Source of the DNA: a virus
DNA: 61,016 nt
Direction: 5' to 3' (one strand)
IMG/VR virus record: IMGVR_UViG_3300043438_001546
Span: 1-61,016 of that record
The notes under the pieces are model-generated. The model ran no database searches and was not told the origin of the DNA. It worked only from the letters and a program-made list of their open reading frames with translations. Numbering within the stretch: position 1 is the first letter of the stretch; every line of letters begins with the position of its first letter. A program made the position numbers and the translations under genes. Below are positions 1 through 61,016 of this stretch, one piece after another.

Positions 1-29
1 ACTTTGCTAAGTGTTGTGATTGTTTTCAT
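1..29 (-). CDS. Start of a leftward gene, cut by the window edge
   Basis: Reading leftwards, an ATG at 27-29 opens a frame that begins MKTITTLSK and runs off the window. It sits just beyond a leftward terminator (133-174), in the same orientation as its neighbours, and the DNA in front of it is A/T-rich like other starts here. Only nine codons are visible, so no function can be given and the call itself is uncertain. Confidence 0.3.
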
Positions 30-132
30 ATAACTATATAATTTAGACTAGTAAATAAAAATTGAGCTACTGCTCTTTTAAAGATATGGCAGGAGTGATG
101 CTTTCCCATGCATAAAAGAACACATTATACAT

Positions 133-174
133 AAAAAATACCCTAATCTTCTTTGTGTGATGAGATTAGGGTAT
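133..174 (-). terminator. Leftward rho-independent terminator
   Basis: A perfect 12-bp inverted repeat (138-149 with 163-174, stem ATACCCTAATCT) is followed on the minus strand by a run of six T. It lies downstream of the small leftward gene at 259-459 and would end that transcript. Confidence 0.85.
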
Positions 175-258
175 AATAAGTACATGGTATTCTTCTCGTG
201 TAAACAAGAATAGCCTTAATAAGCTCCTTATCAAGCCGTTAAGAGGCCTTATAGGGAC

Positions 259-459
259 TTAAAAGTCTACACCTTCACTGTATCCGCACTTAGCTAAGAA
301 CGGTGCTTCGGTTACTACTATACAGTAGGTTTTTTCCCATTTAACAAGGAAATGAACTTTGTGTGTTAGTGCTAGCAATCTGAAGTCATAGTATTCTCTG
401 GAAGACATCTTGCATTCCACTGTGAAGTTTTGTGAGTAATCTGTTTTGTTTTGTGACAT
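259..459 (-). CDS. Small hypothetical protein (66 aa)
   Basis: I do not recognise the family. The protein is soluble-looking and mixed in composition, with three Cys and several aromatic residues, and no signal peptide or membrane segment. The ATG at 457-459 is preceded on the minus strand by the A/T-rich stretch typical of starts in this genome. It follows the structured non-coding region at 520-850 and is followed by a terminator at 133-174, so it probably sits at the 3' end of a leftward transcript whose leader carries that structured RNA. Its reality rests on this context and on the clean open frame. Confidence 0.55.
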   Translation of the reverse strand: MSQNKTDYSQNFTVECKMSSREYYDFRLLALTHKVHFLVKWEKTYCIVVTEAPFLAKCGYSEGVDF

Positions 460-524
460 TTTATGATAGTATTTAGTTTATAAAAATTTACTTGTTCTCC
501 CCTTGATGATAGTAACTAGAAGGC

Positions 525-800
525 CAAGGGAGTTTGAACCGTAGGTTCAGCCTGCGGAGCATTGCCCGCGGCAGGCGAGCAGAGGTAAGCCCAGCGGCAT
601 AGGAACTGCAAGTTCCTATTGAGCGACAGTGTGGTATTCAGGTTATGCAACACTATGGGCTACTAACTAATTGAATGGGATTCAGGTAGTGCATACCATG
701 GGCTACTAATCTAAGGAGTCTGAACCTTGGTTCAGCCCTCGGAGAGAGAGGGATGTGTCGTTGGCCATGCGGCCAGAAACCGTCAAGGTTTCTACGAGCT
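525..800 (-). ncRNA. Duplicated structured RNA-like element, no protein
   Basis: This stretch is much more GC-rich than the rest of the window and folds into two similar units, 535-624 and 720-799. Each has, in plus-strand order, a GAACC/GGTTC hairpin (535-549; 720-735), a directly abutting second hairpin of different sequence (550-576; 736-752), a third 7-9 bp hairpin (599-619; 775-793), then 1-2 bases and GAGC. Stem sequences differ between units while pairing is kept, as expected of RNA selected for shape. Unit 2 has an extra small hairpin (762-775). The transcribed strand is not certain; both neighbouring genes read leftwards. I do not recognise it as a tRNA, group I/II intron or known ribozyme. 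Confidence 0.6.
636..714. repeat. Two-copy 35-nt direct repeat inside the structured element
   Basis: Copies at 636-670 and 680-714 share the blocks ATTCAGGT and ATGGGCTACTAA exactly, in the same order and spacing, with divergent bases between them. They lie between the two hairpin units, so the whole 525-800 element looks like a tandem duplication or a two-domain RNA. Confidence 0.75.
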
Positions 801-817
801 TTTGTTTAATATGAATA

Positions 818-847
818 ACCCACGTCACACCGTAGTGCAACGTGGGT
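818..847 (-). terminator. Strong hairpin behind the 204-aa leftward gene
   Basis: ACCCACGT (818-825) pairs with ACGTGGGT (840-847), and the interior can also pair (CAC/GTG around TACG). It starts 15 bases past the stop of the gene at 863-1474 on the minus strand. There is no clean T-run after it, so it may be a weak terminator, a 3' stabilising hairpin or a processing boundary in front of the structured element. Confidence 0.5.
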
Positions 848-862
848 ATATCCAATCTGAAA

Positions 863-1474
863 TTAGAAATTGATTTCAGGTAGCTTAACAGCGTCAATGT
901 CTTTGGCTTTGCTTTTAGCTGTGATTTCAGCTGTGGCATCAACCAACGTCATACCATATTTCAACGCATGTCGCGCTGAGGCTGTGGTAAGTGTTTCCTG
1001 AAACGCAGCAATTTGTGCATTAAGATTTGTAATCTTTTCATCAGCACCCCAATTGACACGACCAACATAATAACCCTTATCAGTTAGTTCAATAGTATCT
1101 GCTTTTAAAGCGAATACTTGTCCCAACTCAATTGTCATTGCTTTAAGACGCATGTCTTGACCAACAACAACAAAGGAATTACCATATTGAAATTTAGCAC
1201 CGCCTTTCTTTGTCTTACCAATGAACGGTAAGTGTAAAAGAGCACCAAATTTATCACTTGTTTCAACACCCTCCAATTCCAATACAGGAACAGATGTAGT
1301 AGTTGAAACAATAGTTTCTTCAACAGAATAATCAGCGTGAGCTTGAATTTCAGCAACCAATGCATCAGCAACGTCTTCGGTAAGACCTGCAATTTTAGCA
1401 TTAGTTAATTTTGTTGAAGTGATTAAATTTTTGTTTGCCTTAATCAAAGCAATTTTTTCTGACATAGTTGTCAT
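863..1474 (-). CDS. Hypothetical protein (204 aa)
   Basis: I do not recognise the family. The start is placed at the ATG at 1472-1474 (MTTMSEK...), because the longer frame upstream runs through a structured GC-rich leader. The N-terminal 60 residues look helical and Ala/Lys-rich; the middle is beta-rich with a Lys/Gly loop (KTKKGGAKF) and alternating hydrophobic strands; the C-terminus is helical. There is no signal peptide or membrane segment. It is the largest leftward gene in the window. Its roughly 270-base leader is heavily structured and carries the conserved hairpin element at 1577-1610, so its expression may be controlled at RNA level. Confidence 0.75.
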   Translation of the reverse strand: MTTMSEKIALIKANKNLITSTKLTNAKIAGLTEDVADALVAEIQAHADYSVEETIVSTTTSVPVLELEGVETSDKFGALLHLPFIGKTKKGGAKFQYGNSFVVVGQDMRLKAMTIELGQVFALKADTIELTDKGYYVGRVNWGADEKITNLNAQIAAFQETLTTASARHALKYGMTLVDATAEITAKSKAKDIDAVKLPEINF

Positions 1475-1496
1475 GGTAGTGTTGCGTTTTATACCC

Positions 1497-1747
1497 GCCG
1501 GTTTTAATAAAAAAAATTGTAGCCTTTCACGCAAGGCATATAGCGAGTGACAAACCCCCGAAGGGTGGCGAAGCCCAAAGTCACTTGTGACTTTAAGTTT
1601 AGGATAGAGAATGTGAGGTGTGGTTGAAGTGTGGGAGAAGCGGCATAGTGCCGAGGAACGAGGCTGCTTGCCGCGTGTGTTGGGTGTTTGTTTGAGTGAT
1701 AGTAAACACCACTACCACTACACAATGGGTGTTGCATCTATGTCCCC
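1497..1747 (-). promoter_or_regulatory. Long structured leader of the 863-1474 gene
   Basis: There is no gene in 1475-1783. Read leftwards, it begins with a C/A-rich stretch (about 1612-1735), then the conserved hairpin at 1577-1610, a GGC-TTCG-CC hairpin, a CCC-TTCG-GGG hairpin and GCCTT/AAGGC pairing close to the gene. This is a dense chain of stems for an AT-rich phage, consistent with a regulatory 5' leader. I see no match to a riboswitch I know. Confidence 0.45.
1577..1610 (-). promoter_or_regulatory. Conserved leader hairpin, copy 1
   Basis: The plus strand shows AAAGTCAC-TT-GTGACTTT followed by AAGTTTAGGATAGAGA. The second copy at 2452-2485 keeps the AAGTTTAGGATA block and the two-base loop, but has two compensatory pair changes in the stem. 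Both copies lie in leaders of leftward genes, next to C/A-rich (minus-strand) tracts. Confidence 0.65.
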
Positions 1748-1776
1748 AAAAAAAAAGGAAGAGCCGCAGCCCTTCC
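1748..1776 (-). terminator. Leftward terminator behind the lipoprotein gene
   Basis: The plus strand shows nine A followed by GGAAGAGCCGCAGCCCTTCC. On the minus strand this is a GC-rich stem with a short loop followed by nine T. It lies a few bases past the stop of the small lipoprotein gene at 1784-1954. Confidence 0.85.
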
Positions 1777-1783
1777 CTTAATA

Positions 1784-1954
1784 TTAATTTCTGTATGCAC
1801 TTGATCTACCTTGTGCTTTCTTTATACTTTTATCTACATGGTATTTCTTAGTATGGCAAGACTTTGCAGATCCACAAGAGGTTAAAAACAATATTGCTGT
1901 AATGATTAGGATAGTCCATAAGTAGAACATACCAACTGAGGCTTGACGTTTCAT
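1784..1954 (-). CDS. Small phage lipoprotein (56 aa)
   Basis: The protein starts MKRQASVGMF and has one hydrophobic stretch (about residues 10-24) running straight into a lipobox (LFLTSC-GS, Cys27), then a short basic tail rich in Lys with a second Cys. That is the signature of a signal-peptidase II lipoprotein, so it would be anchored in the inner or outer membrane of a Gram-negative host. Small lipoproteins of this shape are common in Bacteroidota phages. A spanin-like or superinfection-exclusion role is possible but not shown. It has its own terminator and is one of three tiny leftward membrane genes (1784-2428). Confidence 0.7.
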   Translation of the reverse strand: MKRQASVGMFYLWTILIITAILFLTSCGSAKSCHTKKYHVDKSIKKAQGRSSAYRN

Positions 1955-2047
1955 AATGATTTGATTTTAAAGACACCGCTTTTGTGTGTGCCTTGGTTAA
2001 TTAATAAATTCTTTTTCCAATGGCACAATGCCTTTGTTGGAAAATTG

Positions 2048-2073
2048 AATGACTCCACAACCGTGGAGCCATT
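2048..2073 (-). terminator. Leftward terminator-like hairpin
   Basis: CTCCAC/GTGGAG, extended by AATG/CATT, forms a 10-bp stem with one mismatch around an AACC loop. It is followed on the minus strand by CAATTTT. It lies about 20 bases past the stop of the gene at 2094-2264. Confidence 0.6.
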
Positions 2074-2093
2074 CAAGTATTGCAACACAAACA

Positions 2094-2264
2094 TTAAGAC
2101 TTAGTGTTAAACAATGGTGAGATTATATTGACAATCATAATCATCAATGAAAGTGCAAGACCGGCAACAGCAAAGGTTAACTCTTCCTTAGAGTCAACAG
2201 CTACGATCTGGATAGCACATACGCCACTCATGATAATGAGCAGCAAATTAAGTAAATGGTTCAT
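2094..2264 (-). CDS. Small membrane protein (56 aa)
   Basis: Reading leftwards from the ATG at 2262-2264 the protein begins MNHLLNLLLIIMSGV. It has two hydrophobic helices (about residues 4-22 and 32-50) joined by a short charged turn (DSKEEL), so it is predicted to be a small two-helix inner-membrane protein. I do not recognise the family. The spacing to the next gene upstream (stop at 2282) suggests one operon with 2282-2428. Small hydrophobic phage proteins of this kind include holin/antiholin and exclusion proteins, but nothing here decides between them. Confidence 0.6.
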   Translation of the reverse strand: MNHLLNLLLIIMSGVCAIQIVAVDSKEELTFAVAGLALSLMIMIVNIISPLFNTKS

Positions 2265-2281
2265 AATAAAATTTTTAAGGG

Positions 2282-2428
2282 TTAATTACTAAATACTTCA
2301 CATAATACTAATGGCATTATTAATGCAGGTACTGCAATTAAAGAAATAGCATAAGGTGTTATGTACATTAATAAGATTGGTGTTAGCACTAACAGTGCTG
2401 TAACCAACAAGGCAATAAATTTTTTCAT
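2282..2428 (-). CDS. Tiny hydrophobic membrane protein (48 aa)
   Basis: The protein begins MKKFIALLVTALLVLTPILL and is hydrophobic almost throughout, with two likely membrane helices (about 4-22 and 25-42) and a single Cys near the end. The first helix after the MKK start could be a signal peptide, but no processing site is clear. It is the first gene of the leftward set; the conserved hairpin at 2452-2485 lies directly in its leader. Function unknown. Confidence 0.6.
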   Translation of the reverse strand: MKKFIALLVTALLVLTPILLMYITPYAISLIAVPALIMPLVLCEVFSN

Positions 2429-2451
2429 AATAATTTTTTTAAGGGTTTAGA

Positions 2452-2485
2452 AAAATCTCTTGAGATTTTAAGTTTAGGATAAAGA
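2452..2485 (-). promoter_or_regulatory. Conserved leader hairpin, copy 2
   Basis: AAAATCTC-TT-GAGATTTT followed by AAGTTTAGGATAAAGA. Compared with the copy at 1577-1610, the flanking block is identical over 12 bases, while the stem has a G-C to A-T and an A-T to T-A change, both compensated. It sits about 24 bases in front of the start at 2428 in the leftward direction. Confidence 0.65.
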
Positions 2486-2518
2486 GTGGTGTGTAGTAAT
2501 AACCACTATTAATAAACA

Positions 2519-2720
2519 TGTGTGGTGGCTGCCGTGTGTGGGCCTGCGTGTGTGGTGTGTGTGGTGGTGGCTCCCTCGGTGGTGGTGCGTGTGTGGTGTG
2601 TGTGTCCAGGTGTGTGAAGAACTCTTCCCTGGTGGAACTTTTTTGGGTTTTGATCTTGGATTTTTCTTTGAGGTGTGCTTGACATGGGGGGTACACCACT
2701 TCTTCTGTTGGACCGGGGGT
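2519..2720. other. Strand-switch region with an A-free G/T tract
   Basis: There is no convincing gene in 2429-2793. From 2519 to 2607 the plus strand has no A in 89 bases and is mostly G and T; G-runs continue to about 2720 (six G near 2687). The leftward genes end their leaders here and the rightward genes begin just after, so this is the divergent regulatory zone. It is also a candidate replication origin, because such strand switches and skewed tracts often mark origins. The open frames across it (Trp-rich on one strand, His/Thr/Pro-rich on the other) follow from the dinucleotide bias. Confidence 0.5.
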
Positions 2721-2793
2721 TGAATATATAGTGACTCCACCCACATCCTCATACTCTCTGGTTCTAGTTTACCAAGAATTATTATATTTGCCT

Positions 2794-3099
2794 ATGGAAG
2801 ATTATGATTACATAGTGTTTTTAAAGAAGATGAAAGATAAAATATCAAAGTTTGAAACTAAATGGGATTTGTGTAACAAGAATACGGCTATTAGTTTATT
2901 TGATATGGATCGTCTTGCTACTAGATGTTCTTATGTGGGTAAGCTACAAGGGTTAATGAATAAAAAGGTTTTTTCTTTAGAGCAGATCAGAGAGTTGTAT
3001 AAATTAATTAGCAGTAAAGATGAGCAAGCAAGAAAACTTGGTATGGGAATCATTGATGGTAGAGTCCTTGCTAGAAAAAAATCTAAAAAGGTATTATGA
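2794..3099 (+). CDS. Hypothetical helical protein (101 aa)
   Basis: I chose the ATG at 2794 (MEDYDYIVF...) over an earlier one inside the skewed tract; an ATG at 2830 is also possible. The protein is mostly helical and charged, with a Lys-rich C-terminus. Residues about 65-95 carry a helix pair with an LISSKDEQARKLG motif that resembles the LLKSKDEEIRNAG motif of the protein at 15476-15814. A TATATTTG promoter-like box ends four bases before the start. It overlaps the next gene by four bases (ATGA), so the two are translationally coupled. Confidence 0.6.
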   Translation: MEDYDYIVFLKKMKDKISKFETKWDLCNKNTAISLFDMDRLATRCSYVGKLQGLMNKKVFSLEQIRELYKLISSKDEQARKLGMGIIDGRVLARKKSKKVL

Positions 3100-3572
3100 A
3101 TATATGTGTTATTGACACTATACTACTGGAGCCGTATAGTTCTGAACGCATGATGGTTGTTTCTGGATACAACTGTGATGAAGTATTGGATTGGTACGAT
3201 GATGCGTATGGGCTTCCACAAAGTAAAAAGCTGTCTGACATTAAAGATTTCTACAAAACTAAAACCGAATGGATTAAGTTTATTGAGGATAACCGGGAGG
3301 AATTTGACGGACTTGATAAAGACGGGGGTGGAATTGGACACGGTGTTTACATCTACCGTAAGTCACCAGACAAGGATTGTAAATTACGCATTGTGATCCT
3401 AAAGTATGGATTCTCTCCGTCTAATCCAGAGAACATGAGAACCCTCGCACATGAGATGCTACATGTATGCCAAGAATTTCTACCTCAATTTCTTAATAGA
3501 GATGAGGAGATGGAAGCAGAAGCATACTTTCATTCGTATTTAATGTACAGTTGCTATAAGTTATTTCTGTAA
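3096..3572 (+). CDS. Putative HExxH zinc metalloprotein (158 aa)
   Basis: The clear feature is HEMLH at residues 119-123, the zinc-binding HExxH motif of zincin peptidases. About 17-19 residues later comes a second acidic helix (EMEAEAYFHSY), whose Glu140 or Glu142 could be the third zinc ligand, as in gluzincins. The preceding TLA fits the usual hydrophobic helix. Small phage proteins with this arrangement are known in Bacteroidota phages, but their targets are not. There is no signal peptide, so it should act in the cytoplasm. It overlaps the upstream gene by four bases. Peptidase activity is inferred from the motif only. Confidence 0.65.
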   Translation: MNICVIDTILLEPYSSERMMVVSGYNCDEVLDWYDDAYGLPQSKKLSDIKDFYKTKTEWIKFIEDNREEFDGLDKDGGGIGHGVYIYRKSPDKDCKLRIVILKYGFSPSNPENMRTLAHEMLHVCQEFLPQFLNRDEEMEAEAYFHSYLMYSCYKLFL

Positions 3573-3580
3573 GAGAAAGT

Positions 3581-3592
3581 TTATTATATTTG
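3581..3592 (+). promoter_or_regulatory. Promoter-like box TTATTATATTTG
   Basis: An exact 12-mer that recurs at 2779, 14193 and 25525, always in front of a rightward gene. It contains TAnnTTTG, the -7 element of Bacteroidota promoters. Here it lies 21 bases before the small gene at 3614. Confidence 0.6.
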
Positions 3593-3613
3593 TTTCCATA
3601 AAATAATAAGATC

Positions 3614-3754
3614 ATGGCAAAAATGGGTGTACAAGGTACGAACACTAGAGTTTCTGTTAAAGTTACTAGACCAGGTGTTCACGCAAAGACTAAAACTTCA
3701 AAGTCTAAACGCAGTAAAAAATACAAAAAGGCTTACAAAGGCCAAGGAAAATAA
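3614..3754 (+). CDS. Very small basic protein (46 aa)
   Basis: The frame starts MAKMGVQGTN and ends in a Lys-rich tail (KRSKKYKKAYKGQGK). It is strongly basic, with no acidic residues, no Cys and no membrane segment. A promoter-like box precedes it and a three-hairpin 3' region with a strong terminator follows, so it looks like its own short transcript. Similar tiny basic proteins recur in this genome at 13814, 26577-27511 and 31276. Nucleic-acid binding is likely from charge, but no fold or family is evident. Confidence 0.65.
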   Translation: MAKMGVQGTNTRVSVKVTRPGVHAKTKTSKSKRSKKYKKAYKGQGK

Positions 3755-3846
3755 TTTATCCGCGCCTCTCTCCTAGCGGGTTAATGTGTGACTGTTCAGT
3801 TACACGGAACCCTTACGAATCTCTGCCTTCGTAAGGGTTTTTTTAT
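3755..3846 (+). terminator. Three-hairpin 3' region with strong terminator
   Basis: Three stems follow each other: CCGC/GCGG (3760-3779), a 9-bp GTGTGACTG/CAGTTACAC stem (3786-3805, one G-T pair), and a perfect 12-bp AACCCTTACGAA/TTCGTAAGGGTT stem (3808-3839) with seven T. The last is a classical rho-independent terminator. The first two are unusual for a simple terminator and may protect or define a small RNA. Confidence 0.85.
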
Positions 3847-3911
3847 GCTCCTAAATATATAATATAGGGGGATCATTAAAAACCTAGCAAAGACGGGGGA
3901 TACAGAAGATA

Positions 3912-4000
3912 GGGTGCACCCAAATAGGTGCAAAAAAACGCAAAACAAAGAAAAATTGCACCTAAAAGGGTGCATTATTCAAATATGTTTGTTAGATTTG
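3912..4000 (+). promoter_or_regulatory. Large inverted repeat and promoter before the RepL-like gene
   Basis: TGCACCCAAATAGGTGCAA (3915-3933) and TTGCACCTAAAAGGGTGCA (3956-3974) are inverted copies matching at 16 of 19 positions, separated by a 22-base A-rich loop. Together with GGGTGCACCC (3912-3921) they give five GGTGCA half-sites. A TAGATTTG box (3993-4000) ends five bases before the ATG. This could be a paired operator, an attenuator hairpin or an origin-type element for the product of the next gene. Confidence 0.65.
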
Positions 4001-4004
4001 TGTC

Positions 4005-4499
4005 ATGATAAAGCCAATTATTAGGAAAGTAAAGTTAGAACAAGGCGTTGCTGATGTTTCTACTGGAGAGATACTTCCAAAATCCACAACCATCAATGTA
4101 GTTGACAAAGACTTAGTAATTGTTCACAGTGATGAGTATGTGATTATAGATAGTTCGGCTCTTCAGTACATTCTTCAAAATTTTAGTCCTGTAGACTACG
4201 GACGAATCTTAAAAATGGCGGACATGACTAACGGTGTGTACAATATCTTGTACCACAACCGCGAACTCCCGCATACTGATGCAACTCTTATGGAGCAATT
4301 GCAGTACACACGCAACAAGTACGCTGATTTTATGAAGAGGTTGTACCGCAAAAGTGTAATCAGCTACATTCATACTGTTAAAGATGGAAAAGAAATGAAG
4401 TACATTATGCTCAATCCTAATTTGGCTAGAAAAAGAAAAACAATTGACAAGAATTGCTTGACCTACTTTGATGAACTAGGAACTAAATCAGGAATCTAA
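4005..4499 (+). CDS. RepL-like winged-helix protein (164 aa)
   Basis: The C-terminal third has the layout of RepL-type plasmid replication initiators and related winged-helix proteins: a helix-rich middle (YGRILKMADM, about 67-76), a recognition-helix region (MKRLYRKSVISYI), then a beta-wing ending in YIMLNPNLARKR near residues 132-143. The NP dipeptide after a hydrophobic strand is typical of that family. The N-terminus (about 1-50) is beta-rich. A large inverted repeat of GGTGCA half-sites lies just upstream, so the protein may bind it, either to start replication or to control its own promoter. RepL-like genes have been described in crAss-like phages. Initiator versus repressor cannot be decided here. 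Confidence 0.55.
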   Translation: MIKPIIRKVKLEQGVADVSTGEILPKSTTINVVDKDLVIVHSDEYVIIDSSALQYILQNFSPVDYGRILKMADMTNGVYNILYHNRELPHTDATLMEQLQYTRNKYADFMKRLYRKSVISYIHTVKDGKEMKYIMLNPNLARKRKTIDKNCLTYFDELGTKSGI

Positions 4500-4684
4500 T
4501 GAAAGTATTTTATAAAGTTATAAATGGATTTAAAGTTAAATTTTGCAGGGCTTATTTCTGCATTGGGATCGGAATGGATCAGTTTACTCCAGTGTATTAT
4601 AGACATACTACTGGAAAATCATTGGGACTTGCTAAAAATAAAAAGAAACCATGTCTTACTGTGGAAAAAATATTTAAAGTGTAA
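4499..4684 (+). CDS. Small basic hypothetical protein (61 aa)
   Basis: The frame starts at an ATG overlapping the upstream stop (taATGa), which favours it over another frame beginning at 4524. It is Lys-rich, with aromatic and Cys residues in the first half (FCRAYFCIGIG) and a short helical end. I do not recognise it. The tight overlap upstream and six-base gap downstream place it in one operon with the RepL-like and GIY-YIG-like genes. Confidence 0.45.
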   Translation: MKVFYKVINGFKVKFCRAYFCIGIGMDQFTPVYYRHTTGKSLGLAKNKKKPCLTVEKIFKV

Positions 4685-4689
4685 AACAA

Positions 4690-5106
4690 ATGTGGATATT
4701 AGAAGGAAAAGAGTTCACTGAAGAAATGATTCCAGAAGGAACTGTTGGTTTTGTATATGAAATGGTTTCAATCATTGATGGTAGACCGGTTAGATACATT
4801 GGCAAGAAGAATTTTTATGCTGATGTCAAAACTAAACTAGGTAAAAAAGAATTACCTACAGATAAAAGGTTGAAGACTTACAAGCGTGTGAGAAAAACAA
4901 CCTACAAAAACTATTTCAGTAGCAATGAAGTATTAAAAAAAGCACATGCGGACGGAGTAACTATCAGAAGAGAAATATTACACATCTGTTTTGGTAAACA
5001 GGAGTTGTCTTATTATGAATGCAAATTCCAATTTGCCTTGGGCGTATTGGAAAGTGAAGAGTTCCTGAATGGGAACATACTTGGTAAATTTTTTAAACTA
5101 AAATAA
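4690..5106 (+). CDS. GIY-YIG-like endonuclease (138 aa)
   Basis: The GFVY at residues 20-23 and RYIGKK at 35-40, separated by a short turn, match the two beta-strand motifs of the GIY-YIG nuclease fold. A conserved Glu in a C-terminal helix (SYYECKF, Glu111) matches the metal-binding Glu of the family, and Lys/Arg-rich residues 60-75 plus YFSSN (76-80) fit phage versions of the fold. At 138 residues it is about the size of stand-alone phage nucleases, with no DNA-binding extension. It could be a homing-type or recombination/repair nuclease. It is not inserted in another gene, which argues weakly against an intron-borne enzyme. Confidence 0.65.
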   Translation: MWILEGKEFTEEMIPEGTVGFVYEMVSIIDGRPVRYIGKKNFYADVKTKLGKKELPTDKRLKTYKRVRKTTYKNYFSSNEVLKKAHADGVTIRREILHICFGKQELSYYECKFQFALGVLESEEFLNGNILGKFFKLK

Positions 5107-5685
5107 ATGGAGAGAGAAACAATGATTAAAATTTCCAGAAAGGGACCTGAAGGAAGTTGGCACAACACCCACATTGGTAGAGAGTTTTATGAAACTCTTG
5201 GGGAAACAGAAACCGAGGTTAAATTAAATATTGATGAAGGGCTTTGGCTTGATAAGCACTTTGTTGATGTAAGGCATTCAGAAGATGAGTCATGGGTGTC
5301 TGGTGATAAATACAGAACAAACCCACCACAACCAACCGAAGAAAAAGTAGATGAACCAAAAAATGTAGAAAATCCACTTGCAAATAATCCGTTACTTGTG
5401 AATATGGTTGAAACATTTAATAGATGTTTTTCTACAGCTGTAGCAAAGAACAATGACTACGGTGGATCTAACAATGATCCATTTGCTAATTTTAGAAACA
5501 GCACCATTGCAGGTGTGTCTGTGGAAAAAGGAATCTTGGTAAGACTGATGGATAAAATGTCCCGCATATCTACACTATTGGACAAAGAAGCAATGGTAAA
5601 AGATGAAAAGATTACTGATACAATTGAAGATGCCATCAACTACTTGGCAATTATGAAAGCTTATATTAATCTCAAAGACAAATGA
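5107..5685 (+). CDS. DUF1599/MazG-like protein (192 aa)
   Basis: Residues about 95-190 contain a helical domain with a KNNDYG motif followed by PFANF, a conserved RLMDKMSRI helix and a final D-TIEDAINYLAIM helix. This is the pattern of DUF1599-type domains found with phage nucleotide-modification genes and related to all-alpha nucleotide pyrophosphatases. It may act on modified or excess nucleotides. The N-terminal 70 residues are a separate, unrecognised beta-rich part, joined by a Pro/Glu-rich linker. The ATG at 5122, with GGAGAG eight bases upstream, is an alternative start. It overlaps the next gene by four bases. Confidence 0.6.
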   Translation: MERETMIKISRKGPEGSWHNTHIGREFYETLGETETEVKLNIDEGLWLDKHFVDVRHSEDESWVSGDKYRTNPPQPTEEKVDEPKNVENPLANNPLLVNMVETFNRCFSTAVAKNNDYGGSNNDPFANFRNSTIAGVSVEKGILVRLMDKMSRISTLLDKEAMVKDEKITDTIEDAINYLAIMKAYINLKDK

Positions 5686-5948
5686 AGTACAGAAAAAAAC
5701 CAGTAGAAATTGAAGCAGTGCATTTTGCAGATGCTACATTAGGAACTCTTGATGAGATTTCCGAGTTTATGAATCAAGAACAAGAAATTGTTTTTAATGA
5801 TTCAGTTGCAGAACCTAAGATTAAGATTGAAACATTAGAAGGACCAATGTTTGCATCATTAGGTGACTACATCATAAAAGGAATTAAAGGTGAGTTCTAT
5901 GCATGTAAGCCAGATATTTTTGAACTCACTTATGACAAAGTAAATTAA
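5682..5948 (+). CDS. Conserved phage protein of the KGVKGEFYPCKPDIF family (88 aa)
   Basis: The start MKYRKKPVEIEAV and the end GDYIIKGIKGEFYACKPDIF are the two hallmarks of a small protein found in very many tailed phages of different hosts. Family members are 80-110 residues and always carry the single Cys in this last motif. Their function is not known. It overlaps the preceding gene by four bases and so belongs to the same accessory operon as the nucleotide-related gene upstream. Confidence 0.75.
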   Translation: MKYRKKPVEIEAVHFADATLGTLDEISEFMNQEQEIVFNDSVAEPKIKIETLEGPMFASLGDYIIKGIKGEFYACKPDIFELTYDKVN

Positions 5949-5962
5949 TTAAATAAATAAAA

Positions 5963-6208
5963 ATGGATAACACACCAAACAGACAAATGACACTTGGAGA
6001 AAAAAGATGTCATATTAACTTCAATCCTTCGTCAGATGATAAGATTGGAAGATTTAAAAGAATGATGGCTGATGCTATTGATTATTGTAACAATGAGTTA
6101 CTTACAACAGAAGACGGTGAAGCAAAACGCTGTTTTTCAATTGCTATGACTGAATTAGAAACAGCTCAAATGTATGGTGTAAAAGGAATTGCTAAAGGTT
6201 TAAAGTAA
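5963..6208 (+). CDS. Acb2/Tad1-like cyclic-nucleotide sponge (81 aa)
   Basis: The protein has the two-helix hairpin of the Acb2/Tad1 family: GEKRCHINFNPS at 12-23, a first helix at about 25-47, a short turn, and a second helix carrying the signature TELETAQMYGVKG at 63-75 (family form: T-x-LE-x-A-x-MWAVK). Acb2 and Tad1 proteins bind and hide the cyclic or ADP-ribose-type messengers made by CBASS and Thoeris immunity. It would therefore act in the host cytoplasm early in infection. The length (81) is close to stand-alone Acb2. The usual Trp is Tyr here. Which messenger it binds cannot be told from sequence. It overlaps the next gene by one base. Confidence 0.7.
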   Translation: MDNTPNRQMTLGEKRCHINFNPSSDDKIGRFKRMMADAIDYCNNELLTTEDGEAKRCFSIAMTELETAQMYGVKGIAKGLK

Positions 6209-6522
6209 TGGAAGAAAAATCATTACAGAACACTGATGCCAACGGTGCTAAGAAAAATGTCAAGGACATTGTTTTTTGGGGAGATGGCGACACATTCAAA
6301 CTTATTTCTAAAGCATCTTCTAACGCAGAAGGTTGGATGAAAAGTACAAAAGCAATGCAAGCAGGTAGAAATGTAGTTGTTCAAGTTACAACACAACAAA
6401 GAAATCCTAATGGATCTTATGCCGTTGCCGAAGCTTTAACAACAGTTCCAAATGCAGAAATTGTAGATGTAATTGAAAATGAAATAGTTGTCGCAAGACA
6501 TATTCAGTATAAATTGTTTTAA
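6208..6522 (+). CDS. Conserved phage protein of unknown role (104 aa)
   Basis: The start codon shares its A with the stop of the Acb2-like gene (taATGg), so the two are coupled. The N-terminal 20 residues look disordered; the rest alternates short strands and helices around the core WGDGDTFKLISKAS and GWMKSTKAMQAG, which I associate with small proteins of unknown function in Bacteroidota phages. No Cys, signal or membrane segment. Its position next to an anti-defence candidate makes an anti-defence role worth testing, but nothing in its sequence shows one. Confidence 0.6.
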   Translation: MEEKSLQNTDANGAKKNVKDIVFWGDGDTFKLISKASSNAEGWMKSTKAMQAGRNVVVQVTTQQRNPNGSYAVAEALTTVPNAEIVDVIENEIVVARHIQYKLF

Positions 6523-6535
6523 ATAAAAAATAGTT

Positions 6536-6817
6536 ATGATATATCAAGGTAAAGTTGTCATTTTAGACAAGCCGGCTTATGAGCCAAAAATTAAAGGATT
6601 AGAACTTAGCCCAGAAGCGCAAGCATCTATGGAAGCTGATCTTGTAAAACACTACACGCGTCTAGTTGTGCATGCAGTTGGAGAAGATGTAACTTTTTGC
6701 AAAGCAGGTGATGAAGTTATGATCACACCTCGTCAATTATCTTACTGTGATGTATTAGATATTGAGGGGAAAACAAAGTTTGTTGCTAAAGAAGGAGATT
6801 GTATTGCTAAATATTAA
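6536..6817 (+). CDS. GroES-like co-chaperonin candidate (93 aa)
   Basis: The size and C-terminal half fit phage GroES-type proteins: VVHAVGEDVTFCKAGDEVMI (46-65) matches the conserved V-x-x-VG...K-x-GD-x-V block of the beta barrel, and the last residues (EGDCIAKY) match the usual final strand (E-x-DILA). The N-terminal KVVILDKP resembles the first strand. Phage GroES proteins pair with the host GroEL to fold capsid proteins. The mobile loop is hard to recognise, so the call is moderate. It is the last gene before a strong terminator. Confidence 0.45.
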   Translation: MIYQGKVVILDKPAYEPKIKGLELSPEAQASMEADLVKHYTRLVVHAVGEDVTFCKAGDEVMITPRQLSYCDVLDIEGKTKFVAKEGDCIAKY

Positions 6818-6838
6818 TCAGTAGTAAACAATGAATAA

Positions 6839-6868
6839 AAGGTCTTAATCAGTTAAGGCCTTTTTTTT
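6839..6868 (+). terminator. Rho-independent terminator ending the accessory block
   Basis: AAGGTCTTAA (6839-6848) pairs with TTAAGGCCTT (6853-6862, one G-T pair) around a TCAG loop and runs into eight T. It lies 22 bases past the stop of the GroES-like gene and separates the accessory block from the fibre genes. Confidence 0.85.
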
Positions 6869-6871
6869 GTT

Positions 6872-6913
6872 TATATTTGTTGCATAAACAAAAAGTTTTT
6901 TGTATATTATTAG
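6872..6913 (+). promoter_or_regulatory. Two promoter-like boxes before the fibre genes
   Basis: TATATTTG (6872-6879) has the Bacteroidota -7 form. TTTGTATATTATTAG (6899-6913) is identical over 15 bases to 35361-35375 and is followed by ATATTGTTTATTAA, which recurs before the virion gene at 31491. The start codon is at 6939. The second box is a candidate phage-specific late promoter. Confidence 0.55.
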
Positions 6914-6938
6914 ATATTGTTTATTAAAATCATAAGTT

Positions 6939-8081
6939 ATGTCAATTATAAATTCAGACGGTTTAAATACTAACTGGCAACTAAATGTTTTAAGAGGTCT
7001 GCAAGCTATTGCAGATGAGGTAGCAAAACCTCTTACCTGCGCTGAAGACGGAATTACAATATGTTCTCCAATAACTGGTTTAAATGTTAATGTTCACGAT
7101 GGCACTGGCATTCCAATAACAAGTACAATTGTTGGTGCAGATAAAGGACTGGATGTTAACATCATTAATGCATTGCCTTTAGAGATAAACTTAGATGCAG
7201 CAAATGACCAAGTAGGTATTTACGGTTATGATGGCACTACACCTACTCCAGTTTCTGTAGATTCAAATGGTTTTGTAAATACAAACACCTCTATAATATT
7301 TCCAAGCTCATTGCCAGTAACACAAGATCCAAGTTCAGATCCTTGGACAGTAGACGGAACTATAATTGCAAATCAAGGTACATCTCCATGGGTTGTTTCA
7401 GGAACAGTAGGTGTAACTGGCGAAGTAGAAATTATCAATGCTGTAGGAAGTCCAATACCTGTAATCATTACTGCTCCTGTACCTGTTATAAATGTAAACT
7501 TAGATGCAGCTGATGATCAAGTAGGAGTATATGGTTATATAAACGGGGTATCTACTACTCCTTTTCCTTTAAATGTAAATGCAACAGGTCAAGTTGCTAT
7601 TCAAGATGGAGGTAACTCTATTACAGTAGATGGTACTGTAATTACAGATGCAGCTACTAGTTCTGTTGCAATCTGTGGTACAGATGGTGTTACTAATAAT
7701 GTTGCAATCAGTGTTTCTCCAGCAGGACAACTTCTCACACAATCTAGTACTTTAGATGGTGCAGGAACTGCAATTACAAGTACTACTGTAAGTACTACAA
7801 CAGCTTTAGATGTTAATCAAGTTCCTTTTGTGAGAACACCTAATCTAAAAGTATATATAACAGGAACAGGTTTTATTGCAGTACCTGTATATTCAATTAC
7901 ATTCTTTAATAGTGGTTCTGATAATGAGCTAATTACTTTTGATGGTGGTACAAGTTATGAAAATATTCCTGCAGGTGTTTCTATATCAATGGATGCTGGA
8001 GGTAACAATACTTATCCAGCAAGTGAATTTGGATATGACATTCTTGGAAGTGGACCACTTATTATAACTTATAACTCTTAA
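6939..8081 (+). CDS. Beta-rich fibre or adhesin protein (380 aa)
   Basis: The protein is rich in Thr, Val, Ser and Asn, with internal repeats: units containing NLDAANDQVGIYGYDG (about 83-98) and NLDAADDQVGVYGY (about 187-200) followed by short beta strands, and related TVDGT and AGTAITSTT segments between them. The first 35 residues (SDGLNTNWQLNVLRGLQ) are helical and may attach it to the virion. There are almost no Lys or Cys in the repeat part. This composition and repeat layout are typical of phage fibre shafts. It leads a cluster with the 924-aa fibre protein and a small fibre-type protein, under its own promoter-like boxes. The exact receptor role is unknown. Confidence 0.6.
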   Translation: MSIINSDGLNTNWQLNVLRGLQAIADEVAKPLTCAEDGITICSPITGLNVNVHDGTGIPITSTIVGADKGLDVNIINALPLEINLDAANDQVGIYGYDGTTPTPVSVDSNGFVNTNTSIIFPSSLPVTQDPSSDPWTVDGTIIANQGTSPWVVSGTVGVTGEVEIINAVGSPIPVIITAPVPVINVNLDAADDQVGVYGYINGVSTTPFPLNVNATGQVAIQDGGNSITVDGTVITDAATSSVAICGTDGVTNNVAISVSPAGQLLTQSSTLDGAGTAITSTTVSTTTALDVNQVPFVRTPNLKVYITGTGFIAVPVYSITFFNSGSDNELITFDGGTSYENIPAGVSISMDAGGNNTYPASEFGYDILGSGPLIITYNS

Positions 8082-8083
8082 TT

Positions 8084-10858
8084 ATGGGAACTTTTATAAA
8101 AAGAGATCTGCCTAATGATGAATATCAAGCAGCAGTCTTATCTAATAATGCATCTGTTACAAATGTATTTGCAACTATTGCAGATTTACCTATAGTAACT
8201 GGTGAAGCAGATAGATTAGTATTTGATGTGAAGTATAATCAAACCGGAGGACTTGTAAAAGGTCAAGCAGTTTATGTTAGTGGAGCAAATGGTACTAACA
8301 TACTTGTTAGTAAAGCAGATTATACCACTGAAGCAACCTCATCTAAGACATTAGGTCTTGTAGTAGTAACTGGAGCAAATAACTTTCAAGGACAAGTAAT
8401 TTCTGATGGTTTATTATCTGGAATAGATACTTCTGCAGCAGGTGTTGCAGGTGATCCAGTTTGGTTAGGTCCTAATGGAACTTTGATATATGGATTAACA
8501 GCAAAGCCTTATGCACCAAATCACCTTGTTTTTATAGGGATAGTTACTAAAAAATCAGCTACGGTAGGTGAAATATTTGTTAAAGTTCAAAACGGTTTTG
8601 AGTTAGATGAACTTCATGATGTTCAGTTAAAAGGTACTGGTAATATTCCATTAGATGGAGATGTTTTGACGTATGAAGCAGCCACTCAGTTATGGAAAGC
8701 AAAACCTATTGTAAATCAAAATGATTCACCACTTGTATTTGTTATTGCAGCAACTGAAGGAGTACTAACAGGTACTCCAACTTATTTTAATGGTGTTGCA
8801 AATGACGGCATTGGAGCAAAATTAACAGCAACTTTAAATGGTGTGGTTTCCGATAATACATCTTTAGGTAGAATTGATACTAGTTATATTCCAGAAGTTG
8901 GTGATTTGATACTTGTTAAGAATCAAGTAAATCAATTTCATAATGGAGTTTATGAAATTGCAGATACAGGAAGTGTTTCTACACCATATATCTTAACTAG
9001 AAGTGTAGATATTGATGCTCCAGAAGAATTGTATCCATTACAAGTAAATGCATTTCAGGGATTAGTAAACGGTAGTAAATACTTTACTCAAACAAATACT
9101 GCATGGGGTAACACTACTCCACCTATAGTTGGATTTGCTGACATCACTTTTGCTCTTACCACACTTACTACAGCACCGTTACAAATAACATTTGTAGATA
9201 ATGCTACGTCTGTAGCACTTCCTATTTGCGTATATACATTAGGTACAGATTTAACTAAACCAGGAGTAGGTGCTACATTAAAAGCAACTGCTGCAGGTAC
9301 TTTAATTGTATCAGGAATGACAGCTGGTGCTAGTACAACATCATTAACACAATTTACAACATTACTTGTAAAAAATCAAGCTGAACCTCGTCATAATGGC
9401 ACGTATCAAGTAATTAATCCAGGAAGTGCAACATCAGCATGGGTATTAAAAAGAATAGATGAACTGGCTGCTGGATTTAATAAAGCATTAAGAATTGTAT
9501 TTTGTTCTCATAATACATCTGCTTTTGCAGGAACATATTTTACACCAACATGGAACCCAACTCTTTTAAATAAAAACATTGGTGTTACAGTAGGTATACC
9601 AGTACCATCAACTAACAGTATTGATTATGCTACTTATACTCCTCAAAATGGTAGATTTGGTATTGCCAATTCAAATGGTGCATATACATTTTATGCAACA
9701 TTATCTTCAGCAATGACTGCTGCATTATTAGGTCAAACTATTGAGATGTTTGCTGATGTTACAGAAGCAGGAGCTGTTGCAATTCCCTTAAAACAAGGAG
9801 TTGATATTAATGGTAACGGTCATACCTATACCTATACTAATAACTCTGGAACAATGTTTTCATATATTCTTACCGGTGGAGTTATTGTAACAACAATTAA
9901 TATACTGAATCTTAATATTGTAAGAACTAATACTGCATCTACTGCAGCTCCTGTATTTGGTTCATTTACAAATCCATCTGGAAGTGCTAGTACTACATTA
10001 AACTTTATTAATTCAACAGTTACTTATACAGCTACTTCTGGAAATACTCCAATAATACAATCAACGGCAGGAGCCTTTCATGTAGTAACAGTAAATGGAT
10101 TAACTTGTACTTCAAATGCATTAGGAACAGCTATAGCCTGTTCTTCTGCAAACTTTTGTACAATTACTTGCACTGGAGGTTCAATTGGTTATTCTGGAGG
10201 TACAATAAGTAATTCTAGAATAACAACTGCTTCAGGAAATGCAGTAGACGTTTCTACAGCTATTTCTTGTATAATTAGATGTACAACATCAGGAATAGGA
10301 GTTAGAGAGGGTAGTGCTACTGATACAACTATTACTACAAATACAGGAATCTGTATGGAATCTGGATTTGTTATAGCTCAAGGATTTGCAAACAGATGTA
10401 ATGCAAGTTCAACATCAGGAATTTGTTACAGAAGAGTTATTACTACAAATTGTACTGGAACAACAGGAGCTAATACTGTACTTGACCTTTGGTTTAACTA
10501 TAGTGATGGTACAGCTAAATTTCGTAGAAATTACTTTGTTTGTAATTCTGCAGTTCCCGCTGTAATTAATGGTACAGGTGGTGATTTTGAAATTGTAGAC
10601 TGCACTATAGTTCAAAATGGAACTGGTCCTGGAGTTAGACTATATGGATCTGTAGTAACTCATCCTCCTCAAGACGTTATAAATTGTACCATTATACTGC
10701 CACAAAGTAGTGCAGCAAATTGTATAACTGCATCAGCTTCACCAGGTAATGCAAGACTTATTAATAATAAATTTAAAGGAGCAACTACTCCTATAAATAC
10801 CAATGTACTACAGCTTGTAGTAAATACAATTGATAACCAAGGAAATATTTTATTATGA
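8084..10858 (+). CDS. Large fibre protein with repeats and a beta-helix-like end (924 aa)
   Basis: The N-terminal 190 residues are a beta-rich domain (VKGQAVYVSGANG, then ELHDVQLKGTG) of a kind seen at virion-attached ends of fibres. Two diverged copies of a 130-150 residue unit follow (about 215-355 and 365-500), each with a VLVKNQ-x-x-x-x-HNG-x-Y core. The remaining 380 residues are Thr/Asn/Ser-rich with many short strands ending in Cys or Asn, the look of a right-handed beta-helix. Such tails bind or cut surface polysaccharide; no catalytic residues can be assigned. It starts two bases after the upstream gene and overlaps the next by four. Confidence 0.65.
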   Translation: MGTFIKRDLPNDEYQAAVLSNNASVTNVFATIADLPIVTGEADRLVFDVKYNQTGGLVKGQAVYVSGANGTNILVSKADYTTEATSSKTLGLVVVTGANNFQGQVISDGLLSGIDTSAAGVAGDPVWLGPNGTLIYGLTAKPYAPNHLVFIGIVTKKSATVGEIFVKVQNGFELDELHDVQLKGTGNIPLDGDVLTYEAATQLWKAKPIVNQNDSPLVFVIAATEGVLTGTPTYFNGVANDGIGAKLTATLNGVVSDNTSLGRIDTSYIPEVGDLILVKNQVNQFHNGVYEIADTGSVSTPYILTRSVDIDAPEELYPLQVNAFQGLVNGSKYFTQTNTAWGNTTPPIVGFADITFALTTLTTAPLQITFVDNATSVALPICVYTLGTDLTKPGVGATLKATAAGTLIVSGMTAGASTTSLTQFTTLLVKNQAEPRHNGTYQVINPGSATSAWVLKRIDELAAGFNKALRIVFCSHNTSAFAGTYFTPTWNPTLLNKNIGVTVGIPVPSTNSIDYATYTPQNGRFGIANSNGAYTFYATLSSAMTAALLGQTIEMFADVTEAGAVAIPLKQGVDINGNGHTYTYTNNSGTMFSYILTGGVIVTTINILNLNIVRTNTASTAAPVFGSFTNPSGSASTTLNFINSTVTYTATSGNTPIIQSTAGAFHVVTVNGLTCTSNALGTAIACSSANFCTITCTGGSIGYSGGTISNSRITTASGNAVDVSTAISCIIRCTTSGIGVREGSATDTTITTNTGICMESGFVIAQGFANRCNASSTSGICYRRVITTNCTGTTGANTVLDLWFNYSDGTAKFRRNYFVCNSAVPAVINGTGGDFEIVDCTIVQNGTGPGVRLYGSVVTHPPQDVINCTIILPQSSAANCITASASPGNARLINNKFKGATTPINTNVLQLVVNTIDNQGNILL

Positions 10859-11178
10859 TGACAAAAATTGATATACTATTGAGTGATATAATATCTGTTA
10901 TTGATGATACCACTCTGATCCGCAAAATCAGTGATCTTGAAGGCAAGGACTTAAGCGCATATCAAGATTTTACTGATATGGTAAATAATAAACAACATAT
11001 AGAATATAATCAAACTTTTATAACAGATTATTATGTTAAAAGATATGCTTTAATATTGCAAGAAGATTTGATTATAAAAGAAATAGAAGAAGTTTTATAT
11101 GATGATTTATCTGATTCAGAAAAATTAATATTTGATAACTTTTATAATACATTTACATCATGGCAGCAACACCAATAA
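10855..11178 (+). CDS. Hypothetical helical protein (107 aa)
   Basis: The protein is acidic and almost entirely helical (for example DILLSDIISVIDDTTLI and LIIKEIEEVLYDDLSD), with no membrane segment or Cys. It overlaps the end of the large fibre gene by four bases and the next gene by 19, so it is made together with the fibre proteins. A fibre chaperone or small fibre-linked protein would fit this place, but I do not recognise the family. Confidence 0.6.
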   Translation: MMTKIDILLSDIISVIDDTTLIRKISDLEGKDLSAYQDFTDMVNNKQHIEYNQTFITDYYVKRYALILQEDLIIKEIEEVLYDDLSDSEKLIFDNFYNTFTSWQQHQ

Positions 11179-11786
11179 CAACTAAAATGGCAGCAGCCAT
11201 TAACTATACTTATGTTACAGATAGTTCTGCTGATTGGTTATTGCCAACTTTACCAAACAATACTTACTTTTATGATAAGGCAGATAAGTTGCCTTATTAC
11301 AAAGATGCATCTGGTAACATAATTAAGGTATTTGAAACAGCAACATATAAAACAGCAACCCTTAATTTTCAAACTGGAACTATTAACCCTGCAAATAGTT
11401 CTACTTATGTAATTCCAGGAAATGCAAATTATGCTCCTGTACTTTTGCTAAATGTAAGTCCTAGACATAGCGTAAGAACTCCAATTGGTGGATTTGTTAG
11501 ATCAGTACAACTTTCAACATTTATACAAACTTCTTTTGGAGGTACAGGTTGGACTGGTACTTTTAGAATACATAATGTGACAGCAGGTACTTTTGTAGAT
11601 ATTATAACTGGATATAATTTTGCTTCTGGTGCTTATATTAACTTTGGTAGAAATGACCATTATCCATTGACTACATTCTTAGCTGTAAATGAAGGTGATG
11701 AACTTCAAATTAGATTAATTACTGCTACTTCTGGTACTGCTCCAGCCGGTTGTTATTTTACTGCACAAGTTTATATTACCCAATAA
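11160..11786 (+). CDS. Fibre-tip or receptor-binding candidate (208 aa)
   Basis: After a short helical N-terminus (PITTKMAAAINYTY), a motif typical of fibre-shaft ends appears (YYKDASGNIIKVF), and residues about 70-208 form a beta-sandwich-like domain rich in Thr, Gly and aromatic residues. Its layout resembles carbohydrate-binding or tumour-necrosis-factor-like heads used as fibre tips. It closes the 6.9-11.8 kb fibre block and starts inside the end of the preceding gene. No catalytic motif is evident. The binding role is inferred from fold type and context. Confidence 0.5.
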   Translation: MAATPITTKMAAAINYTYVTDSSADWLLPTLPNNTYFYDKADKLPYYKDASGNIIKVFETATYKTATLNFQTGTINPANSSTYVIPGNANYAPVLLLNVSPRHSVRTPIGGFVRSVQLSTFIQTSFGGTGWTGTFRIHNVTAGTFVDIITGYNFASGAYINFGRNDHYPLTTFLAVNEGDELQIRLITATSGTAPAGCYFTAQVYITQ

Positions 11787-11831
11787 AATCATGAAAACAA
11801 TGATTTGTAATAATATAATTATTTTAATAAA

Positions 11832-12347
11832 ATGAAAGAAGAAGCTAGAACGGGTTTTATAGGATTTACAGATCCTCTTGATTTTTTATATTCTCTTGTA
11901 GGAGCAAAAACCTGGTTTATAAATTTAACAGTTGCTTTTTGTGTTTCTTTAAGTTCATTTGTATCAAATTATATTTGGGATGATCCTAAAGCTGTATTTA
12001 CTCTATGGTCATTAATGATTGCAGACTGGATAACAGGCATAGTTAAAAGCATAATAAATAAAAGATTTGTAAGTTTTAAAATTTGGAGAATGCCTCTTTA
12101 TTTTATTGCAACATCTTATTTGCTTCATATATCTTGGGGAATGGCAAAAGGTAATATCTTATTTACTTTGCTTCCAGGATTAGTTATAGGCGGTTTTTAT
12201 TCAGTATATTTTATATCTTTACTTGAAAATTTAGGAGAAATAGGAATCCTTCCTAGAACATTAGTAAGAGCATTAAAATCAAAATTTGGTTTACAAAAGC
12301 TAATTAATAAAGATAAAGATAAAGAAAATGGAAGAGAAAACAATTAA
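11832..12347 (+). CDS. Holin-like inner-membrane protein (171 aa)
   Basis: There are four hydrophobic segments (about residues 24-45, 52-70, 85-105 and 110-132) with an acidic, Asn/Asp-containing loop (DDPKA) and a WITGIVKSI segment, as in phage holins of the Bacteroidota and Firmicutes large-holin type. The C-terminal 35 residues are very Lys-rich and cytoplasmic. It lies at the head of a lysis group with a small membrane protein and an amidase, and overlaps the next gene by 20 bases. Holins time lysis by opening the inner membrane. The call rests on topology and position. Confidence 0.75.
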   Translation: MKEEARTGFIGFTDPLDFLYSLVGAKTWFINLTVAFCVSLSSFVSNYIWDDPKAVFTLWSLMIADWITGIVKSIINKRFVSFKIWRMPLYFIATSYLLHISWGMAKGNILFTLLPGLVIGGFYSVYFISLLENLGEIGILPRTLVRALKSKFGLQKLINKDKDKENGRENN

Positions 12348-12552
12348 AGAAAGATGGAAAGCAAAAACACCAAAGTTTTGGAAAAAAATGCAAAGAATTG
12401 GTATAGTGTTTGGAGCAGTAGGAGCTATTCTTTTAGCTTCGCCTGTGGCACTACCAGCAGCAGTGTTAACTGGAGCTGGGTATCTGATTGCACTTGGTAG
12501 TGCAACTGCAACATTATCACAACTTACAGTTGAAAATCCTGAAATAAAATAA
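12328..12552 (+). CDS. Small lysis-block membrane protein (74 aa)
   Basis: A basic N-terminus (KERWKAKTPKFWKKMQ) precedes one or two hydrophobic helices (about residues 26-62) rich in Gly and Ala, then a short polar end. Similar proteins sit beside holin and endolysin genes in Bacteroidota phages. It could be a second pore-former, a holin antagonist or a membrane-tethering factor. The start lies inside the end of the holin-like gene, so expression is coupled to it. No Cys or lipobox. Confidence 0.65.
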   Translation: MEEKTIKERWKAKTPKFWKKMQRIGIVFGAVGAILLASPVALPAAVLTGAGYLIALGSATATLSQLTVENPEIK

Positions 12553-12554
12553 CC

Positions 12555-12848
12555 ATGGCAAAGAAAAAAATTGAAGATTTTAAAGTGAATGTTGATACCA
12601 AAAAGGTAGATGTTCATGTAGAAAAAAAAGAAGGTAAATTTAAAGCTGAAGTCAATACTGAAAAGATTGATGTAAAGTTTGAAAAAGGAACAGATGGTTC
12701 AGACTTTGATTTGGATTCTAAAAAACTTGACATTCATGTTAGAAAAGATGAAAACGGAACTACTGTTGAAGTTGAAGCTGCAAATGGATTCTTAAAAAAG
12801 ATAGGTAACTTCATTTCAAAAATCTTTGTTAAAAAATTCAATAAATAG
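12555..12848 (+). CDS. Lys-rich protein with amphipathic tail (97 aa)
   Basis: Residues 1-78 alternate Lys with Val, Asp and Phe in three or four similar strands (VDVHVEKKEG, IDVKFEKGTD, LDIHVRKDENG), suggesting a small all-beta sheet with a charged face. Residues about 80-97 form a strongly amphipathic, basic helix (FLKKIGNFISKIFVKKFNK) like a membrane-active peptide. In a lysis operon this tail could bind or disturb membranes. I do not recognise a family. It begins two bases after the preceding stop. Confidence 0.6.
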   Translation: MAKKKIEDFKVNVDTKKVDVHVEKKEGKFKAEVNTEKIDVKFEKGTDGSDFDLDSKKLDIHVRKDENGTTVEVEAANGFLKKIGNFISKIFVKKFNK

Positions 12849-12852
12849 AATC

Positions 12853-13536
12853 ATGGGAGAATTAGACTTAAAAAAAATCAAACAAGTTCCTTTATCATCA
12901 GGTCAATACTTTAATGAAGAAATTAAAAAAGTTCAAATTGTTCTGCACCATACTGCTGGAAATTCTTCTGCACCTGCAACCATTAAAATGTGGGATAAAG
13001 ATGACAGAGGAAGAATTGCAACATGTGTTGTAATCTCAGGAAACGGTGCGTCTAAAGATACTTTTGATGGAGAGATTTGTCAAGCATTTGGTTCTAAAAA
13101 ATGGGGTTATCACTTAGGTCTTAAACAAGATATTTTTAGAGCCAAAGGTGTTCCGTACAAGTCTATTGATCCTATAGCTATAGGTATTGAGATATGCAAT
13201 TGGGGACCTCTTACATTTAAAGCTGGCAAGTTTTATAATTATGTTGATAGAGAAGTTCCAGTCAACCAAGTATGCGCATTAGAAAAAGCTTACAAAGGAC
13301 ATTCATATTATCACTTATATACAGATGCTCAAATAGAATCTGTGCGTCAGTTGTTGGTTTATTGGAATCAAGTACATGGAATTGACTTGACTTACAATGA
13401 AGACATCTGGGATATAACCGTTAGGGCTTTAAAAGGAGAGAATGGGGTTTTCACTCATAACTCATACCGTAAAGATAAATCTGATGTTTCTCCACAACCA
13501 AAGTTAATTGCAATGTTAAAATCTTTGAAAGCATGA
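12853..13536 (+). CDS. N-acetylmuramoyl-L-alanine amidase, endolysin (227 aa)
   Basis: The start is placed at the ATG at 12853, four bases after the previous stop; a longer form from 12826 would overlap it. The protein is an Amidase_2-type enzyme that cuts the bond between muramic acid and L-Ala. The zinc-binding LHHTAGN lies at 31-37, a WGYHLGL strand near 94-100, the IGIEICNWGP strand near 115-124, and THNSYRKDKSDVSPQP (about 200-215) holds the second zinc His, the catalytic Lys and the Asp of the family. Full length, with no signal peptide, so it depends on the holin-like protein for access to the wall. Confidence 0.9.
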   Translation: MGELDLKKIKQVPLSSGQYFNEEIKKVQIVLHHTAGNSSAPATIKMWDKDDRGRIATCVVISGNGASKDTFDGEICQAFGSKKWGYHLGLKQDIFRAKGVPYKSIDPIAIGIEICNWGPLTFKAGKFYNYVDREVPVNQVCALEKAYKGHSYYHLYTDAQIESVRQLLVYWNQVHGIDLTYNEDIWDITVRALKGENGVFTHNSYRKDKSDVSPQPKLIAMLKSLKA

Positions 13537-13814
13537 ATAAAAATCAATTTAAAGGACTAGCATATACAAAAAATGTAGATGCTTTAAATTATGCACCATC
13601 AAATAGAGCAAAAGGAAGTTTACTTCGTAGAGATGACGGTGGAGAAATTTGCGAAACTACATCAGATGGTGGAAGAGGTTGTCGGAAAAAATCTAAATCA
13701 AAATCAAAAGGTTCGTCTCAAGAAAGTAAAGGAGGTGTGTTAGGTGTTATTGGTGCAGCTATTGCCGGAACACTTGGTGGCCTTGGTTACAAAAAAATGA
13801 AAGAAAGAGAATAA
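13533..13814 (+). CDS. Basic Gly-rich membrane-anchor-like protein (93 aa)
   Basis: The N-terminus is polar with an RRDDGGEICE segment, the middle is a Lys/Ser tract (KKSKSKSKGSS), and residues about 68-87 are one hydrophobic, Gly-rich helix (GVLGVIGAAIAGTLGGLGYK) ending in basic residues. That fits a small single-span membrane protein. It overlaps the amidase gene by four bases and the next gene by one, so it belongs to the lysis operon. The family is unknown to me; the DGG motif recurs in virion proteins of this phage. Confidence 0.6.
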   Translation: MNKNQFKGLAYTKNVDALNYAPSNRAKGSLLRRDDGGEICETTSDGGRGCRKKSKSKSKGSSQESKGGVLGVIGAAIAGTLGGLGYKKMKERE

Positions 13815-14107
13815 TGGCTAGAAATTCATTAGCAGGTAAGTCTACTGGAACCAGTAAGTCTGCAAAGTATTTTGCTTCTAATCCTGAAGCGCGTAAGAAA
13901 AAGAATGAATACAACAAAGAGTATCATTCAAGTCCTTCGCGTATCAAATACAGAGAAGAATTAAATGCTGCTAATAGAAAAGCTGGAACTTATGGTAACA
14001 AAGACGGCAAAGATAAATCACATACTAAAAAAGGAAAGTTGGTAAGTGAGAAAGCATCTACAAACCGCGCTAGAAATGGTAAAGGCAACAATGCTAGAAA
14101 AAAATAA
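13814..14107 (+). CDS. Conserved basic phage protein of unknown function (97 aa)
   Basis: The order of motifs SAKYFASNPEARKKK, YNKEYHSSPSRIKYR, LNAANRKAGTYGN, DKSHTKKGKLV and NRARNGKGN is one I know from small proteins in many tailed phages and some giant viruses, where they have no established function. It is strongly basic, has no Cys, and is probably a nucleic-acid-binding or structural protein. It is the last gene before a terminator and shares a base with the previous stop. Confidence 0.7.
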   Translation: MARNSLAGKSTGTSKSAKYFASNPEARKKKNEYNKEYHSSPSRIKYREELNAANRKAGTYGNKDGKDKSHTKKGKLVSEKASTNRARNGKGNNARKK

Positions 14108-14137
14108 ATCCCCCCTTTGACTTTCATTTCATTGGCT

Positions 14138-14165
14138 AAAGCACTTTTCAAGAGGTGCTTTTTTT
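14138..14165 (+). terminator. Terminator ending the lysis block
   Basis: AAAGCAC (14138-14144) pairs with GTGCTTT (near 14155-14161) around a 10-base loop, followed by a T-run. It separates the lysis block from the packaging block. Confidence 0.75.
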
Positions 14166-14192
14166 ATTAAACATAAAATAGTTAACCATTTA

Positions 14193-14204
14193 TTATTATA
14201 TTTG
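14193..14204 (+). promoter_or_regulatory. Promoter-like box TTATTATATTTG
   Basis: Third exact copy of the 12-mer. It lies 21 bases in front of the first packaging-block gene (14226) and directly after a terminator, the same arrangement as at 3581 and 25525. Confidence 0.6.
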
Positions 14205-14225
14205 GCATAATAAACATTAAATATT

Positions 14226-14483
14226 ATGTCAGAACAAACCAACCAAGAAGAACGCGAGTACACTCCACAAGAGATACGCGCCATGCAAGAAAAAACAATT
14301 GCATATTACAAAAGTCAAGAAAAAGTTCTTGCTGCTCAATGTACTGTTGAAGAGTACAAAGCCCGCATTAAAAAAGCGCAGTTTGAAGCATTTGATTATT
14401 CAATGAGAATGATGCAAATTAATCAAGCTATGCAAGATGCAGCTGAAGAAGAAAAAAAAGAAACTGAAACAAAAGAAGAATAG
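14226..14483 (+). CDS. Small charged helical protein (85 aa)
   Basis: The protein is one long helical stretch rich in Glu, Gln and Lys (EIRAMQEKTIAYYKSQEKVL) and ends in an acidic tail. It may form a coiled coil. I do not recognise the family. It is the first gene of the packaging operon, two bases from the next gene, and follows its own promoter-like box, so a regulatory or assembly role is possible. Confidence 0.6.
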   Translation: MSEQTNQEEREYTPQEIRAMQEKTIAYYKSQEKVLAAQCTVEEYKARIKKAQFEAFDYSMRMMQINQAMQDAAEEEKKETETKEE

Positions 14484-14485
14484 TC

Positions 14486-14869
14486 ATGGCAAAGGCGTTA
14501 GTTGTTAACAAGCAAGTGCCGCTATCTTTGATTGAAGTCATCAAGTTTCAAATAAACATGTACTGCTTCATAAATAAGATTAGGTTAAGTCCGGCACAAT
14601 TAGATTGTTTGTCTTTATTGGGATTATACGGTGAAATGAATATGTCAGATTTCTGCAATGAAGTTGTTTCTGAAGAAATTTTTGGTAATGTTCAAACTAC
14701 AAGAAACTTTATTACAAAGTGTGTAAAAGAAAATTTGGTAACTAGAAGTGGATTAGGAAACAAACTTGTTTCATTAAACAAAGATTTGGAGTTATTAACA
14801 GAAGGAACTATATTACTGAATTTAAAAGTATATCATCTTGAAACCAACCAAGGGCAAGGAGCTAATTAA
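14486..14869 (+). CDS. Winged-helix-like protein (127 aa)
   Basis: After a short hydrophobic strand, the helical core SPAQLDCLSLLGLYGEMNMSDF (about 32-53), the second helix VQTTRNFITKCVKENLVTR and a terminal SGLGNKLVSLNKDL hairpin match the three-helix-plus-wing outline of small DNA-binding proteins. No closer family can be named. It overlaps the IHF/HU-like gene by 32 bases, a coupling conserved in the organisation of crAss-like packaging regions. Confidence 0.55.
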   Translation: MAKALVVNKQVPLSLIEVIKFQINMYCFINKIRLSPAQLDCLSLLGLYGEMNMSDFCNEVVSEEIFGNVQTTRNFITKCVKENLVTRSGLGNKLVSLNKDLELLTEGTILLNLKVYHLETNQGQGAN

Positions 14870-15233
14870 AAAAACAGCTCAAGAACTAAATTTACCAGAG
14901 GAAATGGTAAGGGATGTTGTTGAGTTTTATTATTCTATAGTAACTAGAAAGATTGAAAACTTAGAAAATGCTACAATTTTTTTGCATGGATTAGGTACTC
15001 TTAGATTAAGCAGAAGAAAGCTTGAAAAGAATATTGAAAAAATGCAAAAACTATTAGAGAGCAACTCTCAAGAGGATTTTAAAAAAGTTATTAAATTCAA
15101 TCTTTCTAAAACAATGTTGGATAGCAAAGTTAAAGGATTAGAAATGTGTAATGAGTACTACAAAGAAATGTATGAAAAGCGTAATAAAAATTTGGAAAGC
15201 AAAAGGGCAAATCCTGGAGGGGATCAAGAATAA
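14838..15233 (+). CDS. IHF/HU-family DNA-bending protein (131 aa)
   Basis: The N-terminus KGKELIKKTAQELNLPEEMVRDVVEFYYSIV follows the HU/IHF helix-turn-helix pattern (the two dimer-forming helices at about 6-38), and FLHGLGTLRLSRR (48-60) matches the GFGTF strand entering the DNA-binding arm. The rest is a Lys-rich helical extension of about 60 residues in place of the usual long beta arm, as seen in crAss-like homologues. The start is a TTG at 14838, because no ATG precedes the conserved part. IHF-like proteins bend DNA and could support packaging, replication or transcription. Confidence 0.8.
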   Translation: MKPTKGKELIKKTAQELNLPEEMVRDVVEFYYSIVTRKIENLENATIFLHGLGTLRLSRRKLEKNIEKMQKLLESNSQEDFKKVIKFNLSKTMLDSKVKGLEMCNEYYKEMYEKRNKNLESKRANPGGDQE

Positions 15234-15498
15234 CATATTCAAGAATGAACATGTTGAAGAAATTGCCAAAGAAAGATGGATGATTTGTGAAGGTTGTCCG
15301 TTAGTAGATAAAAAAGGAGATAAGTGTTTGGTTCCTGGAACAGGACCTTGTTGTGGTTCATGCGGATGCAGTATGGGATTAAAACTAAGAGCACTTGGTT
15401 CTGATTGTCCAGAAGGTAAATGGGATGCAGTGTTGTCACATGAAGAAAGTTATTTACTACAAAAAAAATTGAGCGATGAACAGTCTGAAAAAAAGTAA
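15172..15498 (+). CDS. Cys-rich zinc-ribbon-like protein (108 aa)
   Basis: The start is taken at the ATG at 15172; an earlier one at 15151 would add seven residues. Eight Cys are clustered (39, 42, 52, 60, 61, 64, 66, 79), in the order CEGC, PCCGSCGC, SDCPEGKW, which resembles a double zinc-binding knuckle. The first 30 residues are helical (IKIWKAKGQILEGIK). It overlaps the IHF/HU-like gene and the next gene. Proteins of this type occur beside the terminase in Bacteroidota phages. A DNA-binding or regulatory role is inferred. Confidence 0.7.
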   Translation: MKSVIKIWKAKGQILEGIKNNIFKNEHVEEIAKERWMICEGCPLVDKKGDKCLVPGTGPCCGSCGCSMGLKLRALGSDCPEGKWDAVLSHEESYLLQKKLSDEQSEKK

Positions 15499-15814
15499 CT
15501 TATATAACAGTGCGCCTATTGTTTCACCTATTGATAATGGTTTAGGTATAATGCCAATTGATTCTAGTGATGCACAAGGATTATGGGGTCAAATAACTCA
15601 AAACAACGCAAACATTTATGATCCATGGAAAACTTTATCAATTTCTGCAGAAGAAAAAGAATATTTGGAAACAATTGCGTTGGCTGCAGATTTGTTAGCT
15701 AGTCATGTAATTACAACTCAAGACTTTTTTAAACTTAAACTTTTGCTTAAAAGTAAAGATGAAGAAATAAGAAATGCAGGTATCATATTTTTAAACCAAA
15801 AGGCAAAACTATGA
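15476..15814 (+). CDS. Hypothetical protein with LLxSKDE motif (112 aa)
   Basis: The first 55 residues look extended (Asn/Pro/Asp-rich); the rest is helical and ends with FKLKLLLKSKDEEIRNAG, which resembles the end of the protein at 2794-3099 (LYKLISSKDEQARKLG). It overlaps both neighbours (23 and four bases) in the packaging operon. Its size and helical end would be compatible with a small packaging or nuclease-partner protein; nothing more is visible. Confidence 0.6.
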   Translation: MNSLKKSNLYNSAPIVSPIDNGLGIMPIDSSDAQGLWGQITQNNANIYDPWKTLSISAEEKEYLETIALAADLLASHVITTQDFFKLKLLLKSKDEEIRNAGIIFLNQKAKL

Positions 15815-16650
15815 GTGTAAAATTTTATGCCGATGAACACAGATATATCAGCGTTGATGAAAGAGATCCCATTGATTGGATAAGTGTAACAAGATTGATT
15901 CATTACTTTAAAGAACCATTTGATACAATCAAAATGGCTGAAGCCTGTTCTAAAGGAAAAAATCCTAAGTACAATAAAATGACTCCTGAAGACATCATTA
16001 AGCTGTGGGAATCTGAAAACAAAAGAGCTGTTAATTTAGGTTCATGGTATCATGACCAAAGAGAAAAAGATGTTCTTGCATGTAATACAATTACAAGGAA
16101 AGGTAAAGAGTTAACCATTATAAACCCTTTGATGGACGGAATGGTTAAACTTGCGCCAGATCAACAATTAACTGATGGCATTTATCCTGAACATTTGGTA
16201 TATTTAAAGTCTACTGGTATTTGCGGACAGGCTGATAGAATTGAAGTTGTAGATGAATTGATTGATGTGTATGATTACAAAACAAATAAAGAAATCAAAC
16301 TTCAGGGATTTACAGATAGACTAGGTAAAAGTAAAAAAATGCTTGGTCCTCTTTCTCATTTAGATGAGTGTAATTACAATGAATATGCTTTACAATTAAG
16401 TACTTACATGTACATTATGTTAAAGCATAACTTTAATTTGAAACCAGGTAAGATTCAACTAGATCACATTGAATTTGAAATTGATCACCTAGACAAGAAT
16501 GGTTATCCTGTTGTTGCTACAGATGCTATGGGTGATCCGCTAGTAAAAAATGTAACACCGTATGAATTACCATACATGAAGAAAGAGGTGATTGCAATGT
16601 TTAAATATGTACAAGAACACAGAGAAAAAATATTAAACCATGGCCATTAA
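15811..16650 (+). CDS. PD-(D/E)XK nuclease (279 aa)
   Basis: The protein has the catalytic outline of RecB/Cas4-type nucleases: GQAD (Asp about 141) ending one strand, DYK at 155-157 on the next, and a QLSTY motif (Gln195, Tyr199) on the following helix. The N-terminal half is helical and includes YHDQRE. Crassvirales packaging regions usually carry such a nuclease near the terminase, where it may process DNA ends, recombination intermediates or host DNA. It overlaps the upstream gene by four bases and the TerS candidate by 11. Activity is not tested, but all key residues are present. Confidence 0.75.
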   Translation: MSVKFYADEHRYISVDERDPIDWISVTRLIHYFKEPFDTIKMAEACSKGKNPKYNKMTPEDIIKLWESENKRAVNLGSWYHDQREKDVLACNTITRKGKELTIINPLMDGMVKLAPDQQLTDGIYPEHLVYLKSTGICGQADRIEVVDELIDVYDYKTNKEIKLQGFTDRLGKSKKMLGPLSHLDECNYNEYALQLSTYMYIMLKHNFNLKPGKIQLDHIEFEIDHLDKNGYPVVATDAMGDPLVKNVTPYELPYMKKEVIAMFKYVQEHREKILNHGH

Positions 16651-17152
16651 ACTATTTGATGCAATAAATGGTAAAGTAGTTCCAACAGAACACTGCCAGA
16701 CTATTCCTTTTTTGAGAAGAATAATGGAAGAGTATCCGGACAATCATTTGCAAATCTATGCATACTTGTTTTATATGAGTTGCCGAAGTTCAGAGAATCC
16801 ATACTTTAATAGACCGCAAGATGAAGTTCAAGATGAAATTCTTTCTGATTTAAATCCTAACTTTGATCCAGAAGACAGACTTATTCGCATAGCACTAGAT
16901 AGATGCAAAGACATGTATGAAACTCCAACTATTCGTGCATACAATGGTATTTCTAACATGTTAGAAAAACTTGCATTTTATATGGAAAATCAAACTATTA
17001 CAGATGGCCGAGATGGAAACATTACAGCCATTGTGAGTGCTGCAAAAAACTTTGATGCAATTAGAAAATCATTTAAAGGAGTTGCAAAAGATTTGGAAGA
17101 AGAACAATCATCAAGAGCCAGAGGTGGACAAAAACTAAGTTACGATGATTAA
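16640..17152 (+). CDS. Small-terminase candidate (170 aa)
   Basis: The protein is helical and acidic. Its position, immediately before the large terminase with an eight-base overlap, is the usual place of the small terminase. Sequence features are FLRRIMEEYPDNHLQIYAYLFYM (split helix near 25-47) and a C-terminal Glu-rich tail (DLEEEQSSRARGG), plausible as an oligomerisation and TerL-contact region. I see no clear DNA-binding motif. The TerS role is inferred from synteny and size and is not certain. Confidence 0.45.
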   Translation: MAIKLFDAINGKVVPTEHCQTIPFLRRIMEEYPDNHLQIYAYLFYMSCRSSENPYFNRPQDEVQDEILSDLNPNFDPEDRLIRIALDRCKDMYETPTIRAYNGISNMLEKLAFYMENQTITDGRDGNITAIVSAAKNFDAIRKSFKGVAKDLEEEQSSRARGGQKLSYDD

Positions 17153-19370
17153 TGATGATTTAGGTCAGTTTCATGAAGACATACCTTTATGGCATGACGG
17201 CATTTGGACAACTTATAGTTTTCCAAACAGGCTTGATATGGCTACAACTTTAGAAGCAGACTATTTTAAAGAACCCGGTCAGTATGATTTTGATGAAGTT
17301 GTTAAAGAGTTTCAAAAACAAGGACTGAAGTTTAAGAAAGATGGTTATTTCTGTGATGCGGCAGATGGCACTAAAGACTTTATTGATTATTGGAATGATC
17401 AAAAACTAAAATCTAGAAAAGGTGTTTTGTTTTGGAAAGGTGATAAAAAGTATTACCTGCCGCGTGATTACTATTTTTGGATTAATTTTTTGCCAATCAT
17501 TGACAAAGTAAAAAGAAAAACAGATTTTCCAGACATTCATGACGCACAATATCACATGTCATTGTATGAAGCAATTGGAGAGTTGTTTTATTTGCATGGA
17601 ATCATATTAAAGAAAAGACAGTTTGGATCTTCATTTTATCATGGAGCTAAACTAGTAAATATTCTATGGTTTGAATACGGACCAGTTCTTAAAATTGGTT
17701 CTTCATTAAGTGCGTATGTTACTGGTGTAAATGGTACGTGGAAAATGATTAATGAATACAAAAACTTTTTGAATCAACATACAGCGTGGTATAGACCAAT
17801 GAATCCAGGAGGAGTTGGTGAGTGGCAACAGAAAATTGAGTATGTTGAAAATGGTAGAAAAACTGAAAGAGGTAGAAAAGGTGTTCTTCAAGCGTTGTCA
17901 TTTGAGCAATCAGATACAGCCGGTGTAGGGGGACTTTGTACTTTGTTTTTTTATGAAGAGGCAGGAATTGCCAAGACTATGGACAAAACATACGAGTTCA
18001 TGCTTCCGGCATTACAAGCTGGTGAAATTACTACAGGATACTTTATTGGTTCTGGAACCGTAGGGGATTTGAAACAGTGCGAACCTTTGCGAAAGTACAT
18101 GTATAAAGCCAAAGGAAATGGATTCTATGAAGTACCAAATAAATGGGCTAATCCAAAAGGAACAGTTCTTATTACAGGATTATTTATTCCTGAACAATGG
18201 TCAATGCCACCATACATTGATGAGTTTGGTAATTCAAAAGTAGAAGAAGCATTAGAAGCACTGATTGAGTTAAAGAAACAGTGGAAAAAAGATTTAGATC
18301 CTGAAACATATCAAATTAGATGTTCTCAGCGACCAACTAACATGGAAGAAGCCTTTGCCTTTAGAGGTGAAAGTATATTTCCACTAGAGTTAGTAAAATC
18401 ACACAAACGCGATATTGAAGAAGGAGATTATCCTTACACCTGTTATAACTTGGCGTATGATAACAAAGGTGAGATTATCGCATCACCAACAACCAAGAAA
18501 CCAATATTAATCTTTCCTATAGAAAAAAGCTCAGAAGATAAATCTGGTGCAATACAAGTATGGGAAGAACCGGATGAAGAAAAAGATTTTTGCACTACAT
18601 ACTTTGCATCAGTCGATCCTGTGTCAGAGGGTAAAACAGTAACCTCTGATTCACTTTGTTCTATTCATGTTTACAAGAACCCAATACAAGTACAAAGAGT
18701 ACTGGCTAACGGTGAAGTGGAAACATTTATTGAAGGAGATAAAATTGTAGCAGCCTGGACGGGAAGGTATGATGACATTAACAAAACACATGAAAGATTA
18801 GAATTAATTATTGAGTGGTATCAAGCTTGGACAGTTGTTGAGAACAACGTACCCTTGTTTATCCAATACATGCAGTTTAAACGCAAGCAAAAGTATTTAG
18901 TTCCATCTTCTCAAATAGTATTCTCAAAAGAAGTACAGCAATCTAAAACTCAGTTTCAACAATACGGATGGCGAAATGTTTCTACCATATTTAAAACTGT
19001 AATGTTGAGTTACTTAATTGAGTACCTTAGAGAGGAGCTTGATGTAGAAACTGATGAAGACGGTAAGATCTATAAGAAGCATTATGGTATATCCCGAATC
19101 CCTGATTACATGGCAATGATTGAAATGGAACATTATCAACCAGGAGTCAATGTGGATAGGCTAATTTCTTTGGGAGCTTTGATTACATTTGTAAAAATAC
19201 AGGAAGCAAGTAGAGGTTTAAAGAAAAGAGTTGAATATGATAATGAAGAACATTTGGAAAAGTCAGAAAATTTGTATAAATTAAATAGGAGTCCTTATAG
19301 ACATATTGGATCAAGCAGTGAATCTTTAAGTATGAAGAAACCCCGCAACCCATTTAAAAATTTTAGATAA
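17145..19370 (+). CDS. Terminase large subunit (741 aa)
   Basis: This is the ATP-driven packaging motor and nuclease. An N-terminal adapter part (about 1-110) ends in a WKGDKKYYLPRDYYFWINF block that I associate with Crassvirales TerL. The Walker A-like KKRQFGSSFYHGAKL lies near 155-169, Walker B LFFYEEAG near 266-273, and the nuclease begins at SVDPVSEGK (about 488), followed by further acidic residues. The length is normal for the group. It overlaps the TerS candidate and touches the portal gene (taATGg), so the set is translationally coupled. Confidence 0.9.
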   Translation: MINDDLGQFHEDIPLWHDGIWTTYSFPNRLDMATTLEADYFKEPGQYDFDEVVKEFQKQGLKFKKDGYFCDAADGTKDFIDYWNDQKLKSRKGVLFWKGDKKYYLPRDYYFWINFLPIIDKVKRKTDFPDIHDAQYHMSLYEAIGELFYLHGIILKKRQFGSSFYHGAKLVNILWFEYGPVLKIGSSLSAYVTGVNGTWKMINEYKNFLNQHTAWYRPMNPGGVGEWQQKIEYVENGRKTERGRKGVLQALSFEQSDTAGVGGLCTLFFYEEAGIAKTMDKTYEFMLPALQAGEITTGYFIGSGTVGDLKQCEPLRKYMYKAKGNGFYEVPNKWANPKGTVLITGLFIPEQWSMPPYIDEFGNSKVEEALEALIELKKQWKKDLDPETYQIRCSQRPTNMEEAFAFRGESIFPLELVKSHKRDIEEGDYPYTCYNLAYDNKGEIIASPTTKKPILIFPIEKSSEDKSGAIQVWEEPDEEKDFCTTYFASVDPVSEGKTVTSDSLCSIHVYKNPIQVQRVLANGEVETFIEGDKIVAAWTGRYDDINKTHERLELIIEWYQAWTVVENNVPLFIQYMQFKRKQKYLVPSSQIVFSKEVQQSKTQFQQYGWRNVSTIFKTVMLSYLIEYLREELDVETDEDGKIYKKHYGISRIPDYMAMIEMEHYQPGVNVDRLISLGALITFVKIQEASRGLKKRVEYDNEEHLEKSENLYKLNRSPYRHIGSSSESLSMKKPRNPFKNFR

Positions 19371-22105
19371 TGGAAATATTAAACGCAATAGACTTAAAAA
19401 AAGGGAAGAAGACCAAAAAAAATAGATTTGGTGTATTTACCCAACCAATTCAATTTGTACCAGCAGATGAAAAAGATGATGAGTGGTCAAAATGGAACAT
19501 TGATTGGTTAGAGTGGCAAGGAATTAAGCAGATAGGTTCTAAAGCCAGACGCATAATGAAAAATTACAAACTTGCTAAAGGTGTAATTGATAAAACCGAT
19601 TATCTACCAGATGTAGAAAATGAAATGACTGAAATGCTTGATGTTCTTACTCAAGGGCAAAATGAAGCATTGGAGTTAAAGTTCTATCCAATTATTCCCA
19701 ATTTGGTTAATACACTGGTTTCTGAATTTGCAAAAAGAAATACCAAAGTTGATTACCGTGCTATTGATGAGTATTCATACAATGAGGTAATGGATAAAAA
19801 AACTGAAGCTATCAGTAAAGTTTTAGTTGAGTATGCTCAACAAAAGCTTATTGCTAAGATGGTTGAAATGGGATTAGATCCAAACTCAGAAGAAGCGCAA
19901 CAACAATTAAATCCAGAAGCATTAAAAAAACTTCCAGAAATTGAAGATTTTTATTCTAAAAAATATCAAACACTTGCTGAAAAATGGGCGGTAAAACAAC
20001 ATGCAATTGATGTGAACCGTTTTAAAATGGACGAGATGGAAGAAACAGCTTTCAGAGATTCATTAATTACAGACAGTGAATTTTGGCATTTTAAAATGCT
20101 AGAAGATGATTACAACATTGAGTTATTAAATCCAGCACTTTCATTTTATCATAAGTCACCAAATGTGCATTACATTTCTCAAGGTAACTGGGCTGGTTGG
20201 ATTGACATGCTTACCATTGCTGATGTTGTAGATAAGTATGGATACTTAATGACAGCTGAACAGTTAGAATCTCTTGAGTTATTGCATCCAGCACGTTCAG
20301 CAAGATACATGATTGATGGTATTCCAAATGATGGTTCATTATACAATACTGATGACAGTTATGAATCTAACAGAAGATCAGGTGTAGATATGCGCAGACA
20401 TCTTTCTTTTGTAGAAAACGCACATGATCCTCATGATGTTGTATCTTACATTGTTGGACAAAGTGAACATGCAGGAAACTTACACACCGTTGAATTATTG
20501 CGTGTATCTACATCTTACTGGAAAACTCAAAGAAGAGTTGGTCAGTTAACTAAGATTGATGAAGATGGTGCTGTTGTTACAGAAATCATAGATGAAAACT
20601 ATGTAGTAACTACAAAGCCTGTTTACAATAAAACATTTGAGAAAAAAGAAACTGGAGATAATTTAATTTTTGGTGATCACATTGATTGGTTTTGGATTAA
20701 TCAAGTGTGGGGTGGTGTAAAAATTGGAAACAACAGAACTATCTTTAATACAGAAACAGATACAGATTTTGATCCAATCTATTTAGGAATTGACAGAGAA
20801 AAACCAGGTCCACTTAAATTCCAATTCCGTGGAGATAAAACTATGTATGGAGCCAAACTTCCAATTGAAGGAAGAGTGTTTTCTGATAGAAATACCAAGT
20901 CAACATCATTTGTTGATTTGTTAAAGCCCTCGCAAATTGGATATAATATCTGCAACAATCAAATAGCAGATATTCTTGTAGATGAACTAGGTTCAGTAAT
21001 TGTACTTGATCAGAATGCAATCCCAAAACATTCAATGGGTGAAGACTGGGGTAAGAATAATCTTGCTAAAGCTTATGTGGCAATGAAAGACTTTTCAATG
21101 CTTCCATTAGATCCAAGTATTGCTAATACAGAAAGTGCTACAAACTTTCAGCATTATCAAGTTTTGAATCTTGAACAATCAAACAGATTGATGTCAAGAA
21201 TCCAATTGGCTAATTACTTTAAGAGTCAGGCCATGGAAGTTGTTGGTTTAAATCCTCAAAGAATGGGACAACAACTTGGACAAATAAATACAGCAACAGG
21301 AATAGAACAGGCAATGTCTGGTTCTTATGCTCAAACTGAAACTTATTTTATTCAACACAGTGATCACTTAATGCCGCGTGTCCATGCAATGCGTACTGAC
21401 TTAGCTCAGTTTTATCATTCAACAAAACCATCTGTTAGATTACAAGGAATGATTTCTCCAGATGAAAGAACAAACTTTGAAATTAATGGCACTGATTTAT
21501 TATTGGTTGACTTAAATGTATTCTGCTTGACCAATGCTAATAATAGAAATACACTTGAACAACTCAAACAAGTGTTCATGAGTAACAATACTACTGGAGC
21601 TTCTGTTTATGATTTAGGTGAATTGATGCAATCAGATTCTATTGGTTCATTGAATGTCATTCTTAAAGGAATTGAAACCAAATCTGAAGAAAGAAGAAAA
21701 GAAGAAATGCAAGCTCAACAACAAGCACAAGAAGCTGAAATTGCTGCTAAGAAAGCTGAGAAACAAATGGAAATGGATCATGTTTCTAGAGAAAAAGAAA
21801 AAGATCGCAGATCTAGATTACTTGAAGCTGAAATTAAAGCGGCTGGTTATGGAGCTATGCAAGATGTTAATAAGAATCAACAATCAGATTTCCAAGATGT
21901 ATTAAAAGATGTTAAACAATCTGAACAATATGCTGATACTATGAACTTTAACAGGGAAAAAGAATCAAGCAAAACAGATTTGCATCAACAAAAACTAGAC
22001 ATTGAAAGAGAAAAAATGATGAATGAATCTAGAAACAAACAAATGGAATTAGCAATTGCTAAGGAAAATAAAAACAGATTTGATGAGAAAAAACCTAATA
22101 AGTAA
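19370..22105 (+). CDS. Portal protein (911 aa)
   Basis: Its place directly after TerL, its length, and its architecture support a portal. The N-terminal region (about 1-230) is helical; a long mixed middle (about 230-740) contains repeated WGG/DHIDWFWIN-type segments; the last 170 residues are Gln/Lys/Glu-rich coiled coil (about 760-905), as in the barrel of long portals. Portals form the dodecameric vertex ring through which DNA passes. The start uses the A of the TerL stop codon. The function is inferred from context and shape rather than from a diagnostic motif. Confidence 0.8.
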   Translation: MEILNAIDLKKGKKTKKNRFGVFTQPIQFVPADEKDDEWSKWNIDWLEWQGIKQIGSKARRIMKNYKLAKGVIDKTDYLPDVENEMTEMLDVLTQGQNEALELKFYPIIPNLVNTLVSEFAKRNTKVDYRAIDEYSYNEVMDKKTEAISKVLVEYAQQKLIAKMVEMGLDPNSEEAQQQLNPEALKKLPEIEDFYSKKYQTLAEKWAVKQHAIDVNRFKMDEMEETAFRDSLITDSEFWHFKMLEDDYNIELLNPALSFYHKSPNVHYISQGNWAGWIDMLTIADVVDKYGYLMTAEQLESLELLHPARSARYMIDGIPNDGSLYNTDDSYESNRRSGVDMRRHLSFVENAHDPHDVVSYIVGQSEHAGNLHTVELLRVSTSYWKTQRRVGQLTKIDEDGAVVTEIIDENYVVTTKPVYNKTFEKKETGDNLIFGDHIDWFWINQVWGGVKIGNNRTIFNTETDTDFDPIYLGIDREKPGPLKFQFRGDKTMYGAKLPIEGRVFSDRNTKSTSFVDLLKPSQIGYNICNNQIADILVDELGSVIVLDQNAIPKHSMGEDWGKNNLAKAYVAMKDFSMLPLDPSIANTESATNFQHYQVLNLEQSNRLMSRIQLANYFKSQAMEVVGLNPQRMGQQLGQINTATGIEQAMSGSYAQTETYFIQHSDHLMPRVHAMRTDLAQFYHSTKPSVRLQGMISPDERTNFEINGTDLLLVDLNVFCLTNANNRNTLEQLKQVFMSNNTTGASVYDLGELMQSDSIGSLNVILKGIETKSEERRKEEMQAQQQAQEAEIAAKKAEKQMEMDHVSREKEKDRRSRLLEAEIKAAGYGAMQDVNKNQQSDFQDVLKDVKQSEQYADTMNFNREKESSKTDLHQQKLDIEREKMMNESRNKQMELAIAKENKNRFDEKKPNK

Positions 22106-22233
22106 AATAAATGCATGTTTTAACTATAGTATGGAAAAAACTTTTCAGCTAATCAAAAATAGTTAAACATATATTGTTTACAATTGAATAAATTTGCTTA
22201 TATTAATTATAGTCAGAACTAAAACCAACAAAA
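22106..22233 (+). promoter_or_regulatory. A/T-rich spacer with promoter-like motifs
   Basis: The spacer between portal and scaffold gene contains ATATTGTTTA (about 22173), AAATTTGCTTATATTAATTATAG (22191 onward, split here as AAATTTGC and TTATATTAATTATAG) and an AAACCAACAAAAA leader just before the ATG. The same leader precedes the gene at 25566. It is a likely start point for head-gene transcription. Confidence 0.4.
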
Positions 22234-23514
22234 ATGACAGAAGAAGAAAAAGCAGCTCAAGCAGCTGCAACAAACTCTGCTACAGCGGTAGAAGAGGTTG
22301 ATTTTGATAACCTAGATGATTTACTTGGAATCCCATCAGCGAGCTCAGTTATTGCTCCTACAGAATCCAAACCTACGGTTTTAAAGTCAGATAAAGTTGA
22401 CATATCGTTCCTAGATAAAATTGGAGATGATGATACAGAATCATTAAAAGATCCAGTAGTTGCTAAAGCTGCTGTATCCGCACTTGTTGATGATGAATTT
22501 ACTGGAGGCCCTAGTGATGCAGCTGATGAAGTTGAAGAAAAGGATAAAGGTGGAAGACCAAGATTGACAAAAGATGCAATGATTGAAGCAGCAACTAGGT
22601 TAATTGACAAAGGAGTACTTCAACCATTTGATGATGGAAAAGCCCTTGCTGATTATACAGTAGATGACTTTGAAGAACTTATTCAGGCAAACATTGATTC
22701 ACAAACAAGCGAAGTTGCACAAAATGCACCCGTTCAATTGTTTCAACAATTACCAGAAGAAGTTCAAGCAGTTATTCATTATGCGTTGAATGGCGGACAA
22801 GACATCAAATCAGTATTCAGCCAATTAGCTAAAGCACAAGAAACATTTGACTTGGATGTTACTAATGAGCAAGACCAAGAAAGCATTGCTAGACAATACT
22901 TAAATCTTTCTGGCTTTGGTTCTACTGAAGAAGTTGAAGATGAAATCAATGTTCTTAAAGATCGCGGTGATTTGCAAAAATATGCTGAAAGGTATAAACC
23001 AAAATTGGATGCAAGACAAGCTGAGGTAATTGAAAAAAGATTGAAAGATCAACAGTCTGCTCAAGCTCGCAAAAATGATATGGAAAAAAGATACCATGAT
23101 GTTGTTTACAATACTTTAAATAGTAACAACTTAAATGGTATTCCTTTGAATAACAAAGTTCAAACCATGTTATACTATGGTCTTACAGATGCTACTAAGT
23201 ATCAAGATGCAAAAGGTAATGCTACAAATGCATTAGGTTATTTGTTAGAACAACATCAGTTTGGGGAAAAAGCAAATCCTTCATTGGTAGCTGAAGCATT
23301 ATGGTTACTTGCTGATCCGGTTAATTACCGTAACTCAGTAAAACAACTTGGTGCTAATGTTGCAAATGCAAATACAGTGAGAGCTTTAAGAACAGAAGAA
23401 GCTTCAAGAAATACATCATCCACCGGAATCGGGGAACAAAACACAAACGCTAGTAGAGTGTCTTCCAAAAGAGAGCCAATTAAAAGGCAAGGTAAGTCAC
23501 TATTTTCTAGATAA
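22234..23514 (+). CDS. Scaffold-like head assembly protein (426 aa)
   Basis: The N-terminal 110 residues are acidic and disordered (Asp/Glu/Ser-rich), the middle (about 180-310) is helical with a STEEVEDEINVLKDRGDL segment that resembles scaffolding proteins of Bacteroidota phages, and the end is basic (SSKREPIKRQGKSLFSR). It lies between portal and capsid genes, the usual place for a scaffold. Scaffolds guide shell assembly and leave or are cut before packaging. No protease motif is visible, so I favour scaffold over protease. Confidence 0.65.
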   Translation: MTEEEKAAQAAATNSATAVEEVDFDNLDDLLGIPSASSVIAPTESKPTVLKSDKVDISFLDKIGDDDTESLKDPVVAKAAVSALVDDEFTGGPSDAADEVEEKDKGGRPRLTKDAMIEAATRLIDKGVLQPFDDGKALADYTVDDFEELIQANIDSQTSEVAQNAPVQLFQQLPEEVQAVIHYALNGGQDIKSVFSQLAKAQETFDLDVTNEQDQESIARQYLNLSGFGSTEEVEDEINVLKDRGDLQKYAERYKPKLDARQAEVIEKRLKDQQSAQARKNDMEKRYHDVVYNTLNSNNLNGIPLNNKVQTMLYYGLTDATKYQDAKGNATNALGYLLEQHQFGEKANPSLVAEALWLLADPVNYRNSVKQLGANVANANTVRALRTEEASRNTSSTGIGEQNTNASRVSSKREPIKRQGKSLFSR

Positions 23515-23544
23515 TTAAATAGTAAACAATAAACAAATATAAAA

Positions 23545-25161
23545 ATGAGTACACCAGTTTTAAATAATGGTATGTTCCTTCGGGACAACTATTACACAGC
23601 AAGCTCTCATGTGGATTCTTACCACTTGATGAATTTGATGAAAGATTCTCAACCAGATGATTTGGGACCAATTGAACTTTGGGCGCAAGTTAAAAAGTTA
23701 GAGATGCCTTTATATCAAATGTCTTCTTTTAACGGAAAGAATGTTATTGAGGTAAACCACCCAAGAGGTGAATACAAGTGGTCAACACCTGTATCTGAAG
23801 AACTTCCTTTTGTTATGGAAGATCTTGATCCAACTAACACTGTTAAAGGTGTAGATGGCACTCCGTTTAAAATCAAATTAAACAAACGTGTATTTGGACA
23901 TGGTGATATTATCACTTATGATAAATTCAATGGAAAAGAACTTTATATCACAGATGAAGACATCTTGGATATGGGTGACGGATTTATCTACACTGTTCAA
24001 ATGCCGAATAATGATTCAGCTGCAACATTTGATAACCGCTTTTTAACAAGCAACACTTATTATTTCCGTGTAGGTTCTGCGCGTGGTGAGTATGGTGAAA
24101 GATATTCTGATCTTTCTATGACTCACACAACTCGTGAGTTCTACAACTATGTTGGTAATGCAGATGCACACGTTCACTATACTATTTCATCTAAAGTGAA
24201 ATTGATGGAGAAAGGTGGTATGCAAGCTGACGGTTCAATTCCTGTAACTGAAATTTGGAAAAACTTTGATACGTCAATGGATCCATCTATCAATACATTG
24301 GAAGGAATGGTTGCTGCTAAAGGACAAGGTTATGTGAAAAAAGCAATGGACAATGGAAACTTGGTTCGTTCTTTTATCACTAAGTTGGAAGCAGCTCACC
24401 TTTCTAAAATTGCTTATGATATTGAAACTTACCTTATGTGGGGTAAAGGTGGACGTATCAAGCAAGATGGTCCAGATGATCTTCGTTTATCAGTTGGTTT
24501 GTGGAAACAATTAGACTTGTCTTACAAGCATGTTTACAACAAATCTGATTTCCGTCTTGACATCTTCCGTTCTGAGATCTTCAACTTCTACAATGGTAAA
24601 GTTGACTTCCAAGGACCAGATCCAAAACGTGAATTGATTGTTCAAACAGGTATGGGTGGTATGCGTATTATCAATGAAGCAATCAAGCGTGAAGCTTTTG
24701 CATCTGGATTGGTAATGAATGCAAAAGAATTAGAAGCAGTAAAAGGTTCAGGAATGGACTTGTCTTATGGTTTCTCTTTTACAAGCTACACAATTCCTTT
24801 CTTGGCAAATGTGAAGTTTGTTTTAAACCCTGCGTTTGACAACTTACAAAACAATGAGATTGAAAACCCAATCATTGACGGTTTCCGTTTGTCTTCTTAC
24901 TCATTCATTATCTTTGATATTACTGAGAATGGACAAGACAATATCAAATTGTTGAAATGTGCTTGGAACAAAGATCTTGTTTGGAGATATGTAAATGGTT
25001 CTATGGACTATATGGGACGTACTCAAGGGTTCGCTTCATCTGGTAACTTTAATGGATACCAAATCTACATGACTCAGGCAATGCCTGCAATCAAAGTGGA
25101 AGATCCTACTAAAGTGTTGAAAATTGTTATGAGAAACCCAATCACGGGTGGTTCATTGTAA
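23545..25161 (+). CDS. Major capsid protein candidate (538 aa)
   Basis: The position after the scaffold, length, and even composition fit the major capsid protein of crAss-like phages. The N-terminal 45 residues (NYYTASSHVDSYHLMNLM) are a polar helical arm; the body is a mix of strands and helices with many aromatic residues (GQGYVKKAMDNGNLV, LMWGKGGRIKQ); there are no Cys except near 473. Codon choice is visibly richer in GC-ending codons than neighbours, as expected of a highly expressed gene. A strong terminator follows. The HK97 fold is expected but cannot be shown from sequence alone. Confidence 0.8.
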   Translation: MSTPVLNNGMFLRDNYYTASSHVDSYHLMNLMKDSQPDDLGPIELWAQVKKLEMPLYQMSSFNGKNVIEVNHPRGEYKWSTPVSEELPFVMEDLDPTNTVKGVDGTPFKIKLNKRVFGHGDIITYDKFNGKELYITDEDILDMGDGFIYTVQMPNNDSAATFDNRFLTSNTYYFRVGSARGEYGERYSDLSMTHTTREFYNYVGNADAHVHYTISSKVKLMEKGGMQADGSIPVTEIWKNFDTSMDPSINTLEGMVAAKGQGYVKKAMDNGNLVRSFITKLEAAHLSKIAYDIETYLMWGKGGRIKQDGPDDLRLSVGLWKQLDLSYKHVYNKSDFRLDIFRSEIFNFYNGKVDFQGPDPKRELIVQTGMGGMRIINEAIKREAFASGLVMNAKELEAVKGSGMDLSYGFSFTSYTIPFLANVKFVLNPAFDNLQNNEIENPIIDGFRLSSYSFIIFDITENGQDNIKLLKCAWNKDLVWRYVNGSMDYMGRTQGFASSGNFNGYQIYMTQAMPAIKVEDPTKVLKIVMRNPITGGSL

Positions 25162-25176
25162 TTAATAACTAAAATT

Positions 25177-25214
25177 GCACAGAGTTTCATTAATGCTACT
25201 CTGTGCTTTTTTTT
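25177..25214 (+). terminator. Terminator behind the major capsid gene
   Basis: GCACAGAGT (25177-25185) pairs perfectly with ACTCTGTGC (25198-25206) and runs into eight T. It lies 15 bases past the capsid stop. Confidence 0.9.
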
Positions 25215-25227
25215 AAACTTTAAAATC

Positions 25228-25485
25228 ATGTCAACAATAAAAGTAGGGGTGTCAAGCCCAGATCCAGTATTACAAAGAGTTCCTTATGCTGAAGCGGCTT
25301 TAGCAAGAATTGCTCATGTAAATGAAGCAATTCGTTTGTTAAAAGTAGATTGTGCTGCAGTAAGTAAGTTACCTACATACGTTCCTTTAACAGCATCAGC
25401 AATCAATACATTAAAACCAGAACTTGATGCAAAGTTGCTTGCTATTGAAACAAAATTAAATGATTTAATTAAAGCATTATCCTAG
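25228..25485 (+). CDS. Small helical capsid-linked protein (85 aa)
   Basis: The protein is Ala- and Leu-rich: a short beta-like start (STIKVGVSSPDPVLQRVPY), then helices EAALARIAHVNEAIRLL and a C-terminal LDAKLLAIETKLNDLIKAL heptad-like stretch (about 67-84) suited to a trimeric coiled coil. It lies alone between two terminators right after the capsid gene, so it would be transcribed by read-through. A head decoration or fibre anchor is plausible. I do not recognise the family. Confidence 0.6.
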   Translation: MSTIKVGVSSPDPVLQRVPYAEAALARIAHVNEAIRLLKVDCAAVSKLPTYVPLTASAINTLKPELDAKLLAIETKLNDLIKALS

Positions 25486-25495
25486 AAAGATGAAG

Positions 25496-25526
25496 AGAGG
25501 TGGTCGTTAAGTGTCCGCCTCTTTTT
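25496..25526 (+). terminator. Terminator
   Basis: AGAGGTGG (25496-25503) pairs with CCGCCTCT (25515-25522, one G-T pair), followed by TTTTT. It partly overlaps the promoter-like box that starts at 25525. Confidence 0.75.
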
Positions 25527-25536
25527 ATTATATTTG
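25525..25536 (+). promoter_or_regulatory. Promoter-like box TTATTATATTTG
   Basis: Fourth exact copy of the 12-mer, directly after a terminator and 29 bases before the ATG at 25566. The leader ends in AAACCAACAAAAA, as at 22220. Confidence 0.6.
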
Positions 25537-25565
25537 TCAGTCATTAATATTAAACCAACAAAAAA

Positions 25566-26558
25566 ATGAGTACAAAATTAGAACACATGGGAAAGGTCAC
25601 TATTAAACCTTTCACAGATCCAAATCAAGAGAACATGGGACTTGAAAAATATAACTATGTTGTATTTCCTAATACATGCCAAGTAGAATCTCTTGCTGCT
25701 GTAGAGCAAAATGGCAAAATGCGTTATTTGACAGGTCTTAATGAGTTTGCACCAGAAGTAAAACTTATTAAAGACTCAGAAAAAAAAGCTGCTGTAATTA
25801 AAGACATCAGAGAAACAATTGCTTTACTTGAAAGAGAAAGAGCATTTAATCAAATTGATCCAGAGGACAAAGATTTCTGGAGTAAAGTTGAATTGTTTAC
25901 ACCAAGTAATTCAGATATTTGGGGTAAGGTATATTTAAAGTTAGGCAATGATGATATTGTTTTAGATCCAAAAGACAACTTGGATCATCTTATTATTGTT
26001 AAAGCTATTGAGAATGGAGGATTTTCATTAGTAGCTTCTAATTTTGAAGAAGCAAAAAGAACTAAAGCAAAATGGTATCTTGACAGACTGATTGATACTG
26101 TAGCAACAAGTGTTGGCATTACTAAGTTAAAAAACAAAGCAGGTGCTATATTAGAACAATTGTCTGAAGAGAATCCAAGAAAATTGTTTTACATTGCAAA
26201 GAACATTGATGGAAATAGTCCTCAGTATTCAAACAAAACGTTACCAGGAGTTATTTATGGCAACTTAGATAATTACATTAACGGTAAAGGATTTGACAGC
26301 AACTTTAAACGTTGTGCTACAACATTTATTGAAAGTTCAGAAATGAGCATTGAAGACTTAAAAATTAAAGCAATTATCAAGGATGCAAGTTTCTACAAAT
26401 ACATTATTGTAAAACCTGATGGTATGTTACACGAAGCTTCACAAAATGTAATGCTTGGCAGAAATGTATCTGATATCTTAGAGTATTTAAAAAATCCAAC
26501 TAATGAAGATATGTTGGATCTTTTGATGGCTAAGGTTGAAGCTGTTTGGAGTAAGTAA
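25566..26558 (+). CDS. Hypothetical virion-block protein (330 aa)
   Basis: I do not recognise the family. It begins with a beta-rich part (about 1-70), then a long charged helix (KAAVIKDIRETIALLERERAF), a middle part with DDIVLDPKDNLDHLIIVKAIENGG (split over 140-163), a helical part from 175, and a C-terminal YIIVKPDGMLHEASQNVML segment. Soluble, with two Cys. It is preceded by its own promoter-like box and followed by the run of tiny basic genes, in the head region. A role in head maturation or completion would fit the place. Confidence 0.6.
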   Translation: MSTKLEHMGKVTIKPFTDPNQENMGLEKYNYVVFPNTCQVESLAAVEQNGKMRYLTGLNEFAPEVKLIKDSEKKAAVIKDIRETIALLERERAFNQIDPEDKDFWSKVELFTPSNSDIWGKVYLKLGNDDIVLDPKDNLDHLIIVKAIENGGFSLVASNFEEAKRTKAKWYLDRLIDTVATSVGITKLKNKAGAILEQLSEENPRKLFYIAKNIDGNSPQYSNKTLPGVIYGNLDNYINGKGFDSNFKRCATTFIESSEMSIEDLKIKAIIKDASFYKYIIVKPDGMLHEASQNVMLGRNVSDILEYLKNPTNEDMLDLLMAKVEAVWSK

Positions 26559-26576
26559 TTTTTAAATTCAAATAAG

Positions 26577-26783
26577 ATGAAAACAACAATGAAAAAAGCG
26601 GTTGCAAAACCAGTTATGAAAGATGGTGGGAAAATGAAAAAATACGGCAATGGAGGTAAAACTTCAGGAGTTGACAATTCAACAACTAATACCACAAAAG
26701 GCGAAATGTTAAAAATGTCAAAAGGTGGAAAGGTTATGCCTAAGAAAGCTATGGGTGGTAAAATGGGTAAAAAGGCTTGCTAA
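26577..26783 (+). CDS. Small Lys/Gly-rich protein (68 aa)
   Basis: The protein is about one-third Lys and Gly, with repeated KxGG motifs (KDGGKMKK, KYGNGGKTSG, KGGKVMPKKAMGGK). It has no acidic stretch or membrane segment and ends in Cys. The same YGGK/FGGR-type motif recurs in the large virion proteins at 49622 and 52534. It is the first of five tiny basic genes in a row. Probably a head-internal or DNA-binding protein; no family name. Confidence 0.6.
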   Translation: MKTTMKKAVAKPVMKDGGKMKKYGNGGKTSGVDNSTTNTTKGEMLKMSKGGKVMPKKAMGGKMGKKAC

Positions 26784-26932
26784 TGGCAAAGAAAGGTCTT
26801 TATGCTAACATTCATGCCAAAAGAAAAAGAATAGCATCAGGTTCCGGGGAATCAATGAGAAAACCCGGAACTAAAGGTGCTCCCTCTAAAAATGATTTTA
26901 TTAAATCTGCAAAAACTGCTAAAAAGAAATAA
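26783..26932 (+). CDS. Conserved tiny basic protein of the KGLYANIHAKRKRI type (49 aa)
   Basis: The sequence KKGLYANIHAKRKRIASGSG, followed by MRKPGTKGAPS and a Lys-rich end, belongs to a widespread group of tiny proteins in phages from water and soil. Function is unknown; the strong positive charge suggests nucleic-acid binding. It shares a base with the stop of the upstream gene and is followed two bases later by the next one. Confidence 0.7.
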   Translation: MAKKGLYANIHAKRKRIASGSGESMRKPGTKGAPSKNDFIKSAKTAKKK

Positions 26933-26934
26933 TC

Positions 26935-27057
26935 ATGGCTGTAAAAAAAATTAAAAAAGAAAAATCAGAGTGCGGAGAAAAGACTAAAAAAGCTTTTCAA
27001 GCAGGACTGAATGTAGGACGCAACATGAAAAAACCAATTACTAATAAGAAAAAGTAA
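26935..27057 (+). CDS. Tiny basic protein (40 aa)
   Basis: The frame MAVKKIKKEKSECGEKTKKA runs to a Lys-rich end and contains one short helix (KKAFQAGLNVGRNM). It is very basic and small. Start and stop touch both neighbours (the stop TAA gives the A of the next ATG), which supports a real, coupled gene. No family is recognised. Confidence 0.55.
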   Translation: MAVKKIKKEKSECGEKTKKAFQAGLNVGRNMKKPITNKKK

Positions 27058-27329
27058 TGGCAAAGACTGCTGCTTGGACTCGCAAAGAAGGCAAAGATCC
27101 TAAAGGTGGATTAAATGCCAAAGGGGTTGCTTCTTACAGAAGAGCAAATCCAGGAAGTAAGTTACAGACAGCTGTAACAACAAAACCTTCTAAGCTTAAA
27201 GCTGGGAGTAAAGATGCCAAAAGACGCAAGTCTTTTTGTGCTAGAATGGGAGGAGTTAAAGGTCCAATGAAAGATGAAAAAGGAAGACCAACTAGAAAAG
27301 CATTGGCTTTAAGAAAGTGGAATTGTTAA
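27057..27329 (+). CDS. Conserved basic phage protein with KSFCARM motif (90 aa)
   Basis: The motifs AAWTRKEGKDPKGGLNAKG at the start, RRKSFCARMGG in the middle and ALRKWNC at the end are those of a small conserved protein known from many tailed phages of different hosts. The two Cys (in FCARM and at the end) are always kept. It is strongly basic. Function unknown; it may be packed with DNA or take part in head completion. Confidence 0.75.
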   Translation: MAKTAAWTRKEGKDPKGGLNAKGVASYRRANPGSKLQTAVTTKPSKLKAGSKDAKRRKSFCARMGGVKGPMKDEKGRPTRKALALRKWNC

Positions 27330-27340
27330 TACAATAGATT

Positions 27341-27511
27341 ATGGCAACTGTAAAAAAAGGTATGGGTTTTAAAGCAGCTCAAAAAAATATATCTTCTAAG
27401 CAAGGAGTTTCAATGAAAGCTGCTGGTGCAATATTAGCATCTGCCGCAAGAAAAGCATCTCCTGCAGCTAAACGCAAAAATCCTAATCTAAAAAAAGTTA
27501 AAGGGAAATGA
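27341..27511 (+). CDS. Small Ala/Lys-rich protein (56 aa)
   Basis: The protein is MATVKKGMGFKAAQKNISS followed by an Ala-rich helix (MKAAGAILASAARKAS) and a Lys-rich tail. It resembles the Ala/Lys/Pro-rich tails of histone-like proteins. It is the last of the five small basic genes and overlaps the connector-like gene by four bases (ATGA). Confidence 0.6.
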   Translation: MATVKKGMGFKAAQKNISSKQGVSMKAAGAILASAARKASPAAKRKNPNLKKVKGK

Positions 27512-28209
27512 CAAATGATACCATACAAATAAAGGTTAAGCAGCGTATTAACAAACTAGCCAGTAATGACTATGATAATATTATGCCTTGGCAAATTGTT
27601 GAAGCTTTTAATAAAGCCCAAGTAACTTGGTCTAGAAGAAATTTGATGGGAACTAATATGACCAAGACAGGTGATGAAGCCAGTAAAAGACGTATTGATG
27701 ATTTACAAGTTTTGCTTTCAGACAAACCATTGCAAATGGTTAAAAAAGATTTGTATTTTCAATCACCTATTCTTCCTGCAGATTATTTTGAATGGAAAAG
27801 AATTTCAAGTAAAGCAAAAAAAGATTGTTGTGATAAAAGACAAATGATGATTTATCTTGCTGAAGAAGCAAACGTAGATGAACTTTTGAGAGATTATAAT
27901 AAAAAGCCAAGTTTTGAATGGGGTGAAACTTTTGCTACAGTACTAGGAAATAGAGTCAAAGTTTATACAAATAATGATTTTGAATTAGAAAGCACAGTAT
28001 TAACTTACTACAGACAACCAAGGAGAATAGAAATTATAGGAACATCTGATCCATATACAGGACTTGTTTCAACTGCAAACGTTGAATGCGAATTTAAAGA
28101 TGACATTATTGAACTATTCATTGATGAGTGTGTGAAAATTTTAGCAGGAGATCTTGAAGATGTTACTGCAAATCAAATTGCAGATAATTCAGTAGAAACT
28201 AATAACTAA
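27508..28209 (+). CDS. Head-tail connector-like protein (233 aa)
   Basis: The layout is that of small adaptor proteins of Bacteroidota phages: helices (IMPWQIVEAFNKAQVTWSRR at about 26-45), a middle with ILPADYFEWKRIS (about 88-100), a beta-rich part with NRVKVYTNNDFE and LTYYRQPRRIEI, and a terminal helix (DIIELFIDECVKILAGD). I connect it with neck or ring proteins of crAss-like phages, but the exact ring position is not known. It overlaps the upstream gene by four bases. Confidence 0.6.
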   Translation: MTNDTIQIKVKQRINKLASNDYDNIMPWQIVEAFNKAQVTWSRRNLMGTNMTKTGDEASKRRIDDLQVLLSDKPLQMVKKDLYFQSPILPADYFEWKRISSKAKKDCCDKRQMMIYLAEEANVDELLRDYNKKPSFEWGETFATVLGNRVKVYTNNDFELESTVLTYYRQPRRIEIIGTSDPYTGLVSTANVECEFKDDIIELFIDECVKILAGDLEDVTANQIADNSVETNN

Positions 28210-28216
28210 GAATAAA

Positions 28217-28678
28217 ATGAATACTCCACAAAGAGGTTTGTTAAAAAGACCTGCACCTCAAACAAGTACCACTACTTACACAAAACCATCAGGTAATCAT
28301 TGTGTAGAAGAAACAACTGTATGTATTTGTGAATTAATGAATGCATCTATTTCATTTCATAAATTACATTTAAAAGTAAATGGTGTAGGCGCATACGCTA
28401 CGCACATGGCACTAGGTCCACTTTATGAAGAATTGCCAGATCTAGTAGATACTATTACAGAAGCATATCAAGGAGCAGCTGAAAGAATTTTAGTTCTTCC
28501 AGACTGTTGTCCAAGAAGTCTTAATTCTGTAGAAGAAGCTATTGTTTACATCAGAGAAATCTATGACATGATTTGTGCTTTACAAGACATTATGTGTTTT
28601 TCAGAAATAAGCAATGAGTTAGACAATGTAAAAGCTCTTTTATCTAGTACTAAATATAAATTATTATTCTTAAAATAA
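28217..28678 (+). CDS. Dps/ferritin-like protein (153 aa)
   Basis: Residues about 40-92 follow the Dps pattern: FHKLHLKVNGVGAY, then THMALGPLYEELPDLVDTITE. The potential iron ligands His51, His63, Asp78 and Glu82 have the spacing of Dps ferroxidase residues (His-x11-His-x14-Asp-x3-Glu); the Asp four residues after the second His is Gly67 here. The rest is helical, as expected of a four-helix bundle, with extra Cys (29, 36, 38, 97, 98). Dps proteins bind DNA and detoxify iron and peroxide. Some phage and giant-virus families share this outline without known function. Found within the head/neck genes, it may be a virion protein. Confidence 0.55.
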   Translation: MNTPQRGLLKRPAPQTSTTTYTKPSGNHCVEETTVCICELMNASISFHKLHLKVNGVGAYATHMALGPLYEELPDLVDTITEAYQGAAERILVLPDCCPRSLNSVEEAIVYIREIYDMICALQDIMCFSEISNELDNVKALLSSTKYKLLFLK

Positions 28679-28684
28679 AAAACC

Positions 28685-29050
28685 ATGTTAAACAATCTTA
28701 CAAATTTCTTAAACCTTATTGCTAAAGACAGAATCAAGAAAAAACTTGAGCTATCAGACATTATTGCTATAGGAACAAAACAAAGTTCTAAACTTGGTGA
28801 TTATAAACCAACTGCAATAGTATATGCAGATTTAGAAGCACAGTTATTGGCATCTGTTCCAACGCCAACGCCACTTCCAACTCCTTCAGTAGGAGCTTCT
28901 ATTTGGGCTAATAAATTTACCCCAGTTGGTTGTATTAGTGAAGATATAACATTACCCACTCCAGGTGCTTTTACTTATCCTTCTCCTTTATCTATTTGCG
29001 TAGGAGGTTCAGTAACAGTTCCTGTAGGAACAACTTTAACAGTAGTATAA
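28685..29050 (+). CDS. Small virion or fibre-base protein (121 aa)
   Basis: The first 60 residues are a charged helix pair (LTNFLNLIAKDRIKKKLELS), followed by a Pro/Thr linker (PTPTPLPTPSVG) and a beta-rich end finishing with SVTVPVGTTLTVV. A helical anchor, proline linker and small beta head is the outline of a capsid or fibre decoration protein. It precedes the two S74-type fibre genes. No closer identification. Confidence 0.55.
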   Translation: MLNNLTNFLNLIAKDRIKKKLELSDIIAIGTKQSSKLGDYKPTAIVYADLEAQLLASVPTPTPLPTPSVGASIWANKFTPVGCISEDITLPTPGAFTYPSPLSICVGGSVTVPVGTTLTVV

Positions 29051-29070
29051 ACAATTAAAAATAAAATAAA

Positions 29071-30267
29071 ATGAGTCAAATAAAAATAAATGTAATAGCC
29101 CCTTTAGGTTACACAGGACCAGTATTACCAGGAGATAATAATTTTGTACAGATAGTTGATACAAATGGAAATAGTGTATTTGAGATAGTTGGTAATATTG
29201 TAAATGCAAAAGGTGTTCAAATTACTAATATTGGATTAAATAATATTGGTATAGGTGCTGGCAATTTACAAAGCACAACTACAGGTACAAATAATACAGC
29301 TGTTGGTAACGGTTCCGGTGGCAGTGTAACAACTGGAATACAAAATACAGTTGTTGGTGCAGGTTCTTTGTTTTCAACTACAACCGGTTCAGATAATGTT
29401 GCAATTGGTGCTGGATGTTTATTATCTAATACATCAGGTCAAAAAAATATAGCTATTGGTACTCAAGCATTAAGGTTAAATACTACAACCTCAAATAATG
29501 TTGCCATTGGTTATCAAGCAATGAAAGATTCAGTTGGTAATCTTTTATCTGTAGCTATTGGTTCTCAAGCTTTAAGAACAGGTGCTTCAAACAGCATTGC
29601 TATAGGTAACGGAGCTGGAGCTTCATCAGCTCAACCTATAACTGCTATTGGAAGTGCAGCATTAGGTAATTCAACTGGATTTGGAAATACAGCATTAGGG
29701 ACTTCTGCTGGATTCAATTTAACTATAGGTAGCAATAATACTCTTTTAGGAGCTGGAGCCGCATCTGGTAGTGTAATTACTGGAGATCAAAATTCGTGTC
29801 TTGGTGCATCATCTGGAGGTTATATTGATACTGGTTCAAATAATACATGCATTGGTTATTCATCGCAAGTATCTCAAACAGGAGCTTCTAATGAGTTTGT
29901 ATTAGGTAATGTTAATGTTGCTGTATTAAGTTGTGCTGTAACAAGCATTAGTTCTTTATCAGATAGAAGAGATAAAAAAGAAATTGAAGAACTACCAGTT
30001 GGATTAGATTTTATACAAAAATTAAAACCAGTTAAATTTGTATGGGATGACCGTAATGAAAATGGTAAGCATAACATCAAAGATTTTGGGTTTATAGCAC
30101 AAGATTTAAAATCTACTCAAGAAGAAGAAGGTGTGGCGGATTACCTTAAATTAGTTTATGAAGGCAATGAAGAAAAATTACAAGCTTCTTACGGTAAATT
30201 AGTTCCAATACTTGTAAAGGCTATCCAAGAGCTATCAGAAGAAGTTAAACAATTAAAAAATAAATAA
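29071..30267 (+). CDS. Fibre protein with S74 self-cleaving chaperone (398 aa)
   Basis: Residues about 60-280 carry more than ten short repeats of the NVAIG-x-x-A / NTAVGNGSG type, as in YadA-like trimeric adhesin heads. The C-terminus is a peptidase S74 chaperone domain: LSDRRDKKEI with catalytic Ser297 and Asp298, then GLDFIQKLKPVKFVWDD and DFGFIAQDL, and a final coiled coil. In known S74 fibres the domain trimerises the fibre and cuts itself off before the Ser. A tandem paralogue follows two bases downstream. The shaft probably binds the host surface. Confidence 0.85.
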   Translation: MSQIKINVIAPLGYTGPVLPGDNNFVQIVDTNGNSVFEIVGNIVNAKGVQITNIGLNNIGIGAGNLQSTTTGTNNTAVGNGSGGSVTTGIQNTVVGAGSLFSTTTGSDNVAIGAGCLLSNTSGQKNIAIGTQALRLNTTTSNNVAIGYQAMKDSVGNLLSVAIGSQALRTGASNSIAIGNGAGASSAQPITAIGSAALGNSTGFGNTALGTSAGFNLTIGSNNTLLGAGAASGSVITGDQNSCLGASSGGYIDTGSNNTCIGYSSQVSQTGASNEFVLGNVNVAVLSCAVTSISSLSDRRDKKEIEELPVGLDFIQKLKPVKFVWDDRNENGKHNIKDFGFIAQDLKSTQEEEGVADYLKLVYEGNEEKLQASYGKLVPILVKAIQELSEEVKQLKNK

Positions 30268-30268
30268 A

Positions 30269-31273
30269 ATGAGTAATTTTTATGTAAATAATATATTTCC
30301 TACATCTGGAAATATAGTAAATGTAAATGGTATTTCTTTAAGAGCTTTATCAGGAGGTCCTGGAACTATAAATAAATACATTGGTACAGACGCACCTGCA
30401 TCTTTAACGGCTAATGCTAACCTTATGGTTGGTAGTGGAGGAAGTGGTATTACCACAGGAAGTAATAATACAGTGTTAGGTTTATTTAGCGGAGGTCAGT
30501 TAACAGACGGAAGTGATAACGTTGTTGTAGGAACTATAGCTTTATCCAATTCTAATTCTGGTTCTGAAAATGTAGCAGTAGGTAAACAAGCTCTTAATTT
30601 AGTAGGAAATAGTTCATTTGGTCAAGTAGCAGTAGGAAGTGGTGCATTAAAAAGCATAACATCTGTAACAAGTAGCCCTAATACTGCTATTGGGTGGAGA
30701 TCTTTATGGAACACTACAGCTTCTGGTGCGAATACAGCGGTTGGTGCGGGGTCAGGTCAAGGTATTACTACAGGTTCAGATAATACTCTTTTAGGTGTAT
30801 ATGCTGGTGAAGGTAGTGGTTTAAATCCTATTACCACAGGTTCAAATAATATTTGTATTGGTTCAAATTCTGGTGTACCTCTTTCAAATACTAGTAATTC
30901 AATTACATTAGGTAATTCATCTAATAATGTTCTTCGTTGTGCTGTAACAAGTATCACATCATTATCTGATGCAAGAGATAAAAAAGATGTTGCTGAATTA
31001 TCAGCAGGTCTTGATTTTGTTAAAGGTCTTAAACCAGTTGAATTTATATGGGATGACAGAAATGAAGCAGGTAAACACGATATTAAAGATTTTGGATTCA
31101 TTGCTCAAGACTTAAAGAAATCTCAAGAAGATGCTAAGTTAGCAGAAACTCTTAAATTGGTTTATGAAGAAAACCCTGAAAAGTTAGAAGCAAGCTATGG
31201 TAAGTTAATTCCTATTCTTGTTAAAGCTATTCAAGAATTAACAGCAAAAGTTGAAACATTAGAAAAGAAGTAA
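30269..31273 (+). CDS. Second S74 fibre protein, paralogue (334 aa)
   Basis: It has the same plan as the preceding gene: repeats of the NTVLG, NVVVG and NTAIG type over about 60-215, then an S74 domain with LSDARDKKDV (Ser233, Asp234), GLDFVKGLKPVEFIWDD, DFGFIAQDL and a coiled-coil end. The S74 part is clearly the closest to that of the upstream gene, while the shafts differ in length and repeat order, so it arose by duplication and shaft change. The two may form alternative or mixed trimers. Confidence 0.85.
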   Translation: MSNFYVNNIFPTSGNIVNVNGISLRALSGGPGTINKYIGTDAPASLTANANLMVGSGGSGITTGSNNTVLGLFSGGQLTDGSDNVVVGTIALSNSNSGSENVAVGKQALNLVGNSSFGQVAVGSGALKSITSVTSSPNTAIGWRSLWNTTASGANTAVGAGSGQGITTGSDNTLLGVYAGEGSGLNPITTGSNNICIGSNSGVPLSNTSNSITLGNSSNNVLRCAVTSITSLSDARDKKDVAELSAGLDFVKGLKPVEFIWDDRNEAGKHDIKDFGFIAQDLKKSQEDAKLAETLKLVYEENPEKLEASYGKLIPILVKAIQELTAKVETLEKK

Positions 31274-31275
31274 TC

Positions 31276-31413
31276 ATGGCAACAGCAAAGAAAAAAGCAG
31301 CACCAGCTAAAGGTAAATGGGTTCCACCATGGGCTAAAGATGCAAAAGATAAAGAAGCTGGAAAAGCTCCAGCAAAAGGAAAATCTTCAGTAAAAGCAAA
31401 AACAAAAAAATAA
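31276..31413 (+). CDS. Tiny Lys/Ala-rich protein (45 aa)
   Basis: The frame MATAKKKAAPAKGKWVPPWA then DAKDKEAGKAPAKGK is very basic, Ala/Pro-rich and histone-tail-like, with one aromatic WVPPWA motif. It starts two bases after the S74 fibre gene. It resembles the tiny basic genes at 26577-27511 in composition. Role unknown. Confidence 0.6.
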   Translation: MATAKKKAAPAKGKWVPPWAKDAKDKEAGKAPAKGKSSVKAKTKK

Positions 31414-31442
31414 TTTGCACCAAGTGTTGCATAATTGAATTA

Positions 31443-31475
31443 TTTTTGCTATATTGAATATATTGTTTATTAACT
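31443..31475 (+). promoter_or_regulatory. Promoter-like motif before the 526-aa virion gene
   Basis: TTTTTGCTATATTG followed by ATATATTGTTTATTAAC. The part ATATTGTTTATTAA is the same as at 6914-6927. The start codon is at 31491. Confidence 0.5.
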
Positions 31476-31490
31476 AAAAAAAAAAGAAAA

Positions 31491-33071
31491 ATGAGTTATT
31501 TTAATCATGCTTACCGCAAATCATTTGTCGGAACAAAAGCAACCCAAGCTGCTGCACCAGGTACAGCAAACGCGGTGAACAACGGATTTTTGCTTGACGC
31601 AGGTGTACCAACATCAGCTTTAGCAAATGCAGTTGCACCAAATTCATTAGGTGTAGGTACTTATGGATTTTTTAATCCTAATACTTACTTATCTGTAAAC
31701 AACGCATCTCCGGAAGTGGTTGCAGGAAAACCATTGATTTTTGCTGCTGCATCATTGTTTACAAATGATAAAATTGGACCTTTCCACGGAGGGTACAAAG
31801 AGTCTAACAAATCAAAGATGATCAATCCAAGATTTGTTCACAAATTTTCTAAAATGACTGGTTCTGGTCCAGAACAATCAATTTGGCATTTAGGTAATAC
31901 TAACTGGAACGCAGATTCAATTAATACTGTTACGTTTACAGCAGGTACAGGTTATACCAATGGTACTTATACCAATGTTGCTCTTACGGGTGGTTCAGGT
32001 GTTGGTGCTTTTGCAACGGTAGTTGTTGCCGGTGGTATTGTTACAGCCGTAACTATTACACAACCTGGTCAAGCATATACAGTTGGTAATATATTAGGTT
32101 TACCTAGTACTATTCCTTTTGTTGCAGGAACAGCTGCTACTATTACTGTAGCAACAATTAAATACAACACTGCAGGTACTACTCCATGTAAATTTGATTT
32201 TGTATGTGGAGAAACTTATAATCTTCGTTTAGATTTGTGGGGTTCACCAGTACTTCGTTTCTTAAACCATGACTTGTACAAAACTCTTGCAGCTTATACA
32301 GGTTGTTGTCCAGATGGTACAATTGTACCAGGAAATGTAGATTCTACATTGGTAATGATCAACTGGGCTAACCAAATCGTAAATGATGTATGGTTGCAGT
32401 ACTTTGTTCGTCCAATTGTTTACACTCAAACAGGTGTTGCATTGTTTGCTACTGCTGCTGAAGCAGTTGCTGCTGGTTTCCCTGCTGGAAATGTTTGGTC
32501 AACTTACGTATCTCCAGGATACATTGCAGGTGCATTAGGCGGTATTCGTTTAATTGGTGCTTATGTTGAAACTAAATTTGGTAACTGTTCATTCCAAAAC
32601 TCTGATTTCTTTGAGAAAGAAGTAGTTCAAATGAATGTATCATTAACAGATTTGACTGGTGATCCATGTGATTTCTCTGCTCTTTGTGCAAATAAAGAAT
32701 ACGCAGGATTTACAGGACAAGGTTATGGTGAAACTGTATTGCGTGATGTAATTCTTGATGAGTCTTACTTACAAAATCATTTCTCTGATGATGTTCGTAT
32801 CCGTGAGATTACTCAAGGTGATCAGTACTTTACTGCGGTTAACCGTAATGCATTGTACACACGTTATGTCCTTCAACACAGCGTTCCTCGTTATAACAAC
32901 CCAAGTGGTGTTTATGATGATGATCAATATGCATTGAACATTTATGTTACTGCAGCAGCAGCAACAGCATTTGAAACATTCATGGCAACTTGGTTAGGCG
33001 CAGCTGCAGTAGGTGGAGTTGTTTCATTAACTACTTATGGTCATACTGCTTACACACCAGCAGCACTTTAA
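31491..33071 (+). CDS. Major virion protein candidate with inserted beta domain (526 aa)
   Basis: The body is a mixed alpha/beta protein with GC-richer codons and its own promoter and terminator, suggesting high expression. Residues about 145-205 are a separate beta domain (GTGYTNGTYTNVALTGGSG, GGIVTAVTITQPGQAY) of a mobile kind often displayed on phage virions. The flanking part (KFDFVCGETYNLRLDLWG, KEVVQMNVSLTDLTGDPC, then an Ala-rich helical end) is not something I can name with certainty; a tail-tube or capsid-auxiliary protein would fit its size and expression. Several Cys occur in the second half (CCPDG, CDFSALC). Confidence 0.6.
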   Translation: MSYFNHAYRKSFVGTKATQAAAPGTANAVNNGFLLDAGVPTSALANAVAPNSLGVGTYGFFNPNTYLSVNNASPEVVAGKPLIFAAASLFTNDKIGPFHGGYKESNKSKMINPRFVHKFSKMTGSGPEQSIWHLGNTNWNADSINTVTFTAGTGYTNGTYTNVALTGGSGVGAFATVVVAGGIVTAVTITQPGQAYTVGNILGLPSTIPFVAGTAATITVATIKYNTAGTTPCKFDFVCGETYNLRLDLWGSPVLRFLNHDLYKTLAAYTGCCPDGTIVPGNVDSTLVMINWANQIVNDVWLQYFVRPIVYTQTGVALFATAAEAVAAGFPAGNVWSTYVSPGYIAGALGGIRLIGAYVETKFGNCSFQNSDFFEKEVVQMNVSLTDLTGDPCDFSALCANKEYAGFTGQGYGETVLRDVILDESYLQNHFSDDVRIREITQGDQYFTAVNRNALYTRYVLQHSVPRYNNPSGVYDDDQYALNIYVTAAAATAFETFMATWLGAAAVGGVVSLTTYGHTAYTPAAL

Positions 33072-33091
33072 GACTGTAATTATATCTTCCT

Positions 33092-33132
33092 AAAATGGAG
33101 AATGGAGTCTTTCTCTATTCTCCATTTTTTTT
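33092..33132 (+). terminator. Strong terminator behind the 526-aa virion gene
   Basis: AAAATGGAGAAT (33092-33103) pairs perfectly with ATTCTCCATTTT (33117-33128) and runs on into further T. Confidence 0.9.
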
Positions 33133-33144
33133 AAATAAAATCTT

Positions 33145-33705
33145 ATGGCAACAAATTCATTAAGTTTAAATATTCCAAACATTATGACAGATTGTGTTCT
33201 TCGCATAGAAGACACAAGTGTGTATGATTCACTCATGCCTTATGTTTGCCCTACTGTCCAAGTATTAGTACCAGGATACAGAGATTGCATCACTTTTAAT
33301 GATACAACACTTCCTAAAGTTGTTAAAGGATTTATTTTTAATCTTACAGCATGTGACTTAAAAATACAAACTGAATGTTGTGGTACAGAGTTTCATCATT
33401 TACCTGATGGAATTTATGTCATCAAATATGCACTTTCACCGCATGATAAAATGTATGTTGAGTACAATCATTTGCGTGTTACAGCTTTAAGAAAACAACT
33501 GAAAGAAGAATGGTGTAAACTAAAATTAAGTGCATGTGAACCAATTCCAGAAACTAAGAATAAATTTATATCTTTGATGGAGATTACTGGTTACATAGAT
33601 GCAGCTCAAGCAAAAGCTGAGTATTGTTTAGACCACGATCAGGCAATGGTTTTATATAACTATGCCAAAAAATTATTAGATAGTTATTCATGTAAATTTT
33701 GCTAA
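33145..33705 (+). CDS. Virion or neck protein (186 aa)
   Basis: The first 110 residues are beta-rich (VLRIEDTSVYDSLMPYVCP, HLPDGIYVIKYALSPHDKMY); the rest is helical and ends with a Cys-containing SYSCKFC. It has nine Cys, including CC at 78-79, and is the first of a Cys-rich set reaching to 37349. Similar proteins occur in Bacteroidota phage structural blocks and are of unknown detail. It shares its context with the next, very small Cys-rich gene. Confidence 0.6.
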   Translation: MATNSLSLNIPNIMTDCVLRIEDTSVYDSLMPYVCPTVQVLVPGYRDCITFNDTTLPKVVKGFIFNLTACDLKIQTECCGTEFHHLPDGIYVIKYALSPHDKMYVEYNHLRVTALRKQLKEEWCKLKLSACEPIPETKNKFISLMEITGYIDAAQAKAEYCLDHDQAMVLYNYAKKLLDSYSCKFC

Positions 33706-33706
33706 A

Positions 33707-33847
33707 ATGGCTCAAAGTTGTCAAAATTGTGGAGTGTGTACTTGCACAGGAACATATCTTGTAAATGCAACAAATGGTACACCATGTTGTACTGCTTGTG
33801 TTAATGTAGTCAATCAGCAAATTGCTGAAGGTCAAATAAAAAAATAA
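33707..33847 (+). CDS. Tiny Cys-rich protein (46 aa)
   Basis: The frame MAQSCQNCGVCTCTGTYLVN has seven Cys in 46 residues (5, 8, 11, 13, 28, 29, 32), the spacing of a small metal-binding knuckle or disulfide knot. It starts one base after the preceding stop and ends three bases before the next gene, so it is a real coupled gene. No family recognised; its Cys-rich style matches its neighbours and the caps of the collagen-like proteins. Confidence 0.65.
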   Translation: MAQSCQNCGVCTCTGTYLVNATNGTPCCTACVNVVNQQIAEGQIKK

Positions 33848-33850
33848 TCA

Positions 33851-35338
33851 ATGAGTAGCTCTGTTATAGAAATAAAAAACTACTACTATAAATTAGTAGA
33901 TTGTTGTAGTGGAGAAACTTATGTTTATCCTCAAGGTCATTATTTGGCCGGTTTTGCAATATACATTATTTATGATGGGAATGAAACAGGATATTCTCCT
34001 TTAGATATAATAAGAGATTCATCTATTATAACAAGCATTACAGACAGTCTTGGATTTGAAATTAAAGGTTGTTTAATACTTCAAGTAACAGATGCACCAT
34101 TAAATCAACCGCCAATAAATTTGCAAAATTGGGCGGATGTTTTTTATGATAATGTACAAACTACAGCATTATGTTGTGACTGTAATAGTTCATGTAATTC
34201 ATTGTTTTTTCAATGGCAAGTTGAATCAAATATAATTGATCAAGGTCAGTATATATGGTCATTTGTTGGAGCAACAGGTAACTATGGGGGACGATCATAT
34301 TATCAACTTATATTATCAACTGATGCAAGTCTTTCTTTAGGAACTCAATTCTATTATGTATGGTTTTCAACGCAAGAACAAGCATGGGTTGTTACAGATA
34401 CATTAGGAGATGCTACAACTATTTTATGGCAATTAAATTCTAATCAAGAAATTCCTGCTTCATTTAATACAATTACTGATTGGGAAGAGATTACTGCTGT
34501 TAGAATTACTTTTCAGTCTTATATTTGTAAACAAGAAGAACCTGCATCAATACCATCTGAATATAAATATCCAGAAGAAAGATACCAATTAACTTGTTGT
34601 TCTACAGGAGAAGCTTTAGTTGTAAATGGTTTACCGGGAGTATTTGTATTTCAAGGTTTAACCAGTAATGATAATCACCCAGATAACTTTTTAGAAGTTG
34701 TTTTAACAACCATTAAAGATATTAATGCAAATGTTATTACCGGATGTTACCGTGTAACAGAAGCAGAATGTTTTGAAGAATGGGAAGAAATATTATGGCA
34801 AGACTTTTTTGTTGAAACAGAATGTGTAAGTACATGCCAGGAGTGTTTACCAAAACCGGTAACAATCCCTCCAATTACAAATCACAAAATAATTTACCCT
34901 GATTTCATAATTAATAATGCAAATCCAATTGATGCAGAACAGATTTTCTGTGCATTTGGAGATGCAAATTATCAAAAAGTTTTAGCATTAAGATATGGAA
35001 TACAATTCTGTTGTCCTACAGATCTAATGCAATCTACAATAGAACATGAAATCTTAAAGATGGATATTGCAGAAGATCCAAATGCATGTTGTCCTGTAGC
35101 ACCGCTTCCTGGAACATGTAAAAAGTATTCTGTAATTATTCCAATTGATGTAGAAGGGTGGTTGTATTTTAAAGATTGTTCGGGAGTTAAAAGAACAGTT
35201 ATGTTTCATTCATTCAGTACACCTTACGAAGTTTTTGTGTGTGGTACAACTGGACAAACATCTGCTGATATTTATATATTAGCAAACAATCAAAGTTTGA
35301 TTCAAGTGCAATTCTCAGAGGGAGTAGATTGCAATTAA
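33851..35338 (+). CDS. Large Cys-rich virion protein (495 aa)
   Basis: There are about 25 Cys, many as CC pairs or CxxC (LVDCCSGETYVYPQGH, ALCCDCNSSC, LTCCSTGEAL, FCCPTDL, NACCPVA). Two parts begin alike with (L/V)-x-CCSTGE, suggesting at least two repeated beta domains (about 15-100 and 240-330). The protein is otherwise beta-rich and acidic, with no membrane segment. I have not seen a name for this family. Place and style suggest a tail or fibre-base structural protein. Confidence 0.6.
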   Translation: MSSSVIEIKNYYYKLVDCCSGETYVYPQGHYLAGFAIYIIYDGNETGYSPLDIIRDSSIITSITDSLGFEIKGCLILQVTDAPLNQPPINLQNWADVFYDNVQTTALCCDCNSSCNSLFFQWQVESNIIDQGQYIWSFVGATGNYGGRSYYQLILSTDASLSLGTQFYYVWFSTQEQAWVVTDTLGDATTILWQLNSNQEIPASFNTITDWEEITAVRITFQSYICKQEEPASIPSEYKYPEERYQLTCCSTGEALVVNGLPGVFVFQGLTSNDNHPDNFLEVVLTTIKDINANVITGCYRVTEAECFEEWEEILWQDFFVETECVSTCQECLPKPVTIPPITNHKIIYPDFIINNANPIDAEQIFCAFGDANYQKVLALRYGIQFCCPTDLMQSTIEHEILKMDIAEDPNACCPVAPLPGTCKKYSVIIPIDVEGWLYFKDCSGVKRTVMFHSFSTPYEVFVCGTTGQTSADIYILANNQSLIQVQFSEGVDCN

Positions 35339-35360
35339 AATTAGGAAATTAAATTAAAAA

Positions 35361-35375
35361 TTTGTATATTATTAG
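35361..35375 (+). promoter_or_regulatory. Promoter-like box TTTGTATATTATTAG
   Basis: Identical over 15 bases to 6899-6913. It ends two bases before the ATG at 35378, so transcription from it would give an almost leaderless message or begin inside the motif. Confidence 0.5.
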
Positions 35376-35377
35376 CT

Positions 35378-35890
35378 ATGGGAAAGCCAACAAATACTAG
35401 AAGTGCTGGGTGTGCTGTAACAACAAGTAACTGTGTTGTATGGCAAGGACCAGATTTATGTTGCATTAATCTATGTAACGGTGATACAATCAGCGATGTC
35501 ATAAATGAATTAGCAAAAAAGATTTGTAAAATCTTTGAAATGCTAGATGTGCAATCTTATGATTTATCAGAACTGATAGATAAAGAATGTCCGCCTGCAA
35601 ATTTTGTTGAGCTTGTTCAACTACTTATTGACACTATTGCAAAAATCAATTTAGGAACAGCTGTAACAACAGGAGGAACTTCAGGTTGTCCTGAGTGCGA
35701 TATGTCTGTTGCTGCATGTTTCCAACAACAATATGGAACAGTTATATCAATGACTGAATATGTAACCGCTATTGGAGTTAAACTTTGTGATCAACAAGTA
35801 TTAATTCAAACACAAAATAATGCGTTAGCTCAAATGCAACAGCAAATTGCTGCACTACAAGCACAGGTTAATCTTTTAATAGGCGGATAA
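35378..35890 (+). CDS. Fibre-base protein with coiled-coil end (170 aa)
   Basis: Residues 18-40 (SNCVVWQGPDLCCINLCNGD) resemble the N-terminal module that opens several fibre proteins of Bacteroidota phages. A helical middle follows (DVINELAKKICKIFEMLD), then a Gly/Thr turn with CPEC, and the last 30 residues are a Gln/Ala heptad coiled coil (ALAQMQQQIAALQAQVNLL) suited to trimer formation. A fibre connector or short fibre is likely. The collagen-like protein at 37375 has a related N-terminal segment. Confidence 0.6.
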   Translation: MGKPTNTRSAGCAVTTSNCVVWQGPDLCCINLCNGDTISDVINELAKKICKIFEMLDVQSYDLSELIDKECPPANFVELVQLLIDTIAKINLGTAVTTGGTSGCPECDMSVAACFQQQYGTVISMTEYVTAIGVKLCDQQVLIQTQNNALAQMQQQIAALQAQVNLLIGG

Positions 35891-35891
35891 A

Positions 35892-36515
35892 ATGAAAAAA
35901 AAATGTACATCTACAAATAATGCTATTACTTTGACATCTCATATTGAATGTCCAAGTGTGGTAGCAGTAACGCCAAGTTGTGTAAATCCAATTTTGTATA
36001 TTATTGATGAGGCAATTGTTGCTTCTACAGAAAATAACACACCTTTATTTGAAGAAATAACTTTATTATTAGATGCGGGTGTAGCAGTTACAAATTCAAA
36101 TAAATTTTGCTGTCCAACATGTAATGATATATACTACTTGGGTTATCTTGGTCCATTTATGGCATCTTTAAGTACATTGCTACCAGATTTAAAATGTTGT
36201 TATAATTATACAGGTCCTGCAACATTGCCTGGATTAACTACTTTGCAGTTATTATCTTGTTGTGATACTAATTTTATTGATTGTGTTTCTGCTATTAACA
36301 ACGGTGGTTCAATTATAACTACAGGTCTTTTTGAATATAACTCAATGAACAATGAGTCATCTTTATGCATAATAAATGATTACTTAATTGCAGCAGGATA
36401 TTATGATGTTGCAACAACATTAATTGAAATGTTTAAAGTAGGAATAGTTATAAAATGTGATGGTTGTAATTTATTTATAGGATCTGCTGATGCCTATTCT
36501 AATATTTACTTATAA
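35892..36515 (+). CDS. Cys-rich virion-block protein A (207 aa)
   Basis: The protein is helical with conserved Cys pairs: NKFCCPTCNDIYYLG (about 75-89), LSCCDTNF (about 117-124) and the final GIVIKCDGCNLFIGSADAY. The same three blocks occur in the next gene, so the two are tandem paralogues. It starts two bases after the fibre-base gene. Function unknown; the block lies between fibre-base and collagen-like genes. Confidence 0.6.
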   Translation: MKKKCTSTNNAITLTSHIECPSVVAVTPSCVNPILYIIDEAIVASTENNTPLFEEITLLLDAGVAVTNSNKFCCPTCNDIYYLGYLGPFMASLSTLLPDLKCCYNYTGPATLPGLTTLQLLSCCDTNFIDCVSAINNGGSIITTGLFEYNSMNNESSLCIINDYLIAAGYYDVATTLIEMFKVGIVIKCDGCNLFIGSADAYSNIYL

Positions 36516-36524
36516 ATTTAAAAG

Positions 36525-37349
36525 ATGAGTTGTAAAAAATGTAAAACCACTAAGTGTACATGTGAAGTAACTACATGTATCAACCCTTTAATCTATATGT
36601 TTAAAGGAATGTTTTCTTTGGTAGGAACTGAGTCAGATAACATTGGAGTATTAGAAATTTTAGCAAAAATTTCAAAAAAAGGTAAAAAAAGAGATGTGAT
36701 TTTTCCTAAAGATCCAAGAGGTGAAGTTGCTGCTAAGGATGTAGCTGATACAGCTGATACTAAAACACTTGGATTTACTTTAGATGTAACCACAGCATTG
36801 ATTGAAACACTGGTTGGAGGAATATCTATTTCAAACAACAAAAATCTTTGTTGTCCTGATTGTAAAAATGGTATTTACTACTTAGGTGGTGCAGAATTAT
36901 TTATAGAATTACATGAGTTTTTAATTAAGTCATCAACTAGAATTTGTTGTTTAGAACATGCAAGTACTATTGAAACATGGTTAAAAGTTTTAGAAGCAAC
37001 AGAAAATCAATATAAGTGTTGTGATACTGATTTTAATGAAGCCGTTCAGCAATGGTTTAATGCATCAAGTTCATCAAGTGTTAATTTTTATTTAGATGAT
37101 ATTTTAACAATTGGTGTTTTAGAATCTTCTTCTTTTAATGGATACAGCGGATTAGGAATTTTGTTTAATTATTTGCAGTTAAATTATCCTGAATTAACCA
37201 GTGAAGATTATTTAAATATTCTTGGTGTTATTGTAAATTTGGGAATTGTAATTCAGTGCAATGATTGCGAAATGATTATTGCATCAGTTGAAACATATTT
37301 AAAATGGTCTGCAGCTGTTAGTAATAGTGGTAAAGCAGCAATGGCATAA
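36525..37349 (+). CDS. Cys-rich virion-block protein B, paralogue (274 aa)
   Basis: It has the same blocks as protein A (NLCCPDCKNGIYYLGG, CCDTDF and GIVIQCNDCEMIIASVETY), but an N-terminal CKKCKTTKCTCE cluster and an insertion of about 60 residues (KKGKKRDVIFPKDPRGEV to about residue 90) that is Lys/Asp-rich. It ends in an Ala-rich tail. A tandem duplication with divergence is clear. Role unknown, probably structural. Confidence 0.6.
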   Translation: MSCKKCKTTKCTCEVTTCINPLIYMFKGMFSLVGTESDNIGVLEILAKISKKGKKRDVIFPKDPRGEVAAKDVADTADTKTLGFTLDVTTALIETLVGGISISNNKNLCCPDCKNGIYYLGGAELFIELHEFLIKSSTRICCLEHASTIETWLKVLEATENQYKCCDTDFNEAVQQWFNASSSSSVNFYLDDILTIGVLESSSFNGYSGLGILFNYLQLNYPELTSEDYLNILGVIVNLGIVIQCNDCEMIIASVETYLKWSAAVSNSGKAAMA

Positions 37350-37374
37350 TTATAAAATTTAAAAATTAATAGAA

Positions 37375-39561
37375 ATGGGATGTTCATCTTGTCAACAAAA
37401 TAACCATGTAGTACCTACTACACATGTACATAATTCAACTACCCAAACGCATTGTGAATGCGCATGTGGTTGTGATGAACCAGTGTGTCCAACTCCGCAA
37501 CCGTGTACTGAAATTACAGATAGCAAGTGTATTATTTATACTGATGCACCTATCAAATGTGAAGAAGATACAGTTGTTACAACAAATGCAAGTGTTTCTA
37601 CAGCTCTAAATCAAATTGTAACATACTTTTGTGAAAACGGTGGTCAAGCAGGGCCTGCGGGTCCAGCCGGACCAGCTGGAGAAATAGGACCACAAGGTCC
37701 AATCGGACCAACAGGTCCACAAGGTCCTACAGGTCCAACTGGAGCTACAGGAGCAACAGGTCCACAAGGTCCACAAGGTCCTGTAGGTGTTCAAGGAGTT
37801 CAAGGACCACTTGCGGCTAATGCTTTAATTTATAAAAGGGATAATCTTACAAATCCTGGAGCTTGGAGTGCTAATGCTAGTCTTTTTAACAGTGGGATAA
37901 CTCAACTATTTATAAATAAAACATCCTACCTAGGATATAATGGAACTGTTGGTTCTACAAACAATGCTTTAGATTGGATAAATGCAGTTGACGCACAAGA
38001 TTATATTCAAATTGTTGATGCATTCTCATCTACTAATTATGGAATATATTCAGTTGTATCTAAATTTGATCAGGGTACAGCTTATTTATTTAATGTATCA
38101 TTTATTTCAGGTAGTGGAGTAGGTAATAATTTTATTAACTATGCAATCAGTTATATTAAAAATGGAGCAACAGGACCCGCTGGACCACAGGGACCTCAAG
38201 GTAATCCTGGAACTGGTGCGGATGTATTATTAACATCAATAGGTACTGGACTTTCATTAATTACTGATGGATCAGGACCATCATTACAAATAAGAGCTCT
38301 AAATGGTGGAGCTGGAGTTACTGTTGGTGGTTCACTCAGTGGAGAACTTGTAATTATTAATACTGATCCTGGTTCTTCTCAAAACATATTTAAAAATGTA
38401 GCAGTATCAGGACAGAGTACAGTAGTAGCAGATAGCAATAATGATACTTTAACATTTGTGGCTGGTACAGGTATCGGAATTACTACTGATGCTACTACAG
38501 ATTCAGTAACTATTACTAACTCTGCACCTAATGTTAATCAAAATCTTTGGGCAACTATTGCTGCTGACACAGGTAATACTACAGCAAACACTACTACAGA
38601 TACATTAAATGTAGTTGGAGCAGGTGGTGTATCTACTTCAATCATTGGAGATACTTTAACAATTACTGGTTCAGGTGGAGGAGGTAGTAATATTTATAAT
38701 TCAAATGGAACACTGACTTCAAATAGATTTGTTTTTGGCAGTTTTTTTGATTTGCGGTTTTTGGAACACAATTCATTTGTTTTTCAAACCTCTGCAACTG
38801 GAATTGACACGCAAGATGGAGTATGGTTTGACATTGAAGAAACAAACATTCTGACTGGTGGAACACTTTTCAAAATAAGAAAAAAAGGAGGAGCAGGAAT
38901 TGGGAAAGACAGATTTTCAGTTTTGAAAAATGGTCAAGTTAATTTTAATGAACAATATAGTTTTCCTTTGCTTGATGGCTCAATTAATCAAGTTTTAACA
39001 ACTAATGGCGGGGGTACTGTTAGTTGGCAAACTGTTGGCAGTAGTCAATTTACTTATGAGATTGGACAATATGTTCCTAGTGAAGGTGGTGTTATTATGC
39101 ATAGATGGTTATCTAATTCTCCATTAGGTGCACCAACAGCAGGGACTGTTCAAAATTATTTAGTTGTAACTTTAAGTGATTTAGGTAGCACTTACATTTG
39201 GGGAGCTGGCGGTACAAGTTATTTTGCAACAAGTACGTTTAATGGTCAATCAAATACTACAGCAATAGCAGGGTTCGCACCTACAAGTGCAGCTGCGGCT
39301 TGTGATACATTAACAAGCGGTGGTAAATCAGATTGGTATTTACCAGCTATAGATGAATGGCAAATATTATTTAATAACAGATGGGCTGTTAATCAAAGTT
39401 TATTATCTTTTGGTGTAGAAATAACATATGCATTATATTGGACAAGCACCGAAGTTAGTTCAAACAATGCTTTTACTTTTAATACAATTAATGGTATAAT
39501 TGACAATGCTACTAAAAGTAATATATTATCAGTTAGAGCTGTAAGAAGATTCAGTATATAA
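37375..39561 (+). CDS. Collagen-like fibre with C-type-lectin-like end (728 aa)
   Basis: The Cys-rich N-terminus ([19 protein letters not shown]) is followed by a base module ([11 protein letters not shown]), a Gly-x-Y collagen run at about 92-147 and a second short one near 263-280, then Gly/Thr-rich repeats with beta strands (about 285-440). The last 165 residues (from about 563) resemble a DUF1566/FGE-type C-type-lectin fold: [21 protein letters not shown] and VRAVRRF. This fold carries the variable receptor-binding tip in some phages. It is likely the main receptor fibre of this block. Confidence 0.75.
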
Positions 39562-39573
39562 AATATATAAACC

Positions 39574-40065
39574 ATGTGTGAAAAATGTGAAAATAATAAT
39601 TGTTCTGGAAACTGTAATGTAATTCCTAAAGGACTTCGTGGCCCTAGAGGTTACAAAGGAGATAAAGGTGATCAAGGGGAACAAGGTCCAATTGGTCGCA
39701 CAGGACCACAAGGTCCGTCTGGTAATCAAGGATTGTCTGGTTTATCTGGAGCACCTGGTTTACAAGGTCTAACCGGTCCAATAGGTCCAACAGGATTACC
39801 AGGTACTGCTGGATTACCGGGAGCCAATGGAATTAATGGAACAAATGGAAACGATGGAGCACCGGGAGCAACTGGCGCACAAGGTTTAATAGGCGATACT
39901 GGATATTCTGGTCGTGGTGTTGCAGTCTTTGTTCAAGTAAGTCAACCTACACTTGCTGACTTTAATGCCTTGTACGGTGGTGTTGATGGATTTGGTATAC
40001 AGTTTATTCCAGGAAACAATGCTTTAAGACCAGGCGATATTTGGATTCAATCATGTACTCCGTAA
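39574..40065 (+). CDS. Collagen-like fibre protein (163 aa)
   Basis: The protein starts MCEKCENNNCSGNCN, a Cys-rich cap, then runs in Gly-x-Y triplets from about residue 21 to 113 (GPRGYKGDKGDQGEQGPIG onward) and ends in a small beta domain (GVAVFVQVSQPTLAD, then LRPGDIWIQSC). Phage collagen-like proteins form thin trimeric fibres. The Cys cap could crosslink chains or bind metal. It lies between the large collagen fibre and the VWA protein. Confidence 0.8.
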   Translation: MCEKCENNNCSGNCNVIPKGLRGPRGYKGDKGDQGEQGPIGRTGPQGPSGNQGLSGLSGAPGLQGLTGPIGPTGLPGTAGLPGANGINGTNGNDGAPGATGAQGLIGDTGYSGRGVAVFVQVSQPTLADFNALYGGVDGFGIQFIPGNNALRPGDIWIQSCTP

Positions 40066-40068
40066 TTT

Positions 40069-41868
40069 ATGAGCAATTTTAAAATATTTGATGGTACAAA
40101 TTGGTTAGATCCATGTGATTGCAATATTAGTATATTAGATGTTGATGGGATTTCTTATCAACAAATTAATCCAAATAATTGTATTGTAAGTTATTTTGAT
40201 GGAACTAATTGGTGTCCAATAACATGTCCATGTGAATGTCCTGCGGGTTATACATTTAATCCTGCAACTAATTCATGTGAAACACCTGGATCAACTGTTC
40301 CAGCAATACCAAGTGGCGGAACAACTTATGACATTATTGAAGGAAATACAACACTTGCATACGGTCAATTTGGTGCAAGATTGTACGAGGACATAACAAC
40401 AAAGCAGTTTCCAATTGTTGGTTTTAAACCATCTGCATACGAAATACGTGAAAATTCTGGTACAGGTGCATTAATTACTATTGACACCGCTATTACAACA
40501 GGAAGTGATATTTTTGTTGCACAAGGATCAACCGTAAAAGGAAGATTAAATAGAGCAGGTATTTGGGGAGAAATTACAGGAGGTGCGACTCGATGGCCAG
40601 ATGATATTTGGTTTCCGGTAGAATTTTGTGTTGAACTTACAACTGCAAAAACTTATATTTTTGCTATAGCTGGTGATAATCAAATTAGAGCAAGTATAAA
40701 GTCAGATACATTTAACCCTTTATCGCAATCTGGTGCAGGTCCTTGGACAACAAATATTGTAAATTTATTTGCGTGTGCATTGGCAAATTGTTCGACAGGT
40801 GGTTCAAACCCGGATCCTAATGAAAATATTGGTGAGCCATTTAGATGGTGGCACATGTTTCCTATTACATTACCAGCAGGTAGTCATGTTTTTATTTTAG
40901 AAGGGTATAACATATCTGGACAGTATGCCTTTGGTGCAGAAATTTATGATATTTCTACAACAGATATGATTGATTGGATGACAAATACAACTCCTTTTCC
41001 AACACTTTCTGATCCTCCTAAAAATGATAATATACCTGCATTTGAACAAACAATTTTATTTACAACAAAAAGTTTAGTTCAGACTCCTCCATTATTAGTT
41101 CCGGGACCAAGTCAAACTATAACTTGGTCATGTCCTCCAAATGGTGTGTTAGATTTGTGTAATGGATCACCACAATGTATTGTTCCTGGTGATTCAATTC
41201 CTTGTGGTCAAGGACAAGCAATAACAAGTACAACAGAAATAAATATTTGGTTTGATAACTCAGGATCAATGAATAGTACATTGTCACCTTTGCAAATTAT
41301 GCAATCAACATTGCTTCAAACATGCTTGCTTCCTATTTATAACAATGATGTTACTCTTTATAATGAAAGAGTAAAAGTTTTAAATATGCTCAATGGTTCT
41401 GCTTGGAACTATAATGAAAGATTTGTAAGATGTCTTGCTACAGAAAGAAACTTTAATAGAGCAGTTGATACAACTGTAAATCAAGTTATTAATTTAACTT
41501 TTGCTGATGAATCAGATGTATATGGTTATCCGGATAATACACCATTTAATAATAGTTCACGAACATCTGGTTATGATGCGGATATAGCATATTTGAGAAA
41601 TATTATGTCAACTGTGGCATATACCATTAAAGGAACTGCGTTTAGAGTTAACACTGGACCAAATTCATTTACTGGATTTAGAGGATTAACTCAGGCTACT
41701 TTTGTAAATAATGGTGCATATTCAGTTCCAAATAATGTTTCTGATTACTATACTATAAACTTTAATTGTAATTTAGATACACTTGCTGGATCAACTCCAA
41801 CTTACTATAGAGATCAGATAGTTGCTGCTCTTACAGCTTTAGGAATAAGTATCCCGGTGTGTCCATAA
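40069..41868 (+). CDS. VWA-domain virion protein (599 aa)
   Basis: The N-terminus repeats FDGTNWL/FDGTNWC units and then has a Cys-rich knot (CPCECPAGYTFNPATNSCE). A beta-sandwich part covers about 85-330. From about 392 there is a von Willebrand A-type domain with a MIDAS signature, DNSGSM (Asp396, Ser398, Ser400), which binds a metal ion and often a protein or surface ligand. It is flanked by collagen-like genes. VWA domains are unusual in phage fibres. Adhesion to the host surface is the likely role, from fold and context. Confidence 0.65.
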   Translation: MSNFKIFDGTNWLDPCDCNISILDVDGISYQQINPNNCIVSYFDGTNWCPITCPCECPAGYTFNPATNSCETPGSTVPAIPSGGTTYDIIEGNTTLAYGQFGARLYEDITTKQFPIVGFKPSAYEIRENSGTGALITIDTAITTGSDIFVAQGSTVKGRLNRAGIWGEITGGATRWPDDIWFPVEFCVELTTAKTYIFAIAGDNQIRASIKSDTFNPLSQSGAGPWTTNIVNLFACALANCSTGGSNPDPNENIGEPFRWWHMFPITLPAGSHVFILEGYNISGQYAFGAEIYDISTTDMIDWMTNTTPFPTLSDPPKNDNIPAFEQTILFTTKSLVQTPPLLVPGPSQTITWSCPPNGVLDLCNGSPQCIVPGDSIPCGQGQAITSTTEINIWFDNSGSMNSTLSPLQIMQSTLLQTCLLPIYNNDVTLYNERVKVLNMLNGSAWNYNERFVRCLATERNFNRAVDTTVNQVINLTFADESDVYGYPDNTPFNNSSRTSGYDADIAYLRNIMSTVAYTIKGTAFRVNTGPNSFTGFRGLTQATFVNNGAYSVPNNVSDYYTINFNCNLDTLAGSTPTYYRDQIVAALTALGISIPVCP

Positions 41869-41880
41869 ATAATATATGAT

Positions 41881-42378
41881 ATGTGTGAATGTAAAGGAAA
41901 TTGTGCTTGCAAAAGCAATGAAATAAAATTAAGAGGACCAAGAGGATTTGTTGGACCGGCTGGACCGCAAGGCAATCTTGGACCGCAAGGTATTCAAGGA
42001 TTGCAAGGTGCGCCCGGGCCCCAAGGACCACAAGGACCACAAGGACCAGCAGGAATTGTAAATACTCAACTTGCTGTTAAAATTAATTATACAAAAGGAA
42101 CACTTAGTGCTGATGTAATTGGGGGAACAGCTCCGTTTACTTACTTATGGGATTGGGCTGATGTTATAGTAAGTGATGACACTAATCGTTTTTTTATATT
42201 TGTGGGTTCTGTTACAAATGCCAGCGCAAATATTTCACTTAATTCTATATCACCTGCATTTGATGCGTGTAATGCAATAAGTACTGGTTCAATTAGTATG
42301 GCAAGAGTTACTGTAACAGATTTTTCAGGTAAAACAGCAATAGGTACATTTTTATTAATGAATATTGCTTGCGAATAA
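41881..42378 (+). CDS. Collagen-like protein with PKD-like domain (165 aa)
   Basis: It begins [20 protein letters not shown], a Cys-rich cap like that of the protein at 39574, has Gly-x-Y triplets at about 20-59, and continues as a beta-sandwich domain that starts with [20 protein letters not shown] and has YLWDW, typical of PKD/Ig-like repeats. It ends with Cys. A short decoration fibre is likely. A strong terminator follows, so it closes the adhesion block. Confidence 0.75.
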
Positions 42379-42420
42379 AAAAATGTCACAGAAGGTTGGT
42401 TTATGTGGCTGACTAGGATG

Positions 42421-42446
42421 AACCCCGGAGCGATCTGGGGTTTGTT
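42421..42446 (+). terminator. Terminator after the adhesion block
   Basis: AACCCC (42421-42426) pairs with GGGGTT (42437-42442), with extra GA/TC pairs inside, followed by TGTTTT. It separates the adhesion block from the neck genes; TTAGTATATTAT follows at 42478 just before the next start. Confidence 0.75.
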
Positions 42447-42489
42447 TTATTATTTAATTTGTATTTTTGAGGATAAATTAGTATATTAT

Positions 42490-42981
42490 ATGAAGGTTGA
42501 CTTAAATAAAGCAAGAGTAACTGAGAAGAAGGGGAAAGTAATTAACTATAAAGAAGTTAAAGACTTTAATAAGTTGCACCCAAAGTACAATTTAGACAAG
42601 TCTGCAATCATAAAGATCATGAGAGCATTTAATTCAAACATGGCGGAAGAAACAATGACTAATATTTATGGAGTAATACTTCCTGAAAATATTGGCGCGG
42701 TGTTTATTAACAATGCGGGTAAAGCAAAAAACAAATCAATTGACTATGCTAATTCAAAACTAGCAGGAAAAACCGTGTATCATAAAAATTGGGATACGGA
42801 TAACAACATGATGAGAATTGTGTATATTAACCATACCAAAAGAACAATGATAAAGAATGCTAACATGTTTTCATTTAATCCTCTTCAGCAGTTTAGAAGA
42901 CAAGCTAGTGCGTATTTTAGAAAGCATTGGGCTAGATGTCTTTCTGTAAATTATAATTCAACTGTTGATATTAACATATAG
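42490..42981 (+). CDS. Conserved neck-block protein (163 aa)
   Basis: The start is placed at the ATG at 42490 (MKVDLNKARV); the longer frame upstream runs through the terminator. The protein has a small N-terminal strand part, then KEVKDFNKLHPKYNLDKS and a helix with IIKIMRAFNSNMAEE, then ILPENIGAVFINN, and a basic helical end with FRRQASAYFRKHW. I associate this order with a conserved protein of crAss-like phages found before the neck genes. Its detailed role is unknown. GTATATTAT directly precedes its start. Confidence 0.65.
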   Translation: MKVDLNKARVTEKKGKVINYKEVKDFNKLHPKYNLDKSAIIKIMRAFNSNMAEETMTNIYGVILPENIGAVFINNAGKAKNKSIDYANSKLAGKTVYHKNWDTDNNMMRIVYINHTKRTMIKNANMFSFNPLQQFRRQASAYFRKHWARCLSVNYNSTVDINI

Positions 42982-42983
42982 CT

Positions 42984-43655
42984 ATGACAACAATAAGAGA
43001 ATCCATATCAAGAATCAGAAATGTCTTCAAGTTAGTAAATGAAGATGCGTTTTTAACTGACAGATTTATTTACAGTTTGCTTATCAAGTATTCAAAAGCT
43101 TTGATAAGAAGACAAGATGTAGAAAATAAATTGATGCAATATGACAGTTTATTTGAAACACTGCCTTATGTTGAGTTAATTGAAGTAGACCGCATTGAAG
43201 CTGACTGCGCTAGAATAAAAACTGGATGTAAAATCATGCGTACTAAAAAGAAACTTCCAAAACTAATGTCTGGAAGCAACGGTCCAATTTTTAGAACCAT
43301 TTCACCAATAGACGGTAGTGATGTATTTCAACAATGTTTAACTGCGGTGTATGTTGCTATGACACAATCTACAAATTTTAAATACAACAAGACTCATTAT
43401 TATTGGTATAAGAATGGCTACTTGTATTTTCCAGATATTATTTGGGACGCTGTATCTGTAGAAGGAATGTTTGAAGAACCAATTGATGATTTTTGTAATG
43501 AAAATGATTCTGATTGCACACAGGCTCAAGATAGAAATGTAACAATTCCAGATTACATGTTTGCTGAAATTGAACAAATGACACAACAAGAGTTGATGAC
43601 ACTTGCTAAACTTCCACCGGATGCTGGAGATAATTCACAAAATATACTGAGATAA
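42984..43655 (+). CDS. Neck/connector-like protein (223 aa)
   Basis: The protein begins with helices (ESISRIRNVFKLVNEDAFLT, FIYSLLIKYSKALIRRQ), has a middle with SDVFQQCLTAVYV and a NGYLYFPD strand, and an acidic end. It lies two bases after the preceding gene and one base before the next one. In crAss-like phages such pairs build the neck rings. I cannot say which ring. Contains five Cys. Confidence 0.6.
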   Translation: MTTIRESISRIRNVFKLVNEDAFLTDRFIYSLLIKYSKALIRRQDVENKLMQYDSLFETLPYVELIEVDRIEADCARIKTGCKIMRTKKKLPKLMSGSNGPIFRTISPIDGSDVFQQCLTAVYVAMTQSTNFKYNKTHYYWYKNGYLYFPDIIWDAVSVEGMFEEPIDDFCNENDSDCTQAQDRNVTIPDYMFAEIEQMTQQELMTLAKLPPDAGDNSQNILR

Positions 43656-43656
43656 G

Positions 43657-44628
43657 ATGCCAAATACATTTTTAAATTATAGAACTTATGATCAGCTATT
43701 GGCGGAGATCCAATCTGATTTTAAAAAATACTACTTAGAAGATTTTATTAATCCTCAAGAGTTTATCAAAGTTGCTAAAAGATGCAATTATGAATTAGGT
43801 CTTAGAATATTTAAGACTAAAGAGATTGTAATTGACATTGAAAAAGGAAGAGGTAAATTACCAAATAACTTTCAGGTGTTAAATTTTGCATTTATGCTTG
43901 TTGATCATTTCATCATTGAACCATTAATTTCTGGAACACATGTTGAAAATGTTAGTTTAGGTCCTGTTTACAATCCAGGAAATTGGAATGATGTTAATTT
44001 GTGTTCTCCTGCACTTGTTCCTACAGAACCAAGTTGTGAACCATGCGTTGTTCCTCACCCTCATAGTTGTAATGACTGCGGATCTAAATATGAAAGTTGT
44101 TCTTGTAAACCGATAGGTGATGTAAAGTTAGACTGCAAAGGAAACTTCGTAGCACTAACACAACATTTTAAGTTCCACACAAGAAAGTGGTCAACTATGA
44201 GAGCTATAAGAATGATTAATAGTCCTGATGTTGTGGACGCTGATTGTCCAAATAAAACTTGGCAAGCACATGATACAGCTTACATTAAAAATGGTTTTAT
44301 ATACACTTCTTTTAAAACAGGAAAGCTGTATGTGAATTACCAAGGAATGATGGAAGACGAAGATGGAAACTTATTGGTTCCAGATCACGATATGCTGAAT
44401 GAGTTTTATGAGTATGCAATTAAACAACGCGTACTTGAGAACATGATTATGAACGGTGAAGCTGTTAATTCTAGCCAAATTCAAATTATAGAATCAAGAT
44501 TGAAGGCTGCAAGAAACAATGCATACAGTTTAGTAAATACTCCAAACTTTAGTGAACTAAGACGCATCTGGGAAGTAAATAGAAAAGCTCAGTATCACAA
44601 TTTTTATAACATGTTTAGATCTTATTAG
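43657..44628 (+). CDS. Neck/connector-like protein (323 aa)
   Basis: The N-terminal part is helical (TYDQLLAEIQSDFKKYYLED, FIKVAKRCNYELGLRIFKTKE), followed by GRGKLPNNFQVLNFAFM and a Cys-rich insertion (CEPCVVPHPHSCNDCGSKYESCSC at about 128-151, given here in parts: CEPC, HSCNDCGS, ESCSC), then GFIYTSFKTGKLYVNYQGM and a C-terminal helical part with WEVNRKAQYHNF. The plan matches head-tail adaptor proteins with a zinc-knuckle-like insertion. It directly precedes the tail-stabilisation-type gene. Confidence 0.6.
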   Translation: MPNTFLNYRTYDQLLAEIQSDFKKYYLEDFINPQEFIKVAKRCNYELGLRIFKTKEIVIDIEKGRGKLPNNFQVLNFAFMLVDHFIIEPLISGTHVENVSLGPVYNPGNWNDVNLCSPALVPTEPSCEPCVVPHPHSCNDCGSKYESCSCKPIGDVKLDCKGNFVALTQHFKFHTRKWSTMRAIRMINSPDVVDADCPNKTWQAHDTAYIKNGFIYTSFKTGKLYVNYQGMMEDEDGNLLVPDHDMLNEFYEYAIKQRVLENMIMNGEAVNSSQIQIIESRLKAARNNAYSLVNTPNFSELRRIWEVNRKAQYHNFYNMFRSY

Positions 44629-44630
44629 TC

Positions 44631-47600
44631 ATGGCAAAGCAAAGAAGTGGTGGTAATTCTACAATTAAGACTCAAGGTACATTTGATAAATCGCTTGTAA
44701 CTGATACAAGTGATTTTCATTTACCGGAAAATTCATGGACTTATGCTAGAAACGCAATCAACAATACAAGAAAAGGTGACTTAGGTAAATTAAGTACTGA
44801 GCCAGCTAATAACTTCTGTACGTTTGTTCCATATACAATTATTGGAGCTTTACATATTGAAGAAGACAGATGGTTAATGTTTTCTACAAACAATGCAGAT
44901 TCAGAAATAGGTATTTTTAAAGAAGGTAATTGCTCTTACAGTACTCTTGTAAATGACAAATGTTTAAATTTTAATAAAGACAATTTAATCAAGGGAATTA
45001 CTAGACCAACTTTTGATTGTTCTTTTAATGCTTACTGGGACGATGGTCGCAATGTATCTAGAATATTAGATATTAAAGATGTTCCTTGGAAGCAAATTTG
45101 CACAACGGTAAATGGATGCACAACTTGTGTAGACACAACTGATTTAGATTGTGACAAAATAAGACTTGAATCTTTTGTAGGAACGCCTTGTGTGAAGATA
45201 GTTAAAGGAAAAGGTGTTGCAAGTATTTTAAATGGCTCATATCAAGCGCAAGTAGCTTATGTAGTAGATGACCAAAGAGTAACCGACTATTTTATTCCAT
45301 CAAATGCTTTAACTTTATTTGATCACACAAATGTCAATAGTTCAATTGATATTTATGTTTCTGATTTAGATACTGCTTTTGACAGTTATGAGTTAGTTTT
45401 AATTTCAACTGTAAATGAAAAAACAGTAGCTAGATCAATTGGTATCTATAGCACCAGACAAACCGTTGTTACTATAGATTATATTGACATTACTCTACCT
45501 GTTGTACCATTAGCTGACTTAACAATAATAACACCAGTTCCAGATAAGTCTGAAGCAATTTTTAATGTTGGTCAATATGCATTAAGAGTTGGTCCAACAA
45601 CAAAGTTTGATTTTAACTATCAACCTTTAGCAAATCAAATTGGTACATTTTGGCAAACCGTTGAATATAAAAATGAATATTACAAAAACAGCGGAACTAA
45701 TATTGGATACATGCGTGATGAAGTATATTCATTCTTTATACGTTGGGTTTATAACACAGGTGATAAATCAAACAGTTATCATATTCCTGGTCGTGGTCCT
45801 GGTCAATTTTATTTAACAGATGATGCAGGTGGAAATGCAGGATTAATTTCTGAAATTGCACCATGTCCAACTACAATAAATGACATTGAATCTCCTGATT
45901 ATACACCAAAAGTTTTTGAGGTTTATAATACAGCAACTTTAACATCAACACCTAATACAACATTACCAGATGGAGGTTTATTAGTTGCTGAAGGACAAAT
46001 GGGTTATTGGGAATCAGTTGAATTATATGATGACAAACATCCAGAAATTTGGAACTCTTTTGTAAATGGACACCCTGAATGGAATTTATGTGGTCAACCA
46101 ATTCGTCACCACAAGTTTCCAGAAAATGTAATTACTTCTGGTGGTTCTACTAATACTATTACTAATCATTATCAAGATGGCGGTAATAAAATTAGAATCA
46201 TGGGTGTAAGGTTTGATAATATTCAACCGCCAAAAGATAATAATGGAAATCTTATTACCAACATTGTAGGATATGAAATACTAAGAGGAAATAGAACTGG
46301 CGCAAAATCTGTTTTGTATAAAGGACTTATTAATAATATGTTTGAATATAACACTCCTGAATTGGTAACAAATAGAACAGCGTTGTATGCAAATTATCCA
46401 TTTAATGATTTAAGACCCGATCCATTTATTTCTATTTATGTTAATCCGGCTACAGGTTTACCTGAGCCTACATCTTATGAACCGTTGCAAGGAGGGTTAA
46501 TTAACTATAAACCAAATGATCAATATAGTAAAAAACATTTTACTTTTCATTCACCAGACACAATGTTTGCAAGACCATTTTTGGTAGATGATGAAGTAAA
46601 AATTTACGGTGCATCATGGGGTGATAGCCAAGGTTCTTATCTTGAACCTAAAAATCACCCTCGTCATAAATTTATTACAGATGTTTCTTTTATTACTGGA
46701 ATTGTAGTTGGGTTTGGTTATGCAATTTCTAAGATGCTCGGTTCTAGAGATATTAAATATAGAGGATACCAAATTGATAGTGATCCAGTTTTAGCGGGTG
46801 CATCAAATTCTGCTGGAAACTTTATTCCTGCAGGTGCTCCATTAACAGCAGCTCAGGCAACAGCACTTAACACATTAGGTATTCAAGGAATGACAGATGC
46901 TTTAACTGGACAAAACTCAGGTGTTGCTTCAACAACAGGCCTTGCTCAAGGTACAGTTCAAACTGCAGCAAGAGCGGCGGCTTCTATACCAAGCACAGGT
47001 GTAACATCGGGTTATGTAGAAGTTACTTATAAAGATCAAGATGGTGCACCTGGCGCATTAAGAGCAGCATTATTACTTATTGGTAATCCAATGTTTTTAA
47101 GTTATTTGGCTGCCGGTGCAGATGTAACATACAAATTAATTGAATCATTAGGTTCATGGCAACAATTTACTTTACAATACCAAGCGTTATGTAAGTATGA
47201 AAATTTTGCTGCACCTTATGCAAATAACAGAAGACGCAGAGTTAATGATGCAAGATACTTAAATCCTGGAGTTCAAGACTATCAAACAAATTATATTGTA
47301 AATCATATTTATAGAAATGAAACAGTAATGTTTGATACACCTGTTGACATTGAAGATATTACGGGTACAATTACTGATAAGTCAAGACCACCTAGAGTAT
47401 CAACAATGCCAAATAATAAACATCTTAATAATTTTTCAAGAAGAGCATCTTCACACTATGTTGCATTAAAAACAAGACTTCGTAATCAATATGGACAGTT
47501 ACAGTCTATAAGACAACTTATGGTTTCTTCATGTGTAACTCCTATTGCATTAACTAATTCACCAACTTTATTTGGAGGTGATACTTACATTGGAAAATAC

Positions 47601-49559
47601 TCTGAAAAAAATACATTGTTTTATTTTCAACAGTGGTTAGATGGTCAACCTGATGGAGCTGTTTTAAATTATAAAAAACAGAAGATGTTTGAAAATACTG
47701 CATTTTGGATGGATACAGATCCATTTGATTTAATGGAGTTTGTTCAAAGTGTTCCTACAGCAGTTCAAGCAGCAATTAACTCTTTGTCTTTTGCAACATT
47801 ATTTTCAAGTTTAGTTACTCCAAGCGATAAACATTGTTTTGATAGATTACCTGGAGCAAACGGTGTGTTCTTATTAAAGAGAGCATTTATGTATTTGTTT
47901 AATTCAGGAGTCCGTGATTTCTTTGTAGAATCTGAATTTAATATTGATATGCGGGATTGGCAAGATACAGATGCTAAAAAACATTATCCTGTTCTTGCTG
48001 ATTTAAGAACCATGTTTAATATGAATTTGATTAAAGCAGATAACTATTATCAAATTGATAGAAGTCTGTCATGGTCATTTATGGCAAGTCAAAAAATTCC
48101 ATGGGGAGTTATGCAAGGAAGAGATTACAACCCGTTGTTATCTGAAACTTGTTATACAAAATACCCTAGAAGATTATTGTATTCATTGCCACAAACAGCT
48201 GCTGCAAATAATGTTTCATTAGCAAAGAAAGATCAATGGCGAGTATTCTTACCAAACAATTATGCTGACTATGAAAGTAATGTAGTATCTGTTAAACCAA
48301 TTAACAGAACTGGAGCACTAATATTGTTTGAAAATCAAGCACCAGGAATGTTACCAGGTGTTGATGAAATGCAAACCCAAGGTGGAGCAAATATTACTAT
48401 TGGTGACGGCAGGTTATTTGCTAGACAATTACAACAACTTTCAAACTCTGAGTTATCTTACGAGTATGCTTCATGTCAAAGTAGACTATCTGTTCTTAAT
48501 ACACCAGCTGGCGTATTTTGGATGAACCTTAATCAAGGTAAAATCTTTTGTTATGCGGGAGGATTAAAAGAGATTTCTCTTAAAGGAAATAGATTCTGGT
48601 TAAACATTTACTTACCATATAAACTCTTAGAAGACTTCCCAACATATTCTGTTACAGATAATCCTGTTGCAGGAATTGGATGTCAGACTATTTATGACAA
48701 TGAGTATAGTTTGGTTTACTTCTGTAAGAAAGATTACAAACTAAAGAAAAACTTACCAGTAACAGTAGAATACATTGGTGGTTCTAAATTCTTAATCAAT
48801 GGTGTATTTATTGCAAATACAGGAGATCCACTTTACTTTGATGATTGTTCATGGACTTTAAGTTATGATCCAAAAATTGAAGAGTTTGTATCATTCCATG
48901 ATTGGCATCCAAACTTATCTTTAGGAGCAAAGAATACATTTCTTACAACAAAAGATAATAGTATTTGGAAACACAATAATATCTGCAGCAAGTACTGTAA
49001 CTATTATGGTGTTGATTACCCATTTGAAGTTGAGTTCCAATTAGATAATAAGTTTGCTGTAGCAACAATGCGTAATGTAGAATACTACATTGAGAGTTAT
49101 ATTTATGATGAACAAAATTGTTATGACAGATTTCATGTATTAGATTACGGATTTGATGAAGCCACAGTATATAACTCAGAACAGGTATCAGGGTTGCTTA
49201 AACTTCACCTTACTCCAAAGAACAATTTGCCTTTGTTGCTTACGTTCCCAAATATTCAAACTAATTACATAAACATTTTATTTTCTAAAGAAGAACAACA
49301 GTACAGATTTAATCAGTTCTGGGATGTTACAAATGATAGAGGTGAGTACAGTGGAGCTGAAGAAAGAATTTGGATGACAGAAGATAATGGGTATATTCGT
49401 AACTTAAATCCTGCTAACTTAAACTACAACAAGCAAGAGTTTCAGAGAAAAAAATTCAGACACTTTAATAATAGAGTAATTTTGAGAAGAACTAAAAACA
49501 ATAATGTAGAAATCTTAGTGAGTTTGGCTGCAAGTAATCAGCAATTATCTCATAGATAA
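44631..49559 (+). CDS. Tail stabilisation-type protein (1642 aa)
   Basis: This is the largest complete gene in the window. The start TFDKSLVTDTSDFHLPENSW, then TYARNAINNTRKGDLGKLS, and the later EVYSFFIRWVYNTGDKSNS match the family called phage stabilisation or tail-associated protein in crAss-like phages. The body is beta-rich, propeller-like in its first third, with a hydrophobic Ala-rich stretch (about 735-860) and several Cys pairs (CTTVNGCTTC, CSKYC). Such proteins close the portal vertex and form the tail body. The start lies two bases after the previous stop. Confidence 0.8.
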   Translation: MAKQRSGGNSTIKTQGTFDKSLVTDTSDFHLPENSWTYARNAINNTRKGDLGKLSTEPANNFCTFVPYTIIGALHIEEDRWLMFSTNNADSEIGIFKEGNCSYSTLVNDKCLNFNKDNLIKGITRPTFDCSFNAYWDDGRNVSRILDIKDVPWKQICTTVNGCTTCVDTTDLDCDKIRLESFVGTPCVKIVKGKGVASILNGSYQAQVAYVVDDQRVTDYFIPSNALTLFDHTNVNSSIDIYVSDLDTAFDSYELVLISTVNEKTVARSIGIYSTRQTVVTIDYIDITLPVVPLADLTIITPVPDKSEAIFNVGQYALRVGPTTKFDFNYQPLANQIGTFWQTVEYKNEYYKNSGTNIGYMRDEVYSFFIRWVYNTGDKSNSYHIPGRGPGQFYLTDDAGGNAGLISEIAPCPTTINDIESPDYTPKVFEVYNTATLTSTPNTTLPDGGLLVAEGQMGYWESVELYDDKHPEIWNSFVNGHPEWNLCGQPIRHHKFPENVITSGGSTNTITNHYQDGGNKIRIMGVRFDNIQPPKDNNGNLITNIVGYEILRGNRTGAKSVLYKGLINNMFEYNTPELVTNRTALYANYPFNDLRPDPFISIYVNPATGLPEPTSYEPLQGGLINYKPNDQYSKKHFTFHSPDTMFARPFLVDDEVKIYGASWGDSQGSYLEPKNHPRHKFITDVSFITGIVVGFGYAISKMLGSRDIKYRGYQIDSDPVLAGASNSAGNFIPAGAPLTAAQATALNTLGIQGMTDALTGQNSGVASTTGLAQGTVQTAARAAASIPSTGVTSGYVEVTYKDQDGAPGALRAALLLIGNPMFLSYLAAGADVTYKLIESLGSWQQFTLQYQALCKYENFAAPYANNRRRRVNDARYLNPGVQDYQTNYIVNHIYRNETVMFDTPVDIEDITGTITDKSRPPRVSTMPNNKHLNNFSRRASSHYVALKTRLRNQYGQLQSIRQLMVSSCVTPIALTNSPTLFGGDTYIGKYSEKNTLFYFQQWLDGQPDGAVLNYKKQKMFENTAFWMDTDPFDLMEFVQSVPTAVQAAINSLSFATLFSSLVTPSDKHCFDRLPGANGVFLLKRAFMYLFNSGVRDFFVESEFNIDMRDWQDTDAKKHYPVLADLRTMFNMNLIKADNYYQIDRSLSWSFMASQKIPWGVMQGRDYNPLLSETCYTKYPRRLLYSLPQTAAANNVSLAKKDQWRVFLPNNYADYESNVVSVKPINRTGALILFENQAPGMLPGVDEMQTQGGANITIGDGRLFARQLQQLSNSELSYEYASCQSRLSVLNTPAGVFWMNLNQGKIFCYAGGLKEISLKGNRFWLNIYLPYKLLEDFPTYSVTDNPVAGIGCQTIYDNEYSLVYFCKKDYKLKKNLPVTVEYIGGSKFLINGVFIANTGDPLYFDDCSWTLSYDPKIEEFVSFHDWHPNLSLGAKNTFLTTKDNSIWKHNNICSKYCNYYGVDYPFEVEFQLDNKFAVATMRNVEYYIESYIYDEQNCYDRFHVLDYGFDEATVYNSEQVSGLLKLHLTPKNNLPLLLTFPNIQTNYINILFSKEEQQYRFNQFWDVTNDRGEYSGAEERIWMTEDNGYIRNLNPANLNYNKQEFQRKKFRHFNNRVILRRTKNNNVEILVSLAASNQQLSHR

Positions 49560-49590
49560 ACATTTTATAGTTAAGATAAATAAAAATTTT

Positions 49591-49601
49591 TTTGTATATT
49601 A
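49591..49601 (+). promoter_or_regulatory. Promoter-like box TTTGTATATTA
   Basis: It shares TTTGTATATTA with the boxes at 6899 and 35361. It lies 20 bases before the ATG at 49622 in a 62-base A/T-rich gap, and probably starts transcription of the right-end block of large proteins. Confidence 0.5.
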
Positions 49602-49621
49602 AAATATAAGCAAGATTAAAA

Positions 49622-52531
49622 ATGGAAAATCCACAAGCTCAAATGCAGCAAGGTCAAGCGGGACCTTCTCCAGAACAAATGCAACAAGGTGCACCTCAAG
49701 GTCCACCACAACAAGGTGGTCAAGATCCACAGATGGAACAAATTATGCAAATGGTTCAACAGATGATGCAACAAGGTGTTCAACCTGTTGAAGCAGCTGC
49801 TGAATTATTGGGACAGCAGGTTCCACCAGAAATTGTTATGCAAGTATTTGTTCAGTTAGGTTTACCTGAACAAGAAGCACAAGCTGCTATTGAACAAGCT
49901 ATGCAAGGTGGTCAACAACCACAAGGTCAAGGTGAAGAACAAATGCAAGGTCAAGCTAGCAATCCTCAAGAGGGAATGACTGAACAAGGCGCACCGCCTC
50001 CAGACCAAGGTGGACAACCTTCTCCTGCTGAAGAAATTCAAATGAGATATGGTGGTCGAATGCCTAGACGTTTGCGTTCATACGCTGAAGGAGGGGACAA
50101 TCAAGAAATGCAAGCAGTAATGCAGCAAGTTCAAGATATGATGTCACAAGGTTCTGATGCTAGACAAGTTATGGAGCAGATACAAGCTGCTGTGCAACAA
50201 GGTCAAATTAGTCCTGAAGTTGGAGCAACTGTAATGGAGCAACTTGGTGGAATGCAACAAGCAACAGATCCACAAGGAAATGATGCGGCTATGACAGCAC
50301 AATCACAAGATCCACAAATGGTGGATCCAAATATGGCTGCACCTGAAGCACAAATGATGAAGTTTGGTGGCAATCTTAAAAAGTTAATGTCACGCGCTTA
50401 TGGTGGACCAGCGGTTGCACCAGGGACTGATTCTAAAACATACGCACAAGACAGAACATCAATGTTTGTTGGTGCTGTTAAAAACAGTGCATACAAATCT
50501 ACATTAGATGATGAGTTTCCAAGCCTTGGTGGAAATCAAATGGCATACGGGGGCAGTCTTCCTAAAGCTACAAATGGTATCAATATGAGCAAAGATGGTA
50601 AACTTACCATTGATCCTACTCAATTTAAAAGTGAAGCTGAATACAAAGCAGCAGCATTAGATTGGAATATGGATCCAGCAAATAAAGATAATCAAGTTAC
50701 AGGAGAACTTTTAAAAACAAATACTTGGAAAGCTCCTGAACCAACTTATGAAGCCGGTAAAAATTATAATTATGATCCTGCTACAAAACAATGGAAAACT
50801 GCACCAGCAAGTAATCAATTTCAGTTTGCTGAAGGAGATGTAATGGGACAAGATAACCAAGGTAGTTATGTAACCAGAAAAGATGGTTCTATGATGAGAG
50901 TGCCATCTATGCAAAATCAAGGTGCACAAACATCATATTCACAAACTAATCCAGTAGGTTATCAAAACCCTATAAATAATGGATTCTGGGGTAACATTGC
51001 GGCAAGTGCTTCTCCATTTGGAAGAATGGTTGCTGGCATTGGTACAAATAACAATTATGATCCACGAATTACTGGTGCTAATTTACCAGGTGGTATGTCA
51101 GGTGCACAATTTCTTGGAGCTGTAGGACAAAATGGTTTAGTGCCAGGAATGGCTGGAAATGTAGCTGGACAAAATTGGAGAATAGGTGAAGCTGAAAAAT
51201 TCAAAGAAGGAAGCATCTGGAAAGGTAATAGAAGAAAAGGTGTTCGTTACCAAATTGATTGGGGAGATACTGCTGCTGCTGCTGCAAATCCTGCTGCACC
51301 TCAAAATAATCCTCTTGCTGGAAATTCAACACCAATGGGACCACAAGGTCAAATTGTAGATCCTGCAATTTTAGGTAATCAAGGAACACCTGTATTAGAT
51401 TCAAAAGGTAATCAACTTACTAGTGATGGATCAAACATGATGTGGAATAGCGGTAATATGCCAACAATTGGTAGTCAAGGTTCAACTACAAATCAACCAT
51501 CTGTTTCAACAGCAGTTACTCAACCACCTGCAACAGTAGTAGCAAATCAAAACACAGTTGCGCCTGGTTCTACAAATGTGGTTAACCCTGCATCTGAAGT
51601 TAATGCAACAGATCAAACTGTTACACCAACAGTTGATAATTCTGCATTAAATGTTACCAAAGTAACTGATGAAGGAATTAAAGGAACTCAAGATGGAAAA
51701 TTAGTAACTTCTGATTATAAAGGTGATGGAAGAAATAGATATGATAGACAATCTGATAGACAGGTGCGCAGAGAAGAAAATCAAGTTGAACGTCAAGACA
51801 ATAGACAAATAAGACAAGATACTCGCGCAATTAAAAAAGAAAATCGTCAAGCAGGAAGAGCTATTAAAAACATGCTTAATGAAGATGCAGATCAAAGTCA
51901 GATGCCTGAAGTTATGCAAAAAGCATTTCAGCAACAAGCGTATGGTGGTAATGTAGATCCTGTTGCATTAGAAAATGCAATTGCATTAATCAATCGTGCA
52001 TTTGGTGGTAGAATACCAAAAGCAGTTGATGGTGTTGATTTAGGTTCCGAAGACACAGATGCAAACAAAATTCCTGATTATTTACAGGCTGAAAATCTTC
52101 CTGCAAACGAACCAAGTCCATTTAATAAAGGAACGGTTGAGCAATCTGCTGGTAAGAAATTAGATATTAATTGGAATCAAGTTGGTGCTGCTGCAGGTGA
52201 TATGTATATGAACGCTGCAGGTAAAGTAACTAACTTTATGAATAAGATGAATGCTGTGAATCCTGAAAGGGATATGGCTAAATTGTCTGCATTAAATCGT
52301 CCAAGCAATACTTATGATACAATGAAGCAAGGTCTTTATGATCAAGCTGGAAACTTTATTCCAAATGATATTGGTAATCAGGTATTGAATCCAACAGATA
52401 CAAACTACAACAATCAAAGACAAATCTTTTCTTATGGTGGTAAAGTATATGAAATTGGAGGAGAAGTAGATTTAGAAGATGATGAAATGGAACAATTGGC
52501 TGCGGCTGGATTTAAACTTTCAAGAGTATAA
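49622..52531 (+). CDS. Gln/Met/Pro-rich virion protein with GG motifs (969 aa)
   Basis: The first 120 residues are extremely Gln-, Met-, Pro- and Gly-rich (PQAQMQQGQAGPSPEQMQQG) and contain short helices in a repeated form (QQMMQQGVQPVEAAAELLG, then DMMSQGSDARQVMEQIQ). Motifs of the type (Y/F)GG-x-(L/I)(P/K)(K/R) recur along the chain: MRYGGRMPRRL, MKFGGNLKK, MAYGGSLPK, QAYGGNV, AFGGRIPKAV and FSYGGKVYEIGG. A charged coiled coil lies near 700-750 (RQSDRQVRREENQVERQ). I do not know a named family; the large size and position suggest a head-internal or ejected protein. Confidence 0.65.
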   Translation: MENPQAQMQQGQAGPSPEQMQQGAPQGPPQQGGQDPQMEQIMQMVQQMMQQGVQPVEAAAELLGQQVPPEIVMQVFVQLGLPEQEAQAAIEQAMQGGQQPQGQGEEQMQGQASNPQEGMTEQGAPPPDQGGQPSPAEEIQMRYGGRMPRRLRSYAEGGDNQEMQAVMQQVQDMMSQGSDARQVMEQIQAAVQQGQISPEVGATVMEQLGGMQQATDPQGNDAAMTAQSQDPQMVDPNMAAPEAQMMKFGGNLKKLMSRAYGGPAVAPGTDSKTYAQDRTSMFVGAVKNSAYKSTLDDEFPSLGGNQMAYGGSLPKATNGINMSKDGKLTIDPTQFKSEAEYKAAALDWNMDPANKDNQVTGELLKTNTWKAPEPTYEAGKNYNYDPATKQWKTAPASNQFQFAEGDVMGQDNQGSYVTRKDGSMMRVPSMQNQGAQTSYSQTNPVGYQNPINNGFWGNIAASASPFGRMVAGIGTNNNYDPRITGANLPGGMSGAQFLGAVGQNGLVPGMAGNVAGQNWRIGEAEKFKEGSIWKGNRRKGVRYQIDWGDTAAAAANPAAPQNNPLAGNSTPMGPQGQIVDPAILGNQGTPVLDSKGNQLTSDGSNMMWNSGNMPTIGSQGSTTNQPSVSTAVTQPPATVVANQNTVAPGSTNVVNPASEVNATDQTVTPTVDNSALNVTKVTDEGIKGTQDGKLVTSDYKGDGRNRYDRQSDRQVRREENQVERQDNRQIRQDTRAIKKENRQAGRAIKNMLNEDADQSQMPEVMQKAFQQQAYGGNVDPVALENAIALINRAFGGRIPKAVDGVDLGSEDTDANKIPDYLQAENLPANEPSPFNKGTVEQSAGKKLDINWNQVGAAAGDMYMNAAGKVTNFMNKMNAVNPERDMAKLSALNRPSNTYDTMKQGLYDQAGNFIPNDIGNQVLNPTDTNYNNQRQIFSYGGKVYEIGGEVDLEDDEMEQLAAAGFKLSRV

Positions 52532-52533
52532 TT

Positions 52534-54870
52534 ATGGGTAAGTACAAGATACAAGGATTTCCTAATCAAGAAGTACCTAAAGTAACTTTATCAAAAGTTC
52601 TTGGTCCTGTGAATAGGAAAATAGCTAATGTTGAAGCCGAGAAAGGTGAAACAGTAGTTACAAACATGAGCAGAGGTATTAATAATATCTATGAGATGTA
52701 TTCTATTGGCGGTAAAAAACATAGCCAAGGCGGAACTCCTTTGACTTTACCTACTGACGGTGATAAGGAATCTGATGGAACTTCGTTTATCTTTAGTGAT
52801 AACAAGAAGATGATTGTTAAAGATCCTGTAATTTTGGATTATTTTGGTGTAAATCCAAAGAAGCCACAAACATTTGCAGGTATTTCTAAATCATGGTTAG
52901 GCGCAATTAATACTTCTAAACAAATTCTTATTGATGACACAGCAGATAAAGTAAGTAAGAAATCAGCTCAAATGTCAATGGACAATGCTGCATTTAAAAT
53001 TGCTGCTTTAAAATTACTTCAAGAATCACGCAAAGGATTTAAAGACGGTGTACCTAATGGTTTATCTCCGTTCTTTGATAAGTTGCAGATTGATCCTAAC
53101 GAGATGTTTGCAATGAATCAACAAGATGCAGGTGCAGCTAATCAAGCTGTTGCTAAAGCTTTTGGTGGCATGGCTAAAGATTTTGCTGCTACTAATGAGC
53201 AATATCCTTTTCCTTCTTTAGCTATGGGTGGCGAGTTACCACATTATGTTGATGCTGGTGCTGTTACTGACGCAAACAATGAAAAGAAAAAAGAAGAACC
53301 TAAGAAAGATGAAATTACTTGGGGGACAGCAAATGCTACATCTAAAAAACAATATGACTATGTACAAAATGTTTTAGGAAAAGATGAAGGATTTAAAGAA
53401 GCTTTGTATCAAGAATACTTAAAGGCAGCAGAACAACCAGACAATTTTGGTAGAGGTTATAATGCCATGTTTGCTAAAAATCCAAATAGCAAGTCTACCA
53501 TTGTACGAAAAGAAAAAGAGCAAGTTTATCAAGATTATCTTGATTTTCAAAAAAGAAACTTGATGCTTCAATCTCATGGTAGAAATGTATTAACAACCGA
53601 ACAAAATCCAATTAAGGGACAAGTATCTAATAAAGATGTAACAGAGTGGTCTAAAACACATGGTGTTCCATTACCTGATATTAATACGGCAACTTCTCAG
53701 CAGTTATCTTATATTGCGTTTAGCAACTTAGCTAAAAATAGAGATCAGTACGGAGAACAATTAAAGAACATCTTAAAACCATTTGGTGCAAATCAAGTTG
53801 GTAAAAGTGATGAAAAAATTGCAGGTTCAAAAGAATATGGAACTATTTCAAAAGCAGATGGTGCTTATACAAATACAACTGCAGGTGAGATTAGTAATTT
53901 TACTGAACCTAAAGGCCCATGTCCTAAATGTCCAGATGGAACTATTCCAGAAAGACAACCTGATGGATCATGTCCGTGTACTCCAGTAATAGATAAACCT
54001 TGTCCAACATGTCCTGATGGAACAACTCCGGTTAAGAATGCAGATGGCACATGTCCTCCTTGTGAAGTAAAACCACCAGATTACAAAAAATTAGGACCAA
54101 CAACTCCTCTTGTAAATCCTTATGGCTTTAGGAGAGAAGACTTGGCTTCACTTAGTAGAGCAACACAAGCTAGATTTGAAATTCCTGAATTACATCCTTG
54201 GGCTAAGTCTGCTGAAGTTGTTATGCCAGATCGTGCATACTATTCACCAGAGCGAACTATTGCTGCTAAAAATGAGCAATTGAATCAAATGATGCAAGGT
54301 GTAAAAGCATTTGGAAATGCGCAATCTGCTGGTGCTACAGCTATGGCTTTAAGTGGTCAAGCTTATGGTGATGTAGCAAATGCAATTAGTGATTATGCAG
54401 ACAAGAATGTAGGCGTGTTTAATGCAGGTGAACAATACAATACACAACTGGCAAATGCTAGAAATGCACAAGATGCACAGTTAGCAACAGGCCTGTATGA
54501 TAAAGAAAACACTTTAAAGCAAAGTCTTGCAAATTCTATTAGTGCTGCTAAAGATAAAATCACACAGCTTTCTAATCAAGCGTACACTAATGCATCAAAC
54601 ATTTACAATTTAAATAGTACTAATGAAAACTTTAAGAAAGATCCATTTACAGGTATTATTACTAAAATGAATGATAGAGCAATTACACCTGTTAAAGATA
54701 ACTCACAAGACTTTGGTCAAGAGTTTAATGCATTTGCTAAGTCAATGCCTTCGGTGAGTGGTGATTTGCAAATGAAAGCATTTCTTGCAATGAAATCTGG
54801 TAAATATGTAATGGAACCAGACGATCAAGTTACTAAGGCAAGTGAGTTGAATAATACCAGTGTAGGCTAA
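52534..54870 (+). CDS. Virion protein with GGKKHSQGG motif and Cys repeats (778 aa)
   Basis: The N-terminus carries the conserved IGGKKHSQGGTPLTLP (58-73) and FIFSDNKKM, a motif pair I associate with a large structural protein of Bacteroidota phages. A helical part follows (to about 440), then two Cys knots (about 462-512): CPKCPDGTIPERQPDGSC and CPTCPDGTTPVKNADGTC, which are near-copies. The last 200 residues are an Ala/Gln-rich helix bundle. It starts two bases after the previous gene. The function is probably in the mature virion interior or in DNA ejection. Confidence 0.65.
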   Translation: MGKYKIQGFPNQEVPKVTLSKVLGPVNRKIANVEAEKGETVVTNMSRGINNIYEMYSIGGKKHSQGGTPLTLPTDGDKESDGTSFIFSDNKKMIVKDPVILDYFGVNPKKPQTFAGISKSWLGAINTSKQILIDDTADKVSKKSAQMSMDNAAFKIAALKLLQESRKGFKDGVPNGLSPFFDKLQIDPNEMFAMNQQDAGAANQAVAKAFGGMAKDFAATNEQYPFPSLAMGGELPHYVDAGAVTDANNEKKKEEPKKDEITWGTANATSKKQYDYVQNVLGKDEGFKEALYQEYLKAAEQPDNFGRGYNAMFAKNPNSKSTIVRKEKEQVYQDYLDFQKRNLMLQSHGRNVLTTEQNPIKGQVSNKDVTEWSKTHGVPLPDINTATSQQLSYIAFSNLAKNRDQYGEQLKNILKPFGANQVGKSDEKIAGSKEYGTISKADGAYTNTTAGEISNFTEPKGPCPKCPDGTIPERQPDGSCPCTPVIDKPCPTCPDGTTPVKNADGTCPPCEVKPPDYKKLGPTTPLVNPYGFRREDLASLSRATQARFEIPELHPWAKSAEVVMPDRAYYSPERTIAAKNEQLNQMMQGVKAFGNAQSAGATAMALSGQAYGDVANAISDYADKNVGVFNAGEQYNTQLANARNAQDAQLATGLYDKENTLKQSLANSISAAKDKITQLSNQAYTNASNIYNLNSTNENFKKDPFTGIITKMNDRAITPVKDNSQDFGQEFNAFAKSMPSVSGDLQMKAFLAMKSGKYVMEPDDQVTKASELNNTSVG

Positions 54871-54915
54871 TAACTAATTTTTGTTTAGGGTTTAATTAAT
54901 ATATTTACAAGAAAA

Positions 54916-56757
54916 ATGGCAACATATACAGGTCAAACAGATTACATATCTCAGATTCAGCCAACTGAGCCGAATCTGGCATTTGACGCGCAGATTCTTC
55001 AAACAAAGCAATCTAAGTATGATGCAAATCACAAAAAGGTAAGTGAACTATATGGTTCGCTACTTAATGCATCAATGACGCGTGGTGATAACATTGCAGC
55101 TAGAGATGAGTTTTTTCAAATTATCAATGATGATATTAAAAGAATGGGTGGTTTAGATTTTTCATTAGATCAAAATGTACAAGCGGCTGCAGGTGTATTT
55201 CAATCAATCTATACTAACAACAACATTGTTAAAGATATGGTTTGGACTAGAAATTACAATAGTGAAGTTGATAGAGGTGAGTCATTTAAAAATTGTTTAG
55301 ATGCAAGTAAATGTGGTGGACAGTGGTGGGAAGAAGGTGAAAAATATCTTCAATATAAAAGAGCTGAATTTAAAAATGCAAGTGCAGGTGATGCAATGAA
55401 TATGACAGATCCAGAATTTGTTCCGTACAATAATGTAATGGAGAAAGCAATGAAGATTGCTAAAGATGCAGGATTGAGTATTACAATGGATTCATTTAGC
55501 CCAGACGGCCAATATTTAATTACTACAAAAAACGGTATTCAATTAAAGTCCCCATTAACTCAGTTGTTTGGAGAAACAATTGGTAAAGATCCAAACATTC
55601 AAAAGATGTATCAAGTTAAATCTTATACACAAAGAAAAGACTGGATTTCTAATAAAGTTAATACAGGTGAATATGCAGATGAAAATGAAGCTTCTGTTGG
55701 TTATTTTCGTGAAAGAAATAATGCTGTACAAACTACATTAAGAAAGCAAGCTGACGATTTAAATGTTGACCTTGGTTCTTTAGGAGAAAAGTATGAGAGT
55801 TTAAAACGGGATTATGAAGAGGGTAAAATTAAAGAAGGTAGTGATGAGTACAATGTTCTTGCAAGTTTACCACAGTTGATGCAAAATGCAAGTGAAGCAA
55901 AATCTTATACAGATTTAATGCTTAAAGCTCAAGCTAATACAGGTAATGCAAAAGGATTAGCTGCTATAGGTGATTATGCCGATCAACAATCCGCTGCAGA
56001 CTTTTATGTTGCAGATATTGATAAAGCTGCACAAACTCTTGCTTTTAAAGATTCCGAAGTTAAATATAAAGCAGATGATTTTGCATTAAAAGCAGTTGAC
56101 TTTAAATATGATACAGCTTTGAAACAACAAGACTTATCTAATGCTATTACTCTTGAAGGAGTAAAAGCATCAAATGAAATGAAACTTCAAACTTGGAAAC
56201 TAGACAATGGTTTATACAATGATAAGATTAATGGTGGTGCTGGAGGATATAAACCTGCTGACGTTAAAGCTTATGAGAATGCTGAGATTGATCTTGAGAA
56301 ATGGAATCCTGATTTAGAAGCTTTTAAATTATATAAAGGGTTTCCAGATGCTACTACAGCGGACATGGGTAATTTTGATACTAGTAAATTAGAAGGTGAG
56401 GATGTTGGTAAATGGAAAAAAGCACAGCGAGATGCGCGTTTAAATCATACCAAACTTAAAAATGATGCAAATGCTAAAGCTTTAAAGATTAACGAATCAC
56501 CTAAACATACAGATGTACTTACTGCTTTAGAAATAGAAAAATCAGGACTTTCTGAAAACTTTCAGGCAAATTATTTAACAAGAATGTATCAAGCTGGTGC
56601 TAAATTTGGTTTAGATCCATATACTGTTGATCTTTACATTGATGGTAAAAAAGGAAACACTAATGAGCCTGTTTATTATCAGTTACAAAAACTTGGTAAA
56701 GAAAGAGCAGCTTATGCAGAAAAAATAGCAAAAAAGAAAAAAGAAGCTAACAAATAA
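54916..56757 (+). CDS. Large helical virion protein (613 aa)
   Basis: It begins TYTGQTDYISQIQPTEPNLA, a start also used by other proteins of this block, and is helical and charged throughout, with long amphipathic stretches (KYESLKRDYEEGKIKEGSDE at about 295-315) and a Lys-rich coiled-coil end (about 590-612). One pair of Cys lies near 125-131 (NCLDASKCGG). It follows a 45-base gap. Similar serial helical proteins in crAss-like phages are virion cargo. No enzymatic motif is seen. Confidence 0.65.
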   Translation: MATYTGQTDYISQIQPTEPNLAFDAQILQTKQSKYDANHKKVSELYGSLLNASMTRGDNIAARDEFFQIINDDIKRMGGLDFSLDQNVQAAAGVFQSIYTNNNIVKDMVWTRNYNSEVDRGESFKNCLDASKCGGQWWEEGEKYLQYKRAEFKNASAGDAMNMTDPEFVPYNNVMEKAMKIAKDAGLSITMDSFSPDGQYLITTKNGIQLKSPLTQLFGETIGKDPNIQKMYQVKSYTQRKDWISNKVNTGEYADENEASVGYFRERNNAVQTTLRKQADDLNVDLGSLGEKYESLKRDYEEGKIKEGSDEYNVLASLPQLMQNASEAKSYTDLMLKAQANTGNAKGLAAIGDYADQQSAADFYVADIDKAAQTLAFKDSEVKYKADDFALKAVDFKYDTALKQQDLSNAITLEGVKASNEMKLQTWKLDNGLYNDKINGGAGGYKPADVKAYENAEIDLEKWNPDLEAFKLYKGFPDATTADMGNFDTSKLEGEDVGKWKKAQRDARLNHTKLKNDANAKALKINESPKHTDVLTALEIEKSGLSENFQANYLTRMYQAGAKFGLDPYTVDLYIDGKKGNTNEPVYYQLQKLGKERAAYAEKIAKKKKEANK

Positions 56758-56768
56758 AATTTTAAGTT

Positions 56769-59105
56769 ATGCCAATTAGTGATGAAATAAAAAAGAAAGC
56801 TTTAGCTAATGCTAAACAAAAAACTCCTGAGTTATTTGATGATAATCCTAAAACAATGCCTGTTGATGTAAAACCTGCACCAGGTGTTGCAAAACCAGTT
56901 GTTCCTACAGCTCCAAAAGCTTGGGATCAATATCAAAAAGTTATTGATTCACATGATGGTTGGGATAAAGCAGTAAATTACAGTAATTCATTACACATGA
57001 TGAAAGCTGTAAATGGTAGATATGATAAGTTGTTGTCAAGCAAAGAAGTTGATCCAGATGCAAAAGAAGTATTAAAAACAATGGTTAGTTCTTCTAAATC
57101 AGCAATGGATGAATTAGTAAAAATTTCAAAAGGTGCAGGAAATTCAAAGTTGTTTGAAATGTATAGGGATAACGCAGATGCGGCTGATGCAAAAATAGCA
57201 ACAATGTTAGGTGAATCTACTAAAAGTAATTATGTGTATGATCCTGTTAAAAAAATAGTTGTTGATAGAACTACTTTTGAAATTAATAACCCTTCTCCTA
57301 AGAAAAAAGATAGAGATGCTGATAAAAGCACATCTACTCAAGCTAATGCTGGAGGAGGTGGAGTAAATCCGTATGCTGGTTTTTTGCAAATGAAAAATTA
57401 TACTCATAATTCAGGTCAATTAGTTAAAAATGAAGTTAATCCTTTAGTAACAACTTGGGGTAAAAATGCATTTAATTTATTTAATTCTGATGATAAAACA
57501 GCCGGTAGGTATGATGCAGATAATAGAAAAAACACTTTAAATTATACTAAAGATGCTTTGACTTTTATTAGCAAATATGGCACACAGTCTGGTGATAAAA
57601 ACAAAGACAGGTTAAATAAAGAAGCCGCTACAAACCATCTTAAACAATTAAATAGTTTAGGTTCTAATGAGGATGCAAAAATAGCTTGGGATTCACAAAT
57701 GAATTATGTTAAAAAATTATCTACATCTGGAAAAACAAATCAAGTTACAGACATGATTGAAGACATGGGTTACTATGGTTCAACATTTTTGTATAACAAG
57801 CATAAAAAGAGTTTAGGTAAAAATGAAAAGTATTATGAAGGTTCTGAAAAAAATTCTGGCAACCTTGACATGATTGATGCAAATATTCAAAGACATCAAG
57901 ATTACATGACTGATACTAAAAAAGATAAAGTAACTGCTAGAACTCAAGCAATGTTAAAGTTTTCAGGTGAAGCTGATGCAGAAACAATGGATGTAAATAG
58001 AGAGGTTGGTTTATTGGAAGGAATGGGAATGGCGGTTGGTATTCTTGATAGACCGGAAGAAGCTAAAGCTAAATTAAAAGCAGGAATAAGTTCAAAACAA
58101 GAAGTTTTTAATGCTGCTATTGGAGATGACGGTAAAATTCAAAGTTACCATGAATTTATAAAAAATCTTGGCCCACAATATAAAACTAAAAAGGGACTTA
58201 TGGGTGACTACAAGGTTCAAACAAAAGGTGATAGAACTGATAAAATATATTCACAAAATAAAGGTTTTTTTGATGCAAAAGCAGGAACACTTTTTTATGA
58301 TGACGAAGAGTTTAATGAAACAATGCGCCCTCTTTATAATAATATTGTTAAAAGCTACAAAAAAGAATTTAGTCTGCTGAATGATCCCAAGAAAAGAGAA
58401 AAAGATATGGGACAAGGAAACACTGCAAATAGTGTTTTATATCATGATTATGTTGATATGTCATTAGACAAAAATGGAAGAATGGTTAAAACACAAGATT
58501 ATAAAGGAGGCAATGTGGCTAAAATTTTTGGTATGATGCAAGGTCAAGGTGGTTCTATTAATGATACTGATATTACTTTAATAAGTGATCAAGACATCAA
58601 CTCGGGTAGTTTTTCTAAAGCTAGTAAATCTAAACTTGATGCACATAAAGATAATAACCGTGTAACATATAACAACTTTTTTAAAGGTGCTGATTTAAGT
58701 CAAATGACTGTAGAATTTGATAGAAATGCTAGTATTGACAATCATTCTATTTATACATTTATAAATCAAAAAACAGGTAAGAAATTATCAATGGTTGCTC
58801 CTGCAAGTTATATTATGAAAAATAAAGAAACTTTCTTTAAAGAAACTCGCATGAGTACACCGGAAGCAATTTTTCAAAAATTAGGTAAACGTGATTTACC
58901 TGACAAAGATAACATGTATAAAGATGCAGCAATCATTCAAAAAGATGGAATGAAGTATGCTACATTTAAATACAAAAATAGTGATGGTGTTACTAAAACT
59001 GAAGAAATTCCAATTGGGGATGTGCAAATTGAAGTTGCAGAAAAACAATTTAAAGAGTATTTTAAAAGACTCAAAGAAATAGAAAACACTTATTCAAATT
59101 TATAA
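56769..59105 (+). CDS. Large charged virion protein (778 aa)
   Basis: The N-terminal part has a Pro-rich linker (PVDVKPAPGVAKPVVPTAPK), then helices; the middle is Lys/Asp-rich with KKDRDADKSTSTQ (about 178-190) and a Gly tract (GGGGVNPYAG); the C-terminal third is mixed and ends with a helix. No Cys, membrane segment or catalytic motif stands out. It lies 11 bases after the preceding gene and 12 before the next. As with its neighbours, a role as virion cargo or ejected protein is inferred from size, solubility and place. Confidence 0.6.
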   Translation: MPISDEIKKKALANAKQKTPELFDDNPKTMPVDVKPAPGVAKPVVPTAPKAWDQYQKVIDSHDGWDKAVNYSNSLHMMKAVNGRYDKLLSSKEVDPDAKEVLKTMVSSSKSAMDELVKISKGAGNSKLFEMYRDNADAADAKIATMLGESTKSNYVYDPVKKIVVDRTTFEINNPSPKKKDRDADKSTSTQANAGGGGVNPYAGFLQMKNYTHNSGQLVKNEVNPLVTTWGKNAFNLFNSDDKTAGRYDADNRKNTLNYTKDALTFISKYGTQSGDKNKDRLNKEAATNHLKQLNSLGSNEDAKIAWDSQMNYVKKLSTSGKTNQVTDMIEDMGYYGSTFLYNKHKKSLGKNEKYYEGSEKNSGNLDMIDANIQRHQDYMTDTKKDKVTARTQAMLKFSGEADAETMDVNREVGLLEGMGMAVGILDRPEEAKAKLKAGISSKQEVFNAAIGDDGKIQSYHEFIKNLGPQYKTKKGLMGDYKVQTKGDRTDKIYSQNKGFFDAKAGTLFYDDEEFNETMRPLYNNIVKSYKKEFSLLNDPKKREKDMGQGNTANSVLYHDYVDMSLDKNGRMVKTQDYKGGNVAKIFGMMQGQGGSINDTDITLISDQDINSGSFSKASKSKLDAHKDNNRVTYNNFFKGADLSQMTVEFDRNASIDNHSIYTFINQKTGKKLSMVAPASYIMKNKETFFKETRMSTPEAIFQKLGKRDLPDKDNMYKDAAIIQKDGMKYATFKYKNSDGVTKTEEIPIGDVQIEVAEKQFKEYFKRLKEIENTYSNL

Positions 59106-59117
59106 TGCTCAACTAAA

Positions 59118-61016
59118 ATGGCTGAAGATCCAAAAAAACCAACGCGTGCAGACATGTTAAAAATGGCTGTATCTGATGTTAACATTAAGAATCAAAAAGT
59201 AATTGAGAATCCATTTAATGAGCAAAGTACAATTATATCTGCAAAACAATTAGATGTAGATAGATTTGCTACTTATAGTTCTAAAACTTATGGAAAACTT
59301 GGGTTTGATCCATTTAAAGACAACAACAAAAATTATAATGCTAAAACACATTGGTCTGAAGATGTAGGCCGTGCAATGACTGGTATGTTTAAACTTGCGG
59401 GTGTAGGATTTCAAGATACATTTGGATTTGGTTTAACTGCTGGTTCAGACAGTTCAAAAAACTTTGAAAATGTAATGAAGAATTATTCTTCTACACGCGG
59501 AGGTTACACTCAATTTTGGGCTAACACTGCTTTATCTTCTGGGTACACTGTTGGTATTATAGGTGCTATTGCTGCTGAAGAAATTGGATTAGCTTTAACA
59601 ACAGGTGGACTTGGAAATATTGGTACGTCAGGTCTTGTTGGTATTCAAGCAACTAGAGCTTTTAACAATTTAGGAAAAGCTACAAGAAGTGCAGAATATA
59701 TTGAAAGAATACAACAAGCAGGTCATGTTGATGAAGCAGCTAAATTTTTTAGCATGAAAGGACTTGGTCAAAATCTTGGAAAGCTTGGCCAAAAATTAAA
59801 TCCTGTTGGTGAAATAGCAGACTTTGCAAGAAAATCAAAACTTGATGAGTTTAGTGAATTTAATTCTTTACAAAAAGTTTCTCTTGGAGCTGGTGCAATA
59901 GCTAGAGATGCTAGAAAACTTTACATGACTCACAGTGAGTCAAAGTTAGAAGCTGATTTAGCAAAAAGTGATTTTATTGAAAAACAAATTCAAAAAGCTA
60001 GGTTAAGTAGTCCTACTGGTGAATTAGATCAAAATGCTATAAATCAAATTCAAACTGATGGAGCTAACGTGTATAACTCAACATACATGGGTAACTTAGG
60101 TTTGATTTATGCTACTAATGCTATTACGTTTGACAACATGTTTAAGAGCATGCGTTATAGTAACAAGATGTTTTCTATTCCAGGCAAAATGACTACAGCT
60201 TTAGGAAAAGATGGGCTTGTTGTTAAAGCTGTAAAAGGTTTTAGTGGTAAGCGTGCATTAGCCGCAGGAAAAAAAGCTATTGTAGATTTCTCAGTAAAAG
60301 ACTCAGCAAAAAATCTAACTAGGTATATTGGAAAAAATTACAAAGTAGCTGGTGCGAATTTAATTAAAAAAGGATTATCTAACTCAATGGAGGGTGTACA
60401 GGAACTTGGACAAGATGTTGTTTCAAATTCTGTACAATCTTATTATGGTAGAAACCATGCAGGACAACAAGTGCGTGGAGGGTTTTTAGAAAATATGTGG
60501 CAAGCTGCTTCTGATATGTCTTTTTCAGATGTAGGAGATGCTATTGGCGGGACAATGAACGAAGAAGGTTTGTCAACATTTGGTTCTGGATTTTTTATGG
60601 GAACATTAGCTGCTCCATTTGGTGGCGGTATTGGTCTTTTACAAAAACAAATTGTTGGAGGTGGTGCAAGGAATAAAGCTCAGTATCTTTTTAATCGCCA
60701 GGAGTTTATTAAAAAACAAAAGACTGAGTATAAAAAATCTTTAGCAAAAGCTAAAGAACTAACTGCAAATTTTAATGCTCAACTTGGAAGCTTTTTAGAT
60801 CATACTTCTAATCCTCTTGTTACTCAATCTGAATTTCAAGAACAAATTCTTGATGCTGCTCAAAAAGGAGATAAAAAAGTATTTGAAGATAAAAAACATG
60901 ACTCATTTCAACAAGGTTTAAAATCTATGCTTAAAAATAACAGTGAAGGAATGTTCACTGATTTTCTTGAGCACATGGTTGATAAGTTTACTCCAGAGCA
61001 AATGAATCAAGCAATG
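59118..61016 (+). CDS. Giant virion protein, N-terminal 633 residues, cut by window end
   Basis: The frame opens at the ATG at 59118 (MAEDPKKPTRADMLKM) and stays open to the last base. Hydrophobic, Gly/Ala-rich helices at about 143-168 (GYTVGIIGAIAAEEIGLAL), 312-330 and 487-512 (GSGFFMGTLAAPFGGGIGLL) are separated by charged helical parts; the last visible 100 residues are charged and helical. Soluble giant phage proteins with a few such helices are often ejected and pass through or line a channel in the host envelope. No polymerase motif is visible in this part; virion RNA polymerase genes of crAss-like phages often follow downstream. Confidence 0.75.
   Translation, partial: MAEDPKKPTRADMLKMAVSDVNIKNQKVIENPFNEQSTIISAKQLDVDRFATYSSKTYGKLGFDPFKDNNKNYNAKTHWSEDVGRAMTGMFKLAGVGFQDTFGFGLTAGSDSSKNFENVMKNYSSTRGGYTQFWANTALSSGYTVGIIGAIAAEEIGLALTTGGLGNIGTSGLVGIQATRAFNNLGKATRSAEYIERIQQAGHVDEAAKFFSMKGLGQNLGKLGQKLNPVGEIADFARKSKLDEFSEFNSLQKVSLGAGAIARDARKLYMTHSESKLEADLAKSDFIEKQIQKARLSSPTGELDQNAINQIQTDGANVYNSTYMGNLGLIYATNAITFDNMFKSMRYSNKMFSIPGKMTTALGKDGLVVKAVKGFSGKRALAAGKKAIVDFSVKDSAKNLTRYIGKNYKVAGANLIKKGLSNSMEGVQELGQDVVSNSVQSYYGRNHAGQQVRGGFLENMWQAASDMSFSDVGDAIGGTMNEEGLSTFGSGFFMGTLAAPFGGGIGLLQKQIVGGGARNKAQYLFNRQEFIKKQKTEYKKSLAKAKELTANFNAQLGSFLDHTSNPLVTQSEFQEQILDAAQKGDKKVFEDKKHDSFQQGLKSMLKNNSEGMFTDFLEHMVDKFTPEQMNQAM

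Follow-up and report, generated by a model that had tools for sequence, protein, structure and literature searches.

We propose that a non-coding element at positions 525–800 of a freshwater crAss-like phage contig acts as a cis-acting control region, a leader or promoter array for leftward (early) transcription where the two genome arms meet. To this reading of the sequence we assign a probability of about 0.42. The window, that is, the whole stretch of DNA analysed, is an IMG/VR viral record of 61,016 bp, and the element combines two hairpin units with a repeat array, is not assigned to either strand, and keeps its position in relatives. Its 35-nt repeat holds minus-strand variants of a directional motif, TTACTATC(A/C), that an earlier sequence-only reading of this DNA had overlooked; since the repeat belongs to a promoter-like array on the minus strand, a cis-acting control region is suggested rather than a free-standing RNA. 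The element would thus join a directional motif array, spaced at ~41–45 nt, with one to three hairpin modules. An RNA polymerase, probably the one injected by the phage itself, may start at several motif copies, giving rise to nested transcripts with structured leaders that run into a gene for a 66-aa product, and the hairpins may tune loading, read-through or translation.

The element and its genomic setting

The window encodes a muzzle protein that matches PF25731 (Crassvirus muzzle protein), and in longer relatives of 114–120 kb a protein of 4054 aa carries DFDID, the motif of the virion RNA polymerase in crAss-like phages, seen in the relative G005 outside the part covered by the window contig. 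With both the muzzle protein and a DFDxD virion polymerase found, the carrier phage falls within the Crassvirales. IMG/VR contains 76 loci homologous to its terminase, and the closest GenBank phages are Flavobacterium, Bacteroides and crAss-like phages at ~24% identity; Leptolyngbya phage Lbo-JY46, considered as the nearest annotated relative by its major capsid protein, was too distant for use. Two genes of the leftward arm flank the element. Upstream, an early-arm gene of ~203 aa from its ATG (863–1474, minus strand), for which family searches gave no family, is followed by a 13-pair hairpin resembling an intrinsic terminator (818–847, minus strand). Downstream, the 66-aa gene (259–459, minus strand) is a neighbour conserved in all lineages; its product is predicted to adopt a small alpha/beta fold, with no confident match in a fold search and none in Pfam or NCBIfam. 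Relatives also carry a tRNA gene 2–3 kb from the element (L100 7651–7722, L122 1863–1934, L086 4482–4553), in the early-arm part beyond the left end of the window.

The sequence-only reading had described two units, at 535–624 and 720–799, each with three hairpins, and all of these are present where it placed them. Unit 1 follows the flank AAGGGAGT (526–533) and opens with hairpin A, TGAACC-GTA-GGTTCA (535–549, plus strand here and for the hairpins below), whose stem differs yet pairs in L122 and L086. Next comes GCCTGC/GCAGGC (550–576), helix 1 of the covariance alignment, in which 91% of cells are paired, and then ATAGGAACT-GCA-AGTTCCTAT (599–619), helix 4, with compensatory change in 7 of 8 pairs, before TGAGC ends the unit at 624. 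Unit 2, behind the flank AAGGAGT (713–719), repeats this order with a hairpin A of CTGAAC-CTTG-GTTCAG (720–735; orthologous hairpins in L086, L122 and L163), then CCCTC/GAGGG (736–752; identical in L123) and AGAAACC-GTCAA-GGTTTCT (775–793; a compensatory G-C to A-T change in L123), with ACGAGC ending at 799. To these we add a small fourth hairpin in each unit, missed in the earlier reading and recovered by a descriptor search just before hairpin 3: GCC-CAGC-GGC at 589–598 and GGCC-ATGC-GGCC at 763–774. The two copies of the 35-nt repeat (636–670 and 680–714) lie between the units as described, the GC content of the element (0.52) contrasts with that of the AT-rich contig (0.34), and the element has no conserved reading frame, in agreement with its description as protein-free. 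Its hairpin content is more than chance, as judged from the count of perfect short-loop stems with 5 bp or more (six, against a shuffle mean of 0.71 and maximum of 4), from folding z values of −2.7 on the plus and −3.9 on the minus strand, and from orthologues with compensatory changes.

The two repeat copies match save for a small gap and some substitutions, with a 15-nt core that is 93% identical at a spacing of 43, and amount to two of the motif copies in the TTACTATC(A/C) array, each carrying TTAGTAGCCCAT on the minus strand (666–655 and 709–698). Motif scans place further promoter-like copies on the same strand, TTACTATCATCA at 504–515, which stands 56 nt ahead of the 66-aa gene, and the variant ATACTATCATAA at 461–472, just before it. 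Across seven relatives, TTACTATC had the strongest strand bias of all 8-mers (50:1); because the motif itself set the orientation, this test is slightly circular, yet almost every genome has sites on one strand only. The form TTACTATCA[CT]C showed a strand ratio of 41:1 over 1.23 Mb of the clade and was absent from the outgroup records searched. Of ten regions tested, nine carry 3–5 motif variants within the element on the early strand, typically 41–45 nt apart, against at most one on the other strand and a shuffle mean of about 0.3–0.7. Elsewhere, TTACTATC sites follow terminators and precede early genes. Another sequence, TTTCTATC, is also strongly strand-biased (35:1, genome-wide in G005, G008, G025 and others) and is perhaps a variant of the same signal. 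The window contains a second repeated element on the minus strand, at 1577–1613 and 2452–2488, in which a constant TATCCTAAACTTAAA precedes a hairpin whose stems differ but pair (AAAGTCAC/GTGACTTT in one copy, AAAATCTC/GAGATTTT in the other); both copies recur on the early strand of G001 and G006.

From this distribution we infer that TTACTATC(A/C) is a promoter. It may be inferred further that the virion polymerase uses the motif, since published work has that enzyme transcribing the early and middle genes of crAss-like phages (PMC10136315); a review of this viral order makes no mention of a promoter. Synteny before the 66-aa gene, the strand restriction and placement of the motif, covariation, and the relative G021, which retains the motif array without the hairpin module, argue for the promoter reading. 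Against it stand the position of about half of the distinct motif sites inside open frames, the failure of a search at TTACTATC sites to find a second conserved promoter box, and L165, with only one good motif copy. The apparent selection of the loops on the template strand rather than on the predicted transcript also counts against it.

Homologues and covariation among relatives

The element recurs upstream of the 66-aa gene, at one syntenic place, in G001, G002, G005, G007, G008, G009, G022, G024, G025, G030 and G048, and is partly present where the G006 contig ends. The counts are not independent, since several of these genomes are closely related; G002/G030, G005/G048 and G007/G008 are near-identical pairs, so that the carriers, window included, represent about ten independent crAss-like lineages. 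All relatives carrying the element are metagenomic contigs. No copy was found in the GenBank phages searched, a direct DNA similarity search against phage records gave chance matches at most, and a pattern scan for AGCCGACAC...ATGGG returned mostly chance coding hits outside the clade. The G006 contig (L123, position 1) begins inside the hairpin element, which suggests that its structure or repeat breaks assembly. A further hairpin module in relatives, TCCACC..GTGG..CAAGTAGAC followed by a second hairpin, lies beside or inside the element at L105 6626 (minus), L163 1191 (plus), L123 about 129 (minus) and L164 622 (plus), and is absent from the window.

A covariance-model check across relatives, which the sequence-only reading had proposed, yielded both homologues and compensatory changes. 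The model was built from unit 1 in four genomes. The further copies that it finds all lie at the element locus, in L105 (6e-7) and L163 (0.12), and include second units in L122 (5e-6) and L086 (1e-4); an additional hit at L105:13410 was rejected as a coding repeat. The window's own unit 2 scores weakly (5.5 bits), indicating that the two units of the window are less alike than the units of its relatives. In the alignment, 89% of cells pair, compensatory changes affect 11 of 22 pairs, and covariation scores 0.36, whereas shuffles give 0.136 and slid controls no more than 0.066; the alignment was fitted to the structure and takes in the chance coding match at L105:13410, which makes the values approximate and biased in favour of structure, but the contrast is large. 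Selection for pairing in the element is therefore supported by the comparison of sequences. The earlier claim of selection for RNA shape holds for the pairing, through the homologues and their compensatory changes; the folded molecule may be RNA or DNA, as a plus-strand model and a mirrored minus-strand model score the homologues about equally.

The folded strand and competing explanations

G...A loops occur on the plus strand in 18 of the 26 distinct hairpins of the elements, and the complementary T...C in none, a bias that the earlier reading had also overlooked. Wobble pairs number 13 on the plus strand against 3 on the minus strand, in a count that includes redundant copies. A descriptor made up of a 3-bp GC hairpin with loop NNNC, a gap of 0–3 nt, and a second hairpin (stem of 5 bp or more, loop G(N1–3)A) gave 12 distinct hits in 2.18 Mb scanned, every one of them within the element and in the same orientation, whereas reversed controls gave none; as it was written after the modules had been seen, the evidence lies in its specificity, not its sensitivity. 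The plus strand, with its G...A loops and most of the wobble pairs, serves as template for the flanking early genes. G...A loops are favoured in DNA hairpins as well as in RNA hairpins, and they consequently mark the plus strand as the folded one without specifying the molecule. Covariance models do not decide the strand: a plus-strand model (R1) at first beat a minus-strand model (R2), and the mirrored minus-strand model (R3) then scored homologues about equal to or better than R1.

The same observations bear on a structured non-coding RNA of ~280 nt from the plus strand, with GNRA-like tri-, tetra- and pentaloops serving protein binding or stability. The loop asymmetry, the wobble pairs and the compensatory changes in stems all speak for such an RNA; against it, no plus-strand promoter or terminator of its own was recognised in the element, the neighbouring genes and terminator signals run in the opposite direction, and the mirrored model does as well or better. 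We regard this explanation as a live but less likely rival. The earlier reading could match the element to no known RNA class, and searches with Rfam and ARAGORN bear this out. At the curated gathering score, Rfam matched nothing in the window and nothing in the relatives' element, where its only hits were tRNAs at other places; permissive scans returned nothing credible, and ARAGORN found neither tRNA nor tmRNA. A Y RNA or other TROVE partner RNA was rejected, with a TROVE protein in none of 14 records, several of them fragments. An antitoxin RNA of the type III toxin-antitoxin (ToxIN) kind was rejected as well: the ~35-nt repeats upstream of a small gene recall such arrays, but there are only one or two full repeats with no terminator between repeats and gene, and no ToxN-like gene lies downstream, the 66-aa product being without a family match and too short for ToxN.

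The regular spacing of the motif could instead mark a replication origin, in which an initiator would bind to TTACTATC-like iterons about four helical turns apart and the hairpins would function on single-stranded DNA. Direct ~12-bp repeats at near-integral helical spacing (41–45 nt), beside hairpins and near a GC-skew minimum, are shared with iteron origins, and d[C(GNA)G] loops form stable DNA mini-hairpins, which the one-strand G...A loops would fit. In all six contigs checked, the element has a GC-skew minimum no more than about 3 kb away (in one contig a local minimum), but the skew switches where the coding strand changes and is thus not independent evidence. The same motif, moreover, stands singly before other early genes, unlike iterons, and no initiator was identified. 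We regard an origin as unlikely, though a live rival.

Hairpin promoters of the N4 type, in which template-strand hairpins with C(GNA)G loops are recognised directly by an injected polymerase, place the loops on the correct strand, the template of the early genes, and crAss transcription has been described as N4-like in outline (PMC10136315). Stem bases vary in N4 early promoters, whose loop is 3 nt long and which contain a sheared G:A pair (PMC4496689); many of the element's small hairpins would fit this pattern, with a C-G pair closing a GNA loop, and their stem letters vary while pairing is kept. Unlike the fixed 3-nt loops of N4, however, those of the element vary from 3 to 5 nt, with pentaloops and tetraloops alongside GNA triloops; a second GC-rich hairpin takes the place of the short spacer; and the crAss polymerase is of another family, not the T7/N4 type. 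GNA triloop hairpins are sparse elsewhere, and the module is confined to this one locus and does not precede early genes generally. The variable loops and the other early genes without hairpins weaken this explanation, making an N4-type promoter possible but improbable. The short hairpins with GAAGA-type pentaloops near early genes may also resemble lambda boxB/nut antitermination RNA, but the loops of the element lie on the strand opposite the early transcript and no N-like protein was identified.

Implications for crAss-like phages

A more far-reaching reading can be envisaged, in which the virion RNA polymerase of crAss-like phages would recognise TTACTATC(A/C) and the template-strand G...A hairpins would form an extruded-DNA promoter or enhancer array for that polymerase. 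We consider this reading quite improbable; if true, it would mean that phages had invented transcription dependent on hairpins a second time, independently. crAss-like phages rank among the most abundant viruses in the human gut, and the RNA polymerase that they inject is known to transcribe early genes. The findings reveal a covarying structured element in a clade without a matching Rfam family. Together with its strand-restricted motif, the element offers a short, concrete and testable DNA sequence, and with it a handle on how crAss-like phages start transcription.
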